Assembly (NCBI GenBank): GCA_026393975.1
Contig: JAPKZD010000009.1
Span: forward strand, 1 to 64,000
DNA from: Candidatus Aminicenantota bacterium
GTDB taxonomy: Bacteria > Acidobacteriota > Aminicenantia > Aminicenantales > Saccharicenantaceae
Direction: 5' to 3'
Length of the DNA stretch: 64,000 bases
Positions within the stretch are counted from its first letter, which is position 1; every line of letters begins with the position of its first letter. Under the pieces are notes generated by a model that made no database searches, was not told where the DNA came from, and saw nothing but the letters and a program-made list of their open reading frames with translations. Below, piece after piece: positions 1-64,000 of the stretch. The position numbers and the translations under genes were made by a program.

Positions 1-139
1 GGGAGATCGTCCCCTGGCGGACCAGGGACCGGATGAACTCCGACCCCGGAATGACTGACCCGTAAATCGTTGATGACTTCGGATACATGGCGACTCCTAT
101 CATAGCCCAAGGTGTCACCTATGTATCTGAACGAGAGCA

Positions 140-304
140 GCGTGCCTGAGAGGATTCGAACCTCCGGCCTTTGGATCCGGAGTCCCCTACTCTACCCTCC
201 TGGATATATGGGGAAAAACCCGATTTCCAGGGGGAAATGTTTTGTTTTCCTTTACGCACCATTAGTCAGAATTAGGCGGGTTTACGCATTTTTTGTGACA
301 CGGC
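140..304 (-). repeat. Direct repeat copy 1: tRNA-Arg 3'-half relic plus element end
   Basis: This 165-base repeat recurs at 3109-3272 with a single 1-base indel, in the same orientation. Read on the minus strand, 140-185 matches the 3' half of the intact tRNA-Arg(CCG) at 8069-8145 (T arm, variable loop, anticodon loop) with one mismatch in 46 bases. The D-arm side is only weakly similar and the 5' acceptor strand is absent, so it cannot fold as a tRNA. Bases 186-304 are not tRNA. They carry two direct copies of TTTACGCA (251 and 281) and an inverted repeat CCTGGA/TCCAGG. This looks like an attachment-site remnant with recombinase arm sites (inference). The CCA end found in the other copies is not preserved here. 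Nothing recognisable lies in 1-139. Confidence 0.8.
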
Positions 305-312
305 TGTGACCT

Positions 313-341
313 GGGGAGAGATTTGGGCTCTCCCCGTTTTT
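313..341 (+). terminator. Rho-independent terminator
   Basis: A perfect 8-bp stem GGGGAGAG/CTCTCCCC with a 7-base loop is followed by GTTTTT on the plus strand. It sits 9 bases past the end of repeat copy 1 and would stop transcription entering the HEAT module from the left. Confidence 0.65.
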
Positions 342-548
342 GCGTTCTTGACATTATTCCGCTGCCGAGAACATCATCATTTCGTGATGAGGCTATCGGT
401 TTCAAGCCTTAAGGAAGTTCCTATCTTCAAAAAGTTTCACAGCTTTGCCTTACAAGCACAAGAAAGGGCGGCAATCTCCATTTTCATAATCCAGAGAATG
501 GATGTAACGCCTTATAATATTTTGCCGCCTTCAAACTACGTCTGAGCA

Positions 549-577
549 TTGACTTTGATGAGGAGGAACCATACTAT
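549..577 (+). promoter_or_regulatory. Candidate promoter for the HEAT-repeat genes
   Basis: TTGACT (549-554) and TACTAT (572-577) are separated by 17 bases. The predicted start of transcription near 584 gives a leader of about 110 bases before the ATG at 694. The rest of 342-548 shows no gene; an isolated TATAAT at 513 has no matching -35. Confidence 0.4.
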
Positions 578-693
578 TTTAAAAATGGGTTCTTCAAAAC
601 TATGGGAGCAACCGCATATCAATATTGCTCCCGAAGGATTCGCATCACTCAACTATCGCGCAAGCCTTCGATAGTCTCAAGGAGGGAAATGAA

Positions 694-1803
694 ATGTCGA
701 TAGACAAAGTCCTCGAGCAAATCAAGAAGGACCTCTCCCAGCCGAGCTGGGGGACAAAAATAGCGGCCCTAAAGGAATTGGGAAAGCTGGGAAATGCCGG
801 AAGCCCCGCGCTGCCTGAGCTTATTTCCACCCTGGCCGATCCTGACGAGCAGATACGCTGGATTGCCACACAAGCCGCGGGGAACATAGGAGGCAATGAC
901 CCGGCGCTGTTTTCAGCGTTGAAGCAAAGACTGACCGATCAGTCGCCCTCAGTTGTGGTTATGGCGCACGCCGGGCTAGTGAGAATGGGTGAGCAGCCCG
1001 AGGCCCATTTGAAGGCGCTCATCAACGCCACGCGACAAGGAGATGAAGAGGCTCTCTCCGCCGCCCAGGCCTTGGGCCAACTCGGACAAATCGGGTTGCC
1101 CGCCCTCGCCCCTTTGCGTGAGCTCCTTCAGCACGCCAGTAATAAAGTTCGATGGACCGCCCAGCGGGCGATTGATTCCCTCCAAGAGGCTGAAGCCTCG
1201 GCTAAGAATAGGCCCCCGGCCGAGTCCGAGGTCGACCCGCTCATCGCTCGACTTCAAAGCGCAATCGTTGCCGGGAAAGAGACCGAGGCTCTTTCGGCGG
1301 CGGACGCCTTAGCTAATCTAGGAGTCGAACGCGTACCCATAATCGATAGCCTCATCGCCCAGGGAATCGGAAATTTCCGCGATGTTTCGCTTGCCGTTCT
1401 TTCCAGACAGGGATCTGCTGCCATCCCATCCCTGACTCGGCTGGCTGAAATGGCGGGCCAAGATCAAGAGACTCTGGGGAGAATTGCGCACATTCTTGCA
1501 TCAATGGGTCCGATAGCAAACAGTGTCCTTCTTGAACAGCTCCAAAGCCGCGACATCGAGATCTTTGACCGTGCAGTAATCGGGCTTTCCCTTCTCCGCG
1601 GAGCGGCAATTCTCCGCATCGCCATAGCGCTCGGCAGTAATGACAGCCAGGTTCCAAAGGGGGCAGCTGCAGCCCTGATCAAAATTGGCCGGGAGGCGAT
1701 GCAAGACGTAATAGATCGAAAGCAATACTTCATGAGCATCGGTAATACAGGGGCTGTCAATCTCGCCGATCATGTCATTCTAAAGATTTTAGAACAAAAG
1801 TAG
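694..1803 (+). CDS. HEAT-repeat (PBS-lyase-like) protein 1
   Basis: The protein has about 369 residues and consists of successive helical HEAT-like repeats of roughly 30 residues, with recurring aLkeLGklG, DPDEQIRWIATQAAGNIG and ALGQLGQIG patterns. There is no signal peptide, membrane helix or catalytic motif, so a cytoplasmic scaffold or protein-binding role is likely (inference). An upstream ATG at 625 is open, but the ATG at 694 has GGAGGG 7-8 bases before it and is preferred. It is followed 27 bases later by a second HEAT gene on the same strand, probably in one operon. Base composition is less G+C-rich than the right part of the window, in keeping with its place between tRNA-derived repeats. 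The partner is unknown. Confidence 0.8.
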   Translation: MSIDKVLEQIKKDLSQPSWGTKIAALKELGKLGNAGSPALPELISTLADPDEQIRWIATQAAGNIGGNDPALFSALKQRLTDQSPSVVVMAHAGLVRMGEQPEAHLKALINATRQGDEEALSAAQALGQLGQIGLPALAPLRELLQHASNKVRWTAQRAIDSLQEAEASAKNRPPAESEVDPLIARLQSAIVAGKETEALSAADALANLGVERVPIIDSLIAQGIGNFRDVSLAVLSRQGSAAIPSLTRLAEMAGQDQETLGRIAHILASMGPIANSVLLEQLQSRDIEIFDRAVIGLSLLRGAAILRIAIALGSNDSQVPKGAAAALIKIGREAMQDVIDRKQYFMSIGNTGAVNLADHVILKILEQK

Positions 1804-1830
1804 CATATCCAAACGAGGAGGAGTGGAAAA

Positions 1831-2832
1831 ATGCGGTTAACGGAAAAACAAGTTAAAGATTGGGCGGACAAAAAGAAGATAAAAAAGCTCATTTTGGTAT
1901 TAAGAAAGATTCCATCGGATAATCTGGCAAAACTGGCCATCGGTGCATTGGTTGAAGCTGGGGAGGAAGCCGTTCGACCGCTGGTTAAAAAGCTTAAAGA
2001 CTCGGACATCGTCTTTCGCGTAAGTGTAGAAAATGCCCTGGGACGCATAGGAGATCCTCGGGCTATTGAGCCTTTGACACGAATGCTACGGGATGACTCT
2101 TTTCAGGAGACCGGATCCATAGCTGAAGCCTTGGGCAATTTCAAGGATGAATGTGTCGTAAAAGAACTGATGGATGCTTACCATCGGTCTGGCAAGTATG
2201 CCGTCCAAGGGTCAATCATAACCGCACTCGGCAACATAGGAAGTGCTACAGCCGCGCCTCTGATTATGGAAGCTATGCATCATCGAGAATCTTTTGTCAG
2301 GAAAAGCGCGGCGCTGGCCATGGGAAGCCTACCGGCAGAAGTCGCGTTGGATCAGCTTGCGAAGGCCTTCATTTCTGAAGAGGATTGGGAAGCCAAGAAA
2401 GAAATGGCCAGATCCATGGCCAAGCTCCGCTGGAAGGCCAGTCCAGATCGACTCGGAGCAGAGTACTGTTTTATTAACGAACGTTGGGATGAAATGGTCG
2501 AGATCGGAGAACCAGCGGCAGAATATATCTTAGGCTACTTGAATTGCGATCCGTCGATGTGCGTTCCCAAAATGGGCGTCCTTATCAAAATGAAAGAAAA
2601 GTCCGTCCCAGCGATCATCGCTATCATCGAGAAGGAAAGTGAGTGGAGTCCAAGGCTGAAAAATTGCCTGATGGTCCTATGGAATATCAAGAGTGAGCGG
2701 ACCGTGAAACCACTGATCAATCTTCTCCATCATAAAGACAGCAGCATACGAGCAATGGCAGTGGATTGTCTGAAGGTTATCGGAACGCAAGAGGCTCTTG
2801 ATGCAGCGAAAGGTTTGATGGGAACATTTTAG
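1831..2832 (+). CDS. HEAT-repeat (PBS-lyase-like) protein 2
   Basis: The protein has 333 residues. HEAT/PBS-lyase-type repeats are clear in the first two thirds (e.g. VSVENALGRIGDPRAIEPL, IITALGNIGSATAAPLI) and again near the C terminus (IRAMAVDCLKVIGTQEAL). The N-terminal ~30 residues are lysine-rich (KKKIKKL). No signal peptide, no catalytic residues. A GAGGAGGAG ribosome-binding site precedes the ATG. It lies 27 bases after HEAT protein 1 and likely works with it. The two proteins are not close copies of each other. The function cannot be told from sequence; repeat scaffolds of this kind serve many systems. Confidence 0.8.
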   Translation: MRLTEKQVKDWADKKKIKKLILVLRKIPSDNLAKLAIGALVEAGEEAVRPLVKKLKDSDIVFRVSVENALGRIGDPRAIEPLTRMLRDDSFQETGSIAEALGNFKDECVVKELMDAYHRSGKYAVQGSIITALGNIGSATAAPLIMEAMHHRESFVRKSAALAMGSLPAEVALDQLAKAFISEEDWEAKKEMARSMAKLRWKASPDRLGAEYCFINERWDEMVEIGEPAAEYILGYLNCDPSMCVPKMGVLIKMKEKSVPAIIAIIEKESEWSPRLKNCLMVLWNIKSERTVKPLINLLHHKDSSIRAMAVDCLKVIGTQEALDAAKGLMGTF

Positions 2833-3105
2833 CAAGAGTTTCTCCTGAGTGACCAGCCTCCTGGTTTGATCCATATGCCTAGGCTTAGTATCGCACATTT
2901 CCGAGCAGGTTATCCCCGCCTTTTTCCTTAAATTGGGGGCAACGGGTCAGTTATCCAGCAACGGCTCGCTTAGTGTCCATCTTAAGGGCCTAGATTTGCA
3001 GGCAGACCACCCCGCCGCGTCACAAATATGTCAAATGAAGTGTGCAATCTCGCCTTATCTTGGCCAAAGGTGTTTGAAGGGAAAATAAGAAGATCAGGGG
3101 GAAAC

Positions 3106-3272
3106 ATGGCGTGCCTGAGAGGATTCGAACCTCCGGCCTTTGGATCCGGAGTCCCCTACTCTACCCTCCTGGATATATGGGGAAAACCCGATTTCCAGGG
3201 GGAAATGTTTTGTTTTCCTTTACGCACCATTAGTCAGAATTAGGCGGGTTTACGCATTTTTTGTGACACGGC
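3106..3272 (-). repeat. Direct repeat copy 2: tRNA-Arg 3'-half relic plus element end
   Basis: This is the second copy of the 165-base repeat. Bases 3106-3154 match the tRNA-Arg(CCG) 3' half (8068-8116) over 49 bases with one mismatch (3136), including the encoded CCA. Bases 3155-3272 repeat the element end of copy 1 (paired TTTACGCA at 3219 and 3249; CCTGGA at 3168 and TCCAGG at 3194). It lies in the ~530-base gap between the HEAT genes and the tolC-like gene. Bases 2833-3105 hold nothing I recognise. Confidence 0.8.
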
Positions 3273-3334
3273 GGAGTGGTCCGCTATTTACATCACTTTT
3301 GGACCAGGAACCGGGGAGCAGATCACCAGCGCAC

Positions 3335-3357
3335 AGCCCAGTCCGCCTGGGCTTTTT
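3335..3357 (+). terminator. Possible terminator between the modules
   Basis: A 7-bp stem AGCCCAG/CTGGGCT with a 5-base loop is followed by TTTT on the plus strand, immediately beside the stop of the minus-strand tolC-like gene (3362). Its T-run serves plus-strand transcription arriving from the HEAT genes. On the minus strand the hairpin has no T-run, so stopping the efflux operon there is less certain. Confidence 0.45.
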
Positions 3358-3361
3358 CTTC

Positions 3362-4675
3362 TCATTCCGAAAGCGGATTCCCGACGGCCCGCTGGAGCGT
3401 GAGCTTGCTCAGGACGAACTGGTAGAGCGCCTGGAGCCTGACCAATTCCGCCTGCGCATAAGCGTCTTCGGTATCCAGCAAATCCAGGTTCGTTACCGTG
3501 CCGGCCTCATAGCGCGATTTCGCATACTCCGAGGCCTTCTTGGCCCGCACAACATTGATCTCCACCGACTCGAGCTTTTGAGCGGCGGCCTTGACGTCGG
3601 CGGCGGCCTGCAGCACCTCCATCCGGATCATGCCTTCGACGTCTTTGTTGCGGTCCCGGAGCGTTCGCAGATTGGCTTCGGCCTCTGCTTTCATCGAACG
3701 GGCCAAGTGGCCGTTGAAAATAGGGACATTGGCTTGCACGGCGGCCACATAGTTAAGCTTCCAGACATTCAGGTTGGGGATGTAGCCGCTCTTCCACCCG
3801 GCCAAAACATTCACGCTGAGGGATGGCCGATCCGAAAGTTCGGCCAAACGGATCTGGATGTCGGCAGAACGGATCACGTCCTGGACGGCTTTGGTTTCTA
3901 ACCGCGTTTGCTCGGCCTCGCGGACCAAGCCTTCCGGATCGAGAGCCTGAGGTTCATACTTGAACCCGCCCTGCAGCTCGAGTGGAGTCTGGTCTTCGAT
4001 TCCCATCAAGCGGCGCAGGCCGAGCATCTGTTTCTCGAGGGCGTCGTTCAGATCCACGACTTGGTTTTGGGCGGTGACGAGACGGACCTGGGTATTGAGG
4101 ACCTCGAGTTCTGTAGCCGTTCCGGCCTCGAGTTTCTTCCTGGCCACGGCCAGGTGATCGTCCAGAGTTTTGATCGTTTCCGTTTGAACGCGGATGGTGT
4201 CCTGGAGGAAGACGATGGAGTGGAACAATTGACAGGTCTGAAAGGCGAGGTCCCGCTTGAGGATTTCCCAGCGGTCCGCGGCGCTCTCCACCTGGGAGCG
4301 GGAAAGGTTGACGGTTTCTTTGGTCCGGTTGAAATCGTAGACGAGTTGGTTCACTCCGGCGTGGAAATCATAGTTATTCGCGGGGAAGAGCTGGAAGACA
4401 CCGAAGCCGGGAATGTCGATCTCTTCGGTCGGAGCGATCCGCGTATAGGCGAGGTCGGCCCGGACATTGGGCATCAGGCGGGTCTTGCTCTGCCCTACCC
4501 GGGCCTCGAACACGGCCATGGTATCCTCGGCTTCTTTCAGGGAATTATTGCGCGCGAGAACGGTCCTGACCGCCTCTGCCAAAGTCAGCGTACGCGGCTG
4601 GGGCGTCTGCGCGAGTCCCCGCACGGCCGCCGCCAATCCGAAAATTATGCTGAGGCATACGATTAATTTTTTCAT
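3362..4675 (-). CDS. TolC-family outer-membrane efflux channel protein
   Basis: The protein has 437 residues. Residues 1-23 form a signal peptide (MKKLIVCLSIIFGLAAA...). The mature part has the two-fold TolC/OEP pattern: long amphipathic helical stretches rich in Ala, Glu, Arg and Gln (LTLAEAVRTVLARNNSLKEA near the start; KKLEAGTATELEVLNTQVRL and SRYEAGTVTNLDLLDTEDAY in the two halves). The repeated xxYEAGT/KLEAGT motif is characteristic. It would form the outer-membrane exit duct for the EmrA/EmrB-like pump encoded just upstream. The spacing from the transporter is 38 bases and AAAGGTG lies 7 bases before the ATG. It is the last gene of the operon. Confidence 0.92.
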   Translation of the reverse strand: MKKLIVCLSIIFGLAAAVRGLAQTPQPRTLTLAEAVRTVLARNNSLKEAEDTMAVFEARVGQSKTRLMPNVRADLAYTRIAPTEEIDIPGFGVFQLFPANNYDFHAGVNQLVYDFNRTKETVNLSRSQVESAADRWEILKRDLAFQTCQLFHSIVFLQDTIRVQTETIKTLDDHLAVARKKLEAGTATELEVLNTQVRLVTAQNQVVDLNDALEKQMLGLRRLMGIEDQTPLELQGGFKYEPQALDPEGLVREAEQTRLETKAVQDVIRSADIQIRLAELSDRPSLSVNVLAGWKSGYIPNLNVWKLNYVAAVQANVPIFNGHLARSMKAEAEANLRTLRDRNKDVEGMIRMEVLQAAADVKAAAQKLESVEINVVRAKKASEYAKSRYEAGTVTNLDLLDTEDAYAQAELVRLQALYQFVLSKLTLQRAVGNPLSE

Positions 4676-4713
4676 GCTTGTTCACCTTTCGAATGCGCTT
4701 ATTCGAGCGAAGC

Positions 4714-6318
4714 CTACCCTCTTGCGCGCTTCTTTCCCGGCGTCTTCAGGATCAACAAGAAGACGGTGCACAGGATGGTTATTCCGGCGGCGATCAGGAA
4801 GTCGTCGTCGATGGCGGCCACGGTGGCCTGATTGGCGATATGACTGGAGATCAGGGCCTTGGCCCGGGTTCCGGCGTCGTACGCCGTGCCTCCGATGGCG
4901 TGTTGAGCGAAGCTCTGGAGCCGCATAGCGGTATTCCTGAACACAGGCGAGTAGATGTTGACGCCCGAGCCGAAGTTCGTCAGATGGAGGATGACCCGCC
5001 TCGTCATCAGCGTTCCGAAGATGGCCACGCCAAAGCTGCCGCCGATCTGGCGGATGACATTGAACAATCCCGACGCCTGGGCCATACGCTCCTTCGGAAT
5101 CCGGGCCAGGGCGAGCGTGCTTAGGGGCGTAAAGAGAAGTCCCATCCCGATGCCGCGCAAGACGAGGGCCGAGGCGATTTGGGCGTGTTCGGAGAAAAGT
5201 GACAGCAGATGATTCTGGAAGAAGCTGAAGGCCATCAGGACGATTCCGATAAAGCCCGGGATCTTGGGGCTGAGCCGGTCGGACACGACGCCGGAAATGG
5301 GCGCCAGGACACCCTGAAGGATTCCGACGGGCAGGAAGAACAGCCCGGCCTGGAAGGCCGTGTAGCCCAGAGAATTCTGGAGGTAGAGGGGAAGCAGGAA
5401 CGTGCTCCCGAACATGCCCAGGCCAAAAATAAACAAGGCCAAGTTGGAGACGCTGAAGTTGAAGTCCTTGAACAACGAGAGGTCGATCAGGGGATGTTTG
5501 ACACTAAACTCGGTGATCAGGAAAACGACGAGCCCGAGAGCGGAGAGCGAGAAGCACGTAAGGATATAAGTCGATGTCCAGCCGCCTGTGTTCCAGGACG
5601 CGTTGCCGTTGGTCAGGGCCAGCAGAAGGAAGGCGAGGAAGACGGCGATGGATATGAACCCGACGAAATCGAACGACCGGATCCTCTCGGATTTGTATTC
5701 CCGCTGGATGAGGACGGTCGCCACGACCCCGATGAGGCCCACCGGCAGATTCACGTCGAAGATCATGTGCCAAGAAAAATTATCGACGAGATAGCCGCCG
5801 ATCATCGGGCCCAGGGACACGGAGGCGGCCGCCGCGATGGCCCAGAACCCCAGCGCCATCCCCCGCTGTTCAACGGGAAACTCGCGTGTTACGACGGCCA
5901 TGCCGACGGGCAGCAGGAAGCCCGCCCCGGCCCCTTGGATGATGCGGAAGATGATCAGGGTGTCGAGGCTCCACGATAATGAGCAAAGGAGCGAACCCGC
6001 CGTGAACAGGACGAGCGCGAGCAGATACGTGCGCTTGTAGCCGAGATGATCGGCCACCCAGCCCGACGTCGGAAGCATGATGGCGAATACGAGCATGTAG
6101 GCGGTGATGACCCATTCGACGTGGTCGAGCGTCACTCCGAAGACCCCCATGATCTTGGGCAGGGCGACGTTGACCACGGTCGAGTCGAGGACGGCCATGA
6201 ACGTGCCGATCATCACGTTCGCAAGCACCCACCAACGGTACATGGAATGTTCGTGGTGCAGGGACGGGAACTGGCCTACGGCCTGCCTCCGGATCGAGCG
6301 GGCAGCTTTGAGAACCAT
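4714..6318 (-). CDS. DHA2-family MFS multidrug transporter (EmrB/QacA type)
   Basis: A 534-residue inner-membrane protein with about 14 hydrophobic segments. Family signatures include LDSTVVNVALP (about 44-54) in helix 1, the MFS motif A GWVADHLGYKRTY (about 86-98), and GAGAGFLLPVG in helix 4-5. It is a predicted proton-driven drug or organic-compound exporter. The adaptor gene ends 9 bases upstream and the tolC-like gene starts 38 bases downstream, forming a complete tripartite export system. The N-terminal ~27 residues before the first helix are basic and could be shortened to the internal Met in HEHSMYRWW. The substrate cannot be told; with MarR and PadR-type regulator sequences nearby, phenolic or other lipophilic toxins are plausible. 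Confidence 0.93.
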   Translation of the reverse strand: MVLKAARSIRRQAVGQFPSLHHEHSMYRWWVLANVMIGTFMAVLDSTVVNVALPKIMGVFGVTLDHVEWVITAYMLVFAIMLPTSGWVADHLGYKRTYLLALVLFTAGSLLCSLSWSLDTLIIFRIIQGAGAGFLLPVGMAVVTREFPVEQRGMALGFWAIAAAASVSLGPMIGGYLVDNFSWHMIFDVNLPVGLIGVVATVLIQREYKSERIRSFDFVGFISIAVFLAFLLLALTNGNASWNTGGWTSTYILTCFSLSALGLVVFLITEFSVKHPLIDLSLFKDFNFSVSNLALFIFGLGMFGSTFLLPLYLQNSLGYTAFQAGLFFLPVGILQGVLAPISGVVSDRLSPKIPGFIGIVLMAFSFFQNHLLSLFSEHAQIASALVLRGIGMGLLFTPLSTLALARIPKERMAQASGLFNVIRQIGGSFGVAIFGTLMTRRVILHLTNFGSGVNIYSPVFRNTAMRLQSFAQHAIGGTAYDAGTRAKALISSHIANQATVAAIDDDFLIAAGITILCTVFLLILKTPGKKRARG

Positions 6319-6327
6319 GGCCGGTTC

Positions 6328-7329
6328 CTAGCGAAGGCGGATCTTGATCTCCACCGACATGCCGGGCCGCAACGGATAGGTCGCCTTGTTCTCGGGACTC
6401 CGGTCGTCGAGGAAAATCCTCATGGGTACGCGCTGGGTGATCTTGGTAAAATTGCCAGAAGCGTTATTCGGTGGGATCAGGGAGAACTGGGCCGCCGTGT
6501 AATCGCCGATGAGGCCCACTTTTCCGGCGAACGGCCGCCCCGGGTAGGTATCAACAGTGACCTCCACCGGGTCCTGAAGCTTGACCATGGCCAGCTTGGT
6601 TTCCTCCAGGTTGGCCGTCACCCAAAGCAGGTGTGTTTCGTAGATGGTCAGGATCGGCTGGCCGGGCTGGGCGATATCTCCGGCCATCAGCCAGCGCTTG
6701 GCGACGATCCCGTCGAATGGAGCGAAGAGCGTCATGTTCTGAAGCTGTGTTTCGACGACACCCAGTTGCGCCTTGGCCACGGCGATCCGGGAGACGGCAA
6801 TGCCGTACTCGGCCTCGGCGCCCTCCAGGGCCTCATGGGCATGCACGTATTGCTCCTTCGTGATGACCGCGCCCTTGAATTGGAGATCGGCACGGGCGAA
6901 GTCGTCCGTCGCCCGGTCGAGGTTGACCTTGGCGAGAGGCAGGCTGTTTTGGGCGAACGCGAGGTTCGCCTTGGCCTGTTCCACTTGCGATTGGAGGTCG
7001 GTATCGTCCAGGCGGACGAGAAGATCGCCTTGCTTGACGCGGATCCCCTCGTCCACCGTCAGTAGGACGATGCGGCCCAGGACCTTGGGGCTGATTGAGA
7101 CCCGGTCGGCGTCCACATAAGCGTCATCGGTGGACACGAAGTTCCTCAGGTTCTTGTACCAGTACCAGGCCCCGAAGGCGAGGGCCAGGATCAGGATGAA
7201 AAAAGGAATAAGGACGCGTTTTTTGCGGTACAGGGGAACCTGGCCGATGTCCTCATCGCCTTCTTTGCCAGTTTCGGGCGAGCTCGCACGCCGCTGTGAT
7301 GGGATTTCCGCTCCCTGGTCGTGGGCCAT
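6328..7329 (-). CDS. HlyD/EmrA-family membrane-fusion (periplasmic adaptor) protein
   Basis: The protein has 333 residues. A cytoplasmic N-terminal tail of ~35 residues is followed by one membrane helix (about 39-57, VLIPFFILILALAFGAWYW), then the EmrA-type lipoyl half-motif (VSTDDAYVDADRVSISPKV, about 65-83), a central coiled-coil hairpin (VEQAKANLAFAQNSLPLAKV onward), the second lipoyl half (LFAPFDGIVAKRWLMAGD) and a beta-barrel. It links the MFS transporter to the TolC-like channel. The ATG at 7329 is one base past the TAG of the PadR stub, so translation is probably coupled. Confidence 0.92.
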   Translation of the reverse strand: MAHDQGAEIPSQRRASSPETGKEGDEDIGQVPLYRKKRVLIPFFILILALAFGAWYWYKNLRNFVSTDDAYVDADRVSISPKVLGRIVLLTVDEGIRVKQGDLLVRLDDTDLQSQVEQAKANLAFAQNSLPLAKVNLDRATDDFARADLQFKGAVITKEQYVHAHEALEGAEAEYGIAVSRIAVAKAQLGVVETQLQNMTLFAPFDGIVAKRWLMAGDIAQPGQPILTIYETHLLWVTANLEETKLAMVKLQDPVEVTVDTYPGRPFAGKVGLIGDYTAAQFSLIPPNNASGNFTKITQRVPMRIFLDDRSPENKATYPLRPGMSVEIKIRLR

Positions 7330-7330
7330 A

Positions 7331-7492
7331 CTACCCTCTCCTCCCCAGACACCGCGTTCGAGGCGTCTTGCGGATGATCTCGTAGCCGTGGTTGGGCTTG
7401 TCTTTGAGCAGGTCGAGGATCAGATACCTGAAATCTCCCTGTTGGGACATGCGCTCCGGGCCCCAATGACGAAAATGCTGCCTATCAAACAT
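7331..7492 (-). pseudogene. Truncated PadR-family regulator (53 residues)
   Basis: This short frame is open from ATG 7492 to TAG 7331. Residues 19-41 read GDFRYLILDLLKDKPNHGYE followed by IIR, the unmistakable N-terminal helix pair of PadR regulators. PadR proteins normally run to 100-200 residues with a winged helix (usually continuing to a PSPGSVYPTL-like stretch) and a dimer helix. Here, after EIIRK, the sequence changes to PRTRCLGRRG and stops, so the recognition helix, wing and dimer domain are missing. Its ATG overlaps the marR stop (ATGTTTGA), and its stop lies one base before the EmrA ATG. It was thus an in-line operon gene that lost its 3' part, probably through deletion. It may survive as a coupling mini-cistron. 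Confidence 0.7.
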
Positions 7493-7991
7493 GACTATCA
7501 TCTTGCTTTTCTTGAACCTCAGGCGATTGCTCTCTTGCGAAGACCGGGTGCAAGATCAGCAGGTCTTTCACTACTAGGGCTAGCTGTGGAGGTGTGAGAA
7601 CTCCCAATGTTTCGGCCAAGCGCTTTTTCGTATTCTGTTCGGCCTTTCTGAGTTCAGTGAGCCCCCGCGAACTCAGCCTTAGGCTGATGTGCCGTCTGTC
7701 TTCGGGTGACGGCCGGCGGACGACCAGTTTTCGGGTAACCAGGAAATCGACGGTTTTCGACATGGATGGCAAGTGTAACCCAATGTTATCTGCAAGTTCT
7801 GATAGAGAGGCGTTCTTGTTTCGATATAGATAGGCGAGCGTACGGAATTGGGGTAGCGAATATCCTGTCGAACGGCTACGGCGCATCTCTTTGCGCATGA
7901 GGTCCATTATTATGGGGACTAGATCCATGAGGATGGCCGCACATTCCATATAAGAAGACGCGGGCCTATTTTCATTATGAAATGGTTTCAT
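7485..7991 (-). CDS. MarR-family transcriptional regulator of the efflux operon
   Basis: The protein has 168 residues. The winged helix-turn-helix spans about 45-110: LSELADNIGLHLPSMSKTVD covers the turn and recognition helix, and SPEDRRHISLRLS (95-107) is the wing with the conserved Asp-Arg. Flanking helices would form the dimer interface. It is the first gene of the operon and probably represses it, responding to a pump substrate. A strong promoter with a TTAGG-N4-CCTAA palindrome in its spacer lies directly upstream, and only 6 bases separate the -10 box from the ATG, so the mRNA may be leaderless. An internal Met (residue 15) also has no ribosome-binding site. Confidence 0.9.
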   Translation of the reverse strand: MKPFHNENRPASSYMECAAILMDLVPIIMDLMRKEMRRSRSTGYSLPQFRTLAYLYRNKNASLSELADNIGLHLPSMSKTVDFLVTRKLVVRRPSPEDRRHISLRLSSRGLTELRKAEQNTKKRLAETLGVLTPPQLALVVKDLLILHPVFAREQSPEVQEKQDDSHV

Positions 7992-7997
7992 ATAGAA

Positions 7998-8026
7998 AGT
8001 ATATTAGGAAAGCCTAACCGTGTCAA
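7998..8026 (-). promoter_or_regulatory. marR operon promoter with palindromic operator
   Basis: On the minus strand TTGACA (8026-8021) and TATACT (8003-7998) are exactly 17 bases apart. The spacer holds the inverted repeat TTAGG-N4-CCTAA (8004-8017), the position and form typical of MarR-type autorepression. The predicted transcription start falls on or next to the ATG at 7991. Confidence 0.65.
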
Positions 8027-8068
8027 GGTGGTCTAAGCGCGATTACCCTCTCGCTGCCACGATTGGAA

Positions 8069-8145
8069 TGGCGTGCCTGAGAGGATTCGAACCTCCGACC
8101 TTTGGATCCGGAGTCCAACGCTCTATCCAGCTGAGCTACAGGCAC
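8069..8145 (-). tRNA. tRNA-Arg (anticodon CCG)
   Basis: It folds as a full cloverleaf on the minus strand: acceptor stem GTGCCTG/CAGGCAC, D arm GCTC/GAGC, anticodon stem TTGGA/TCCAA with loop CTCCGGA (anticodon CCG at 8111-8109), T arm GGAGG-TTCGAAT-CCTCT, discriminator G and an encoded CCA (8071-8069). Its 3' half is the source of the relics at 140 and 3106. A TTGACT/TATGGT pair lies upstream, but its -10 box is only 2 bases from the mature 5' end, so the real promoter is uncertain. Confidence 0.95.
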
Positions 8146-8684
8146 GCACCATACTCATCAATAAAGTAATAGTCAATCCACCAGACGTTTTTTCTTTGGT
8201 AGATGCCCAAAGTTTAACCTCCATGATGATATGGGAAAACGCCCCTGAAATCAAGGTTTCCGGCCTCTTTTGGACCCGCCCAGGCTGAGCTCCTCTAGGA
8301 GGCCCTCGAAACTCCCCGTTTTGGGCCTTTTTTGGGCCCTGAAAGGTGAATTTTAGATTTGAGGAGGGGTTTTTCTGGCGCGACCCTGACAAGCCGCCCA
8401 ACTTTGACCACCGGAAATCTGCGTTTCGAGGCCCAAATCTTGGAAGCTCATCAACATGATAATTTTTAGCGAGCTTTTCAAAGCGCTCCGGGGTTCAGGT
8501 CAGATGTGTGCAATGCGGAAGCTCGGCTAACCTACATGTGGCCGAAAATATCCAACTCCTCTCATTCATCTTCTCTGTTTAAAGCACGTTTGGGTTTACC
8601 GAAAAACCTGACAAAATAACACTGCCAATAAATCTGCCTCATAGATTTCCGCTTAAATAACGGCCTGGTCTGAAAATGGTAATA
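8146..8684. other. Intergenic stretch without a recognisable gene
   Basis: Short open frames on both strands show no coding character, ribosome-binding site or known motif. The only structure is a weak GGCCC/GGGCC hairpin with a 17-base loop before T6 (8301-8333, plus strand). Confidence 0.6.
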
Positions 8685-8720
8685 TTGGCTATTGACAGAG
8701 GCCAGCGGCATGGATATGTT
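8685..8720 (+). promoter_or_regulatory. Promoter with TTGG-N13-CCAG operator (site A)
   Basis: TTGACA (8692-8697) and TATGTT (8715-8720) are 17 bases apart. The inverted repeat TTGG (8685) N13 CCAG (8702) straddles the -35 box. The sequence TATTGGCTATTGAC is identical to that at site C (48.7 kb) and nearly so at site B (41.5 kb). The leader to the esterase start would be about 200 bases. Confidence 0.5.
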
Positions 8721-8925
8721 TCTAGTATATTTATTTGTCCACTCTATAGGCATGAAAACGCATAGAAGCTCCCGCATTGGTTCTGGCCTCAAAAGTGGAT
8801 GCGTGAATGAACTGAAAAAGATTTCAACGTTTCTTAACCTTGGAAGAAACAGCCGTGTCATATCAGGACTGCACTCTTAATGTTCGATAAAACTCGGGAT
8901 TATGCCCCTTAAGGAGGTAATGGCT

Positions 8926-10653
8926 TTGAACTCAATGAATTTAAAGAGAAACGTTTTTTTCGTCTTTTTTCTTGGCGCTATTCTCGCTTTTCTATTCGCA
9001 TGTCAACGCGGAGTCAAACAAACGGCCGGACTGCATTTTGGCGTGTCATTTCCCGACACGTTATCCAAAGAGCCACTCAACGGCAGGGTGCTTTTAATGT
9101 TCTCCAGTAACGGAAGCTCTGAGCCGCGGTTTCAGATCTCGGTCAGCGAAAAGACCCAAATAGCCTTTGGCGTCGACGTTGAGGATTTCAAGCCGAACGA
9201 TGAAGCGCTCTTCGATGCCAAAGTTTTCGGCTACCCTCTCAAGAGCATGGCAGAGCTTCCCCCCGGCGAGTACTGGGTCCAGGCTATGCTTGACCGCTAT
9301 GAGACATTCCACCGTTCAGACAGTCATGTCGTGAAGCTTCCGATGGACAGAGGAGAGGGTCGGCAATGGAACCTAGCCCCTGGCAATTATTATAGCACGC
9401 CCAGGAAAATAGCCATCGACCCAAGGAAGGACGAAAAGATTTTAATCCTCCTCGATAAAGTCATTCCACCGCTACCCGATCCCGAGGACACAAGATACAT
9501 TAAGCATGTCAAGCTCCAAAGCCAGCTCCTCACCAAATTCTGGGGCCGGCCCTTTTACATCGGAGCCTCAGTGCTCTTGCCCGAAGGCTACGACGAACAT
9601 CCGCAGGCACACTTTCCCCTTTTTATTTTTCACGATCATTTTTCGTACGATATCAGCGGATTCAGTGAAAACCCGCCCGACCCCGAGGCTAAAGGCCGCG
9701 ATAAAGAGGTACAGGAGCTCGGATATCAGCTCTATAACGATTGGAGAAGCCCAAACTTCCCCAGGATGGTGGTCATCAAGATTCAGCACGCGACGCCGTA
9801 TTATGATGATTCATATGCGGTGAATTCGGCCAATCTAGGCCCTTACGGAGACGCTATCACTTACGAGCTTATCCCTTTTATCGAAAAAAAGTACCATTGC
9901 ATCGGCCAGGGCTGGGCGAGAACCCTGACCGGAGGCTCTACCGGGGGGTGGGAGGCGATAGCGGCCCAAATTTTCTACCCCGACGAGTACAACGGCTGTT
10001 GGTCATGCGCTCCCGATCCCATCGACTTCCGGGCTTTTGAACTCGTAAACATTTATGAGCACAAGAATGCCTACTACTCCGACAGCGAATGGAAACCCAC
10101 GCCGCGTCCGGCCAAAAGGAATGAGATCGGAGAAATTTCCTCCACCATACAGCAACGCAATCAGCTAGAACTCGTGCTCGGAACCAGAGGCAGGTCGGGC
10201 GAGCAATGGGACATCTGGCAGGCAGTTTACAGTCCGGTCGACCAGGACGGTTATCCCTTGCCCATTTGGGATAAATTGACAGGAGTCATCGATCACACCG
10301 TGGCCGAGTATTGGAAGGAGCACTATGACCTTCGCTATATTCTCGAACGGGACTGGAAGACGCTCGGGCCAAAGCTCAAGGGCAAGATAAGGATCTACGT
10401 CGGAGACATGGATTACTTCTACTTGAACAATGCCGTTTATCTTATGGAAGACTTTCTCAAGACGACAAAGGACCCGTATTACGATGGAAATGTCGAATAT
10501 GGCGACAGATTTGGCCATTGCTGGAGCGGGGACCACGTGAATTCTTGTTTTCATGCCGCCTTCACCTACATTCAGCGGTTCGCCCCGGAAATGAAAAAAC
10601 ACATCCTTAAGACCGCGCCTCCCGGAGCTGACACAACTAGCTGGCAATATTGA
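8926..10653 (+). CDS. Secreted esterase (alpha/beta hydrolase, enterochelin-esterase-like)
   Basis: A protein of about 575 residues. The N terminus is a lipoprotein-type signal (NVFFVFFLGAILAFLFAC then QRG), so it is probably membrane-anchored. An N-terminal beta-rich domain (about 20-190) precedes an esterase domain. The nucleophile motif GGSTGGWEA has Ser at about residue 338. A C-terminal acid and histidine probably come from VGDMDYFY and RFGHCWSGDH. Start choice: AAGGAGG at 8911-8917 is only 2 bases from ATG 8920 but 8 bases from an in-frame TTG at 8926, which I prefer; ATG 8902 overlaps the ribosome-binding site and ATG 8935 is also possible. The substrate is unknown. The gene stands alone with its own promoter carrying the shared operator-like repeat. 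Confidence 0.8.
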   Translation: MNSMNLKRNVFFVFFLGAILAFLFACQRGVKQTAGLHFGVSFPDTLSKEPLNGRVLLMFSSNGSSEPRFQISVSEKTQIAFGVDVEDFKPNDEALFDAKVFGYPLKSMAELPPGEYWVQAMLDRYETFHRSDSHVVKLPMDRGEGRQWNLAPGNYYSTPRKIAIDPRKDEKILILLDKVIPPLPDPEDTRYIKHVKLQSQLLTKFWGRPFYIGASVLLPEGYDEHPQAHFPLFIFHDHFSYDISGFSENPPDPEAKGRDKEVQELGYQLYNDWRSPNFPRMVVIKIQHATPYYDDSYAVNSANLGPYGDAITYELIPFIEKKYHCIGQGWARTLTGGSTGGWEAIAAQIFYPDEYNGCWSCAPDPIDFRAFELVNIYEHKNAYYSDSEWKPTPRPAKRNEIGEISSTIQQRNQLELVLGTRGRSGEQWDIWQAVYSPVDQDGYPLPIWDKLTGVIDHTVAEYWKEHYDLRYILERDWKTLGPKLKGKIRIYVGDMDYFYLNNAVYLMEDFLKTTKDPYYDGNVEYGDRFGHCWSGDHVNSCFHAAFTYIQRFAPEMKKHILKTAPPGADTTSWQY

Positions 10654-10721
10654 GGCCAGATAATCTTGTGGATCAAGGAAAGCCGTCAACCGCCTGAGGC
10701 GAGGCCTGCTTTTTCATACGT

Positions 10722-12329
10722 CTAAATTAGCCTTTGATACTCGAGAGGATCGATAAGGGTTTCAATAACGATAGGCTTTTCACATTTCAAGGCCCTGTGC
10801 AAAGCTGCGCGAAACTCCTCTTCTTCAGCGGCGACGATGACCTCAGCCCCGAAAAAGTTGTCGCTCGATCTATAATCGGTGTTAAAAAGCGCTACGCCCG
10901 AGGGATGATATTTTTTGCGATGTTGTTTGACGTTGATGAGGCTTAGGTAGTTATCACGAAGCACAATGAAGATTACGGGCAACGACAGCCTGACGGCGGT
11001 GCTGATTTCTCCGACCATCATGAGGAATCCACCGTCTCCTGTGCAGGCCATGACAGGTCGTTCAGGGTGGACTAGTTTGGCCGCAATAGCTGCGGGAATC
11101 GCAAAACCCATCGACGACCAGCCGTTTGACACGAGCAGCCTGCCGGGCTCTTTTGGGTTCCACAACTGTCCGATGATATGGGTGTGTGCCCCGACGTCTG
11201 AAACAAGAATCCCATCCGCAGGGAGAACCTCTCTCATCGCTGACAGTGCTTGCTGGGGGGTAAATGTTTTGGAGACCGGTTTGAATGCTTCCTTTAGTTT
11301 CTTTCGATGGGCCTCCCGATGGTAGTCTTCCCACTGATGGTTGATCAAGGGTATCTGCAGAAGCCGCTGTAAACTCGTCCGAATGTCTCCACAAATCTCG
11401 CAGGCGACAGAGAAGCCTGGGGCGATATCCGCGGGGACACTGTCGATATGAATAAGGGGCACATCCTTAGGTAGCCAATCCTCATAACTGAACTCTATTG
11501 GATCATAACCGATGGCAATCACCAGGTCCGCGGGGTGACAATATTCACCCACGATATCACGTTTGGCTCGGCCCAGGACTCCCACAAATTGGGAACTGTC
11601 TTCGTCAATATGCCCCTTAGCCATCATTGTGCTAACAACAGGCAAATTATGTTTTTGAATGAACTCCCTGAGCTCTGGGGTTGCACGAGCCCTGTTCATT
11701 GTCAGCCCAATGGCCACGAGTGGGCGTTTTGCTTGAGCTATCAGCTTTTCTGCGTCTCGAAGGGCTTGGTCGTCCGGCCGTCCCACGGCTGGAGGAGCAC
11801 TCGGAAATCCAAAACAGGTCTCTGGGGAAAGCTCTTCGGCGACATCTTCAGGAAAGTCTAAGTGAACGGGGCCCGGCTGTTCGGAAAGCGCGACGGTTAT
11901 GGCCTTCGTGAGAACGGGATAAATCCTTCCCGTTTCGAGCTCGGCGCTCCATTTGGTAATCGGGGCATATAGTTTTCGATGATCGATTTGCATCTGGACT
12001 GTCCGGCCTTTCCAGATTCGCCCCATCTTCGCGGTGAAGGCGAGCACGGGGACACGGTCTAGAAAGGCATTCCCCACTCCGGTTGTCATGTTTGTCGCAC
12101 CCGGTCCCAGAGTCGACAAGCATGCCCCGACGTTGCCTGTCAAACGGCTATAGACATCGGCCATGAAGCCTGCGCAAGCCTCGTGCGTCACCAAAATGAA
12201 CTTGACTTTGCTCCCGTAGAGGGCCTCGATAAACCGGATGTTTTGGCCTCCCGGGTATCCAAAAATGTATTGCGTTCCTGCGCGTTCAAGGCAGTCGGAG
12301 ACAATCTCAGCAGTCGATCTCAAACTCAT
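10722..12329 (-). CDS. ThDP-dependent enzyme, acetolactate synthase large-subunit-like
   Basis: The protein has 535 residues, close to the usual length for this superfamily. The N-terminal pyrimidine-binding domain carries the catalytic Glu in LVTHEACAGFMAD (Glu50) and GYPGGQN. A central domain follows, then the pyrophosphate domain with GDGGFLMMVGE (about 431-441), where the metal-binding Asn is in RDNYLSLI. Start: GGAGGGG lies 6 bases before ATG 12329; a longer frame from 12368 has no such signal. It may decarboxylate a 2-oxo acid or join two of them. No small regulatory subunit (ilvN-like) is beside it, so a role in biosynthetic branched-chain synthesis is not assured. The racemase homologue 82 bases upstream on the same strand suggests a two-gene unit acting on an amino-acid-derived oxo acid (inference). 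Confidence 0.85.
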   Translation of the reverse strand: MSLRSTAEIVSDCLERAGTQYIFGYPGGQNIRFIEALYGSKVKFILVTHEACAGFMADVYSRLTGNVGACLSTLGPGATNMTTGVGNAFLDRVPVLAFTAKMGRIWKGRTVQMQIDHRKLYAPITKWSAELETGRIYPVLTKAITVALSEQPGPVHLDFPEDVAEELSPETCFGFPSAPPAVGRPDDQALRDAEKLIAQAKRPLVAIGLTMNRARATPELREFIQKHNLPVVSTMMAKGHIDEDSSQFVGVLGRAKRDIVGEYCHPADLVIAIGYDPIEFSYEDWLPKDVPLIHIDSVPADIAPGFSVACEICGDIRTSLQRLLQIPLINHQWEDYHREAHRKKLKEAFKPVSKTFTPQQALSAMREVLPADGILVSDVGAHTHIIGQLWNPKEPGRLLVSNGWSSMGFAIPAAIAAKLVHPERPVMACTGDGGFLMMVGEISTAVRLSLPVIFIVLRDNYLSLINVKQHRKKYHPSGVALFNTDYRSSDNFFGAEVIVAAEEEEFRAALHRALKCEKPIVIETLIDPLEYQRLI

Positions 12330-12411
12330 GGTAATCCCCTCCTGTTCGATAAGCGATCTCTCGGGCACTGGGCCAGTTCCCGAGAGCTATAAAGATAACA
12401 ATCTCTATGTG

Positions 12412-13122
12412 TCAATCATCGATCTCGAGTTCTCCCAAGGCAACGGCCGCGGCCGCTTGGGCATGTAGCGTTGTCGTGTCAAAAAGGGGTAAATCGAAGT
12501 CTTTTTGCTTGATGAATAAGGGGATTTCGGTGCAACCCAGAATGACTCCTTCTGCTCCCTTTTCCTCGAGTCTGGAAATGACGTCCCGAAAATTGCGCAT
12601 CGTCTTCTGACTGAACGTCGATGGTTTAAGCTCGTAGTATACCGCCTCATGAATGGTCATCCGGTCCCTCTTGTTGGGGATTATGATTTGGAGGCCATGT
12701 TTATCCACCAATCGCTTTTTATAGAAATCCTCCTCCATGGTGAAGAGACTTCCCAGCAGCCCTACCTTTTTTAATCCGCAAGCCTTGATTTGAGCCGCGG
12801 TTGCATCGGCAATGTGAAGAAGTGGCAAACCTGTGGCCTGTCGGACATCTTCCGCCAGCTTGTGCATGAGGTTCGTGCAGATCACGACAAAATCCGCCCC
12901 GGCGTCTTTCAGCCTTCTTCCAGCATCGGCCATGATCTCTGCTGCGTTATCCCATCTTCTCTGGTGCTGGGAAATTTCGATTTCGTGAAAATCCAGGGAA
13001 ATCAGGACGCATTTCGCCGAGTGAAATCCACCCAACTTTTCTGTAATTATTTCATTGAGGATGCGGTAATACTCGAGACTGGATTCCCACGTCATTCCAC
13101 CGAGCAATCCGATAGTCTTCAC
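12412..13122 (-). CDS. Aspartate/glutamate racemase-family protein
   Basis: The protein has 236 residues, the normal size for PLP-independent Asp/Glu racemases. Both catalytic cysteines are present: Cys82 in VICTNLMHK and Cys197 in ILGCTEIPLF. The N-terminal IGLLGGMTWESS is typical of the YgeA/aspartate racemase group. It starts with GTG at 13122 after AGGAGG at 7 bases. That ribosome-binding site directly follows the TAA of an upstream truncated reading frame, so it was once a downstream gene in an operon. Predicted to be cytoplasmic and to interconvert L and D forms of an acidic amino acid, though broad-specificity members exist. Confidence 0.88.
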   Translation of the reverse strand: MKTIGLLGGMTWESSLEYYRILNEIITEKLGGFHSAKCVLISLDFHEIEISQHQRRWDNAAEIMADAGRRLKDAGADFVVICTNLMHKLAEDVRQATGLPLLHIADATAAQIKACGLKKVGLLGSLFTMEEDFYKKRLVDKHGLQIIIPNKRDRMTIHEAVYYELKPSTFSQKTMRNFRDVISRLEEKGAEGVILGCTEIPLFIKQKDFDLPLFDTTTLHAQAAAAVALGELEIDD

Positions 13123-13134
13123 GATATCCTCCTT

Positions 13135-13384
13135 TAAGAACCGATGCCAGCTATTTCGAGGCCTCGGAAATATGTCTCGCGGTCCGACAGCGGAAGGACT
13201 TGTAATTCGACGCCGGCTCCCTTCATGGTCTCCAGGATGCTTCTCGGACCGCCGATAAAACTGAGGCTCCCAAAATCTTCCTGCTTCCGAAACTGGTGCG
13301 AGGAAAGCCTCCTTCCTCGCCTGTTGTTCGCGAACGCTCTCCCATCAGAATAGCTCAGCCTAACTGTAGAGGGCCTCGAGGTGA
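13135..13384 (-). pseudogene. C-terminal remnant of an unidentified gene
   Basis: On the minus strand the frame between a TAG (13385-13387) and TAA (13135-13137) ends in a protein-like stretch that includes FGSLSFIGGPRSILETMKGA and LPLSDRETYFRGLEIAGIGS. There is no usable start codon in the N-terminal part, and the first third looks random. The TAA touches the AGGAGG of the racemase, as expected for a real upstream operon gene. I do not recognise the family. The likely history is a deletion removing the 5' part. Outside this remnant, 13123-13452 shows nothing. Confidence 0.4.
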
Positions 13385-13452
13385 CCTAGCCATGCCGTAA
13401 TTCCTCCGGCGTTTGCCGAGCTCAAGGATCAACGATTGTTTTCCGTTTGGCA

Positions 13453-15714
13453 CTATTTTCCGAACCCCTTCGGGCTGAGAGAATATGCACTCTGCGGGAG
13501 TTTGAACACCGAACGATTTGCTTCCCACCAAGTTCGCCAGTCGCTCAGTTCGGAGTCGAGGCTGATCTTCTGTCCGGTGACGGCCGTCAGGAACTGCAAA
13601 AGCTGGGCCTGCTTCTCTTGATCCGTGCCCGAGACTAATACGGCATAAGTCAGACTCCTCATAGCGGCCGCCAAATCTTTTGGACGTTTCTGTGTGCCGA
13701 GAATCCCATCGAGAAAGAATTTCAAATCGTTTTCGGCTTTGTCCCCCTCGCCCATCCGCAGTAAAAGGATTCCCCTGGAAAAGTAGAGGGCCGGACTTGC
13801 CATCCGCGGACCGAGGAATTCCTCGTGACCGGCAATAGCTTTGGATATGAGTTCGAGAGCTTTTCCCCGCTCGCCTCGTTCTTCGTAAAGGACGCCCATG
13901 AAGTAGTTCATCCAGGCCCAACTTGTCTCTTTGATCCCGAGCATCTTGAGCCGGGCTTCTTGCTGGTCACCCTGAAAAACCCGGTGCCGGGGATCGATCA
14001 TGACCTGGTCGACTCGATCCGGGGTCTCATAGGTCATCATTTTTTCCTCTCCTTCCGGGACAAAGAACGTTTCTTCCCGGACGTGTTCGCCTTGGACGAG
14101 CGCGAGGGGGCAGAGGATGATCCCCTTCCCGTCATTGCGTATGATCACGGCTGTTTTCCATTGGCCATGATCGGGCTTAGATTCGAATTTCTGCAGGTGG
14201 TAAACGGGATAGCCTTCGCCGTAGCACCATCGAATGAAAAAGGGCATCCAATCTCTCATTGTGATCTCGTTGCATAAGGAAACGAAATCCGTGAAAGTGA
14301 CATAAGCATCTTTATATTTCGCCGCAAAGAGTTTGAGGATCCTGAAAAATGTCTCGTTCCCCATTTCCTGCCGGAGGATATCCAGGACCAAGGCTCCCTT
14401 CGTATAGGCAAGATTCGCATTGTCGCTCGCGTCCTCGAAGAGCCGATTCTTCGCGGTCCCTCTGAAAAAGAGGTAGGCCAGATTGTCCTGAAAAAGGTCC
14501 TGTTGGTAGACATCTTTGGCGAAGAGCCAGGTCGCGAAATTGCAGAAGGCTTCGCGCAGGAATTTGGTTCCGCGCCCATAGGAGCTGATGGAAATCCCAA
14601 ACCAAGAGTGGGCCAGCTCGTGAGCGGCCGTTTCATCAAAGGTCCCTTCGGGCGGGGATCCTTGGTTCTTCTTCTGAAAGGACTGGATATCCAGGAATGT
14701 CCCCAAGAACGCCCCGTGGCCGCCCATCCCCGCCGAACTCACGGCGATATGCATCTCGTTTCCCGACAGCTCACCGAAGAGCTGCGAATAGAACCGAAAG
14801 GCGCGAATGAGGAATCTGCCCATGGATTCGACGGCGCTCGGCTCATACCTTCCCTTCGCCACGAGAAATACCACGGATACCGAACCATCCTTGACAACGA
14901 TCTTATCCGATCGCCCGATCAAGAGTTGCGGCATCCCGCCGGTGCGGCATGCCCAGGTCGATACCGTATCATTCCCCGAGTCTATAGTTTTCTCGAGCCG
15001 GCCGTCCACAACCAGGGTTTGATACGAGGATGGGTGGCGAACGACCATTCTCCAGGCTGGGCGCGGCATTTTCGTGAAAAAATTGCTCTTGTCGAGCATT
15101 TGGACTTTTTCATAATCTGTCCAAGTGATCCAAGGAAGCCAGGAAAAATCTGTGATCAGGCAGATTTCTTTCAGGCCTGGAGAGAACTCGTCGATAATCC
15201 GGTACGGGAGATCTTTCCTCTTTGAATCGACAGGCGTGATCGTGTACTCGAATTGAAGGCTGGCCGCCTCGCCTTTTTTCAGGGGAGAAGACAGCGAAAC
15301 GCGCGTGATTTTCGGGAACTCGTCACTTCCCTCGAGGGCGGGATCGGCAGGCGTGGTGAGGGAGGCGCGAGCAAAAGCCAAAGGATCGTCGCGGCCGTTG
15401 ACGAGCCCGACGATCTTCGCGACATTGACTTTGACTCCATAGTACCGTTCCCGGGCAAAAAGGTCGAAATCGATCTGTTCCACCGGTTCGGGGCTTTCGT
15501 TGCGGATCGTGCAGACGGCACTTATAAAAAGGGTATCGGACTCGAGGGCCGTCCGTAACGAGATATCATAATTTGTTATGGTCAGGGCGGGGGCCAATCC
15601 AGTCAGGGCCGCAAGGCTCTGGGGGGAGTCTTCCCGAGGCAGAGCAGAGAGAGGCAGAGAAAAAAGAAAAACAAGAGCCGAGAAGGCTGCAGTTTCTTTC
15701 AAGCATCTAGACAT
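13453..15714 (-). CDS. M1-family metallopeptidase homologue
   Basis: The protein has 753 residues. A signal peptide (about 1-25) implies export. An N-terminal beta-sandwich domain is followed by the gluzincin core: HELAH at 365-369 with Glu388, exactly the HEXXH-X18-E zinc site of M1 aminopeptidases. The C-terminal ~200 residues contain TPR-like helices (KALELISKAIAGHEEF; SRGILLLRMGEGDKAENDLK). The exopeptidase substrate loop (GAMEN) is not obvious; GMGGHGAFLG stands in that place. AAAAGGAACGAAG precedes ATG 15714. It is followed upstream, on the same strand, by a second M1 homologue 99 bases away. It probably hydrolyses peptides in the periplasm. Confidence 0.88.
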   Translation of the reverse strand: MSRCLKETAAFSALVFLFSLPLSALPREDSPQSLAALTGLAPALTITNYDISLRTALESDTLFISAVCTIRNESPEPVEQIDFDLFARERYYGVKVNVAKIVGLVNGRDDPLAFARASLTTPADPALEGSDEFPKITRVSLSSPLKKGEAASLQFEYTITPVDSKRKDLPYRIIDEFSPGLKEICLITDFSWLPWITWTDYEKVQMLDKSNFFTKMPRPAWRMVVRHPSSYQTLVVDGRLEKTIDSGNDTVSTWACRTGGMPQLLIGRSDKIVVKDGSVSVVFLVAKGRYEPSAVESMGRFLIRAFRFYSQLFGELSGNEMHIAVSSAGMGGHGAFLGTFLDIQSFQKKNQGSPPEGTFDETAAHELAHSWFGISISSYGRGTKFLREAFCNFATWLFAKDVYQQDLFQDNLAYLFFRGTAKNRLFEDASDNANLAYTKGALVLDILRQEMGNETFFRILKLFAAKYKDAYVTFTDFVSLCNEITMRDWMPFFIRWCYGEGYPVYHLQKFESKPDHGQWKTAVIIRNDGKGIILCPLALVQGEHVREETFFVPEGEEKMMTYETPDRVDQVMIDPRHRVFQGDQQEARLKMLGIKETSWAWMNYFMGVLYEERGERGKALELISKAIAGHEEFLGPRMASPALYFSRGILLLRMGEGDKAENDLKFFLDGILGTQKRPKDLAAAMRSLTYAVLVSGTDQEKQAQLLQFLTAVTGQKISLDSELSDWRTWWEANRSVFKLPQSAYSLSPKGFGK

Positions 15715-15813
15715 CTTCGTTCCTTTTCAAGGTTTGGCTCGGTCATCCTATATATAATTTCGACGCGCCTTCAAGAAAGGTCTTCTAAATGATTGCCAAA
15801 GGGGCCGCTTTCG

Positions 15814-17847
15814 CTACTTTTTCTGGAGCCTAAAAGGAGTTTTCAGCCTGTCCTCGATCCACTGCCGGTTTATGCTGATTCCCCACTGGTCGTGCCGAAT
15901 GGCCGTTTCGCCCGGATCATATTTCAGGGCCTCCTGATAGTACTCAATGGCTTTCTCTCGTTGTCCCATGAGATCCTTGAGATTTCCCATCCAGGTCAGG
16001 GCGATAAAATTCAATTCTTTCGCCGGCCCGGACTCCGTGATCTTCCTCATGGATTCAAAGGCCTCGGCATAAGAGCCTCCATCAACGAGCTTGATTCCCA
16101 GCGAGAACCAGAGGTTTGCGTCCTTGAGCTGTGAGCTTCGGGCCAGTTCGAAAGCTTTCAGGGCCTCTTTGCCCGCCCCCTGCCAAGGCAGGCGGTTGAT
16201 GAGGCCAGGCAAGTCTTCGGGCAGGGTCGGAAGCGGGGACTTGAGCATGGCCAGCTGACCTTCAGGATCCAGGATCACGTCTTTCAGCGCGGACCGGCTT
16301 TCGAACGTGAGTTCGTTGGTCTCAAGAAAACGGTCCGTTGACTTGATTTGGCTCGTCCCATCCTCGAAAACGGCTTTGACGAGGACCGGCATCCGGATCG
16401 AATCGAGGGAAGCTTCGACAACAACCCTGGAGACATAGCGATCCTCTTTCTTCGCCGAGTCCCGGGAGACGATTTGATAGCAGAGATAATTGTTCGATCG
16501 CACCCATGGCTCGAAAAACCAGTTCAGATTCTCGCCGCTGATGTCTTCGCAAACTTTCCAGAACTGGCGATAACCGAGCCTCTTTCCACCGTAGTCTTTC
16601 AGCGTTTCCAGAAGAATCTTGGCAAACATCTCCTTCCCGAGCACGGATTCGAGCGCGCTCAAGATGCTGAATCCTTTGCCGTGGATGAGAATATTGTTCC
16701 TGTCGTAATTCTGCTGTTTGAGAAGCGAGGCGGGGGCATCCTCGGTCGTGTCGACCCGCCTCTCAACGCCGGCCCTGTACCCGTTCAGGAAGGCCTGGTG
16801 ATTCTCTTCCCCCAGCTTTTTATGGCGGACGTATTCATGATCCGTGCAGATCCCCATCCCGATCATTAGCCACGAGTCTGTGTAGCCATAGGGGAAATCA
16901 TCGGACATCACGTACTCACCCCAGTACTGGTGGCCTATCTCGTGGGAAGTGATCCATTCCCAGTGGAGCGGGGGCATGGTTCTGAAGACTTCTTCGCCGT
17001 GGATCACGACGATGCCAGATGCAAAAGGATACCCGCCCATCGGCCGTGACGCTCCGGGCAAGATGTACAAAAACCGGCGGGGAAAGAAGCCGAACGAATC
17101 TCTGAAAAAGGTGATGATGTCCACGGCCTTGTCCAGGCAGAACCGGGCACACTCTTCGCCTTCTTTGGTGAAGAGGGCGGTAATCAGGACATCGCCGCTT
17201 TTTTTCTCGGCTGCCTTCAAGTTGTTGGCTAGGTAGATCCCGAAGCTTGTCGTGACGTTTTCGTTCTCGTAGTATCCGGAAGCCTCGTTCAGGCGCCCGC
17301 TGATGGCCAGCACATAGCCGGGCGGGGTATCGAGCTTGACTTTGTAGGCATCCCGGACCGGGATATTCTCCCACCAGAGCTTGGGATTCCAGTTCCCGAC
17401 GAAAGACATAACGGAGGAGGAGCCATCCGGGAGCTTGCTCGTGAACCTCAAATGAAGCTCGAGCTCCGAACCCGTCTTTAAGGGCCTAGCCAGAGCATAG
17501 AAGAGGGGCGGGCTGACCGGAAGACCGCGTTCCTGGTTCATGCAGTGGAGGGGCGTCCCGGCTTCGGTGATCTCGACGGCCCTTGAGCCCGCTTGCGGGA
17601 GCCAATCCAGGGCAATGACCTCCATGGGACGGGGAGTATCGTTCATGAACTTGATCGTTTCGGTTCCGCTCAGCACCTTGTTCACTAGGTCTAGATTGAC
17701 TTCGATCTTATACTGGGCCTGGGGAGGGTGCGTCGGGAGCAGGAATCCTTCCCGGGCACAAACCGGCCGGACTCCCCCAAAACCGACTGCCAGAGAAAAG
17801 ACCAAAACAAAACCAAGAAAAGAGTCCGTCCGTCGCCGCTCATGCAT
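15814..17847 (-). CDS. M1-like protein with altered zinc site and C-terminal TPR
   Basis: The protein has 677 residues with a signal peptide (about 1-31). M1-type architecture is visible, with HEIGH at 302-306, but the third zinc ligand is missing. The segment that should read WLNEG reads WLMIG (326-330), and position 325, where HEXXH-X18-E would put Glu, is Ser. Asp316 and Asp317 or a downstream Glu (TDHEY) might substitute, or the protein may have lost activity. The C-terminal ~130 residues are TPR-like (LNFIALTWMGNLKDLMGQRE; AIEYYQEALKYDPGE). Start: AAGGAGAGG stands 6 bases before ATG 17847. It is paralogous in layout to the neighbouring M1 gene, which keeps the full site. Confidence 0.82.
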   Translation of the reverse strand: MHERRRTDSFLGFVLVFSLAVGFGGVRPVCAREGFLLPTHPPQAQYKIEVNLDLVNKVLSGTETIKFMNDTPRPMEVIALDWLPQAGSRAVEITEAGTPLHCMNQERGLPVSPPLFYALARPLKTGSELELHLRFTSKLPDGSSSVMSFVGNWNPKLWWENIPVRDAYKVKLDTPPGYVLAISGRLNEASGYYENENVTTSFGIYLANNLKAAEKKSGDVLITALFTKEGEECARFCLDKAVDIITFFRDSFGFFPRRFLYILPGASRPMGGYPFASGIVVIHGEEVFRTMPPLHWEWITSHEIGHQYWGEYVMSDDFPYGYTDSWLMIGMGICTDHEYVRHKKLGEENHQAFLNGYRAGVERRVDTTEDAPASLLKQQNYDRNNILIHGKGFSILSALESVLGKEMFAKILLETLKDYGGKRLGYRQFWKVCEDISGENLNWFFEPWVRSNNYLCYQIVSRDSAKKEDRYVSRVVVEASLDSIRMPVLVKAVFEDGTSQIKSTDRFLETNELTFESRSALKDVILDPEGQLAMLKSPLPTLPEDLPGLINRLPWQGAGKEALKAFELARSSQLKDANLWFSLGIKLVDGGSYAEAFESMRKITESGPAKELNFIALTWMGNLKDLMGQREKAIEYYQEALKYDPGETAIRHDQWGISINRQWIEDRLKTPFRLQKK

Positions 17848-18110
17848 GATGACCTCTCCTTAAGAAGTCGTTTATTCCCATAGGAAAATTATTTAACACA
17901 TAGCATGGCCAAAAGAAAGTCCCAATTCGTTCGATTTTTCTCCAGACCAATTATCGACCGACAATTTCGGAATTTTTTGGGACTCATCGCGGAAAATTCC
18001 CAAGGAAGATGTCCATCGCCGCTCCTCTCCGAAGAATCGTTGCCTTCCTCGGAAACAGGTGGCAGGAATCGTCCGGAGAAGCGGTCCGGACCTGGATGTT
18101 TTCAAGAGCT

Positions 18111-20558
18111 CTATGAATTGGTCCCGGCCTGAGGTCTTCCCCGCTTGAGTTTCTGTTCGATAGCCCGGCCCTTTTCAACCTCAGCTGAGTATTCCGCCCA
18201 CCGGCCGAGCCGGTTATAGATATCGGCCAGGACAAAATGCCCCAGGGGAGCCGACTCGGCTTCAGGCTCGAGCTCCAGCCCTTTCTTTGCCAGGCTGATT
18301 GCTTCGTCAAAATTCTCATTCAGGTCCAGGTAAGCCTTGGCCAGGAAAAGGTAGCTCCTGGCGAATTTCTGGTTCGCCGTAATTACCTCCTGCAGCTCCG
18401 CCACCTCCTCCCGCAAAAGACCCCTTTTGGCATAGATCAGGGCCAGGTTAAAGTGGGCCGGATAGGCGCCCGAGTGAATCTCGATTTCCTTCCGGTATTC
18501 CAGAATGGCCTTCTCGACGTCACCTGTATGCTCATAGAGAATGCCGAGGTTGTAGTGGGCATCTGGAATCTTCGGCCGGTCTTGCAGGGCGAGCGTGAGC
18601 TCTTTCTCGGCCGGCTCCAACATGTTTTTTTCGAGGTAGGCCGAACCGAGGAGATTGTGGGCCAAGGCGCTGTGCTCCGGATCCAGGGAAATAGCCGTCT
18701 GGAGGTTGGCGATGGCTTTGTCAAAGTCCTTGATGTCACAGTAGATGTCGCCCAGGCTGACGTATGGGCCGGGATCCCTCGGGTTGAGCTGGATAATCCG
18801 GCCGTAACCGGCGATGGCTTCGTCATATTTCTTGAGACTCTTGTAGGCCCGGGCCATCGTAAAAATCGCGGCCTCGTATTCTTCGTCGACTTTGAGGGCC
18901 TCCCGGCATTCCGCGACAGCCTCTTCCGCCCGGTCGAGCTGGAGATAAACGGTGGCCCTGACGTGACGGGCTTCCATGATCCCCGGGTCTTCGACGAGCA
19001 CTTCGTCGAGCAATTTCAATGCATCGCCGAATTCCCTGTTGGCCGAAGCGCCCTCTGCCTGCCTGATCTTGTTGTAGAGAATAATCTTGTCCTTGGGGTC
19101 GCCCAACGTGCCGGACTTGGCCATTTTTGAACTCGATGTGAACCCTCCGATGTAGCCGAGGGCCATCAGTTTCTCTTTGGTGTCGAGATCCAGGTTCTTG
19201 GGACCCTTGTCCTCAATCCCTTTGGCCGACCCTTTCCGCTGGAGGTCTTGGATCTCGCGCTCCAGCACCTTTCCTTCCTCAAGGTTGCGGCCATAGATGT
19301 TGTCCTGTTCCCGGGGATCGCGGACGAGGTCATAGAGCTCAGGGCTGGGGGCCTGGATGAACTTGTACCTGGAGCTCCTGAGGCTCTTGAGCTCGCTCCA
19401 GCCATAGTGGTAGCGGGGATAGTAAGTTTCGCTGTAGGCAAGGCGCTCCGGGCCGCGTCCTCGGCCCGCCATCAGGTCAAGGAAGCTCCTCCCCTGGACT
19501 TCCTTTGGAATGGGAAGCCCCAACAGCTCGAGAAGGCTGGGCATGATATCCACGTTCCGAACCTGGGGCTCAACGACCCTGCCCTGGAATCCTTGAGAGG
19601 GAATGCGGATGATGAGCGGCACGGACTGGGTCGCATCGTAGAGGAAAAACCCGTGGCCGCTCTCGTGGTGCTCGCCCAGGCTTTCGCCGTGATCGGCGGC
19701 GATGATGATGAGAGTCTTCTTAAGAAGCCCGTCCTTTTCGAGTTCTTTAACCACATCGCCAACCAGGGAGTCGACATAGGCAATTTCCGCATCGTAGAGC
19801 CCCCCGGGGCGGTTTCCGTAACGGGTTTTGAACGGTTCGGGAGGCTCGTAGGGAGAATGAGGATCGTAGAGGTGGATCCAGCTGAAGAACTTCTTGTGCC
19901 GGTTCTCTTGGAGCCAATCGAAAAAGGCTTGGACGACCTCGCCCCCCTTCCTCCGGACGGAATCGAGGCTGATCGTCTTGTACTTGGAGAAGTCGAAATG
20001 ATCGTAGTAATAATCAAACCCCTGATCGATCCCCCATCGCGAGTCCAGGACGAACGCCCCGATGAAGGCACTGGTCGCCCATCCGGCCTGCTGAACGACC
20101 TTAGCCAGGGTCGTCTTGTCGCGCTCGAGATAAAATCCTCCATTGTCACGGACACCGTGGTAAAAAGGATAGGTGCCGGTGAAGATCGAAGCATGGGAAG
20201 GCAGCGTCAAGGGAGCCTGCGACGTCGTATGCTTAAAAAGGAACCCCTGGGCCGCGAGGCGGTCGATGTTGCCGGTTTCGATGAGCGGGTACCCGTAGCA
20301 GGCCAGGTGGTCGGCCCGGGTCGTGTCGAGCGTAAAGAAGACGATATTGAGTTCTCTGGGGTTGAGGGGGGCAAGAAGCTTCTTAATCTCGCTCGCCGCT
20401 CTTGCCTCCTGCGACGGAATACCGCTGGAAAGAAGAAAATAAGCAATCAAAGGAATAATGATAAGGGCGATTAGAGAGAGTAGAAGGAAAAGCTTCGTAC
20501 GGCCGGCTTTCTTTTTTCCTCCAGCCGTGCGAATGGGCATTTTGGTTTTCTCAAGCAT
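18111..20558 (-). CDS. Membrane sulfatase-like (alkaline phosphatase superfamily) hydrolase with TPR domain
   Basis: The protein has 815 residues. One N-terminal membrane helix (about 22-44) anchors it with the rest outside. The sulfatase fold starts at NIVFFTLDTTRADHLACYGY (71-90, metal Asp78). The nucleophile motif is APLTLPSHAS: Thr118 stands where classical sulfatases have Cys/Ser in C/S-X-P-X-R, and His122 replaces Arg. So formylglycine chemistry is not possible and phosphoester or transfer chemistry is likelier (inference). AADHGESLGEHH supplies further metal ligands. Residues ~490-800 form about nine TPR units. No ribosome-binding site precedes ATG 20558 and the -10 box ends 13 bases upstream, so the mRNA may be nearly leaderless; Met7 is the alternative start. 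Confidence 0.85.
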   Translation of the reverse strand: MLEKTKMPIRTAGGKKKAGRTKLFLLLSLIALIIIPLIAYFLLSSGIPSQEARAASEIKKLLAPLNPRELNIVFFTLDTTRADHLACYGYPLIETGNIDRLAAQGFLFKHTTSQAPLTLPSHASIFTGTYPFYHGVRDNGGFYLERDKTTLAKVVQQAGWATSAFIGAFVLDSRWGIDQGFDYYYDHFDFSKYKTISLDSVRRKGGEVVQAFFDWLQENRHKKFFSWIHLYDPHSPYEPPEPFKTRYGNRPGGLYDAEIAYVDSLVGDVVKELEKDGLLKKTLIIIAADHGESLGEHHESGHGFFLYDATQSVPLIIRIPSQGFQGRVVEPQVRNVDIMPSLLELLGLPIPKEVQGRSFLDLMAGRGRGPERLAYSETYYPRYHYGWSELKSLRSSRYKFIQAPSPELYDLVRDPREQDNIYGRNLEEGKVLEREIQDLQRKGSAKGIEDKGPKNLDLDTKEKLMALGYIGGFTSSSKMAKSGTLGDPKDKIILYNKIRQAEGASANREFGDALKLLDEVLVEDPGIMEARHVRATVYLQLDRAEEAVAECREALKVDEEYEAAIFTMARAYKSLKKYDEAIAGYGRIIQLNPRDPGPYVSLGDIYCDIKDFDKAIANLQTAISLDPEHSALAHNLLGSAYLEKNMLEPAEKELTLALQDRPKIPDAHYNLGILYEHTGDVEKAILEYRKEIEIHSGAYPAHFNLALIYAKRGLLREEVAELQEVITANQKFARSYLFLAKAYLDLNENFDEAISLAKKGLELEPEAESAPLGHFVLADIYNRLGRWAEYSAEVEKGRAIEQKLKRGRPQAGTNS

Positions 20559-20571
20559 ATTTTAAATATTT

Positions 20572-20600
20572 ATTTTACGGAATGGGCAAGGGCATGTCAA
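20572..20600 (-). promoter_or_regulatory. Strong promoter for the sulfatase-like gene
   Basis: On the minus strand TTGACA (20600-20595) and TAAAAT (20577-20572) are 17 bases apart. The predicted transcription start is only about 6 bases before the ATG at 20558. Confidence 0.65.
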
Positions 20601-20746
20601 GTTGAGCTAACGACTTACTGAGTCCGCAACCTCGTAACCATCGTGGTTTTTTCAAGCTAAGCGTTTGAGCCGTCAGGAAGGCGCTGATTGATTAATAGCC
20701 TCTTGAATCTTGCCCTGTTGATACGATGTTTTTCCGCAGGAAAGGC

Positions 20747-21409
20747 CTAAACAATGTCCTTATGATATTTCGTGTAGAGACTGATCACGGGGTTGTGGCC
20801 CGTGAAGCGATCCTTGACGATGAGAGTCGTCACCGGCGCCTTGGAGTTTGATGTGAAGAGCATATCATGGCCGACACACAGACCGACAAGGATATTGAAA
20901 GCCGTCCCGGCCCTGTTCAGGAGCTCGGCTTGAAGTAGAGGATTGCACGCGGCCTCGAACTTGTCTTTCCCCTTGATCTTGTAATCAGGAGGTATCCCGA
21001 GCCTGGTTTTATCCACCGCGCCACAGCAGCAGACGACCGACTCGACTTCGAGCCCGTGTTTTTCCAGAATTGCTGAGATCCGTGAGGCTTCCTCGGCCAG
21101 GCCGTTGCAGAACGCAAGACCGATTTTTCTTGCGCCGATCGTCTTCGCAAACTCGGCAACCTCTCGGATCCTGGGCCTGAGGGGCAGCGTCCGGCCTTCC
21201 TGGGCCTCGCCTTCGTCGTAGCAGTCCTTTTCGGTCTGGGCGGCCCTGACGTAAAAATCGTTAAGCCTCTTCTGGCGATACCTCTGAGAGATCTTCGTAA
21301 CCAGGGCGGGCGTTGTTTTCATCGGGCAAAACGGAGGCAACGCCGCTTGATTCTTAATTTCCGACTGGCACGACCGTTGCCGACATTTCGCACACTTGAG
21401 CTGAGTCAT
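20747..21409 (-). CDS. DUF1847 family cysteine-rich protein
   Basis: The protein has 220 residues. The family pattern is clear: an N-terminal cysteine cluster (CAKCRQRSC, C6/C9/C14, then FCPM), and conserved IGLAFCNGL, VVCCCGAVDK, EAACNP, NILVGLCVGHD and PVTTLIVKDR blocks. The cysteines suggest metal or cluster binding; the biochemical role of DUF1847 proteins is not known. It is soluble, with no signal peptide. GGAAGGAAAAACCC precedes ATG 21409; a longer frame from 21505 overlaps the S46 gene and is rejected. It lies 52 bases after the S46 peptidase gene on the same strand and is probably cotranscribed. Confidence 0.88.
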   Translation of the reverse strand: MTQLKCAKCRQRSCQSEIKNQAALPPFCPMKTTPALVTKISQRYRQKRLNDFYVRAAQTEKDCYDEGEAQEGRTLPLRPRIREVAEFAKTIGARKIGLAFCNGLAEEASRISAILEKHGLEVESVVCCCGAVDKTRLGIPPDYKIKGKDKFEAACNPLLQAELLNRAGTAFNILVGLCVGHDMLFTSNSKAPVTTLIVKDRFTGHNPVISLYTKYHKDIV

Positions 21410-21461
21410 GGGTTTTTCCTTCCTCTCTCTGCCCCGGAGTTTCCTCTTGGAGCCCCTGGGC

Positions 21462-23537
21462 CTATCTCGCGCCTTGGATCTCGTCGACGAGCGGCCCTGC
21501 GTCATAAACCTTGCGCAGGGCTTCGATGATGCCCTGGAAATGGACCATCACCGAACGATTGAGCTCATCGCTGTAAACAAATCGGGCGGGCAGGGACTGG
21601 ATGTTCCCGTCAAACAGGATTCCGACAAACTCGCCCTCTCGGTTGACGACCGGCGAGCCCGAGTTGCCGCCGATGGAGTCGCAGGTCGCTACGAAGTTTA
21701 GGGGCAAATCGAGACGCAGAGCCGATTTCCTGGTTTTGAAACTCGCCGGTAAATCAAAGGGAGGCCTTTCGTCGAACTTTCTTGACCTCTCAAAGAGCCC
21801 GGCGAAAGTCGTTTGAAAGGGCACCCTCGTTCCGTTTTCGACATAGCCCTTGACGATGCCGAAGCTGAACCGCGGGGTTGAAGTCGCATCCGGGGGAATC
21901 GATGTCCCTCTGAGCTTGAACAGAGCCCGCGTCACATGAGCGCCGTCCACGACCTCCACGGCCTCGACCTCTTGCTCATAGCGTGCCCGCAACGCCCTCG
22001 ATTGGGGGTCTACCAGAAGCGCGAGCTTGATCATCGGGTCCGCCGACCGATCAACGGCTTCAAGCCCTTGATCAACGTATCTCTTCCTCACCTCCGGGTC
22101 TTTTAGTGTTGTATTCAAAACGAGTTCCCGCGCCACTTCGTCAGGTGGGCGGTCCCCAATGATCCGTTGAACGTCGATCCTGCTTCCCGGCTCCTCGCTG
22201 AGCGCGGCCAGGGAGTCGGCGAGCTTGGCGATCTCGAAATCGTCATCGATCGGAGCCGGGGAAAGGAGAGTCCGTGTTAGAGATGCGATGTTGGCATCGC
22301 GAAATTCTCTGAGCCGTTCTTCGTTCGGCTTTTTCGATTCCTGCGTTAACCGGACGAGGTTCCTGGCGTAGCCGAAATAAATGCTGTTGAAAGCAAGGCC
22401 TTTTTCGAGATACTGATAGGCCCTGAAAAAGGAAGCGTGTTTTTTTTGAGCTTCGGCAATCTCGTCCCAGGCCTTTCCGCACGTCCTGTCAAGATCGGGG
22501 TCCTTTTCGACCGCCTCCCTTAACTGCCTTTCATCTTGAGCCTTTGTTTTCATGAGGTTCTTATCAAGGAGTCCTGACTGATATCCCGTCATGGCCTTGA
22601 GACTGTTTTCGATCCCCAACAGCGCCGTCAGAGCAACCCTCGTTTCTTCGCTGCCCCGGCCGCTGTAGGCTTGAAGGAGGGCTCGCCGCCTATGATAACT
22701 TTGAATGAAAAAAGGATAGTTCACATCCCTCAGGAATTCGAGCTGGGAATAGGTCAGGAGTCTACCGGTGGAGCCGGGGTTGCCAGAGGCAAAAACGAGG
22801 TCCCCTTCCTTGAGATCTCTGGCCCCCCATTTCAAGTAGTGGGGAGTGCTCAAGGGTTTGTTATTCTCATAGACGCGAAAAAAACAGATGTCCAGGGCAT
22901 ATCTGGGAAAACAAAAGTTATCGGGGTCGCCCCCGAACTTGGCGATCATGAACTCGGGCGCAAAGACGAGCCGGACATCGGTGTAGACTTTGTATCTATA
23001 AAGGTGATACATCCCACCGGAATAGAGATTGACCACAGCGCACTTGAGCCCCAATCTCCCTAGGCAATCCTCTTCCAAGTCAGCGATCGTCTTCTCTCGC
23101 GCCGCGGCGGCTTCTGCCGATGTCATGCCCGGCTTCTCGACGTTCAAGACCTTTTCCGTCACGTCTTCGATATCCTGGAGGACCGAGAGTTCAACTCCGG
23201 GGCACTTGAGCTCTTCGGCTCCGGTTGGGGCAAAAAACCCCATCTTCATCAGGTCTCTTTCCTTCGTGCTGAGGTTTTGGATGACCGCGCGTCCGACATG
23301 GTGATTAGTTATGACAAGTCCGCGGCGCGAAACAAACGATCCCGAGGCCCCTCCGAAACGCACGGAGGAGAGCTGAAGGTGGGTCAGCCACTCTGAATCG
23401 GCGTTAAAGTTGTATCGTGATTTGAGAATCGATTTTGGCGGCAGGTTGAACGTCCACATTCCTTCGTCACCGCAAAACAGGCTCGCTGATATCAAGACGA
23501 TCAAAACACACGGGAGAAGCTTGACTGGGCTTTTCAT
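21462..23537 (-). CDS. S46-family dipeptidyl-peptidase (DPP7/DPP11 type)
   Basis: The protein has 691 residues with a signal peptide (about 1-22), so it is periplasmic. S46 landmarks: GGASGSFVSRRGLVITNHHV with the catalytic His at about 79/80, GDPDNFCFPRYALD with the catalytic Asp, and GGNSGSPVVN with Ser626. It would release dipeptides from the N terminus of oligopeptides. The specificity position in FDGN is Gly, as in DPP7-type enzymes that prefer hydrophobic residues, rather than the Arg of DPP11 (family knowledge; assignment by eye). Start: AAGGAAG stands 3-4 bases before ATG 23537; a longer frame from 23669 would run through the promoter. DUF1847 follows downstream. Confidence 0.93.
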   Translation of the reverse strand: MKSPVKLLPCVLIVLISASLFCGDEGMWTFNLPPKSILKSRYNFNADSEWLTHLQLSSVRFGGASGSFVSRRGLVITNHHVGRAVIQNLSTKERDLMKMGFFAPTGAEELKCPGVELSVLQDIEDVTEKVLNVEKPGMTSAEAAAAREKTIADLEEDCLGRLGLKCAVVNLYSGGMYHLYRYKVYTDVRLVFAPEFMIAKFGGDPDNFCFPRYALDICFFRVYENNKPLSTPHYLKWGARDLKEGDLVFASGNPGSTGRLLTYSQLEFLRDVNYPFFIQSYHRRRALLQAYSGRGSEETRVALTALLGIENSLKAMTGYQSGLLDKNLMKTKAQDERQLREAVEKDPDLDRTCGKAWDEIAEAQKKHASFFRAYQYLEKGLAFNSIYFGYARNLVRLTQESKKPNEERLREFRDANIASLTRTLLSPAPIDDDFEIAKLADSLAALSEEPGSRIDVQRIIGDRPPDEVARELVLNTTLKDPEVRKRYVDQGLEAVDRSADPMIKLALLVDPQSRALRARYEQEVEAVEVVDGAHVTRALFKLRGTSIPPDATSTPRFSFGIVKGYVENGTRVPFQTTFAGLFERSRKFDERPPFDLPASFKTRKSALRLDLPLNFVATCDSIGGNSGSPVVNREGEFVGILFDGNIQSLPARFVYSDELNRSVMVHFQGIIEALRKVYDAGPLVDEIQGAR

Positions 23538-23555
23538 GGTCTTCCTTTTTCCCCT

Positions 23556-23584
23556 AATATAAGTTCTGTCGCGCCAAAATACAA
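23556..23584 (-). promoter_or_regulatory. S46 gene promoter
   Basis: On the minus strand TTGTAT (23584-23579) and TATATT (23561-23556) are 17 bases apart. CTGGCTATTG spans the -35 region and resembles the left half of the TTGG-N13-CCAA sites, but no CCAA half follows. Confidence 0.45.
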
Positions 23585-23628
23585 TAGCCAGCGTAATGGC
23601 TGGTGACTTTCGAGATTTTCCCCGCAGC

Positions 23629-23657
23629 TTGACAAGCTGTCGAAAGACTTCTAATCT
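23629..23657 (+). promoter_or_regulatory. Promoter for the M28/hydroxyproline gene pair
   Basis: TTGACA (23629-23634) and TAATCT (23652-23657) are 17 bases apart. A GGAGGAGG ribosome-binding site lies just before ATG 23700. Confidence 0.55.
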
Positions 23658-23699
23658 TCTCCTCTCCAAGCACGCACCTGGACCAGGAGGAGGTCAAGC

Positions 23700-25901
23700 A
23701 TGAGAACGACGTTTTTTTTAAAAAGAATCCTGATTGCGCCTGCCTTTTTCTTATTGTTCATGATGTATTCGACCATGCCCTTCGGTCAGCAAAAGGAAGC
23801 AAGAAGACCTGTTGTTCCTGCGCCGCTTCTGCCCGAAGGGATCATCGATATTCTGATCGATGAAGTGTCCGGGGAGATCCCGCTAAATAACGAAAGACTC
23901 TTGGCTTCTTTTGAACACCGGAGGTCGGCCGAAGAGTATGAGAAGGTCTTCGCTGAGTCTAAGATCATCCTTGAAAAACTCAAAGAGTACGGAATCCGAA
24001 ACTGCGGGGTCGAAGAGGTCCCCGCAGCTCTGCTCAGCACAAGAACCTGGAATCCCCAGAGCGCGGAACTCTGGATGCTGGAGCCCGAACTGAAGAAACT
24101 CATCGACCTGGACAACGTCCCCGCCTGCCTCGCCGAGCAAAGCCAGACCAACGACGTCACCGCTGAACTTGTCTATGTCGGATCGGGTTCGACAGACGAA
24201 GATTATCAGGGGAAAGACGTCAAGGACAAGATCGTCCTGGCCACTGGGCGTGCCTACGATGTCCACAACTTGGCCGTCGCCAAGAGAGGAGCCAAAGGTG
24301 TTTTGATCGCCGGGGCCTCTAACTCCGATTATGACCCGGATGAGGTCGGCAGAGACACGCTGGCGCGGAATTTCGATCCCACGGCCCTCGATGCCAAGGC
24401 CCCTTCCTTCGGGTTTATGATTTCAGCTCGCCAAGGCGGGCAACTCTGCAAGATGCTGGCGGATGGGACCAGGATCGTTTTGCGGGCCAAGTGTCAAACC
24501 AATTACTATCCTTTTCGGAACGAGATCGTCTGGGCATTGATCGAGGGAAGTGAAAGGCCTCAGGAAGAGCTCATTTTCACAGCCCATCTCTTCGAGGAAA
24601 AGGCCTATCAAGGGGCCAACGACAACGCCAGCGGCAGCGTCTCGATTCTGGAGACGGCGCGGGTTCTCCAGAAGCTGGTTTCCGAAGGCAGAATCCCCAG
24701 GCTCAAACGATCCGTCCGTTTCTTGTGGGTCGATGAAGGGGCCGGGACGCTTGGCTATCTCCTGAAGTATCCCGAGCTCCAGAAGAAGATTTTCGCGAAT
24801 ATCAATGAGGACATGGTGGGAGAAAACCTGCGCCAACACTCCTCCAGTTTTCATCTGACGCAAACCCCCTTCTCTCTGCCGAGTTGTCTGAACGACGTCC
24901 TGGCGGCTTTCTTCGAATACGTGGGTGAGACAAACCGAGACAATATCATCAATCGTCCGGTCAAGTTCGTAAAGCCGATTCTCTCTCCGGCGGGGTCGAA
25001 GGATCCCTTTTATTATCATATCGATAAGTACTCCGGAGGAAGCGATCACGCCATTTTCTTGGAGGGAGGAATCGGAATTCCGGCGATCCAGCTCGGAGTC
25101 TGGCCCGATATGTGGTACCACACTAACCTCGATCGGCCCGACAAGTCGGATTCGACCCAACTCAAAAGGGCGAGCTTCATCGCCACGGCATCCGCCGTCT
25201 ATCTGGCCGGAGCCTCCAAGAAGGAAGCTCTCCCACTGATTGGGGAGGTCCTGGCGAGAGGATTCTCCAGAATCGGTGCGGAAGAGAAGCGGGCCTTCGC
25301 GTTTCTCTCAAGCAGCGAACCCGAGAAGCTAGCTGAGACTTACAAGGAGTCGAGGAACATCATCCATCAGTCGTTTCTCAGAGAACGCGCGGCCGTGAAT
25401 TCTATCGCGTTCTTTGCTCAGAATGATCACGCCTTTTCCCTGCACCTGGGGAACGTCTGCAAGAGCCTGGCCAGTCAGGAGGAATCGGCTCTTGACGCTC
25501 TCGCCAATCAATACAGAGTCACGGCGGCTCTGGCCGGCGTCAAAGCAGCGGTTCCGAAAGTGACCTCGGAAGAGCGGAGGCTCGCCGCTCTGGTTCCAAA
25601 ACGGACGAGCCTGATGAAGGGCTATTTTGACAGCCGGGCTTTCCTGCACCGGCTCAAGGGCGAAAAAGCCCCTGAATACAAACTGGGGAGAAACGAGGAC
25701 TTCGAGATCCGCAACTTTATTAATGACGAACGCAGCATCCTGGAGATCAGGAATGCCGTGAGCGCGGAATTCAGGCCGGTCCCTCTCCGCGACGTCGAGA
25801 ACTATATCAAAACCCTCGAAATGGGAGGCATGGTTACGCTCGAGAACGGCGCTCGTCCCAACCTCGGCGAGAATCGAGTTGCCCGTCCAACGCCACGGTA
25901 A
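23700..25901 (+). CDS. M28-family peptidase with PA-like insert (paralogue 1)
   Basis: The protein has 733 residues with a signal peptide (about 1-29). A PA-like region (about 150-260) precedes the M28 core: His296 in FTAHLFEE, Asp308 in GANDNASG, Asp345-Glu346 in WVDEGAGT, Asp in NEDMVGEN, and His in WYHTNLDRPD. All five zinc ligand positions are filled, but the usual Glu-Glu pair is Asp-Glu, so the general base is shortened. The C-terminal ~60 residues (INDERSILEIRNAVSAEF, then PLRDVENYIKTLEMGGMV) look like a small winged-helix or PqqD-like domain, also present in the paralogue at 31548. It probably acts as an exported aminopeptidase. It is cotranscribed with the hydroxyproline dehydratase 52 bases downstream. 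Confidence 0.87.
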   Translation: MRTTFFLKRILIAPAFFLLFMMYSTMPFGQQKEARRPVVPAPLLPEGIIDILIDEVSGEIPLNNERLLASFEHRRSAEEYEKVFAESKIILEKLKEYGIRNCGVEEVPAALLSTRTWNPQSAELWMLEPELKKLIDLDNVPACLAEQSQTNDVTAELVYVGSGSTDEDYQGKDVKDKIVLATGRAYDVHNLAVAKRGAKGVLIAGASNSDYDPDEVGRDTLARNFDPTALDAKAPSFGFMISARQGGQLCKMLADGTRIVLRAKCQTNYYPFRNEIVWALIEGSERPQEELIFTAHLFEEKAYQGANDNASGSVSILETARVLQKLVSEGRIPRLKRSVRFLWVDEGAGTLGYLLKYPELQKKIFANINEDMVGENLRQHSSSFHLTQTPFSLPSCLNDVLAAFFEYVGETNRDNIINRPVKFVKPILSPAGSKDPFYYHIDKYSGGSDHAIFLEGGIGIPAIQLGVWPDMWYHTNLDRPDKSDSTQLKRASFIATASAVYLAGASKKEALPLIGEVLARGFSRIGAEEKRAFAFLSSSEPEKLAETYKESRNIIHQSFLRERAAVNSIAFFAQNDHAFSLHLGNVCKSLASQEESALDALANQYRVTAALAGVKAAVPKVTSEERRLAALVPKRTSLMKGYFDSRAFLHRLKGEKAPEYKLGRNEDFEIRNFINDERSILEIRNAVSAEFRPVPLRDVENYIKTLEMGGMVTLENGARPNLGENRVARPTPR

Positions 25902-25953
25902 AAGCCGCCGCGGGCACGGAGCGGACCGCGCCTTTTAGGATAAGGAAAATACG

Positions 25954-26976
25954 ATGAATTGGCATCCTCCGCGAGAATGGCTGAAAATAACGGTCTTCGA
26001 TATGCACACGGCGGGTGAACCGCTGCGCGTTGTCTGCGATGGCTTTCCTAAGCTTCCCGGCGGAAGTATCCTCTTCAAACGAAGGGACATGGAAAAGAAC
26101 CATGATGTTCTTCGCCGGGCGCTCCTCTGGGAACCTCGAGGCCACGCAAACATGTATGGCTGTCTTCTCACCGAGAAAGAAAAGCCGGACAGCGATTTTG
26201 GCGTTGTTTTTATGCACACCAGCGGCTACGGAACGATGTGCGGACACGGTATTATCGGCCTGGTCACACTTGTGCTCGAGACCGGGATGGTCAAAGCCAA
26301 GGGGGACATGCCAGTGCTCAAGATCGATACGGCGGCCGGTCAGGTGATCGCCCAAGCCGTTTTCAGGAACGGCCGAGTCAGCGAGGTTTCCTTCCAGAAT
26401 GTTCCATCGTTCGCTTACGCCCTGGAGCAAAAAATCGACGTTCCGGGGCTGGGGAAACTATCGATCGATATCGCCTTCGGCGGAGCGTTCTATGCATTTT
26501 GCCAAGCCAAGGACTTAAACGTCGATCTCTTGCCGGAGAATTCCCGCGAGTTGGTCGATGTCGGCATGAGGGTCAAGAACGCGGCTGCGAAGACGGTGCC
26601 CATCCTCCATCCTTTCGAACAAGAGCTGGGGTTTCTTTTCGGGACGATCATCGTCGGGCCGCCCCTCGAGCAGGGCCACCACAGCCGGAATGTCTGTATC
26701 TTTGCTGATGGAGAAGTCGACCGGAGCCCCACGGGCACAGGCGTAAGCGCCAGAGCCGCGCTTCTCCATTCTCGGGGAGAGATAAAACCGGGGGAGACGT
26801 TTATTGTCGAGAGCATCCTGGGAACCTCGTTTAAGGGGAAGATCAAAGAAACGACAACGTTCGGCCCCTACGCTGCGGTGATCCCGGAAATCACGGGAAG
26901 CGCCAATATGATCGGCCGCAATGAATTGTTCATCTCCCCCGAAGACCCGCTCAAGGACGGATTCCTATTGGGATAG
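25954..26976 (+). CDS. trans-3-hydroxy-L-proline dehydratase (proline racemase family)
   Basis: The protein has 340 residues, the usual family length. The first catalytic site is kept as MCGHG (Cys96). The second, normally DRSPCGTG, reads DRSPTGTG with Thr260. In this family Cys/Cys enzymes are racemases or epimerases, while Cys/Thr enzymes dehydrate trans-3-hydroxy-L-proline to pyrroline-2-carboxylate (established for the human and bacterial homologues). The assignment rests on that residue pair. It is cytoplasmic, with no signal peptide. AAGGAAAATACG precedes the ATG. Trans-3-hydroxyproline occurs mainly in collagens, so coupling to the M28 peptidase just upstream suggests use of collagen-type peptides. 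A MocR-type regulator gene converges from the other side. Confidence 0.88.
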   Translation: MNWHPPREWLKITVFDMHTAGEPLRVVCDGFPKLPGGSILFKRRDMEKNHDVLRRALLWEPRGHANMYGCLLTEKEKPDSDFGVVFMHTSGYGTMCGHGIIGLVTLVLETGMVKAKGDMPVLKIDTAAGQVIAQAVFRNGRVSEVSFQNVPSFAYALEQKIDVPGLGKLSIDIAFGGAFYAFCQAKDLNVDLLPENSRELVDVGMRVKNAAAKTVPILHPFEQELGFLFGTIIVGPPLEQGHHSRNVCIFADGEVDRSPTGTGVSARAALLHSRGEIKPGETFIVESILGTSFKGKIKETTTFGPYAAVIPEITGSANMIGRNELFISPEDPLKDGFLLG

Positions 26977-27059
26977 CCACTCCGCGGTATTCATCGCCCG
27001 GCGCTCGTCCCCCGGGCACCAGAGAAGCGTGATCAACTCGACGATCCTGGGCGGCCTTC

Positions 27060-28577
27060 CTAACTGGAACTCGGGAGGTCCGTTTCCAAAGAGAGCTCGC
27101 GTAACGCGCACGCGAGCCGCTTGATGCCTTCTCTGATCTCCTCTGCCCCGACCCTCGCGATGGACAGACGGAAGTATTCGGATTCGGACTGCTGGAGAAA
27201 GTAATAGCCTCCCGGAGAGACCCCAACCTTGTATCGGGACATGTGTTCGTGGAGTTGGATCGGGCTCATTTTCTTGGGCATTCTTACCCAGATGGAGTAC
27301 CCCCCTTTGGGCCGGGTCCAACTCGTCGTCTTGGGAAAGTGATCCTTCATTGTCTGGAGCGCCACTTCCAGACGATTGCGGAAAATGCGATGGAGGCGCC
27401 TTAGGTGCAGGTCATAATACCCCTGTTGACAGAAATAGGCCAAGGCCGTCTGGGTCAGATTTCCGCACCTCAGGTCTGAGGTCCGCTTCAAGGCGGTCAG
27501 CCTTCTGATACAGTCTTTGTCGGCCGTGACCCAGCCGATCCTTAATCCGGGAAAGAGGATCTTGGAAAACGTGCCCAAGTAGAGGACAATGTTCTTTTCA
27601 TCGATGGACTTGATCGGCAAGGGCAATATGCCCGAATACTTCATTTCCTCGTCGAACCCATCCTCGACGATCGGCACCCTATGCTTGATGCAGATATTGA
27701 GGAGTTTCTCTCGGTGATTGTGGCTCGTCGTCAGACCCGTCGGATTCTGAAAGTTCGGGATCGTATAGACAAAGCTCACGGCCTCTTCATTCAGGACTCT
27801 CTCCAGTTGACCGAGGTCCATCCCATCGTGTCTCATGGGAATCCCGAGGATGGAAGAATTGTAGAACTGGAGAAGAGGGATAATGTTGTAGTAGGTGGGG
27901 GACTCAATGACCACCTTCTTGTCGCTCCGGCAAAGCAATCGCATAATCAAGTCAAGGGCTTGCTGCGACCCGTAAGTGATAAGAATTTCGTCCTGCGACG
28001 TGGAAATCCCATGAAGCCCCAGGCGCTGAGCGATATAATCTCTCAGAGCCTCGTTCCCCTCGGGAGAGCAAAAATCCATGGCCGTTTGCCCATTCTCGGA
28101 GAGGATATGCCTGAGGCAACGGCTAAAATTCTCGACTGGGAACAGACTCGGGTCGAGCTGCATTTCCGTAAGGTTGATGACGGTAGGGTCTTTTTGTTGT
28201 GACCGGGTCGGAATGTCGGCCAAGTTTTTCAAGTAGCCCGCAAAGAGCCTCTCGGATGACTCATTGCATACCTTTTCCCAGGAAATAATGCTCTTTCTTT
28301 CCGGATCGAAGGGGGCTTCTTTTTTTCTTTTCTGAACGACGTTGTATGACCCTGGCCGGCTCTTAAGGTGGCCATAAACCTGGAGTTCTTCGTAGGCTTG
28401 ATAGACGGTGTACCGGCTCACCCCCAGTTTGACGGCCAGGACTCGAGAAGAAGGTAAAGCCGTGTCGGTTTTAATCAGGCCTTGGTTGATGAGATTCTTG
28501 ATTTCCTCTACGATCTGATCTTTTATGGGAATCCGGCTGGCCCTGTCAATCTTGATCATCAGAGATTTGAGAATCAT
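27060..28577 (-). CDS. MocR-family regulator (GntR wHTH fused to aminotransferase fold)
   Basis: The protein has about 505 residues. The N-terminal GntR winged helix (about 15-80) contains LPSSRVLAVKLGVSRYTVYQ. The remaining ~400 residues are a fold-type I PLP domain with the Schiff-base Lys339 in GTFSKILFPGLRIGW, SPTYYNIIPL and NFQNPTG. MocR proteins sense PLP with an amino compound and control nearby genes. Candidates here are the convergent hydroxyproline dehydratase and the divergent DUF5117 protease, whose promoter region it shares. Start: ATG 28577 lies just after GAGGTG; an upstream TTG at 28652 falls inside the promoter and ATG 28559 is an alternative. Confidence 0.88.
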   Translation of the reverse strand: MILKSLMIKIDRASRIPIKDQIVEEIKNLINQGLIKTDTALPSSRVLAVKLGVSRYTVYQAYEELQVYGHLKSRPGSYNVVQKRKKEAPFDPERKSIISWEKVCNESSERLFAGYLKNLADIPTRSQQKDPTVINLTEMQLDPSLFPVENFSRCLRHILSENGQTAMDFCSPEGNEALRDYIAQRLGLHGISTSQDEILITYGSQQALDLIMRLLCRSDKKVVIESPTYYNIIPLLQFYNSSILGIPMRHDGMDLGQLERVLNEEAVSFVYTIPNFQNPTGLTTSHNHREKLLNICIKHRVPIVEDGFDEEMKYSGILPLPIKSIDEKNIVLYLGTFSKILFPGLRIGWVTADKDCIRRLTALKRTSDLRCGNLTQTALAYFCQQGYYDLHLRRLHRIFRNRLEVALQTMKDHFPKTTSWTRPKGGYSIWVRMPKKMSPIQLHEHMSRYKVGVSPGGYYFLQQSESEYFRLSIARVGAEEIREGIKRLACALRELSLETDLPSSS

Positions 28578-28619
28578 GTCACCTCGCGGAGAGCCAACGG
28601 ATACGCGCCTCCATAAGGA

Positions 28620-28649
28620 AACATAACCAAAGTTGGTGGTCTTTGTCAA
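28620..28649 (-). promoter_or_regulatory. MocR gene promoter
   Basis: On the minus strand TTGACA (28649-28644) precedes TATGTT (28625-28620) by 18 bases, or TTATGT by 17. The interval from here to 28823 is a divergent control region shared with the DUF5117 protease gene. Confidence 0.55.
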
Positions 28650-28718
28650 CAATCAATCCGGCTTATATTAGGCCAGACCATTTTGTCGCTGAATTGGACT
28701 GATAAAAATGCTCGCCAA

Positions 28719-28754
28719 TTGGCCCTTGCTTTTGTCCAATATCCTTTATAGAAT
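28719..28754 (+). promoter_or_regulatory. Promoter with TTGG-N13-CCAA operator (site D)
   Basis: TTGCTT (28726-28731) and TAGAAT (28749-28754) are 17 bases apart. TTGG (28719) N13 CCAA (28736) surrounds the -35 box with the same spacing as the sites before both TonB receptors and the esterase. Confidence 0.5.
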
Positions 28755-28822
28755 TCGGTTTCTTCGTTGCGAAGTGGACACATGGCGATCGACATTCTCA
28801 TGTTGCCTGGAAGGGGACATCT

Positions 28823-31501
28823 GTGAAAACTCCATGCCGGACTCTCGCGCTTGGCCTCTTACTTTGCCTGACGGCCTGTTTGTTGTCCGCAGCCTCAGGA
28901 GCCGACGGAGGGCAGAACAAGGCGGTCCAAGCCCAGTCGAATACCGCCAAAGTGGAAGAGGCAAAAACCCCGGATAAGCCTGAGAAAAGCTTTGAAGGGG
29001 TCGTCAAGGGCTCCAAAGTCCTGGAGGGACTGTTCAATTTATATCTCAAAGAGGACAAGCTCTATCTCGAAATCAGGCCCGAACAGTTCGGCCGGATGTA
29101 CCTTTTTATCCCAACGCTCTGGACCTCCATGGGAAACGGGGGCGCGGGGAGCTATCTGCCCCTCAAGGTCTTTGTCTGGGAAAAGCTGGAGAAAAAGGTC
29201 CTCCTCCTCTGGAAAAACACCAATGTCTCCGCGGACAAATCCGCTGAATACCAACGGGCCCTAAAGAACGTTGTTCCCGATTCTATTGCCTTTTCTTTTC
29301 AAAAGGAGAGCGAACCCCATCCCGAACGAAAAAGCACGCTCATCTGTCTCGATGACTGCTTTTTCACGGACCTCGAAAGACTTGGTTCTCTGAGTGATCC
29401 GAGTCAGTCTTATTCTGTGGACAGGGCGCGAACGGTGTGGGGCAAAGTGACGGCCTTTCCGAAGAACATCGAACTCGAAGTGAGGTACACGCTCACATCC
29501 TCAAAGCCCGGCCCGATGCCGGCCGTGCCGGATCCCTCGGTCTTTACTCTGAACGTGCGCTACAGTATGTCCGAGGTGCCCTTGAACAATGGTTACAGGC
29601 CGAGACTGGCCGACGACCGCGTGGGGTATTTTTTGACCAAGGTCTACGATTACGACAAGCTCGACCTCGATGGAACCGTGACGCACTACATCAACCGGTG
29701 GAATCTGGAAAAGGCCGATCCAAAAGAGAAGGTATCTATTCCCAAGGAACCCATTGTCTTTTGGCTTGAAAACACCATTCCTCCTGAGTACCGCGAGCCG
29801 ATCCGGGACGGAATCCTGGAATGGAACAAGGCGTTTGAGAGGATCGGCTTCAAGGACGCCCTGGTCGTGAAAGAGATGCCGAACGACGCGATATGGGACC
29901 CGGCGGATATCCGCTATAACACCATCCGCTGGATTCCGTCTCTAACCGGCGCTGGAGGAGGAGCCATGGGGCCCTCCCGGGTGAACCCCCTCACGGGCCA
30001 GATCCTCGACGCGGATGTCACGATCCGGGCGCCTCTCAACTTCATTTTTTCGTACAACGCCGTCAACATGCCTCTGGACTTCTGTGGACTCGGGGAGACG
30101 AATCCCGCTCTTCCCGGGACAATTAACCCCTGGGATAAGGATAATCTTGTCCTTGGGGGCGAGCGGGACTTCGGGGTTCTGGACATGTTGGCCAGCGGCA
30201 AGGTCAGGGACATTCGAGACGTTCCCAGGGAATACATTTATGATGCCTTGAAGCAACTTGCCTGTCACGAGGTCGGCCATACGCTCGGATTGCGGCACAA
30301 TTTTAAGGGATCGAGCACAATTTCGCTCCAAGACTTGCACAACACCGCGCTCACGTCAAAGCAGAGCATCGGGAACTCGATCATGGAGTACCTGCCCGTG
30401 AACCTTGCTCCAAAGGGGGTCAAGCAAGGCGACTATTTCCAAAAAACGATAGGAGCCTGGGATTACTGGGCCATAGAATACGGGTACAGACCCATGGACG
30501 CGAAAAGCCCTAAAGATGAGGGCCCGCAACTCGACAAGATCGCCGGCCGATCGACCGAGGCCGAGCTTGTCTACGGGACGGATGAAGACGCTTATGATCT
30601 CGGCCCGTATTCCACATCCATCGACCCCCTAGCCATGACGTTCGACCTGGGCCGAGATCCGCTCGCTTATGCCGAACAGGACCTTCAGAGGACACGTGAG
30701 CTCTGGAGACAGCTGGAAGACAGGGTGCTTTTTGAAGGGAAAAGCTACGTTTATCTCCGCAAAGCCTTTGAGTCCAGCCTTTCGCGCTACTTCGGAACCT
30801 TGGCCCGGTTGACTCGCTGGATCGGCGGCATCTACCATACCCGGGTACACGTCGGAGAAGGAGGGAAGGAACTGCCCTTCCGAGTGGCCGAATACGAAAA
30901 GCAGCAAAGGGCCATTGACATCATTGAAGCCAACCTGCTCAACCCCGAATCCTTCACGTTTGATCCGGCTTTCATGCAGAAACTCCAGTTCGAACGCTTT
31001 GTCGACCTCGACGCTTTGGAAGAAGCCGCCGGAAACGAACGATCCCCGTTGAGGATGGATTTTTCCTTATCCTCCTATATCCAGCAGTCCTACAGGAGCA
31101 TCCTGCGAAGTCTTTATGACCCAGCGAGGCTGCGGCGGCTTCAGGACAACGCCCTCCTGTCGGCGGGAAAGGTCCTCGGACTCAGCGAGTTTTTGACCGG
31201 GCTCCATTCGGCCGTCTGGCGAGAGGTCACCGAGGGGAAACCCGTGACCCTTTACCGGAGGATTTTACAGCAGGAGACCTTGGCGCAAGTCCGCCAGGCT
31301 CTTCTCAAGCCCTCACCGTCGCTTCCCGAGGACGCCGCGATCCTCTTTCGGTACGAGCTCAAGCAGCTGAGCAAAACCCTTTCTGCTGAACTGAGCTCCC
31401 ACCCCGAGCTGGATCTTATGACCCGGGCTCATCTAGAAAACTGCTTGGACGTAATTGGGCAAACTCTCCAGGCGGGATATGTGAAGCCCCCTCAGCCGTA
31501 G
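28823..31501 (+). CDS. DUF5117/DUF5118-type zinc metalloprotease
   Basis: The protein has 892 residues with a signal peptide (about 1-26). The N-terminal part (about 60-290) matches the DUF5118/DUF5117 layout. The protease core has HEVGHTLGLRH at 482-492, the metzincin-like HEXXHXXGXXH zinc site, followed by a Met-turn-like NSIMEYLP. The C-terminal half is helical. Large exported proteases of this type are common in Bacteroidetes and Acidobacteria-like genomes and act on proteins outside the cytoplasm. It starts with GTG at 28823 after AAGGGG. An M28 paralogue follows 46 bases downstream, so both are probably one transcript from the site D promoter. Confidence 0.9.
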   Translation: MKTPCRTLALGLLLCLTACLLSAASGADGGQNKAVQAQSNTAKVEEAKTPDKPEKSFEGVVKGSKVLEGLFNLYLKEDKLYLEIRPEQFGRMYLFIPTLWTSMGNGGAGSYLPLKVFVWEKLEKKVLLLWKNTNVSADKSAEYQRALKNVVPDSIAFSFQKESEPHPERKSTLICLDDCFFTDLERLGSLSDPSQSYSVDRARTVWGKVTAFPKNIELEVRYTLTSSKPGPMPAVPDPSVFTLNVRYSMSEVPLNNGYRPRLADDRVGYFLTKVYDYDKLDLDGTVTHYINRWNLEKADPKEKVSIPKEPIVFWLENTIPPEYREPIRDGILEWNKAFERIGFKDALVVKEMPNDAIWDPADIRYNTIRWIPSLTGAGGGAMGPSRVNPLTGQILDADVTIRAPLNFIFSYNAVNMPLDFCGLGETNPALPGTINPWDKDNLVLGGERDFGVLDMLASGKVRDIRDVPREYIYDALKQLACHEVGHTLGLRHNFKGSSTISLQDLHNTALTSKQSIGNSIMEYLPVNLAPKGVKQGDYFQKTIGAWDYWAIEYGYRPMDAKSPKDEGPQLDKIAGRSTEAELVYGTDEDAYDLGPYSTSIDPLAMTFDLGRDPLAYAEQDLQRTRELWRQLEDRVLFEGKSYVYLRKAFESSLSRYFGTLARLTRWIGGIYHTRVHVGEGGKELPFRVAEYEKQQRAIDIIEANLLNPESFTFDPAFMQKLQFERFVDLDALEEAAGNERSPLRMDFSLSSYIQQSYRSILRSLYDPARLRRLQDNALLSAGKVLGLSEFLTGLHSAVWREVTEGKPVTLYRRILQQETLAQVRQALLKPSPSLPEDAAILFRYELKQLSKTLSAELSSHPELDLMTRAHLENCLDVIGQTLQAGYVKPPQP

Positions 31502-31547
31502 AGATTCGAGAGGCCGCGGGGGCGACTTCTCAGAGAAAGGAATCAAG

Positions 31548-33689
31548 ATGAAAAGAAGGCAGGTTGTTCTCACCGCCGTTATGGGACTTGGCCTCTGTCT
31601 TGTGCTCTTGAGGCCGGCACCCGGGACACAGGAGAATCTTACAACTCTCCTGCCCTCCAGGACGATGGATTCCGTCATCGCCCACACCTCAGGCGACATG
31701 GCCTTTCAATACATCCGAAGAATCAGCCTTTTCAACCGGTTGGCTGCCTCGGAAGCCTACCATCGGTCCGCCGAATATGTTTTGGGCGAGGTTAAGAAAT
31801 ACGGTCTCGACGAAGCGCAAATCGAACAATACCCGGCCGACGGAAAGGCATGGTACCTCATGTTCCAATCGTTCTACGGGTGGGACGGGGAATCGGGCGT
31901 CGTATGGATGACGAGCCCGTACCGGGAAAAAGTTTGTGATTTCGCCGAGATGCCGGCCAGCCTCTGCCGGTGGTCTAATTCTGCTCACGCGAAGGGGGAA
32001 CTCGTCTATGTGGGAGAGGGAAGGCCGGAGGACTTTGCAGGAAAGGAGGTCAAAAACAAGATCGTCTTGACTTCGAGCGACCCAAGCTCTGTCCACGAAG
32101 AGGCGGTTTTCAACCGAGGCGCCCTGGGCGTGATCTCCTTCTTTTATCCCCGTCCGCAGGACTACCCCGACGCGGTAGAAAGGAGCGGAATCGACCACTA
32201 CGAAACCCGAGATGGCCGAAAATCAACGTTCGCCTTCAAGATTTCCTCCCGAAAAGGCCAGGAACTCGTTCGCCTCCTGGAGACCGGGCAGAAACTGACC
32301 ATGGAAGTCGATGTCAAAGCCAGGGTTTACCCGAGCCAATTTGAAAACGTCATCGCGACGATCCCCGGCACGGACCCGAGCGCCAAAGAGTTCGTGCTCA
32401 CGGCCCATCTCTGTCACTTTGACCCCGGGGCGAACGACAATGCCAGCGGGGCCGCCTCCATCCTGGAAATCGCGAGAGCCATCAAAGAGCTCATCACATC
32501 GGGCGAGATCGAGCGTCCGAGGAGGACGATCCGTTTCATCTGGGTTCCCGAGATGAGCGGGAGCTTTGCCTACGCGGCCACGCATCCGGACAAGACGGAT
32601 AACATGATCTGCGGCCTGAACCTGGACATGGTCGGAAGCTACCTCAACCGCAACAACAGCGGGTTTGCGTTCCATTGCACGCCGGATTCTCTGCCCCATT
32701 TCATCAACGATGTCGTCGCCAATTTTGCGGATTTCGTCGGAAAAACGAACACCGAGGACGACTACTATTCGGCCTACCACTTCATCAAGCCGATTCTGTC
32801 GGTCCAGGGAAGCCGGGACAGCTTCCGCTACAAGGTTCTGCCTTTTATGGGGGGAAGCGACCATAAGATCTACAACGACCGGCTGGTTAACGTTCCCATG
32901 GTTTTCTTCAATGTCTGGCCCGACCCCTACTACGAATCGGATCTCGACACCCCCGACAGATGCGATCCCACAACGATGAGGAGAGAGGCCGTCGTGGCCG
33001 TCGCCTCCGCGGTCTTCGTCGCCAGCGCGGCTGGCCCGGAGGCCCTCGCGCTCGCCTCCGAGGTTTACTCCCGCGGTCTGGGGAGGATCAGCCGGGATAT
33101 CAAGAAATCTTTCGAATACCTCAATACATGGGAGAAGGCGAAGCTGGCCCTGGCATACCAGGAGGCAGAAATCGTCGTCCGCCGGTCCTTCATCAGGGAG
33201 AAAACAGCAGTCGAGAGCGTCCTCATGCTGGCTCCCAAAGACGCGGCCTTGGCGCAATATGTTTCTACGCTCAAAGCCCGCCTGGACTTTCAACTCAACG
33301 GAGTCGTGCAGGACATCTGGAATCATTACCGGGCTCTCTGCGAGCGGAACGGACTCCGGCCGGAAACCCCGAAGTTGAGTCCGGAAGAGCTGGCGGCGCA
33401 GAAGCTCGTCCCGATCAGGAACGAGAAACTCAGGGGCCCGCTGGGATTGAAGTACGTCTCGGAAAAAGCCGGGGTCAGTCCGATAAAGGAGGCTTCCGAA
33501 AGCCTTCGCGACGAACGCGTGCTCTACGAGATTTTCAATTTTATCGACGGGAAGAACTCTGTTTTGGACATCAGGAACGCCGTGAGCGCGGAATATTCTC
33601 CCCTTCCGCTCCAGGACATCAAGACGTTCATGGATGTTCTCGCAAAGGCCGATGTCGTCAGGTTCGCCGGCGTGCCTTCGAAGAGATGA
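31548..33689 (+). CDS. M28-like protein with altered active site (paralogue 2)
   Basis: The protein has 713 residues and is colinear with the M28 protein at 23700 (signal peptide, PA-like region, M28 core, C-terminal SVLDIRNAVSAEY domain). It keeps His287 (TAHLCHFD), Asp297 (GANDNASG), Glu335 (WVPEMSGS) and Asp in NLDMVGS. Two positions differ: the general base before Glu335 is Pro, and the last zinc ligand His (YHTNLD in the paralogue) is Glu in YYESDLDTPD. It may bind metal differently or be a non-catalytic partner. AAAGGAATCAAG precedes ATG 31548. It is second in the operon after the DUF5117 protease. Confidence 0.85.
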   Translation: MKRRQVVLTAVMGLGLCLVLLRPAPGTQENLTTLLPSRTMDSVIAHTSGDMAFQYIRRISLFNRLAASEAYHRSAEYVLGEVKKYGLDEAQIEQYPADGKAWYLMFQSFYGWDGESGVVWMTSPYREKVCDFAEMPASLCRWSNSAHAKGELVYVGEGRPEDFAGKEVKNKIVLTSSDPSSVHEEAVFNRGALGVISFFYPRPQDYPDAVERSGIDHYETRDGRKSTFAFKISSRKGQELVRLLETGQKLTMEVDVKARVYPSQFENVIATIPGTDPSAKEFVLTAHLCHFDPGANDNASGAASILEIARAIKELITSGEIERPRRTIRFIWVPEMSGSFAYAATHPDKTDNMICGLNLDMVGSYLNRNNSGFAFHCTPDSLPHFINDVVANFADFVGKTNTEDDYYSAYHFIKPILSVQGSRDSFRYKVLPFMGGSDHKIYNDRLVNVPMVFFNVWPDPYYESDLDTPDRCDPTTMRREAVVAVASAVFVASAAGPEALALASEVYSRGLGRISRDIKKSFEYLNTWEKAKLALAYQEAEIVVRRSFIREKTAVESVLMLAPKDAALAQYVSTLKARLDFQLNGVVQDIWNHYRALCERNGLRPETPKLSPEELAAQKLVPIRNEKLRGPLGLKYVSEKAGVSPIKEASESLRDERVLYEIFNFIDGKNSVLDIRNAVSAEYSPLPLQDIKTFMDVLAKADVVRFAGVPSKR

Positions 33690-33714
33690 ACGGGGCCTCC
33701 CGGGATAGTGATGG

Positions 33715-33743
33715 TTGCCGGGGGGAGAAGACTTAGCTATAAT
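33715..33743 (+). promoter_or_regulatory. Promoter of the GWxTD gene
   Basis: TTGCCG (33715-33720) and a perfect TATAAT (33738-33743) are 17 bases apart. The predicted transcription start near 33750 is only about 6 bases before the GTG start at 33756, or 12 before ATG 33762. Confidence 0.6.
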
Positions 33744-33755
33744 AGTTAACTTGAT

Positions 33756-35816
33756 GTGGGCATGATAAAAAGTCGCTGTTTGCTTATTTTTTTGGCGGTC
33801 ATCATGGGCGCGGGGTCCCTGTACGCCCAGAAGGGGGATTCTGCGGGCTTGTCGCCCCGGTACAAGAGTTGGCTGGAGGAAGAAGTCGTCTACATCATAA
33901 CCCCCATAGAAAAGAAAGTCTTTCTGCAACTCAGCGCAGACCGGGAGAGGGAACTCTTTATCCAGGCCTTTTGGAAAAAGCGGGACCCCAATCCTCTCAG
34001 TGAAATCAACGAATTCAAGGAAGGACATGAAGAGAGGATTGATTACGCCAATCGTAACTTCGGCCGAATCTCGGCGCTCCCGGGCTGGAAAACCGACCGG
34101 GGACGAGTCTACATCATTCTGGGCGCTCCCCTATCAGTCCAACACTACGATAACCTTTCTTCGATTTATCCGGCAGAGGTCTGGTCGTACCAGGGGATGA
34201 GTAAATATGGTCTGCCCGATGCGTTCGATATTGTCTTTTACAAACGGCACGGAGTAAGTGATTACCGTCTCTATAGCCCTTCGGCGGACGGCCCGGAGAG
34301 CCTGGTGGCGAACTTCTCCGGATCCCAAATGGACGCAGATGCCGCATTCAAACAGATCCAATCCGAATCGCCGGATCTCGCCCTAGTCTCGCTTTCCCTT
34401 ATCCCGGGAGAATCGACCCTCGGGGTCACCAGCCTGTCCTCGGACCGGCTGCTCGCTGATATCAACTCCGCTCCTCAAAGGGCCGTCGAGGATGCCTATG
34501 CCGAGAAGTTCTTGCGCTACAAAGACATCGTCGAAGTGGAATACAGCGCGAATTATATCGGAAACGAGTCTCTTGTCGTGCTCATCAGGGACCGGACGGG
34601 GATATTCTTCGTCAATTATCTCGTTGAACTGGATCGGTTCTCCGTCAACCTTATCAACAACAAGTATTATACGAAGATCGACATTATCGGGAACGTCACG
34701 GACAAATCGGGCAAGACGATCTTCCAATATCAGAGGTCGCTCCCGGTCGAGATGGATCAGGACCAGTTCGACAAGGTGAAGGCCCAAAAATACAGTTTCC
34801 ACGACCTCTTCCCCTTGACAGGCGGTGAGTACAAGTTCAACTTGCTCGTGAAGAACGAGGCCTCCAAAGAATTCACTTCGGTCGAGAAGGAACTGAGCGT
34901 CCCCGAGGGTTTGGCCCTGACGATGGGGGACCTCGTTCTTTCCTTTAAGAGCGAAGCTGTTCCCGTCGACAAGAAAAGGGCATTCGCCGTCGACAACCTC
35001 CAGCTCTACCCGGCGCCACTCTGCGACTTCGGCCGAAACGACGATCTGACCGTTTTTCTTCAGATCTTCGGATTGAACCAGGAGACCCGCCGGGAGGGGA
35101 GCCTCAGGCTGGTCATCTTTCAGGAGGGAAAAGAACTGCGGACCTGGGAAAAACCGCTCAGCGAGCAGAAATCCCCGGATTCGTTCATGGTCACGCTCTC
35201 GACGGCCGATATTCCTCCCGGCTACTACGAAATCAGGGCCTCCGTGCTCGACAAAGGGAAAAGCGAAATTCTCGGCCGGGACGGCCACTTTATCATTTCC
35301 CCAGCCGGGACCTTGCCCCGCCCATGGGTCCATTCCGTCGTCCACAGGTCGGCGAATGACCCAGCATATCTCGCCATCATTGGCGATGAGCTTCTCAAGA
35401 AGACGGAATTCGCGGCAGCGAAAGAGCCGCTGGAGAGGGCCTACCGCTTGAACCCGGACTCTCCCCAGTTGGCCCTAAGTTTGAGCGAAGCGCTTTTCAG
35501 TCTCAAGGACTACAAGTCCGCTGAAAAAATCCTCGAGCCTTTCTCCGGGAAAGGCGTCTCCGAGGTGCTTGAGCTCCTGGGTCGGTCCTATCATGCCTCA
35601 GGAGAGTTCGACAAGGCCATCCTCTGCCTCACGGGCTACATCTCTCACTTCGGCCCGACTTATCCCGTTCTGACGGTCCTTGGGGATTGTTATTACAAAC
35701 TGGGAAATCGAGACGAAGCCATACGGGCCTGGGAAAGGTCCCTGGAAATGAATCCTGACCAGGGAGACCTGAAAAGGCTTCTGGAGTCGGTCAAGAAAGA
35801 CAAAATCCGCTCATAA
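33756..35816 (+). CDS. GWxTD-domain protein with C-terminal TPR
   Basis: The protein has 686 residues with a signal peptide (about 1-24). The GWxTD domain covers about 35-180: WLEEEVVYIITPIEKKVF, FWKKRDPNP, then LPGWKTDRGRVYIILG with the diagnostic GWKTD at 110-114. A middle region of beta type (about 230-520) follows, then TPR units (about 545-680). GWxTD proteins occur in Acidobacteria/Aminicenantes-like lineages; their function is not established. It starts with GTG 33756 or ATG 33762; neither has a ribosome-binding site and the promoter is unusually close. The next gene follows after 27 bases and also has TPRs, so they probably act as an envelope pair. Confidence 0.86.
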   Translation: MGMIKSRCLLIFLAVIMGAGSLYAQKGDSAGLSPRYKSWLEEEVVYIITPIEKKVFLQLSADRERELFIQAFWKKRDPNPLSEINEFKEGHEERIDYANRNFGRISALPGWKTDRGRVYIILGAPLSVQHYDNLSSIYPAEVWSYQGMSKYGLPDAFDIVFYKRHGVSDYRLYSPSADGPESLVANFSGSQMDADAAFKQIQSESPDLALVSLSLIPGESTLGVTSLSSDRLLADINSAPQRAVEDAYAEKFLRYKDIVEVEYSANYIGNESLVVLIRDRTGIFFVNYLVELDRFSVNLINNKYYTKIDIIGNVTDKSGKTIFQYQRSLPVEMDQDQFDKVKAQKYSFHDLFPLTGGEYKFNLLVKNEASKEFTSVEKELSVPEGLALTMGDLVLSFKSEAVPVDKKRAFAVDNLQLYPAPLCDFGRNDDLTVFLQIFGLNQETRREGSLRLVIFQEGKELRTWEKPLSEQKSPDSFMVTLSTADIPPGYYEIRASVLDKGKSEILGRDGHFIISPAGTLPRPWVHSVVHRSANDPAYLAIIGDELLKKTEFAAAKEPLERAYRLNPDSPQLALSLSEALFSLKDYKSAEKILEPFSGKGVSEVLELLGRSYHASGEFDKAILCLTGYISHFGPTYPVLTVLGDCYYKLGNRDEAIRAWERSLEMNPDQGDLKRLLESVKKDKIRS

Positions 35817-35843
35817 CCAAACCAGGAGATCAGGGAAGCGACC

Positions 35844-36851
35844 ATGAAAAAACAAATCATCCTGTTCGTTGCCGCCCTCATCGGCTGCAGTGTGTGGCTC
35901 TATCCCCAATTGGGGATGGGGACGGGAAGGATCCAGGGCACCGTGTACGATGAGAAGGGGCAGGCCCTGCACGGAGCTAAGGTCAAGGTTCAGAATGTAA
36001 TGTACAAAAACGCTCTGGCCGCGACGTCAGATAAGAGAGGCCACTGGTCATTGGTGGGCTTGTCGTCGGGATCCTATACGGTCCAGGTGACGCTCGAAGG
36101 ATACGAGAACAGAACGGACCAGATTGAATATAGGGAAGTTACCAAACGGGAGTTTTTCTGGGATGTCAAACTCAGCACGAAAGGCACCGTGCCGGCCGCC
36201 GCGCCGGCCGCGCCGGAAGCCAAAAATGGCGAAAGCGAAGCCCTGGCGGCGCTCCTCCAAGCCGACGCCCAGCTTTATGCCGAGAAACAATACGCAAAAG
36301 CCGTGGAGGCCTATTTGGAGCTTCTGGAGAATAACCCAAGAATCTACCCGGTCTATGTCAACATCGCCAACAGCTACCGGGAAATGCAGGATTTTGAAAA
36401 GGCCGTTGCTTCGTATCAAACATACCTTGACAAGGTCGTGGCGGACAAGGGCTCCCTTTCGGCTGAGCCCGTCACGGCGACTGTTCTGTTGAGCATGGGG
36501 GAAATCTCCCTGGACCAGGGAAATCCAGAGAAGGCCAAGGGGTACTTTAAGTTGGCCGTCGATAATTTTCCGACAAGCGAGATTCTGGCCTACAATATCG
36601 GGGAAATCTTTTTCAAAAAAGGGCAGATGGAGCAGGCCATCGAGTACCTCAAGCTGGCCACCAGGCTCAAGGACAGCTGGGCTCCCCCCTACTTGAGATT
36701 GGGTTACGCTTATCTTAACAGGGGCCAATACGACGCTGCCCTCAGCAGCCTGAAGAAGTTTCTGGAGCTTGCGCCAGACGACCTCCAGGCTCCGACGATC
36801 AAGAACCTTCTCCCCGACATCGAGAAGCTGGCTAAGAAGAACCCCGGTTAA
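35844..36851 (+). CDS. Carboxypeptidase-regulatory-like plus TPR protein
   Basis: The protein has 335 residues with a signal peptide (about 1-22). A carboxypeptidase-D-regulatory-like beta-sandwich (about 28-110; RIQGTVYDEKGQALHGAKVK) is joined by an Ala/Pro-rich linker (AAAPAAPEAKNG) to TPR units (about 130-330; KAVEAYLELLENNPRIYPVY). It is probably a periplasmic scaffold, cotranscribed with the GWxTD gene 27 bases upstream. Its stop codon overlaps that of the convergent hydrolase gene (shared TTAA at 36848-36851). Confidence 0.86.
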   Translation: MKKQIILFVAALIGCSVWLYPQLGMGTGRIQGTVYDEKGQALHGAKVKVQNVMYKNALAATSDKRGHWSLVGLSSGSYTVQVTLEGYENRTDQIEYREVTKREFFWDVKLSTKGTVPAAAPAAPEAKNGESEALAALLQADAQLYAEKQYAKAVEAYLELLENNPRIYPVYVNIANSYREMQDFEKAVASYQTYLDKVVADKGSLSAEPVTATVLLSMGEISLDQGNPEKAKGYFKLAVDNFPTSEILAYNIGEIFFKKGQMEQAIEYLKLATRLKDSWAPPYLRLGYAYLNRGQYDAALSSLKKFLELAPDDLQAPTIKNLLPDIEKLAKKNPG

Positions 36852-38413
36852 TCTTTCAGCTTGTTTTCGGCTCTCTTGAACGGCTCTTTGATTTTTTCGG
36901 CCGCGTAGGGACTCGGGGCGAATGTCAGGCCGAACTGGTCTAGGGTTTGCTCACCCGTGACCTTCATGTCGGCGACGACTCTATAAACAAAGATCGCCTC
37001 GTTCCGCCGGCCCAAGAGATCCAGAATGAAACCCTGCCAGATCAGGGCCAGGGCAGAAAAACTCTTATCGCCGGGCCCTTTGTCCAAGATCTCGTGCAGC
37101 TTCTTGAAAATGGCCAGAGCGTCTTCATATCTCGCAACATCATACAAAGCAAAGCCTATTTTCAGGAGGGCGTCTGGATCTTCGAGCTTCTCCAGCCATT
37201 CCCGAGAATACAGCCCGACAATCTTCTCGTTGGATTTCCGGCCGTACCCGGCCGAGCGCAGGACATAACTGAAGGATGCCTCCTGCTGCTTCTTCCATCC
37301 GGCGACGTATTGCTTCCAGGTCGAAACCCGCTCGGCTGAAACCTGGGGCAGGCTCTTTATAAAATCCCTCAACGCAGGAAAGAATCGTTCGGGTTCATCT
37401 TCGAAGGGACTATGCGAAGAATGCTCGAACATCATCAAGCGGGAACCCGGGTGGTTCCGATGAAGGATCTCCCGCTTGTCGGTATTCCAGGTCAGGTCCC
37501 ATTCGCCTTCCATGATCAACGTCGGGACCGGAAAGCCCTCGAACGCTCCCTGGAGGTCGATCCTGTCGGCGTCCTGGCTCATGGTCCCGTTGAAATTCGT
37601 ATCCTGCTTCCATTCGTAGAGAGCGATCTGGGCAAACCGTTCCACGGTCGGTTTGTAAAAATTCTGGCGTTTCCAGTCGCCGTTTAGAAAATTGTTATAG
37701 ACAAGGATCTCCACGAACTTTTCTTGAGGGAGTTTCTTTTCTTGGATAAGCTGGCCAAGTTCGGTTCGAATCTGCCTCTTCTTCGCCTTTTCTTCATCGG
37801 AGAAAAAATCGTACTGCCGTGAGGGCTTCATAGGGACGTGCATCCCCTCGCTCGCCCCGACCAGGATCAATCCGGACAGGCTCTCAGGATACTTCAGGGA
37901 ATAGGCCTGAGCCAGCAGTCCCCCGTACGAATGCCCGAGCACGACCCACTTTTCTATTTTCAGCGCCCGCCGGAGGTTTTCCAGGTCATCCGCCGCCTGG
38001 CCGACCGTGTACCCGCTGCCGGGGCAATACCCTGAGATCCCGCAGCCGCGCTGGTCGTAATAAATGACCCTGGCAAAGCCGTTGGCTCGGGAGAAGAAGG
38101 GATGAAAGTAGTGATGTGTGGCGCCAGGTCCGCCGTGGAGAAGAACGATCGGGACGCCTGTCCCCTCCTCTTCCACATACAATTCGCAATCGCCCAAGTT
38201 TATTCTCTGCCTCTTGAGATCGAGTTGGTCACAAAGCCGAGCGACCTGGGGAACTTCGAGATGCAGGTCTTTCTCAATATGCGTGACCCTGTCGAGAACG
38301 GTCTCTTTTTTCTCTTCCCGGCCCGTTTGAGCTCTTGCCCCATATCCCCAATAGGCCAGTGCGAAAAGCGACAAAAAGAAGATGATGATTGTTCGTTTCA
38401 TTGGTTTCTTCAT
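36848..38413 (-). CDS. Exported alpha/beta hydrolase, S33 prolyl aminopeptidase-like, with C-terminal helical domain
   Basis: The protein has 521 residues with a signal peptide (about 1-29). Peptidase S33 signatures: HGGPG at 93-97, DQRGCG at 120-125 and nucleophile GHSYGG (Ser162); the acid is probably in EGEWDLTW and His in EHSSHSPF. About 190 extra C-terminal residues contain TPR-like helices not found in ordinary proline iminopeptidases, which are about 310 residues long. It may remove N-terminal proline from peptides, or may be a more general hydrolase. There is no clear ribosome-binding site before the ATG; a second ATG lies four codons in. It converges with, and overlaps by 4 bases, the TPR gene. 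Confidence 0.82.
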   Translation of the reverse strand: MKKPMKRTIIIFFLSLFALAYWGYGARAQTGREEKKETVLDRVTHIEKDLHLEVPQVARLCDQLDLKRQRINLGDCELYVEEEGTGVPIVLLHGGPGATHHYFHPFFSRANGFARVIYYDQRGCGISGYCPGSGYTVGQAADDLENLRRALKIEKWVVLGHSYGGLLAQAYSLKYPESLSGLILVGASEGMHVPMKPSRQYDFFSDEEKAKKRQIRTELGQLIQEKKLPQEKFVEILVYNNFLNGDWKRQNFYKPTVERFAQIALYEWKQDTNFNGTMSQDADRIDLQGAFEGFPVPTLIMEGEWDLTWNTDKREILHRNHPGSRLMMFEHSSHSPFEDEPERFFPALRDFIKSLPQVSAERVSTWKQYVAGWKKQQEASFSYVLRSAGYGRKSNEKIVGLYSREWLEKLEDPDALLKIGFALYDVARYEDALAIFKKLHEILDKGPGDKSFSALALIWQGFILDLLGRRNEAIFVYRVVADMKVTGEQTLDQFGLTFAPSPYAAEKIKEPFKRAENKLKD

Positions 38414-38476
38414 TTTGGAATTGATCCGACCGAATAGTAGGGCTGCCTTCGAAATCCCGTCTCCCCTTCCCGGGAG

Positions 38477-38518
38477 AAAAAAGGGAGGGCACCGGGGCTG
38501 CGCCTTCCGGTGCCCTCC
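38477..38518 (-). terminator. Strong rho-independent terminator after TonB receptor 1
   Basis: A perfect 12-bp stem (38484-38495 with 38507-38518; GGAGGGCACCGG/CCGGTGCCCTCC) with an 11-base loop is followed, on the minus strand, by CTTTTTT. It lies 31 bases after the stop at 38550 and separates the receptor from the hydrolase gene. Confidence 0.85.
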
Positions 38519-38549
38519 AGGGATTCCTGTAGCTCAGGCAACTCTTCCC

Positions 38550-41345
38550 TTAGAACCTCCAAGTGACGTTGATTCTGGAATTTCTCGGAGAGAAGAGGCT
38601 GGAGGGTTGTCCATAAGCGGACGTGCCGTCGCTGTATACGCGCCAGGGTTGAGTGATCACTCTGTAGTAGTACTTGCCGTTAAGGGCGTTGAAGATGTCG
38701 AATTGGAACTCCAACGTGGTTGCGCGGATCTTGAAGGCTTTGCCGATCCTCACGTTCATGATCGCACTGAGAGGCGATCCATGGCTTCCTCTCTGCTCGA
38801 GCAGGATGCTGGGACTGCCAATCGAACGGTATGGCCTGGACTCCTCAGGGATATAATAGGGCGAAATCTCCGGAGCCCAGGGCTGACCCGACATCACATG
38901 GAAATCTCCGCTGAGATTGATCCCCCAAGGACCAAAATATGTCGTAATCCACTTAAACTGGTGCGCGTGCATCCACTGTCTGCCCCACTGAAGCGGATTC
39001 TGAAAATATTGGGGATCTGTATCTACGTTGTAGTCCGGGAATCCAAAAATGTCATTCGAACCAAGGCCCGGCATGTTGCTCTTGCTGTTCTGATAAACAT
39101 AAGAAAACATCATGGCCCACTTATTGGTCGGGTTCTTCCTCAGGATGAATTCGATAAAATGGTGCTGCGTTTTTTGCCAGGTGGAATTCGCAAAGAGCAG
39201 CTGATCGTCCGCGTTACTATCGGTCTGCTGCCAGAGGGTTATCGTGTCCCCAATCCACGGATCTGTCCACTCGTAGGGGACATAGGTATGCTGAGCCAGG
39301 GATTTGATCTGGTACCTGTTCATGCCCTTCTTGTAAATGTAATTCACCTCAACGGCAAAATTGTTCCCCAACTGCCTTGCGAAACCCATACTGAAGACGG
39401 TTGTTCCGTTGAGCTTGAGATTGGGATCCACCGGAACCGGTGTTCCATATGAGTAGACGCTCACCAGATTCTGAGGTTGAGTCACAAGATCCAGGCGGTC
39501 CTGTATATTCTGGGCCGTTGGGTCGAAAGATCCAGTCGGGAGCTCTAAGAGATACACAGATTTATCATCATTGCCGGGCAGGCAATAATAATAAGTCCCG
39601 GTGAGGACTTGGTTGTAGTAGATACCGAAACTCCCCCTGATAACGGTGGTCGCATCACCTTTGATGTCATAGGAGAATCCCAGCCGCGGAGAGAGGACAT
39701 TAAACTTGACCACATCGCCCGAAAAGAATCTTGCGCTGAGGGCCGGGCGTTCGTACCGCAGGCCAAGGTTCAAATACAGGTGCTTGTTGACCTTCATATT
39801 GTCTTGGATATAGGCCCGCGGAGTCTTGATGATACCGAGGTTGTTCAGACCACCGCCGGTAAAGCCTTGCCATATCGTAGTGTCGCCAGAAGGAACGCTA
39901 TAGAGATAACCGCCTCCCGAATACTCCTTCTGTTCTCCCGCCTGCGCTCTGTCGTATTCGACACCGAGCTTGAATTCGTGGTTCATGCCCAGAAATTCGT
40001 CGGCATAGTAGGACAACTGGCTGTTGATAGACCAACGCGAGGAAAAGATTTTCCGCTCGACCTGGCTTCCGCCATAGGCGGCATAGTTGCTGCCGTCAAC
40101 GTACTGGGGAATGCCGGGATTCGTCGGGTCCCAATTGATGTGGTCCTTGTACCCGGCGAATTTGACATAGATGTAAGATTTGCTGCTCAAGACCGAGTTC
40201 CAGCTGGCGTAGATCGCGTTCATCGCCAGGTTCTCGGTGAATGCCGTCGAGAGAGAGTAGAGGGGCCCCCAGAGGCCGTAGTTCTTGTGATTAGAGGGAT
40301 TGACATTCAGCATCATGGAGAACGTGTTCGCGTTGTTCATCCGGTAATCCAATTTGCCGTATGTGCGCGGCCGGTTTTGAGTCTCCCAGGTCTCGCCTGT
40401 CTTGTACTTTGTCTTCAACCCGGCAAAGCCCCCGGCGATCGAAAAAAAGAGCTTCTCCTTGATGATGGGTCCCGAGAGTATCGCCGCGACCTCAGAGTTG
40501 TAGCCCCAGTCAATTTGGTATTCATAATCGGGATGTTGGGATATATTGGTTGCATACAGGAAATTCCCTGTATAGTTTCCACTGAGAGCCCCATGAAATT
40601 CGTTGGTGCCGCTCTTAGTTACGATGTTGACCGAGGCTCCCACGAAATTCCCGTATTCCGCCGAAGCTCCGATGGAAGTAATTTGGACTTCTTCTATCGT
40701 CTCGTAGAGAGGGTTCACATAAGTCATCCCATAAGCGGGGTTGCTGACGTCGACGCTGTTGATCTTGAACGTGCTCGTCATCGACCCTCTGGCCAGATAA
40801 ACGCCCCCTCCCCCCCAGCTCACGTTTCCGGCTTCGCCATAGGCATCGTTGTCATTGATGGCTGGAGCGGCATTTACGATATCAATAAAATTCCGGCTGT
40901 TGGGGACATTCTGGACGAGGACGTTCTCAAAGTTGACCGAAATCTGGGGAGTTTTTGTCTCTACCAGGACAGTCTTGGCCACCACGGTCACTTCCTTCTG
41001 CTGTTTCGAAGGCACGATTTTGGCCTGGATGGAGGTTGCCCTTCCAGCACCCACCAGGATGCTCGAAAACCTCACAGTGTCGAATCCCTGGAGCGATATC
41101 TCGGCGGAATACGTCCCCGGATTCAGAAACACAAACCGGAAAACTCCGTTCGCATCCGAGGTTGTCGCGAGGGATTTTTGAAACAGATTTGCGCCGGTTA
41201 GAACAATCTGCGCCCCGGGCAAAGCAGCCCCTTGTTCATCGGTTACTGTGCCCGAAATTTCCCCCTTCTCCCTGACTTGGCCATAGCCAAGAACTGAGAA
41301 AATGAGAACCAAGGCAAACAAACTCAGCGTCTTTTGGTACTTCAC
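38550..41345 (-). CDS. TonB-dependent receptor with N-terminal carboxypeptidase-regulatory-like domain (1)
   Basis: The protein has 931 residues. Signal peptide about 1-22, then a carboxypeptidase-regulatory-like domain (about 25-110; KGEISGTVTDEQGAALPGAQ), a plug (about 115-230; YETIEEVQITSIGASAEYGN is the typical plug end) and a 22-stranded outer-membrane barrel ending in INVTWRF with a C-terminal Phe. It would import a large ligand, probably peptides given the neighbours. It starts with GTG 41345 after AAGGGAGG; a longer ATG frame from 41495 runs through the promoter. It is paralogous to the receptor at 45795, with which it shares length and operator. Confidence 0.92.
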   Translation of the reverse strand: MKYQKTLSLFALVLIFSVLGYGQVREKGEISGTVTDEQGAALPGAQIVLTGANLFQKSLATTSDANGVFRFVFLNPGTYSAEISLQGFDTVRFSSILVGAGRATSIQAKIVPSKQQKEVTVVAKTVLVETKTPQISVNFENVLVQNVPNSRNFIDIVNAAPAINDNDAYGEAGNVSWGGGGVYLARGSMTSTFKINSVDVSNPAYGMTYVNPLYETIEEVQITSIGASAEYGNFVGASVNIVTKSGTNEFHGALSGNYTGNFLYATNISQHPDYEYQIDWGYNSEVAAILSGPIIKEKLFFSIAGGFAGLKTKYKTGETWETQNRPRTYGKLDYRMNNANTFSMMLNVNPSNHKNYGLWGPLYSLSTAFTENLAMNAIYASWNSVLSSKSYIYVKFAGYKDHINWDPTNPGIPQYVDGSNYAAYGGSQVERKIFSSRWSINSQLSYYADEFLGMNHEFKLGVEYDRAQAGEQKEYSGGGYLYSVPSGDTTIWQGFTGGGLNNLGIIKTPRAYIQDNMKVNKHLYLNLGLRYERPALSARFFSGDVVKFNVLSPRLGFSYDIKGDATTVIRGSFGIYYNQVLTGTYYYCLPGNDDKSVYLLELPTGSFDPTAQNIQDRLDLVTQPQNLVSVYSYGTPVPVDPNLKLNGTTVFSMGFARQLGNNFAVEVNYIYKKGMNRYQIKSLAQHTYVPYEWTDPWIGDTITLWQQTDSNADDQLLFANSTWQKTQHHFIEFILRKNPTNKWAMMFSYVYQNSKSNMPGLGSNDIFGFPDYNVDTDPQYFQNPLQWGRQWMHAHQFKWITTYFGPWGINLSGDFHVMSGQPWAPEISPYYIPEESRPYRSIGSPSILLEQRGSHGSPLSAIMNVRIGKAFKIRATTLEFQFDIFNALNGKYYYRVITQPWRVYSDGTSAYGQPSSLFSPRNSRINVTWRF

Positions 41346-41438
41346 GGTGCCTCCCTTCTTAAGTTTTTTGGTCGTCTCTTTCCGGGTTCGCTCAATTTCG
41401 GCCGCTTTCCTGGAGATAGACTTTAATAAACCAAGCTT

Positions 41439-41475
41439 AGGATAACTTCTATTATTGGCCTCCGTCAATAGCCAA
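41439..41475 (-). promoter_or_regulatory. Promoter with TTGG-N13-CCAA operator (site B)
   Basis: On the minus strand TTGACG (41468-41463) precedes TATCCT (41444-41439, 18 bases) or TTATCC (17). The perfect inverted repeat TTGG-N13-CCAA (41455-41475) covers the -35 box. Confidence 0.55.
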
Positions 41476-41523
41476 TTCTCCGCTTTCCAATCCATGCCAA
41501 TTTTCAGGCCGCAAACTTTGAGG

Positions 41524-41551
41524 TTGATTTCCCCGATTCATTGCATAAAAT
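41524..41551 (+). promoter_or_regulatory. Promoter of the M29-like gene
   Basis: TTGATT (41524-41529) and TAAAAT (41546-41551) are 16 bases apart, 40 bases before the ATG at 41591. It is divergent from the TonB receptor promoter. Confidence 0.45.
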
Positions 41552-41590
41552 AGCAGCTAGCCCCTAAACCCTAAACATGGAGACATCGAC

Positions 41591-42544
41591 ATGAAACTCG
41601 AAGCAAGAATCCTTGACGCGATTCTCAACAAAGTCCTGGCGCTGAAGCCTGCGGAATCCTTCTTGGTGATCGCCGACCCCCCCAAGGTGGAACTGGCCCG
41701 CGAACTCGCCGACTTCTCCCACAAGATCACCGATCGGGTCCTGTTCAAAATCATGCCTGAACTCGAACAAAACGGCCAGGAACCCGGACCCGATATTGCG
41801 GAGCTTATGCTCGAATATGATGTCCAGTTCTATTGGACCACGAAATCGCTCTCCCATACTCGGGCGAGGAGGAATGCCATCGCTCGAGGGCACCGGGTCA
41901 TCTCCTCTCCGATGCTGACCGCCGATATCGCCAACAGGTGCATTGACATTGATTATGATGTCCTCATTGAACTTCATAAAAAAGTGCGCCCGCTCATCAT
42001 GAATTCCCGGGAGATTCGGATCACAACCGATCTCGGAACCGACATCGTGACGTCCGTTCACGATACGCACGGCCAAAGCGAGCAAATCCTTAAGGACAAA
42101 CCCGGCACCTTCGGCAACTTGCCCATGGGCGAGATCGACAGCGGGATCGTCCGCGACAAGTCAAAGGGAACGATTTTGTTCGACGGTTCTTTTCCTCAGA
42201 TAGGCCTTCTCACGAAACCGATCCGGGTTACGGTCGAGAGCGGGATTGGCCAAATCTGCCCCAATTCGGAACAGGCCCGACAACTGCAGGAGATGCTGGC
42301 AAAAGTGGGTCCTGACGCCTTCAAGCTGGCAGAGTTGGGCATCGGCACTAACCCCAATTGCAAAATCACCGGTATTGTCCTAGAGGACGAAAAAGTCCTT
42401 GGCACCGTCCATTTTGCTTTCGGGAATGACCTGAGCTACAACGGGACGAATGATGTGCCTCTCCATCTGGATGGGGTCCTAAAGAAACCGACGATCGTGG
42501 TGGATGGCTTCCTTCTCATGAAGAACGGAGAGTTACTGGTCTGA
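41591..42544 (+). CDS. M29-like (thermophilic-type) aminopeptidase
   Basis: The protein has 317 residues, no signal peptide, probably cytoplasmic. Family features lie in the C-terminal half: GNLPMGEI (Glu181), AELGIGTNP (Glu248), LEDEKVLGTVHFAFG (Glu265/267, His274) and PLHLDGVLKKPT (His292, Asp294), the clustered metal ligands of M29 aminopeptidases. It is shorter than the usual ~400 residues of M29 enzymes and belongs to the leucyl-aminopeptidase-like relatives. It would trim imported peptides. GGAGACATCGAC precedes the ATG. It converges with the M28 gene at 42558 and diverges from TonB receptor 1. Confidence 0.8.
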   Translation: MKLEARILDAILNKVLALKPAESFLVIADPPKVELARELADFSHKITDRVLFKIMPELEQNGQEPGPDIAELMLEYDVQFYWTTKSLSHTRARRNAIARGHRVISSPMLTADIANRCIDIDYDVLIELHKKVRPLIMNSREIRITTDLGTDIVTSVHDTHGQSEQILKDKPGTFGNLPMGEIDSGIVRDKSKGTILFDGSFPQIGLLTKPIRVTVESGIGQICPNSEQARQLQEMLAKVGPDAFKLAELGIGTNPNCKITGIVLEDEKVLGTVHFAFGNDLSYNGTNDVPLHLDGVLKKPTIVVDGFLLMKNGELLV

Positions 42545-42557
42545 CGTTCTCCTGTTT

Positions 42558-44042
42558 TCAGTTCTCACCAGGAAATCCCAGCTTTTTCCATGTCCCTTCT
42601 TGCTTTAGGATCTTATCCAGATTTCGCTCTTTGAAGTACTTTATAACCTCTGGCTGGGAGAGACGCCTGGAGAGGGCTTCCCGCCGGTTCGCGGCAAAAT
42701 AGATAATTGTGGCGACAGCGGCCGTGTTCATGTTCAACTTGTCCGCCTCGATCTTTTCGAACGTATCGGCGTAGCTGTGGCCCCAGCTCCAGTCGCGCAC
42801 TCCCCGGCCCTGAAGACCCAAGGCTGGGACACCCTTAGCCACGAAATTGAAATCATCGCTGTCGTAAGGGTAGCGGGCATCGATCTGAGTGACACCCAGT
42901 CCGGCGAGCATGGGCAGGACTTCCCCGAGCTTGTCCCCGATCGGGCAAGCGCCGTAAGGATTGATGACCCCGGGATACATCAGACCCGTCATGTCCAGGT
43001 TGACCATTAAAACGACTTTGTCGAGTTCGGATTCATGGTCATTCACGTATTGAAAAGAACCCAGCAGTCCCTCCTCTTCACCCGAGAACAGGACGATCCT
43101 GACCGTCCTTTTCGAAGCCAGGTCCGGAGCGCTTAAGATCCGTGCCGTTTCCAAGGCGATCGAAACCCCCAGGGCATTATCCGCGGCCCCGGGACCGAGA
43201 AACCAGCTGTCCAGGTGGGCCCCCAGGATGACCAATTCTTCGGGTCTCTCCTTTCCGGCTATGTCCCCAACAACGTTTTCAGCCACGGCCCGACCGGTCA
43301 TTGTGTTTTGTGTGAGGAGTCTCAGTTTCAGCGTCTTACGGCCTTCGAGCTGTCGTCGTATCCACGTTCCGTCTTCGTAGGCGACCGAAACCGCAGGAAT
43401 GGGACTGTATCCTCCATAACTGGAAGCCCGCGTCCGCGTCAGCCCGCCTTTCGCTCCGGCGATGATGAGGCAGGCGGCCGCTCCCTTCCTGGCGGCGAAA
43501 TCGACTTTCTGCCATTCCTTGGTCGCGAAAGCGGGGTCGGCCGGATCCTGCAGGCCTGCCAAAACGATTTTTCCCTTGATGAGCGGGCCGGCCTTTTCAT
43601 AGTCTTCCTGGGTCCCGTGACCGACATCGATGACATCCGCTACAAGGCCCCCGGGAGAGGTGTTGATCGAGAACCCCAGGGTATCGACCCTGAGTCTTTT
43701 GTGAAACGGCTCAAGGGCTTCGGCGACGGCCTGCCCGGGGAGCCAATCTCCGATCCCAAAGGACTCGGCATGCACGTTGGTCAGGCCGTAATTTCTCAGG
43801 AGGTCAAGACAATAGCTGGCGGCGCGGTGGGCCGCCTCGGAACCGGTCAGGCGGGGGCCGATCTCATCGGAGAGGACCCTGAGTGTTCGAATTCCGCTGT
43901 TCTTCACGAAGACGTCTCCCATGATCCTCGCGGCGGCCTTTTCCAGGTCGTCCCCCGCCGTGTTCGCGTAAAAGAAAATCAACGGGAAGCAAAAAGCGCC
44001 GATTGCGATCATAATCCTGGTTCCCGGTCTCTTATTTCTCAA
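42558..44042 (-). CDS. M28-family aminopeptidase with PA domain
   Basis: The protein has 494 residues with a signal peptide (about 1-25). A PA domain (about 125-250) precedes a canonical M28 core: GAHLDSW (His276), GAADNALG, SGEEEGLLGS with the intact Glu-Glu pair, NLDMTG and GHSYADTFEKI. Unlike the two large paralogues elsewhere in the window, it keeps every catalytic residue. Start: TTG 44042 has GGAGGAGG 6 bases before it and begins directly at the signal peptide; longer ATG starts lack any such signal. It follows the amidohydrolase gene by 158 bases on the same strand, possibly in an operon headed by TonB receptor 2. Confidence 0.9.
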   Translation of the reverse strand: MRNKRPGTRIMIAIGAFCFPLIFFYANTAGDDLEKAAARIMGDVFVKNSGIRTLRVLSDEIGPRLTGSEAAHRAASYCLDLLRNYGLTNVHAESFGIGDWLPGQAVAEALEPFHKRLRVDTLGFSINTSPGGLVADVIDVGHGTQEDYEKAGPLIKGKIVLAGLQDPADPAFATKEWQKVDFAARKGAAACLIIAGAKGGLTRTRASSYGGYSPIPAVSVAYEDGTWIRRQLEGRKTLKLRLLTQNTMTGRAVAENVVGDIAGKERPEELVILGAHLDSWFLGPGAADNALGVSIALETARILSAPDLASKRTVRIVLFSGEEEGLLGSFQYVNDHESELDKVVLMVNLDMTGLMYPGVINPYGACPIGDKLGEVLPMLAGLGVTQIDARYPYDSDDFNFVAKGVPALGLQGRGVRDWSWGHSYADTFEKIEADKLNMNTAAVATIIYFAANRREALSRRLSQPEVIKYFKERNLDKILKQEGTWKKLGFPGEN

Positions 44043-44200
44043 GTTTTTCCTCCTCCGGCAAGTTTTGTTTTGTCCAAGGCTCTTCATCCCGGTCCTTACC
44101 CAGCTTGGAAACTCGATTTTTACGCGCATGACAATACCACGGTTGGCAGGCGCAGTCAAAAGGATCCGGCGCATCAGCGGACCGCCCGGCTGCGGCGAAC

Positions 44201-45655
44201 CTAAAACTCCAGAAGCTCGACGACTTTCTTGATCGGAAGTTTGTCGCGCTCGACGATCCGGCCGTCCTTCATCACCAGCGAAATCTTCTCGAGGTTGCCG
44301 ATGTCATCGAGGGGATTGGCATCGAGGATGACCAGGTCCGCCGCCTTCCCTTTCTCGAGAGTCCCGAACCGGTCGAGCTTGTGATAGCCTCGCGCCACAT
44401 TGCGCGTGGCGCAGAGGAGGATGTCCATCGGCTTCATCCCGCGCTCGGCCATGGCCCGGCACCAGATGAAATGGCCCTTTCCCAGCGTGTCCAACCGGTC
44501 CACCTTGACTTCAGGGGGCATATCCGCCACGACCTCCGGCGACCAGATCCCCGCGTCGGTCGTCATCATGATTGGAATCCCGGCCTCCATGAAATGGGCG
44601 ATGTTCAGATTCCTGCTCTCAAGAGAGCGCCTGGCCGCCGGGTTCTGAGCGTACCTCTTCAGACTGGCCTCATCCTTCTTCTTGGTGTTCGGCAGGATGC
44701 CGCAGGTGATGTTCTTCTCTTTCAGCTTGGCGATCGTCGCCGCCGGAATCGGCTCATTTTCCGTGATGTCGGCATGGGTGATCATGTCAACGCCCGCCTC
44801 GACCGCCATCCTCAGGCTCTCGACGTTGCTGGTGTGGCACTGGGAGGTAAGATTGGATTTGTGCCCTTCCTCGACAATGGCCCGCTGCGCCTCCTCGGAG
44901 AATAGGAGGACGGCATCGTCGTTGTGCCCGCTCGATCCGTACTTAAGGAAATCAGGGCCCCGGGATATGTATTTCCGAATTTCCAGGGCGACCTCGTCCG
45001 GTCGAAGGAACCCGAGTTCCGGACCAACATTCTCTTCCCAGATGGAATTGATCCGTTTCCTGAACGTTTTGCTCGCCGCCGGGTCCGGGTTGAAATCCCG
45101 GCCAAGGGGGCCGCTGAAGCCGATGATGTTGCCCGCGACAAACATCCGGCTTCCGGCGATTTCTCCCCTATCGATCCTGTCCCGCACATTCATGAGCGGC
45201 TGCAGAGGGCCCCACGTATCGAAAGCCGTCGTGACCCCGGCCTTCAGCGCGACCTGCGCCGACTCCTCGGCGAGATCTTCAAAGCGACCTTCGTAGCGGG
45301 CCAGGTACTCAACCGAAGTGCCGAACGTGAAGTGGACGTTGCCATCGATAAAGCCCGGGATGATGTACTTGCCGGAAGCGTCGATCCTGGCCGCATTTCT
45401 CGGAATTAGAATCTGGCCTTTCTTCGCGACGGCGATTATTTTTTTGTTCTGGATCAGGATGACCGCGTCGGCCAGAGGAGCCCCGCCTGTGCCGTCGATG
45501 ATCGTCCCCCCGACAACGGCCGAAACATCGGGGACGGGTCCGGCCTTTCCTGGACTCTTATCGGCGGCGCCGCCCCAGGCCAAGACCGCCGTCGCGGCGA
45601 ACAGAATTCCCATGCCGATCGTCGTTGCTCTGTCAGGACGCGGAGTTCGGATCAT
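44201..45655 (-). CDS. Exported amidohydrolase-superfamily protein
   Basis: The protein has 484 residues with a signal peptide (about 1-24). The TIM-barrel amidohydrolase pattern is visible: IIPGFIDGNVHF, Lys in FLKYGSSG, His in SQCHTSN and ITHADI, and Asp in TTDAGIWSP. The first metal motif, normally HxH, is NxH here (Asn106-Val-His108). The imidazolonepropionase/prolidase-like group would hydrolyse cyclic or peptide amides, but the exact substrate is unclear. ATG 45655 has GGAGAAAACG before it; a GTG at 45667 is less likely. It lies between TonB receptor 2 and the M28 peptidase and is probably cotranscribed with them. Confidence 0.87.
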   Translation of the reverse strand: MIRTPRPDRATTIGMGILFAATAVLAWGGAADKSPGKAGPVPDVSAVVGGTIIDGTGGAPLADAVILIQNKKIIAVAKKGQILIPRNAARIDASGKYIIPGFIDGNVHFTFGTSVEYLARYEGRFEDLAEESAQVALKAGVTTAFDTWGPLQPLMNVRDRIDRGEIAGSRMFVAGNIIGFSGPLGRDFNPDPAASKTFRKRINSIWEENVGPELGFLRPDEVALEIRKYISRGPDFLKYGSSGHNDDAVLLFSEEAQRAIVEEGHKSNLTSQCHTSNVESLRMAVEAGVDMITHADITENEPIPAATIAKLKEKNITCGILPNTKKKDEASLKRYAQNPAARRSLESRNLNIAHFMEAGIPIMMTTDAGIWSPEVVADMPPEVKVDRLDTLGKGHFIWCRAMAERGMKPMDILLCATRNVARGYHKLDRFGTLEKGKAADLVILDANPLDDIGNLEKISLVMKDGRIVERDKLPIKKVVELLEF

Positions 45656-45794
45656 CGTTTTCTCCACTCCATTTTTCCGAGTCTAACTCAGGGGAGGCCC
45701 TGGGTGTCAGCCGTCGGGCCGTCTCTCCTGTCCGGCGTTGGACCGGAATGAAATTCAGCAGCGCATACGCGTTGGAATGCCCCTGAGAACCGGT

Positions 45795-48590
45795 CTAAAA
45801 CCTCCAGGTCAGCCCAATTCTCGAGGTCCGTGGCGGGAAGAGGGAGGTGGGTTTTCCATAGTTCGATATTCCCGATGGAGAATATACGCCGTACGGAGTT
45901 GTCCCCACGCGATAGTAATAATCTGAATTGAAAAGATTGAACATATCTGCCTGCAGCTCCAGCTGGGACGTCTTGATCTTGAATATCTTGGCGACCCGGA
46001 GATTGAGGTTGTACGATGCCGGCGGACGATGGCTGCCCCGGGGATCCAGGAAAAGTGTGACCCAGCCGTACGAACGCGCCACGTCGGCGAAACGAGAACT
46101 GACTTGCGTTTCCCATTGCAGGGCGGACATGATCCGCAGGTCCGCGCTCAACGACAGCCCCCAGGGCCCCAAATAGCTGGTGAGCAGCTTGATCTGGTGA
46201 GTCCTGTTCCAGACGGGTCCGTACTGGAAGGTATTCTGAGAGAACTGGGGATCGGTATCAAAATTGATATAGGATTCTCCGAAGATGTCCATCTCTCCGT
46301 CCAAACCCGGCGTGTTCCCTTTGCTGTTTTGGTAGAAATAGGAGAGCGTCATGGCCCAGTGTCTGCTCTGCTGCTTCTTCAACACGATCATGATGAGGTG
46401 GTGGTTCTTTTTCTCGAGCTTGGAATTCGTGAGCATGAGATCATCGTCGGACAGGCTATCGACTTGATCCCACACCGTGATCGTGTTATTGAGCCAGGGG
46501 TCGGTCCACTGTCTCTCGCTGTAGACGTGATTGGCCGCGTTTGAAGACGTGTATTGATAACGGTCCCGGTCTCTCTTGTAGATATAATCGATGGACAGGA
46601 CAAAATTCGCCCCGAACTGTTTTTCGAATCCGACGTTGAATGTATCGGTGTTGTTGACCGTGAGGTTGGGATCGATCGCAACCGGCGTCCCCTGGGGCTG
46701 AACGAAGGCCAGGAATTCGGGTTGAGTGAGATAGGCAAGCATCGCCTTGAGATTCTCGGCCGAAGTATCGAAAGGAGCGGTCGGCAGAAAGGTTTCATAG
46801 AAATAATAATTGTTGTTGCCGGGAGTCGCCCTGTAGTAAGTCCCGATAAGGGGCTTGTTGTAATACCGGCCGTAGCTGGCATGGAAAACATTCCTCGCGT
46901 CGCCTCCGAGATCATAGGAAAATCCCACCCGGGGAGAGAAGAGATTAAACTTAGCCAAAGTTCCACTGTAATAACGAGCCGTTAACCTCGGGTTCTCGAA
47001 GCGTACCCCCAGGTTAAAGAAGAATTTCTTTCCGATCTTGATGTCGTCCTGAACGAAAGCGCAAAAACGGCTCAGTTTACCCAGGTTATCACGACCGGCC
47101 CACTGTTCCGCGTACCATAACGTCGTTCCATCTTCATAATTGTAGCTCTGAAAGTAGCCTCCTCCTGTGTACTGCCTCCACTCGCCGGCCTGCGATCTCT
47201 CGTATTCCACTCCCACTTTGAATTCATGGGAGGCCCTGAGGAAATCGTCGGCGTAATGGGTCAACGCCGCATTGACCTGAATCCGCTGGGAATAGTCCCT
47301 CATCATCTCGGAGAATCCGCCGTAATAGACATCGTTCGACGCGTCGTAGTACATCGGGACGTCAGGCGCATACATGTGCTTGGTGATGTTGTCCTTGTAG
47401 CCGGCAAGTTTCACGTACAAAACCGAGTTCGCGGCGAGGGTGGAGTTCCAGCTCGCGAAAATGGTATTCATCTGCATCGGAAAATCGTATCCCGTGGAGT
47501 CCTGCCAGCCGTTGAGGACGTGCCGGTTCTTAATGGAAACCGGATTTCCATTCCAGAGCAGAGTCACCGCGTTCCGGTTGTTGACGAGCCAATCGACTTT
47601 GGCGTAGTACTGCTGCTTCTGGTTCGATTCGTAAAAGGGCGAGCCTCCTTTCCGTTTGTAATTGAAATCTTCATAACCGGCGCCCAGAAAGAAGAAGAGT
47701 TTTTCCCTGATCAGCGGTCCCGAAAAGGTCCCCGCAATCGGCACGTCGTACTTATACGAATCCGGCTTCAAGTTGACGAGGCCTCCCGAGTTGTCCGCAA
47801 ACCAGCCGCGCCCTCCGGTATAGCCAACCGAAAGCGAGCCGTGAAAATCGTTAGTGCCGCTCTTCGTGACGACATTGACGGAGGCACCGATGAAGTTCCC
47901 GTACTCGGCGGAAGCCCCGGTGGCGATAACTTGAATCTCTTCAATTGTCTCGTAAAGGGGGTTTACCGTGGTGTATCCGTAATCCGGCTTTCCAACGTCG
48001 ACACCGTTCAGCTGGAACCCTGTGGTCGCTGAACCCATGGCCAGCCCGGCCCAGCCGTTGTTTCCCCCGGCTCCAAAGCCGCTCATGTCATAGAATCCCG
48101 GTGCGGCATTCATGATGTCTTTGAAGTCGCGCGAGCGGGAGGGGGTTGTTTCGATCACCTCACTGCTAAAGCTCGTGGTTAGCTGGGGAGTCTTCGTTTC
48201 TATTAGCGGTGCCGTCGCTATAACAGTCGTTTCGGCGTTGAGCTTGGCAGTTGTCATTTTTGCCTGGACCGGAGTGGTTTTCCCGACGTTGACAGGAACA
48301 TTGGGAAGCTCCAGCGTATTGAACCCCGGCAGCGAGATTCCCAACTTGTACACTCCGGGAGTCAGGTTCAAAAAGCGGAAACCGCCCCTCTGGTTGGACA
48401 CCGCCGAAATAGCTTTTTGTAACAGCTTCTCCCCCTGCAGGGTAATCGTGGCCCCTGGCAGGATGGCACCTTGCTCATCAATAACCGTTCCCGAAATATC
48501 CCCTTTTTCTTGGGTTTGAGAGAACAGCATAAAGGAGAGAAAAAGACTGAAGACAAAGAACGAAAGAACAAACTTCGCGCGCGACTTCAT
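45795..48590 (-). CDS. TonB-dependent receptor with N-terminal carboxypeptidase-regulatory-like domain (2)
   Basis: The protein has 931 residues, the same length as receptor 1. Signal peptide about 1-25, regulatory-like domain (KGDISGTVIDEQGAILPGAT), plug ending in YETIEEIQVIATGASAEYGN, and a barrel ending RIGLTWRF. Similarity to receptor 1 runs end to end but many barrel loops differ, so the ligands probably differ. GGAGAATTTAA precedes ATG 48590. The leader from the site C promoter is about 70 bases. Downstream on the same strand come an amidohydrolase (139 bases) and an M28 peptidase, suggesting an import-and-hydrolysis unit. Confidence 0.92.
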   Translation of the reverse strand: MKSRAKFVLSFFVFSLFLSFMLFSQTQEKGDISGTVIDEQGAILPGATITLQGEKLLQKAISAVSNQRGGFRFLNLTPGVYKLGISLPGFNTLELPNVPVNVGKTTPVQAKMTTAKLNAETTVIATAPLIETKTPQLTTSFSSEVIETTPSRSRDFKDIMNAAPGFYDMSGFGAGGNNGWAGLAMGSATTGFQLNGVDVGKPDYGYTTVNPLYETIEEIQVIATGASAEYGNFIGASVNVVTKSGTNDFHGSLSVGYTGGRGWFADNSGGLVNLKPDSYKYDVPIAGTFSGPLIREKLFFFLGAGYEDFNYKRKGGSPFYESNQKQQYYAKVDWLVNNRNAVTLLWNGNPVSIKNRHVLNGWQDSTGYDFPMQMNTIFASWNSTLAANSVLYVKLAGYKDNITKHMYAPDVPMYYDASNDVYYGGFSEMMRDYSQRIQVNAALTHYADDFLRASHEFKVGVEYERSQAGEWRQYTGGGYFQSYNYEDGTTLWYAEQWAGRDNLGKLSRFCAFVQDDIKIGKKFFFNLGVRFENPRLTARYYSGTLAKFNLFSPRVGFSYDLGGDARNVFHASYGRYYNKPLIGTYYRATPGNNNYYFYETFLPTAPFDTSAENLKAMLAYLTQPEFLAFVQPQGTPVAIDPNLTVNNTDTFNVGFEKQFGANFVLSIDYIYKRDRDRYQYTSSNAANHVYSERQWTDPWLNNTITVWDQVDSLSDDDLMLTNSKLEKKNHHLIMIVLKKQQSRHWAMTLSYFYQNSKGNTPGLDGEMDIFGESYINFDTDPQFSQNTFQYGPVWNRTHQIKLLTSYLGPWGLSLSADLRIMSALQWETQVSSRFADVARSYGWVTLFLDPRGSHRPPASYNLNLRVAKIFKIKTSQLELQADMFNLFNSDYYYRVGTTPYGVYSPSGISNYGKPTSLFPPRTSRIGLTWRF

Positions 48591-48667
48591 TTAAATTCTC
48601 CTTCAAGATCCGGCCGCTTTCCATTAGCCCGTAGCCCGCTTTTCGCGGCCAGTCATTCTTTGGCCCG

Positions 48668-48703
48668 AGAATAGGGCGAATATTGGAGGAAGTCAATAGC
48701 CAA
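48668..48703 (-). promoter_or_regulatory. Promoter with TTGG-N13-CCAA operator (site C)
   Basis: On the minus strand TTGACT (48696-48691) and TATTCT (48673-48668) are 17 bases apart. The perfect inverted repeat TTGG-N13-CCAA (48683-48703) overlaps the -35 box; the flanks extend it to TATTGG/CCAATA. Confidence 0.6.
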
Positions 48704-48886
48704 TACCGACGATTTCCGGACAGTCCAATTCCTATTGAGCCACATCTCCCTCTATGTATACGAGGGGCCGGCTCGTCACCGACGTACAAAGTTGGCTAGG
48801 TCAAAATATCTCAAAATTGGATATTCCCATTGACTCTTTTTTGTGTCAGATTAGGGTTTGCAAAAAGTCTTAAGAGGAGGAACGGA

Positions 48887-50203
48887 ATGATAGGATCCCT
48901 GAATATCGGCACGCCTAAGATTATGGGACGAAGGGATTTCGGAAAGAAACTGGTGGGAGGGTTCGCCCTGGGCAAAGTTTTTTCAGACGGCCTCGACCGC
49001 TCCATTTACCAAAAGCTAGCCGCCTGGGACAAGCAAAACGTCGACCAGGAAGCCCCCGACGGTGCTTATTGGGATTTTATTACCAACCAGTACATGTTTG
49101 AGCCCGGACTCATTATGATGAACAATGGGACAGCCGGGGCAATGCCCCGAGTCGTGTTCGACATTCTGACGGAGTATTTTCGAATTCAGGCCGCCAACCC
49201 GTTCAAGTGCTACTCGACTTTTGACGCCTACCGGGAGGAAGCGCGCGTCAGGGCCGCGCAGTTTATCGGCGCCCTGCCTGAGGAAGTTACCCTTTTAAGA
49301 AACACCACCGAGGGCCTGACCATCGTGGCCTACGGACTGGACATGAAGCCCGGGGACGAGGTCCTCATGAGCAATTTGGAGCACCCGTCCGGCATCTTCC
49401 CCTGGAAGCTGCGGGAAAAACGTTACGGAATCAAGATCAAAGAGGTCACGATCAATACTCCGCCTCGAAACAAAGACGAAATCCTGACCGCCATCCGCGA
49501 CGGCATTACCCCGCGCACAAAGGTCATCTTGATCAGTCATGCCGTTTACAAAACCGGGTTGATCACGCCCCTGAAAGAAATTTGCCAGCTGGCGAAAGAC
49601 AGGGGCGTATTGGTCTGCGCGGACGGAGCCCACTGCATCGGGATGCTCAACCTCAATATGCGCGACCTGGGAGTTGATTTCTATGCCAACAGCGGATACA
49701 AATGGCTCGGCGCACCCACGGGCACGGGGATTTTCTATGTCAAAAAGGAGCTTCAGAAAGACCTTTGGCCCAACATCGTCGAAGCAGACTGGGAAAATCC
49801 GGCTGTTGGCGCTCTCAAATACAGTTACGTCGGACGAATCGCCGATCCTCTTCCTATTGCTCTCGGAGAAGCAATCCACTTTCAGACGAACATCGGCAAA
49901 ATGAGAATCGAAAGGCGGATCAAGACGCTCGCGGCCTACCTCAAAGAGGAGGCCGCTAAGATTTCTAATGTCAAGGTCTTGACTCCAAATGACCCCGAAC
50001 TGAGCGGAGGGCTGACCGTTTTGGCGCTTGAAGGCATGAAAAATGACCAATTCGCCAATTACATGCTCGAAAAATATAACCTCGTCATTGCCCGCACGTT
50101 CAACGAGAAAAATGCCATAAGAGTATGCACCCACATTTTTATTTCTTTTAAGCAAATAGACACGCTTCTCGAAGGGTTAAAAGCCGTCTATGGAAAAAAA
50201 TGA
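48887..50203 (+). CDS. Tat-exported class V aminotransferase-like PLP enzyme
   Basis: The protein has 438 residues. The N terminus MGRRDFGKKLVGGFALGKV fits a twin-arginine signal (RRDFxK), so this PLP enzyme is probably exported already folded. The class V core has Schiff-base Lys272 in ANSGYKWLGAPTG, NNGTAGAMP, SNLEHPS and ADGAHCIG, closest by eye to the isopenicillin-N-epimerase/cysteine-desulfurase-like group. The reaction is unknown; epimerisation or beta-elimination are possible. AAGAGGAGG lies 6-7 bases before ATG 48887; the longer frame from 48830 starts inside the promoter area. The following gene encodes an exported RidA protein. Confidence 0.87.
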   Translation: MIGSLNIGTPKIMGRRDFGKKLVGGFALGKVFSDGLDRSIYQKLAAWDKQNVDQEAPDGAYWDFITNQYMFEPGLIMMNNGTAGAMPRVVFDILTEYFRIQAANPFKCYSTFDAYREEARVRAAQFIGALPEEVTLLRNTTEGLTIVAYGLDMKPGDEVLMSNLEHPSGIFPWKLREKRYGIKIKEVTINTPPRNKDEILTAIRDGITPRTKVILISHAVYKTGLITPLKEICQLAKDRGVLVCADGAHCIGMLNLNMRDLGVDFYANSGYKWLGAPTGTGIFYVKKELQKDLWPNIVEADWENPAVGALKYSYVGRIADPLPIALGEAIHFQTNIGKMRIERRIKTLAAYLKEEAAKISNVKVLTPNDPELSGGLTVLALEGMKNDQFANYMLEKYNLVIARTFNEKNAIRVCTHIFISFKQIDTLLEGLKAVYGKK

Positions 50204-50243
50204 TGCTTATGGTCCCATGAATCAGAGAAGACAGGAGGTCAAT

Positions 50244-50750
50244 ATGTTCAGTTTCACGAAAAATTCCTTTATCATTCTGCTCGTTCTGGGAACATCGCTT
50301 ATCACTTTTGGACACGGGAACCCGGTGCAAACGACGGGCCTCGCTTCGGCCGCAAAAGAGATCATCTCTATGCCCGGGGCAAAAACTACGGGGCTTCCGT
50401 TCAGCTCGGCCGTAAAAGTCGGAAACGTGATGTTTGTCTCTGGAGTTATCGGAACTGACGTAAAAACGAATCAACTCGTCTCAGATGACGTCGTTGACCA
50501 AACCCGGCTCTGCCTCGAAAAGCTCAAATCGGTTATAAACCAGGGAGGAATGAGCCTTGCCGATGTCGTCAACTGCACGGTTTATTTAACCGACATCAAT
50601 GACTACGATGCGATGAATAAGGTCTACGCGACATTCTTTCCGTCAGATCCTCCGGCGCGCGCGTGCGTCCAAGTTGCCAAGTTGGTCAGGGGCGCAAAGG
50701 TGGAGATTTCCTTTATCGCCGCGAACTCCAAGCAAAAACCGGAGGTTTGA
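50244..50750 (+). CDS. Exported RidA-family imine/enamine deaminase-like protein
   Basis: The protein has 168 residues: a signal peptide (about 1-25, FIILLVLGTSLITFGHG) and a complete RidA domain. Family marks: PFSSAVKVGNVMFVSGVIG, VVNCTVYLTDINDYDAMN, and the substrate Arg139 in PPARACVQVA. RidA hydrolyses reactive enamines and imines made by PLP enzymes. Cytoplasmic RidA is the rule; a signal peptide is less usual and matches the exported PLP enzyme directly upstream. AGGAGG stands 6 bases before ATG 50244; an earlier ATG at 50190 overlaps the PLP gene and lacks this signal. Confidence 0.88.
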   Translation: MFSFTKNSFIILLVLGTSLITFGHGNPVQTTGLASAAKEIISMPGAKTTGLPFSSAVKVGNVMFVSGVIGTDVKTNQLVSDDVVDQTRLCLEKLKSVINQGGMSLADVVNCTVYLTDINDYDAMNKVYATFFPSDPPARACVQVAKLVRGAKVEISFIAANSKQKPEV

Positions 50751-50755
50751 AAACA

Positions 50756-50920
50756 CTAACCCTCGCTGCGGATGGCCCACTCGGACATGTTCGTTGAAGG
50801 GGTCTTCTTGGCGTCGATCTCGGGGAAGCTGTAGAACTGGAGCGGGTCCTCAAAACCAGCTTGAAGCGCCTTTCGAAAATGGAGAAAGAGGTCTCTCCGC
50901 TTCGGAAAATACAGAATACT
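50756..50920 (-). pseudogene. C-terminal gene remnant downstream of glnS
   Basis: On the minus strand a frame preceded by a stop ends with a protein-like stretch (FPKRRDLFLHFRKALQAGFE, then DPLQFYSFPEIDAKK and SEWAIRSEG) and TAG at 50758-50756. No start codon precedes it. I do not recognise the family. It sits at the junction where the G+C content rises, so it may mark a deletion or insertion edge. Confidence 0.4.
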
Positions 50921-50987
50921 CTATTTGCGGGAAACGGATATGGTCAAGATAATCGACATTGACACCCGAGGCGATATCTATAAGGAG

Positions 50988-52677
<1,690 letters not shown>

Positions 52678-52685
<8 letters not shown>

Positions 52686-53961
52686 TAGCGGCTCTCCTCA
52701 TGCGGGCGACGACGCGCTCGCGGCCGAGGACTTCCATCATCTCGAACAGGCCGGCGCCTTTGGTCTTGCCGCTGATGGCCATGCGGGCGGGGTGGAAGAC
52801 CTGGCCGGCTTTGATGCCGCGCTCCTCGGCGAATTCGCGGAAGACGGCCTCGATCGCGTCGTGGGTGAAATCACCGGTCCCGGCCAGGCGGTCGGCCAGG
52901 AGGGCCAGGTACTCGCGGCTTTCCGGTTTCTCGAGGTGCTTTTTCCCTTCGTCCTCGTAGGCGAAATCCTCGCGAAAGAAATAATCGGTCATGGCCGGGA
53001 ATTCGCCAAGGGTCTTGGTCCGGACCTTGTAGAGGTCGAGGACCCTCGACAGGTAGTCGTCCGGAACCCCGGCGGTCTCGAACCCGGCCGCCTCCATCCG
53101 GTTCTTGATGAGGGGGAGCAGGCGCGCATTCTCGGCCTTCATGATGTACTCGGCATTGAGCCAGCGAAGCTTCTGGATGTCGAACTTGGCCTGGACGTCG
53201 TTCATCTCCGAGATCTCGAAGAGCCGGACGGCTTCAGCGGGGGGCATGACCTCGCGCCCGTCCTTGGGCATCCAGCCGAGGAGGACGAGGTAATTGGCCA
53301 GGGCCTCGGGCAGGAAGCCCTCGCGCTTGTACTCCTCGACCGAGACGCCGCCGTGGCGCTTGGAGAGCTTGGCCCCGTCGGTCCCCAAGATGAGCGGCAT
53401 GTGGCCGAACCGCGGCAGTTCCAGGCCGAAGGCTTCGTAGAAGATGATCTGTTTCGGCGTGTTGCTGATGTGGTCGTCGCCCCGGAGGATGTGGGTGATG
53501 CCGAGGTGGGCGTCGTCGACGACGCAGGAGAAGTTGTAGGTCGGCGAACCGTCCGACTTGATCATGACCTGGTCCTTGATCGTCTCCGTCTCGACGGCGA
53601 TCCGGCCGTGGATGAGGTCCTCGTAAGCGATCGTCCGGCCGGGCTCGACCTTGAAGAGGACGGCATCCCCGTCCTTGTAGGCCTTGCCCTTGGCCACGAG
53701 CTCCGCGGCCTTCTCGCGGTAGACATCGAACCGCCGGCTCTGGAAGATGGGCTCCTCGTCCCAGTCGAGGCCCAGCCACTTGAGGTCCTCGAGGATCTCG
53801 TCGAGGAACCTCGTCTCGGACCTCTTCAGGTCGGTGTCCTCGACCCGGAGCAGGAATTTTCCCCCGGCATGGCGGGCGTAGAGCCAGTTGAAGATGGCCG
53901 TCCGGGCGCTCCCGATGTGGAGGAAGCCCGTCGGGCTGGGGGCAAATCGAACGCGTACCAT
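52678..53961 (-). CDS. gltX: Glutamyl-tRNA synthetase
   Basis: The protein has 427 residues from ATG 53961, somewhat shorter than the common ~470. Motifs: [20 protein letters not shown] (HIGS at 15-18), [10 protein letters not shown] as the KMSKS loop (Lys201), LRVEDTD and [12 protein letters not shown]. The anticodon-binding helical domain is compact. A start six codons upstream (53979) is possible, but [12 protein letters not shown] is the normal family beginning. With glnS in the same operon, it should be a discriminating enzyme charging only tRNA-Glu (inference). Confidence 0.96.
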
Positions 53962-54035
53962 GGTCGTCTCGCTTTTCATTCCGGCCTTCGGATGGCGGCC
54001 CTCCCCGGTCGGGGAAGCCGTGATTCTACCGCGTA

Positions 54036-54065
54036 GTTATATCACAGGATAAAAAAGGCGGTCAA
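54036..54065 (-). promoter_or_regulatory. gltX-glnS promoter
   Basis: On the minus strand TTGACC (54065-54060) and TATAAC (54041-54036) are 18 bases apart. The -35 box lies inside the terminator hairpin of the upstream gene. Confidence 0.5.
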
Positions 54066-54077
54066 ACTGCGCCCGCC
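54051..54077 (-). terminator. Terminator after the small lipoprotein-like gene
   Basis: GGCGG/CCGCC, 11-base loop, followed by TTTTTT on the minus strand, 26 bases past the stop at 54103. It overlaps the -35 region of the gltX promoter. Confidence 0.55.
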
Positions 54078-54102
54078 CGCGGGACGACCTGAGCAGGATA
54101 TG

Positions 54103-54534
54103 CTAATACCGCTGATGCTCCAGGGCGTACCGCACGAAGTCCTCGGCCAGAATGCCGCTCCACTGGATCTCACCAACGATCTTCCGGGTCAGGGCGAAGC
54201 TCGAATACGGCTTCCATTCGCCGGGAGTAACGTCGTTGATGGAGATCCGGAAGACCACCCGGTCGAGAGTATTAAAATTCTTGTACAGAGCCTGGATCTT
54301 GGGAGCTAATTCCGTCACCATGTCGTTGTCGATATTCTGCAGGTCGGCGTCGTAGTAGCGGTAATTGATGACAACCTCTGCCGCGCCCGTGGTGACATCC
54401 ACGACTCCGGGCACATCCTCTTTGGCCTCCCCGAGAACGGGTTGCAGGGTTTCGAGGCTAACGATCTCGGCGGGGACAACGGGTTTGGCCTCTTCGACGG
54501 CCTTCCCCTTACAGGCCCCCAGGAAGGCGATCAT
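54103..54534 (-). CDS. Small hypothetical protein, lipoprotein-like N terminus
   Basis: The protein has 143 residues. AAGGAGG lies 7 bases before ATG 54534, so the start is well defined. The N terminus MIAFLGACKGKAVEEAK has an LGAC lipobox but only seven residues before the Cys and no positive charge, far shorter than a normal signal peptide. It may be a truncated lipoprotein signal or a cytoplasmic protein. The remainder is mixed alpha/beta (VINYRYYDADLQNIDNDMVT; DRVVFRISIND) without a family I can name. It is a single gene with its own terminator, upstream of gltX on the same strand. Confidence 0.65.
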   Translation of the reverse strand: MIAFLGACKGKAVEEAKPVVPAEIVSLETLQPVLGEAKEDVPGVVDVTTGAAEVVINYRYYDADLQNIDNDMVTELAPKIQALYKNFNTLDRVVFRISINDVTPGEWKPYSSFALTRKIVGEIQWSGILAEDFVRYALEHQRY

Positions 54535-54621
54535 CGTGGTACCTCCTTAGACGGACCTTTTCAATAATCTTAAGGTTAATCTTTTTTCCCCCAGATGTCA
54601 AAAATTGTGCGGCCGCCGCCC

Positions 54622-54703
54622 ACCCCATGGCGCCGGACGATCCGCGAGCTCGTCGGAATGCCCGCCTGGAGCGAGGAGGAGCAGGCCTTCGCCGAGAAAT
54701 AGG
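54622..54703 (+). pseudogene. Stub of an M20 (AbgB-like) amidohydrolase
   Basis: On the plus strand a short frame reads RRTIRELVGMPAWSEEEQAF then AEK and TAG (54701-54703). The PAWSEEEQAFA block is typical of the AbgB-like M20 amidohydrolases, where it lies inside the protein. No start codon or 5' part remains and the frame stops at once. A clean terminator follows 3 bases later. The rest of the gene has been lost. Confidence 0.45.
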
Positions 54704-54705
54704 TC

Positions 54706-54727
54706 AAGAGGGGCTGTCCCTCTTTTT

Positions 54728-54729
<2 letters not shown>
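54706..54729 (+). terminator. Rho-independent terminator
   Basis: AAGAGGG/CCCTCTT, a 7-bp stem with a 5-base loop, followed by five further T on the plus strand. It serves the M20 stub to its left and abuts the stop of the convergent prolyl oligopeptidase gene. Confidence 0.7.
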
Positions 54730-56851
<2,122 letters not shown>

Positions 56852-56870
56852 TTCCTCTCCTTGATGGTGC

Positions 56871-57323
56871 CTATTTTAGCCCGAAATCGATATCGTCGGG
56901 AAGCTCGTTGACGTCGGTCGAGGGGTCGCAGGGAAAATGTGCGGCGAGCCGGCGTCCGGCCTCTTCGATCGCGGCGACCAGGCCTTCGGTGAATTCGCCC
57001 TTCCGAAAATGCCCGGACAGGAGGCCGGCCAGGGAGCCCCAGAATTCCTGACCGACCCGGGCATGGATGCCCTCGTCGCCGAGGACAGCGAACTTCTTGC
57101 GTGCCGGGACGATAAAGAAGAGGATGCCGTTGCGGTCCTTCGTCGAGGTCATGCCCAGCCGGACGAAGGCCTTCTCGGCAACGCGGCGGACGCTCCCCCA
57201 GAAAAACGGGGCGACGGATACTCGCACCTCGCCCGAGGCCGATCGCTCGGCAACGGCGATGGCCGCTTTGACCCGCTCGACGTCGATCGCCTTCAAGAGC
57301 TTGCGCCGGCTGTGAAAGGTCAT
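56871..57323 (-). CDS. TPM-domain protein (TLP18.3/Psb32 type)
   Basis: The protein has 150 residues from ATG 57323 (AGGAGG 7 bases upstream; a GTG two codons earlier overlaps the ribosome-binding site). The TPM domain covers most of it: AVAERSASGEVRVSVAP, DRNGILFFIVPARKKFAVLG and GIHARVGQEFW. There is no signal peptide, so it is probably cytoplasmic or peripheral. It is the third gene of a lemA-TPM-TPM cluster, a conserved bacterial arrangement of unclear function. Confidence 0.88.
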   Translation of the reverse strand: MTFHSRRKLLKAIDVERVKAAIAVAERSASGEVRVSVAPFFWGSVRRVAEKAFVRLGMTSTKDRNGILFFIVPARKKFAVLGDEGIHARVGQEFWGSLAGLLSGHFRKGEFTEGLVAAIEEAGRRLAAHFPCDPSTDVNELPDDIDFGLK

Positions 57324-57338
57324 TGCCACCCTCCTCTA

Positions 57339-58088
57339 CTACCACGACCCGGAGGCGCCGCCGCCGCCCGAGCGACCACCACCGCCTCCGAATCCCCCTC
57401 CTCCTCCGCCGCCTCCGCCCCGGCCGCCACTCAGGATGTTGATGAGCAGCCAAAAGGCCAGGGCGGGATGGGTGATGAGGAGGACGAGGAAGACGAGGGC
57501 GGCCAGGCCGAAGAAGATCATGTTGACGATGGACTTGGCTCGGGGCACGGCGCCGGAGGGCCGCCCCTGTTCGGCCGCGGGGGCCTCCCCGCCGGTGATG
57601 TAGCCGAGCAGGGCCGAGACGGCGTTGCCCACGGCCTCGTCCTGCCGGCCTGATTGGAAACCGGGGACGAGGATGTCGTTTATGACCCGGAACGCGCGGG
57701 CATCGGGGACCCGGTCTTCGAGGCCGTAGCCGACCTCGATCCGCACCTTCCGATCCTCGGCCATGATGAAGAGGACGAGCCCGTCGTCGAGGCCGCGGCG
57801 GCCGACCTTCCAGGCTTCGAAGGTTTTGACCGTCCAATCCTCGAGGACCGCGCCCTCGCCGAGCGTCCGTCCGACATAGACGAGGACCTGGTGTCCCGTC
57901 TGCCTCTCGAAATTCTCGAGGCGGGCGTCGATTGCGGCGAGCGCCTGCCGGGAGAGAAAGCCCGCTTCGTCCGTGGCCCAGCGGTCGGGCGCCGGGGGGA
58001 TCTTGGCCTGGGCCCCGGCGAAGGAAACCGCGAGACACCCGGCCAGAGCCAGGAAAACGAACGCTCGCCGAAACCCGGAGAAGATCAC
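57339..58088 (-). CDS. TPM-domain membrane protein with Gly-rich tail (YgcG-like)
   Basis: The protein has 249 residues: signal peptide about 1-27, TPM domain about 33-165 (ERQTGHQVLVYVGRTLGEGA; DDGLVLFIMAEDRKVRIEVG), hydrophobic segments about 188-220, and a glycine-rich tail (GGRGGGGGGGGGFGGGGG...) ending in SGSW. This layout is the standard YgcG/TPM partner of LemA. It starts with GTG 58088 and no clear ribosome-binding site, 28 bases after lemA, so translational coupling is likely. Confidence 0.9.
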   Translation of the reverse strand: MIFSGFRRAFVFLALAGCLAVSFAGAQAKIPPAPDRWATDEAGFLSRQALAAIDARLENFERQTGHQVLVYVGRTLGEGAVLEDWTVKTFEAWKVGRRGLDDGLVLFIMAEDRKVRIEVGYGLEDRVPDARAFRVINDILVPGFQSGRQDEAVGNAVSALLGYITGGEAPAAEQGRPSGAVPRAKSIVNMIFFGLAALVFLVLLITHPALAFWLLINILSGGRGGGGGGGGGFGGGGGRSGGGGASGSW

Positions 58089-58116
58089 GGTTCAGTCAGC
58101 GATCAGCCGGCGCACG

Positions 58117-58725
58117 TCAGAACTTGACCTTGGGAGCGGTTTCGGCTCCCGCCTGGGCCTTGAAGTAGGGCTTCTCCTTGAAGCGGTCGCCGAAAAAGCC
58201 GGCGATGAGGACGGCGGGGAACCTCATCCGCCGCGTGTTGAAGGCCTGGGCCGTCTCGTTGAAGCGCATCCGTTCCACGGTGATCCTGTTCTCGGTGCCC
58301 TCGAGCTGAGCCTGGAGTTCCTTGAAATTCGCCGTGGCTTTGAGGTCGGGGTACTTTTCCATGACCACGAGAAGCCGGGACAAGGCCGACGAGAGGCCGT
58401 CCTGGGCTTCCTGGAACTTGGCGAACGTGCCGGGGTTGAGGTCTTTCGCCGAAACCTGGACCTGGCCGACCTTGGACCGGGCCTCGGTGACGGCCGTGAA
58501 CGTGTCCTTCTCGAAGGCGGCGGCGCCCTTGACCGTCTCGACCAGGTTGGGGATGAGGTCGGCCCGGCGCTGGTAGGTGTTCTCGACTTGGCCCCACTGG
58601 GCCTGGGCCTTCTGGTCGAGCCCGACGAGAGAGTTGTAGGTGCCCGTCACGAACAGAACGACGACGAGGACGCCCAAGAGGATCACTCCGAGGCAGCCGA
58701 TGGCGAAGAATTTCTTGTTGGCCAT
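58117..58725 (-). CDS. lemA: LemA-family membrane protein
   Basis: The protein has 202 residues. One N-terminal membrane helix (about 8-27) precedes a coiled four-helix domain with the family blocks YNSLVGLDQKAQAQWGQVEN, YQRRADLIPNLVETVKG and RMRFNETAQAFNT. Start: ATG 58725 lies 9-10 bases after GGAG; an ATG three codons earlier is too close to it. It is first of the lemA-ygcG-tpm cluster. LemA proteins are widespread and their molecular role is not settled. Confidence 0.93.
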   Translation of the reverse strand: MANKKFFAIGCLGVILLGVLVVVLFVTGTYNSLVGLDQKAQAQWGQVENTYQRRADLIPNLVETVKGAAAFEKDTFTAVTEARSKVGQVQVSAKDLNPGTFAKFQEAQDGLSSALSRLLVVMEKYPDLKATANFKELQAQLEGTENRITVERMRFNETAQAFNTRRMRFPAVLIAGFFGDRFKEKPYFKAQAGAETAPKVKF

Positions 58726-58777
58726 TGCGGTCATTCTCCTTTTCCGTCTCAATTTAGCTATTTTATCATACGGAGGG

Positions 58778-58796
58778 CCGGCCATGCCGGTTTTTT
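58778..58796 (+). terminator. Short hairpin before the phosphofructokinase promoter
   Basis: CCGGC-CAT-GCCGG followed by TTTTTT on the plus strand. It is small (5 bp) and lies directly before the pfkA -10 box, where it could block read-through into that gene. Confidence 0.35.
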
Positions 58797-58798
58797 GA

Positions 58799-58804
58799 TA
58801 TAAT
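58799..58804 (+). promoter_or_regulatory. pfkA -10 box, probable leaderless start
   Basis: A perfect TATAAT ends 7 bases before ATG 58812, so transcription should begin at the start codon itself. No good -35 box is seen at 17 bases (GGCCGG) and no ribosome-binding site precedes the ATG. Confidence 0.5.
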
Positions 58805-58811
58805 CCGGTCC

Positions 58812-59765
58812 ATGAACAGAATCGCCATCCTGACGAGGGACTGCGGCGGGGTCAACGCCGCCATCCGGGCCGTCGTCCGCACGGCCGCGGCCTCGGGCCT
58901 CCTGGTCGACGGCGTCCTGCGCGGCTACGAGGGACTCATCCGCGGCGATTTCGTGCCCCTCGACCGCCGCTCCGTTTCGAACATCATCGGTCTCGGCGGG
59001 ACGATCCTCAAGACGGCCCGGTCGGAGACGTTCACCACGGACGAGGGACAGCAGGCGGCCCTGGCCAGCATGCGCGCCCGGGGCATCGACGGGCTCGTCG
59101 TCATCGGCGGCAACGGCTCCCTTTCCGGCGCCCGCGTCCTCGCCTCAAAATACGGCTTCCCGGTCGTCGGCATCCCGGCGACCATCGACAACGACGTCCC
59201 CGGCGTCGAGAGCGCCATCGGCGCCGACACGGCCGTCAACGTCGCCCTGGACGCGGTCGACAAGATCCGGGACACGGCGACGTCTCTCGAACGCATCTTC
59301 GTCGTCGAGGTCATGGGCCGGAAGTGCGGCTGGATCGCCATGCAGGTCGCCCTATCCGGCGGCTGTGAGGAAGTTCTTCTCCCGGAGAAGGACGTGCCGA
59401 TCGACGCCCTGTGCGAGGAGATAGTAGCCGGGAGGGCCCGGGGCAAGGCGAGCTGGATCATCGTCGTCGCCGAGGGCCGGTCCACGGCCTCCGGGGTGGC
59501 CTCGGCGATAACGGCCGCGACGGGCCTCGAGACGCGCATCGCCGTCCTCGGCCACGTCCAGCGGGGCGGCCGACCGACCGCCGTCGACCGCATCCTGGCG
59601 GCAAGGTTGGGGCACGCCGCTGTCGAAGCCCTTGCCGACGGCCGGACCGGCGGCTGCGTCCATCTCCGGAACGGCCGGGTGGAATTTCTGCCTTTCGGGA
59701 CGGCGGGCGAGGTCAAAATAACCGACATCGAATCGGACTACCACCTCCTCAAGGTCCTGTCCTAA
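58812..59765 (+). CDS. pfkA: 6-phosphofructokinase
   Basis: The protein has 317 residues, the normal PfkA length. Motifs: VNAAIRAVVR, GGTILKTARS, PATIDNDVPG (catalytic Asp in 124-128), GADTAVN, VMGRKCGWIA and LGHVQRGG. Two parts deviate. The phosphate-binding GGDxPGxN loop at the N terminus is replaced by TRDCGGVN and is shorter, and the GGDGS metal loop is GGNGS (Asn101). The Gly after it favours ATP over pyrophosphate as donor by the usual rule, but the Asn leaves this open. It heads a pair with the metallophosphoesterase gene (5 bases apart). Confidence 0.9.
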   Translation: MNRIAILTRDCGGVNAAIRAVVRTAAASGLLVDGVLRGYEGLIRGDFVPLDRRSVSNIIGLGGTILKTARSETFTTDEGQQAALASMRARGIDGLVVIGGNGSLSGARVLASKYGFPVVGIPATIDNDVPGVESAIGADTAVNVALDAVDKIRDTATSLERIFVVEVMGRKCGWIAMQVALSGGCEEVLLPEKDVPIDALCEEIVAGRARGKASWIIVVAEGRSTASGVASAITAATGLETRIAVLGHVQRGGRPTAVDRILAARLGHAAVEALADGRTGGCVHLRNGRVEFLPFGTAGEVKITDIESDYHLLKVLS

Positions 59766-59770
59766 TCGTC

Positions 59771-60889
59771 ATGTACCTGTTCAACGAACTCCTCATGTCC
59801 GTCCCCCTGGTCGTCTATGCCGGTTGGCGGCTCCGCCGGCTCATTGCCCGCCGAGCTCTGAAGAACCTTTCCACCGTCCTGCTGGCCCTCCTCGCGGCCG
59901 GTTACCCCGCCGCCGAGAGCCTCTCCCATGGCGCGGTCGGAGGCGCGAAGAAGGTCCTCATCCTGGCCGGATATTACGCCCTGCCTCTGGTTCTTTACTT
60001 GACACTGACCGTCCTCCTCGTGGACCTGGTCATCGCCGTGCTGCGCCTGTCCAAGGCCGTTTCGCGCCAAACGGTCCAGAGCGAGAAATTCCGGCGCGGG
60101 CGGCTCGCCTTGGTCCTGGCCCTCCCGGTCCTCGTCGTGGCCGCCGGCATCGTCAATGCTAACGTCCTGCGCGTCCGCGGATACACGGTCGAAGTCCCGC
60201 GCCGGTCGGCGGCGGTCCAGGAAATGAAGGTCGTTTTCGCCGCGGACCTCCATCTCGGCGCCATCACTCCCCGGCACTTCATGGAGAGGTTCGTGACCAA
60301 GGTCAACGCTCAAAAGCCCGACATCGTCCTCATCGGCGGCGATATCCTCGAGGGCCACGGCAACGACGGGGCGATGGGCGCCATCGAGACCCAGTTCCGG
60401 CGGCTCGAGGCTCGCTACGGCGTTTTCGCGGTCCCTGGAAACCACGAAGGCTACGCCCGGACCAGACCGGAGTTTTTCGATAGGTCGGGGATCCGGCTCC
60501 TCCAGGACGCCGGGGAGAAGATCGACGACGCCTTCTATCTGATCGGGCGAAAGGACGGCCGCTCGAGGAACCGGAAGTCCGTCGAAGAGCTTCTCCTCGA
60601 TGCCCCCGGCGACCTGCCGATCATCATGCTCGAACACCGGCCGGCCGAGATGGAGCGGGTCGGCCGGACACGGGTCGATCTTCATCTATCGGGGCACACC
60701 CACCACGGCCAGCTTTTCCCGGCCAATTTCATCACCCAGCGCCAATACGGCCTCAGCTGGGGCCATCGCAAGATAGGCAACACGCATTTCATCGTCACGA
60801 GCGGCGCCCAGCTGTGGGGCCCTCCGGTCCGGACCGTCGGCGCTTCCGAGATCCTCGTCATCCACGTCCGCCTTCACGACGGCCCCTAG
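59771..60889 (+). CDS. Membrane-anchored metallophosphoesterase
   Basis: The protein has 372 residues. About four membrane helices (roughly 5-17, 36-48, 62-93 and 112-130) precede a calcineurin-like phosphoesterase domain: AADLHLG (Asp159/His161), IGGDILEG (Asp191), VPGNHEGY (Asn224/His225), LEHRP and LSGHTHHGQLFP, the complete set of metal ligands of the YkuE/YaeI group. Such enzymes act on phosphoesters at the membrane, sometimes UDP-diacylglucosamine-like lipids. The start at ATG 59771 follows the pfkA stop by 5 bases with only a weak AAGG. A much longer upstream frame lies over pfkA and is rejected. Confidence 0.9.
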   Translation: MYLFNELLMSVPLVVYAGWRLRRLIARRALKNLSTVLLALLAAGYPAAESLSHGAVGGAKKVLILAGYYALPLVLYLTLTVLLVDLVIAVLRLSKAVSRQTVQSEKFRRGRLALVLALPVLVVAAGIVNANVLRVRGYTVEVPRRSAAVQEMKVVFAADLHLGAITPRHFMERFVTKVNAQKPDIVLIGGDILEGHGNDGAMGAIETQFRRLEARYGVFAVPGNHEGYARTRPEFFDRSGIRLLQDAGEKIDDAFYLIGRKDGRSRNRKSVEELLLDAPGDLPIIMLEHRPAEMERVGRTRVDLHLSGHTHHGQLFPANFITQRQYGLSWGHRKIGNTHFIVTSGAQLWGPPVRTVGASEILVIHVRLHDGP

Positions 60890-60927
60890 CCCACGGCTGA
60901 CCTGAAGCTCTTCAAGGGAGATCTGAA

Positions 60928-62034
60928 ATGCAGAGAGTCCAGCATGCGCTGTTCGCCCTGACGCTTCTTGCCGTGGCCTTCTCCCCCGCCTGCCGAGGCC
61001 CGAAATATCCCGAAGGACTCTTCGCCGAGATCACGACGAACAAGGGCCTGATCGTCCTCCAACTCGAATTCGAGAAGACGCCGATGACCGCGGCCAACTT
61101 CGTCGGCCTGGCCGAGGGCACGATCGAGAACGCCGCGTTCCCCCCCGGACGTCCCTATTTCGACGGGACGAAGTGGCACCGCGTCGTCCCCGGTCACGTC
61201 ATCCAGTGCGGCATCGCCGCCGGCGGCAAGGCGGAGGACCCCGGCTACGAGTTCCCGAACGAAATCGTCTTGCCCGAGCTCAACCACGGCCGGGCGGGCA
61301 TGGTCAACATGGCCAACGGCGGGCCGCACACGAACGCAAGCCAGTGGTGCATCACGCTCGGCGACCGCTCCTACCTCGACGGCGACTATACCGTCTTCGG
61401 CCATGTCGTCGAGGGCATGGACGCCGTCATGGCCATCGTCCTGGACGAAGGCCATGACGGCGAGGTCCGGACCGTGAAAATCGTCCGGGTCGGCAAGAAG
61501 GCCCGGGCGTTCAAACCGACAACGGCGTCGTTCAAGACCATGGTCGATGCGGCCCGGATCCGCGTCGTCAAGGATGACGCCGCAAAAAGGACCCGGGAAG
61601 CCGAGTTGGTCAAGACCGAGTGGCCAAACGCCGTTGATGCCGGGAACGGCGTGAAATACGTCGTCCTGAAGCCAGGGCAGGGTAAGACCCCGGTCGCCGG
61701 GGCGAGGGTCAAAGTCACCTATTCCGGCAAGGCGCCGCTCGCCGGCAAGTCGTTCGTCAGCACGGCCGACGAGGGCAAGCCCTATTGGGGAGAGACGCCG
61801 GAGCCATTCGAAGTCATCGTCGGCTTGCCGCGCGTCAACTCCGGCCTAGACGCGTCGATCGCCCTGATGAAAAAGGGCGAGAAACGGCTCGTCATCGTCC
61901 CCTCGGAGCAGGGCTACAAAACGAGCGGCTTCTACGCCAAACAGCGGCCCGGTGAAAAGCGCTTCGTTGTCTCGCCCGACACCCTGCTCGTCTACGAAAT
62001 CGAGGTTCTCGACATCCTTCCGTCGAAAAAATAG
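60928..62034 (+). CDS. Cyclophilin-FKBP fusion peptidyl-prolyl isomerase, lipoprotein
   Basis: The protein has 368 residues. A lipoprotein signal ends at Cys22 (AVAFSPAC). Residues ~32-195 are a cyclophilin domain (TNKGLIVLQLEFEKTPMTAA, FDGTKWHRVVPGHVIQCG, NGGPHTNASQWCITLG, YTVFGHVVEGMDAV). Residues ~238-365 are an FKBP-type domain (GVKYVVLKPGQGKTPVAGA, GEKRLVIVPSEQGY, LLVYEIEVLDI). Two unrelated proline isomerase folds are thus joined in one envelope protein, presumably to fold exported proteins. The FKBP binding pocket is divergent (YSGKAPLAGKSF). AAGGGAGATCTG precedes the ATG. Confidence 0.9.
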   Translation: MQRVQHALFALTLLAVAFSPACRGPKYPEGLFAEITTNKGLIVLQLEFEKTPMTAANFVGLAEGTIENAAFPPGRPYFDGTKWHRVVPGHVIQCGIAAGGKAEDPGYEFPNEIVLPELNHGRAGMVNMANGGPHTNASQWCITLGDRSYLDGDYTVFGHVVEGMDAVMAIVLDEGHDGEVRTVKIVRVGKKARAFKPTTASFKTMVDAARIRVVKDDAAKRTREAELVKTEWPNAVDAGNGVKYVVLKPGQGKTPVAGARVKVTYSGKAPLAGKSFVSTADEGKPYWGETPEPFEVIVGLPRVNSGLDASIALMKKGEKRLVIVPSEQGYKTSGFYAKQRPGEKRFVVSPDTLLVYEIEVLDILPSKK

Positions 62035-62056
62035 GCTCCGGCGGGAGGGGGTCTGG

Positions 62057-62086
62057 TTGACAGGGACCTCTGAAATATCATATTTT
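62057..62086 (+). promoter_or_regulatory. Promoter of the BNR-repeat gene
   Basis: TTGACA (62057-62062) and TATTTT (62081-62086) are 18 bases apart, with the ATG at 62123. Confidence 0.5.
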
Positions 62087-62122
62087 TAACATCTCGCCAT
62101 GAGCATAATAGGGAGGTCTCCT

Positions 62123-64000
62123 ATGCGTTTATCCAAGCGTACGATTTTGGCCCTCGGCGTCGTCGCCCTTCTGGCCGGCCTTCTCGCGGCCGCCCCCCAG
62201 GGCAAGGCTCCGGCCAAGGGCCAGAAGAAAATCGAGAACACCGACCCGGCCCAGCGGCTCAAATGGTTCGACGAGCACACGGCTCTGAAACAGCAGTCGC
62301 CGACGAAGGACGTCAAGTGGCGCTTCATCGGCCCCTCCGACCTCGGCGGCCGCTGCACGGACGTCGCCGTTCCGCTCGGCAGCCGGACCGTCTTCTACGC
62401 CGGAGCCGCCACGGGCGGCGTCTTCAAGACCGTCAATGCCGGCACCACCTGGGAACCCATCTTCGATGACATGCCGACGCTCTCCATCGGCGACATCGCC
62501 GTCGCCGAGTCCGACCCCAACATCGTCTGGGTCGGGACGGGCGAGGCCAACATCTTCCGGGCCTCCGAGCCCGGGATAGGCATCTACAAGTCGACCGACG
62601 CAGGCAAGACCTGGAAGCATATGGGCCTCGAAGGGACCTACACGATCGCCCGGGTCGTCATCCACCCGAAAAACCCCGATATCGTCTATGTCGCGGCCAC
62701 TGGCCACGAGTGGACGACCAACCCCGACCGGGGCGTCTACAAGACGACCGACGGCGGAGCGACCTGGCAGAAGGTCCTCTACGTCAACGAGAAGGTCGGG
62801 GCGAACGACCTCGTCATGGACCCGCAACAACCCGACACTCTCTACGCCGCCACATGGGCCCGCATCCGCAAGCGCTGGAGCGACCCCGTGCCCGGCGGTG
62901 AGGACGGCCTGTTCAAGACGACCGACGGCGGCAAGACCTGGACGCCCATCAACAGCGGGCTTCCCGACACGAACTTCACCGGCCGCATCGGCATCGACCT
63001 CTGCCGGACGAAACCGTCCGTCATCTACGCCTACGTCGACAACCACACGCCCGGCACCGAGCCCCGGGCCGGAGACCGGGACTCCTACGGCCGGCCTCGC
63101 CAGCGGGGCATCGTCGGCGCCGAGGTCTACCGCTCCGACGACGCGGGAGCGAGCTGGCGTAAGGTCAGCCCGCCGGGCATGGAACGCTTCGGCGGCACCT
63201 ACGGCTGGGTCTTCGGCCAGATCCGAGTCGACCCCAACACGCCGGAGACGATCTACATCATGGGCCTGGGCCTGTCCAAGTCGACCGACGGCGGCAAGAC
63301 CTACGTCAACCTCTACTCCGAAGGGCTTCACGGCGACCACCACGGCCTGTGGATCGACCCCGGCGACAGCGAGCACCTGATCAACAACAACGACGGCGGC
63401 GTCAACATCTCCTACGACGGCGGCAAGACCTGGCGGGACTTCCACGACGGCATTCCCTGCGTCCAATTCTACAACGTCTCCTTCGACTTCTCGACGCCCT
63501 TCTGGGTCTACGGCTCGGTCCAGGACCAGGGCACGTACCGAGGCCTCATCCCGCTCCAAAAGCCTGCCGCGGGCGCTCCGGCCGGCCGGCGCCGCTTCGG
63601 CCTGGCCCAGCCGAAATGGGAGACGGCGCCGGGCGGTGAAGGGACGATCATCGCCGTCGACCCAACGGATCCGAACACGGTCTATTCCTCGTCGTTCTAC
63701 GGCCGGCTCGAGCGGTCCGAGTACAAGGACGGCCAGTGGACGAGCAAGGAGATCTATCCGAAGGCCGCCCAGGGAGAACCCGAGCACCGCGGCCAGTGGC
63801 TGGCTGCGACCATGCTCTCGCCCCATAACCCCCAGGTCGTCTACCACGGCTTCCAGTATCTCTTCCGGTCCATGAATAAGGGCGAAACCTGGGAGAAGAT
63901 CAGCCCCGACCTGACCTATAACAATCCCGCCGAGCAGGGCAAATGGCCCTACGCCATCCCCTTCGCTTGCATAACGGCGGTCGACGAATCGCCGTTCAAG
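62123..64000 (+). CDS. Exported BNR/Asp-box (VPS10/sortilin-like) beta-propeller protein, partial
   Basis: The frame is open from ATG 62123 to the window end, giving 626 residues with the C terminus missing. Signal peptide about 1-25 (RTILALGVVALLAGLLAAAP). The rest is made of sialidase-type Asp-box repeats: GVFKTVNAGTTW, GIYKSTDAGKTW, GVYKTTDGGATW, GLFKTTDGGKTW, YRSDDAGASW and LSKSTDGGKTY. These belong to the VPS10/sortilin-like exported propellers of 900-1100 residues common in Bacteroidetes and Acidobacteria relatives. GGGAGG stands 8 bases before the start. Function is not established: binding and hydrolase roles are both possible, and no catalytic residue can be named here. Confidence 0.88.
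   Translation, partial: MRLSKRTILALGVVALLAGLLAAAPQGKAPAKGQKKIENTDPAQRLKWFDEHTALKQQSPTKDVKWRFIGPSDLGGRCTDVAVPLGSRTVFYAGAATGGVFKTVNAGTTWEPIFDDMPTLSIGDIAVAESDPNIVWVGTGEANIFRASEPGIGIYKSTDAGKTWKHMGLEGTYTIARVVIHPKNPDIVYVAATGHEWTTNPDRGVYKTTDGGATWQKVLYVNEKVGANDLVMDPQQPDTLYAATWARIRKRWSDPVPGGEDGLFKTTDGGKTWTPINSGLPDTNFTGRIGIDLCRTKPSVIYAYVDNHTPGTEPRAGDRDSYGRPRQRGIVGAEVYRSDDAGASWRKVSPPGMERFGGTYGWVFGQIRVDPNTPETIYIMGLGLSKSTDGGKTYVNLYSEGLHGDHHGLWIDPGDSEHLINNNDGGVNISYDGGKTWRDFHDGIPCVQFYNVSFDFSTPFWVYGSVQDQGTYRGLIPLQKPAAGAPAGRRRFGLAQPKWETAPGGEGTIIAVDPTDPNTVYSSSFYGRLERSEYKDGQWTSKEIYPKAAQGEPEHRGQWLAATMLSPHNPQVVYHGFQYLFRSMNKGETWEKISPDLTYNNPAEQGKWPYAIPFACITAVDESPFK

Follow-up and report, generated by a model that had tools for sequence, protein, structure and literature searches.

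The 64,000-nucleotide stretch of DNA analyzed here (the window) is part of a 2.95-Mb Aminicenantes genome in 25 contigs (G000) and carries two neighboring genes on its forward strand. The first is an intact open reading frame at 48,887–50,203 that opens with the ATG at 48,887, is preceded by the Shine-Dalgarno sequence GAGGAGG (48,874–48,880), and encodes a class V (fold type I) pyridoxal phosphate (PLP) enzyme of 438 amino acids whose nearest characterized relative is PvdN. The second, ridA (50,244–50,750), encodes a RidA-subfamily protein of 168 amino acids with an N-terminal signal peptide. Its reading frame, also intact, is listed from 50,190, but the ATG at 50,244 is almost certainly the true start, since AGGAGGT (50,233–50,239) lies 4 nt upstream of it and translation from there yields a normal signal peptide at the N-terminus. 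A gap of 40 bp separates the two genes, which share a strand; no terminator-like site was found between them on the forward strand, and their arrangement suggests co-transcription. The same pair is present in one further species, Candidatus Aminicenantes Chersky.35_14 (JADGNU010000228, hereafter G012), the nearest relative, where the PLP enzyme is 87% and RidA about 75–79% identical.

A TonB-type receptor gene divergently adjoins the pair, and peptidase genes are close by. The flanks (42,558–48,590 and 54,728–56,851) encode an M28 peptidase, an amidohydrolase, TonB-type outer-membrane proteins and an S9 prolyl oligopeptidase, surroundings that suggest a locus for peptide use. Two adjoining genes for class I (Glu/Gln-type) tRNA synthetases (50,988–53,979, reverse strand) converge with ridA.

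A class V enzyme related to PvdN

The top Pfam family of the PLP enzyme is Aminotran_5 (PF00266; E=1.8e-47), and this match, together with three invariant residues, places it in the class V superfamily. These are the Schiff-base lysine Lys272 (49,700–49,702), which aligns with the lysine of the PvdN THKW motif; Asp246 (49,622–49,624) of the DGAH motif, which we take to bind the pyridine nitrogen; and Arg412 (50,120–50,122), the predicted binder of the substrate alpha-carboxylate, a role that we assume from knowledge of the class V family. His249 is likewise invariant in the 31-row alignment of homologues, and His166 (49,382–49,384), aligned with the histidine of the PvdN SHEHY motif, presumably occupies the PLP-stacking position.

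PvdN, which converts the glutamate of pyoverdine to succinamide and for which we know of no RidA partner, is the best solved relative by sequence. It is also the best fold match of an AlphaFold model with a mean pLDDT of 84 (TM 0.79/0.89, the latter on PvdN), ahead of SufS and of the cystine C-S lyase C-DES, itself a good match (TM 0.84–0.86). The PvdN model (NF051467) is the highest-scoring one in NCBIfam, yet it gives only 157.9 bits against a cut-off of 650; identity to PvdN is about 26–28%, and no pyoverdine context was seen in the window. The enzyme is related to PvdN, with which it shares the class V fold and a Tat signal (judged by motif and conservation), but it is not PvdN itself. A SufS-type cysteine desulfurase was rejected because the SufS cysteine loop is absent: the loop before Arg412 is short and has no cysteine, and TIGR01979 scores 155 bits against a cut-off of 475. 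In a phylogenetic tree, the window and G012 enzymes branch deeply (length 0.89, support 100), next to one phylum-level sequence and the rest of the Aminicenantales sequences; they do not fall within the clade that holds G006, G008, G009 and G010, genomes of the same genus. Since this branch is long, its exact placement is uncertain.

Export signals of the two proteins

The N-terminus of the PLP enzyme carries a twin-arginine signal, MGRRDFGKKLVGGFALGK, whose core comprises residues 13–36 (MGRRDFGKKLVGGFALGKVFSDGL; 48,923–48,994). The two arginines are invariant across the 31-row alignment, including one member with 28% identity, and a twin arginine occurs in 30 of 30 homologue loci read, mostly as SRRDFVK ahead of a short run of hydrophobic residues. 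Most homologues have the canonical [ST]RRxFxK and then LNA before the mature part. The signal was judged by motif and conservation alone: GRRDFGK resembles the [ST]RRxFLK-like motif of Tat substrates, differing from the consensus at the S and L positions, the h-region is moderately hydrophobic (1.08), and the genome encodes TatC and two TatA/B-type proteins. Codon comparison between the window and G012 gave a pN of 0.055 and a pS of 0.62 for residues 13–36, close to the values of the mature enzyme (pN 0.061, pS 0.51); residues 1–12 are hardly constrained (pN 0.32, pS 0.40). Purifying selection on the Tat segment is strong in this two-species comparison, and the constraint resembles that on the mature enzyme.

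It is conceivable, though in our estimation unlikely, that the signal has decayed or turned into a membrane anchor, in which case the enzyme would remain in the cytoplasm or on its side of the membrane, RidA alone would be exported, and the two would not function as a pair. The h-regions of the window and G012 enzymes include a lysine and are the least hydrophobic measured (1.08–1.10 vs 1.20–1.85), the LNA motif of the homologues is replaced by L[DN]R in both so that no signal-peptidase site was recognized, and the branch leading to them is the long one described above. In another genome (G164), an exported RidA adjoins an apparently cytosolic class V enzyme. Against this, the twin arginine, the phenylalanine at +2 and the whole segment MGRRDFG[KR]KLVGGFALGK are nearly unchanged between the two species, and the low pN of this segment relative to its pS is not expected of decay. 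With the usual cleavage motif lost, the exported enzyme may stay anchored in the membrane.

The RidA of the pair matches TIGR00004 with 119.8 bits (cut-off 106.25), which assigns it to the RidA subfamily. Its Sec-type signal peptide (MFSFTKNSFIILLVLGTSLITFGHG; 50,244–50,318) has a strongly hydrophobic core (2.55 on the KD scale), no lipobox was found in the N-terminus, and cleavage after GHG is our guess. Signal peptides typically drift in sequence but keep their hydrophobic core, and this is the pattern between the window and G012 (pS 0.54, pN 0.27, core retained). The mature protein is under purifying selection between the same two species. Arg139 (PPARACVQV; 50,658–50,660) is, we presume, the equivalent of the catalytic Arg105 of enteric RidA, and the position equivalent to Tyr17 is a phenylalanine.

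A preliminary description of this DNA had named a class V aminotransferase-like protein with a twin-arginine signal followed by a RidA with a Sec-type signal. Both are borne out by intact genes and by the family assignments above. The same description had allowed that the N-terminal segments might be poorly conserved translation artefacts. The codon analysis led us to reject this, given the strong Shine-Dalgarno sites, the invariant twin arginine, the purifying selection on the Tat segment, and the presence of TatC and TatA. The conserved arginines, the selection on the signal, the Tat genes and the precedent of PvdN also mean that export of both proteins, as read from their sequences, is well supported.

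Distribution of the pair

The preliminary description had also proposed a search for the same exported adjacent pair across genomes; the pair occurs in a few of them and is absent from nearly all homologue loci. This RidA adjoins this enzyme in two of 94 genomes of the order, those of the window and G012. No RidA was found beside 28 further whole-genome homologue loci within flanks of up to 1.5 kb, or beside the other 64 homologue loci of the genome collection within flanks of up to 6 kb. RidA as a conserved neighbor of the enzyme family was rejected on its absence near these 92 loci. In G139 (contig 156; L149, 2,805–4,667), the gene for a lipoprotein-type RidA stands immediately upstream of one for a class V enzyme with a Tat signal, whose sequence opens with MYSRRQFLSRIALGG, an arrangement that, from its sequence, we read as an independent exported RidA-PLP pair. 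A rough estimate that assumes 2,700 genes per genome, with about 2.5 homologues of the enzyme and 1.3 RidA genes among them, predicts ~0.24 chance adjacencies in 198 genomes, and two independent events were seen. This is suggestive of pairing beyond chance but not strong.

Among 26 paralog-rich genomes, further adjacencies of RidA and class V genes have unlike or ambiguous compartments. In G127, an apparently cytosolic RidA adjoins an IscS-like gene, and in G165, the genes are divergent and no signal was seen; neither these nor the G164 arrangement mentioned above were accepted as extra pairs, and G191 looked doubtful. RidA and class V genes are close together in G148.

Separately, the family f6 orthologues of the PLP enzyme (L131, L133, L134, L138, L140 and L146) lie in a conserved cluster with genes for transglutaminase-like, ARMT1-like phosphatase, DUF362, DUF6599, NUDIX, M19 and two-component proteins. 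None of these neighbors is common to the window, and they gave no hint of the substrate. On the Pseudoalteromonas plasmid pMEGA (L151, 2,584–6,323), the gene immediately downstream of a TonB-dependent receptor gene encodes a homologue whose match begins at residue 12, in the twin-arginine region. No RidA neighbor of plasmid homologues was found in the two annotated regions read.

Such receptor genes bear on a competing possibility that we consider a serious one, if somewhat less probable than joint action of the two proteins: the enzyme could be an exported transaminase or tailoring enzyme of the PtaA/PvdN kind that works on a peptide or small molecule near TonB-type receptors, with RidA serving other imines and the adjacency due to shared regulation or chance. 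PvdN is the best match by sequence and fold, a TonB-type receptor gene and peptidase genes surround the window pair, the Pseudoalteromonas homologue has a similar neighbor, and most homologues have no RidA beside them. However, the pair is retained in two species with the mature RidA under purifying selection, and a second, independent exported pair exists in G139.

Possible imine chemistry inside and outside the cytoplasm

Known systems supply each half of the pair. PvdN, which tailors pyoverdine in the periplasm of Pseudomonas, is exported by Tat and needs to have PLP bound beforehand (PMC6206403), and its chemistry is oxidative (PMC7497351). PtaA, a periplasmic transaminase of Pseudomonas, is likewise a Tat-exported PLP enzyme active in the periplasm, set apart from the window enzyme by its description as a normal transaminase. 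RidA genes cluster with genes for aminoacrylate-forming PLP enzymes such as cysteine desulfurase and threonine dehydratase (PMC4433059); these RidA are cytosolic and the survey mentions no export, whereas both window proteins carry export signals. A periplasmic RidA is reported beside the imine-forming amino-acid oxidase LAO1/LAO2 in Chlamydomonas (PMC10805672), and a similar cluster, lao-cccA-ridA, has been proposed in Gluconacetobacter (PMC5053998). There too RidA accompanies an imine-forming enzyme with a known or predicted site of action outside the cytoplasm, but the partner is a flavin oxidase instead of a PLP enzyme. Precedents for single exported partners are already known (PvdN and PtaA on one side, the periplasmic LAO1/RidA on the other).

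Combining the Tat precedent of PvdN, the clustering of RidA with aminoacrylate-forming enzymes and the precedent of a periplasmic RidA, we propose that the two genes form a unit in which an exported PLP lyase and an exported RidA act together in the periplasm, a reading to which we give a probability of roughly 0.45. The PLP enzyme, a member of the PvdN/cystine-lyase/SufS-like class V group, would fold with its cofactor in the cytoplasm, cross the inner membrane in folded form by Tat, and probably remain tethered, its usual cleavage site being lost; RidA would leave by Sec. Once in the periplasm, the enzyme would bind an amino acid or amino-acid-like substrate through Arg412 and release an enamine/imine by beta-elimination or a similar route, and RidA would hydrolyze this product to a keto acid and ammonia. 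An imine-releasing amino-acid lyase is our best guess for the reaction; PvdN-like oxidative chemistry or plain transamination is possible. Counting against the proposal are the adjacency in only two of 94 genomes, the weakest h-region of the set and the phenylalanine at the Tyr17 position of RidA. The best relative, PvdN, moreover performs an oxidative decarboxylation and not an elimination. Nothing in the data specifically favors the D/L epimerization raised in the preliminary description, a reaction that on its own would need no RidA. Its broader idea, a PLP reaction and its clean-up moved outside the cytoplasm, gains from the export signals of both proteins and from their adjacency in a second species and once independently, and loses from the many enzyme homologues with no adjoining RidA. 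We find it neater to suppose that all of the order may already export RidA and that the lineage of the window gained a dedicated copy.

The housekeeping RidA of the order adds a wider context. In 46 of 46 genomes examined, spread over families of Aminicenantales and including that of the window (contig 6, 105,707–106,057; L001), its gene has a conserved leader of ~29 residues in frame before the canonical MKK start, which opens with a start codon and an xRR motif and includes a hydrophobic stretch (other loci of this kind are L110, L114, L119, L121–L122, L124–L127 and most of L154–L193). RidA loci outside the order (L103–L105, L111, L113 and L123) have no such leader. A Shine-Dalgarno match of 4 nt or longer precedes the outer start in 38/46 genomes and the inner start, always ATG or GTG, in all 46, of which 32 have AAGGAG at a distance of exactly 7 nt; at other in-frame ATGs the frequency is 10/104. 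Of the 53 arginine codons that fall within the six residues preceding the inner start, 39 are AGG; in the remainder of these genes the count is 27 of 287 (Fisher p ~6e-22, uncorrected for relatedness). The substitution pattern of the leader is that of coding sequence (pN 0.33, pS 0.57). These features make it probable that the housekeeping RidA exists as two proteoforms, one cytosolic and one exported by Tat. Our literature search, incomplete in coverage, found no paper on a Tat-signalled RidA, and for dual localization through alternative starts it returned eukaryote papers only. Separately, four genomes encode three tandem RidA domains in single frames of 406–425 amino acids (G179 contig 27, L201 2,453–3,727; G163 contig 259; G187 contig 3; G148 contig 87), which may represent the RidA trimer in one chain. 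The G179 protein opens with a signal peptide.

RidA, a small protein that detoxifies imines, has been studied for the protection that it gives to PLP enzymes in the cytosol. A PLP enzyme and a RidA that are encoded together and both exported would mean that imine stress arises outside the cytoplasm too, and the window pair offers a ready test case. More tentatively, and with slightly less confidence than in the pair itself, we suggest that the whole order keeps RidA on both sides of the membrane, cytosolic from the inner start and Tat-exported from the outer one, where it would protect lineage-specific Tat-exported PLP enzymes, and that the window pair adds a dedicated Sec-exported RidA. If so, an exported RidA would be normal in Aminicenantales and the window RidA an extra, dedicated copy, and the dual-start gene would extend the question of extracytoplasmic imines to an entire order of uncultured bacteria.
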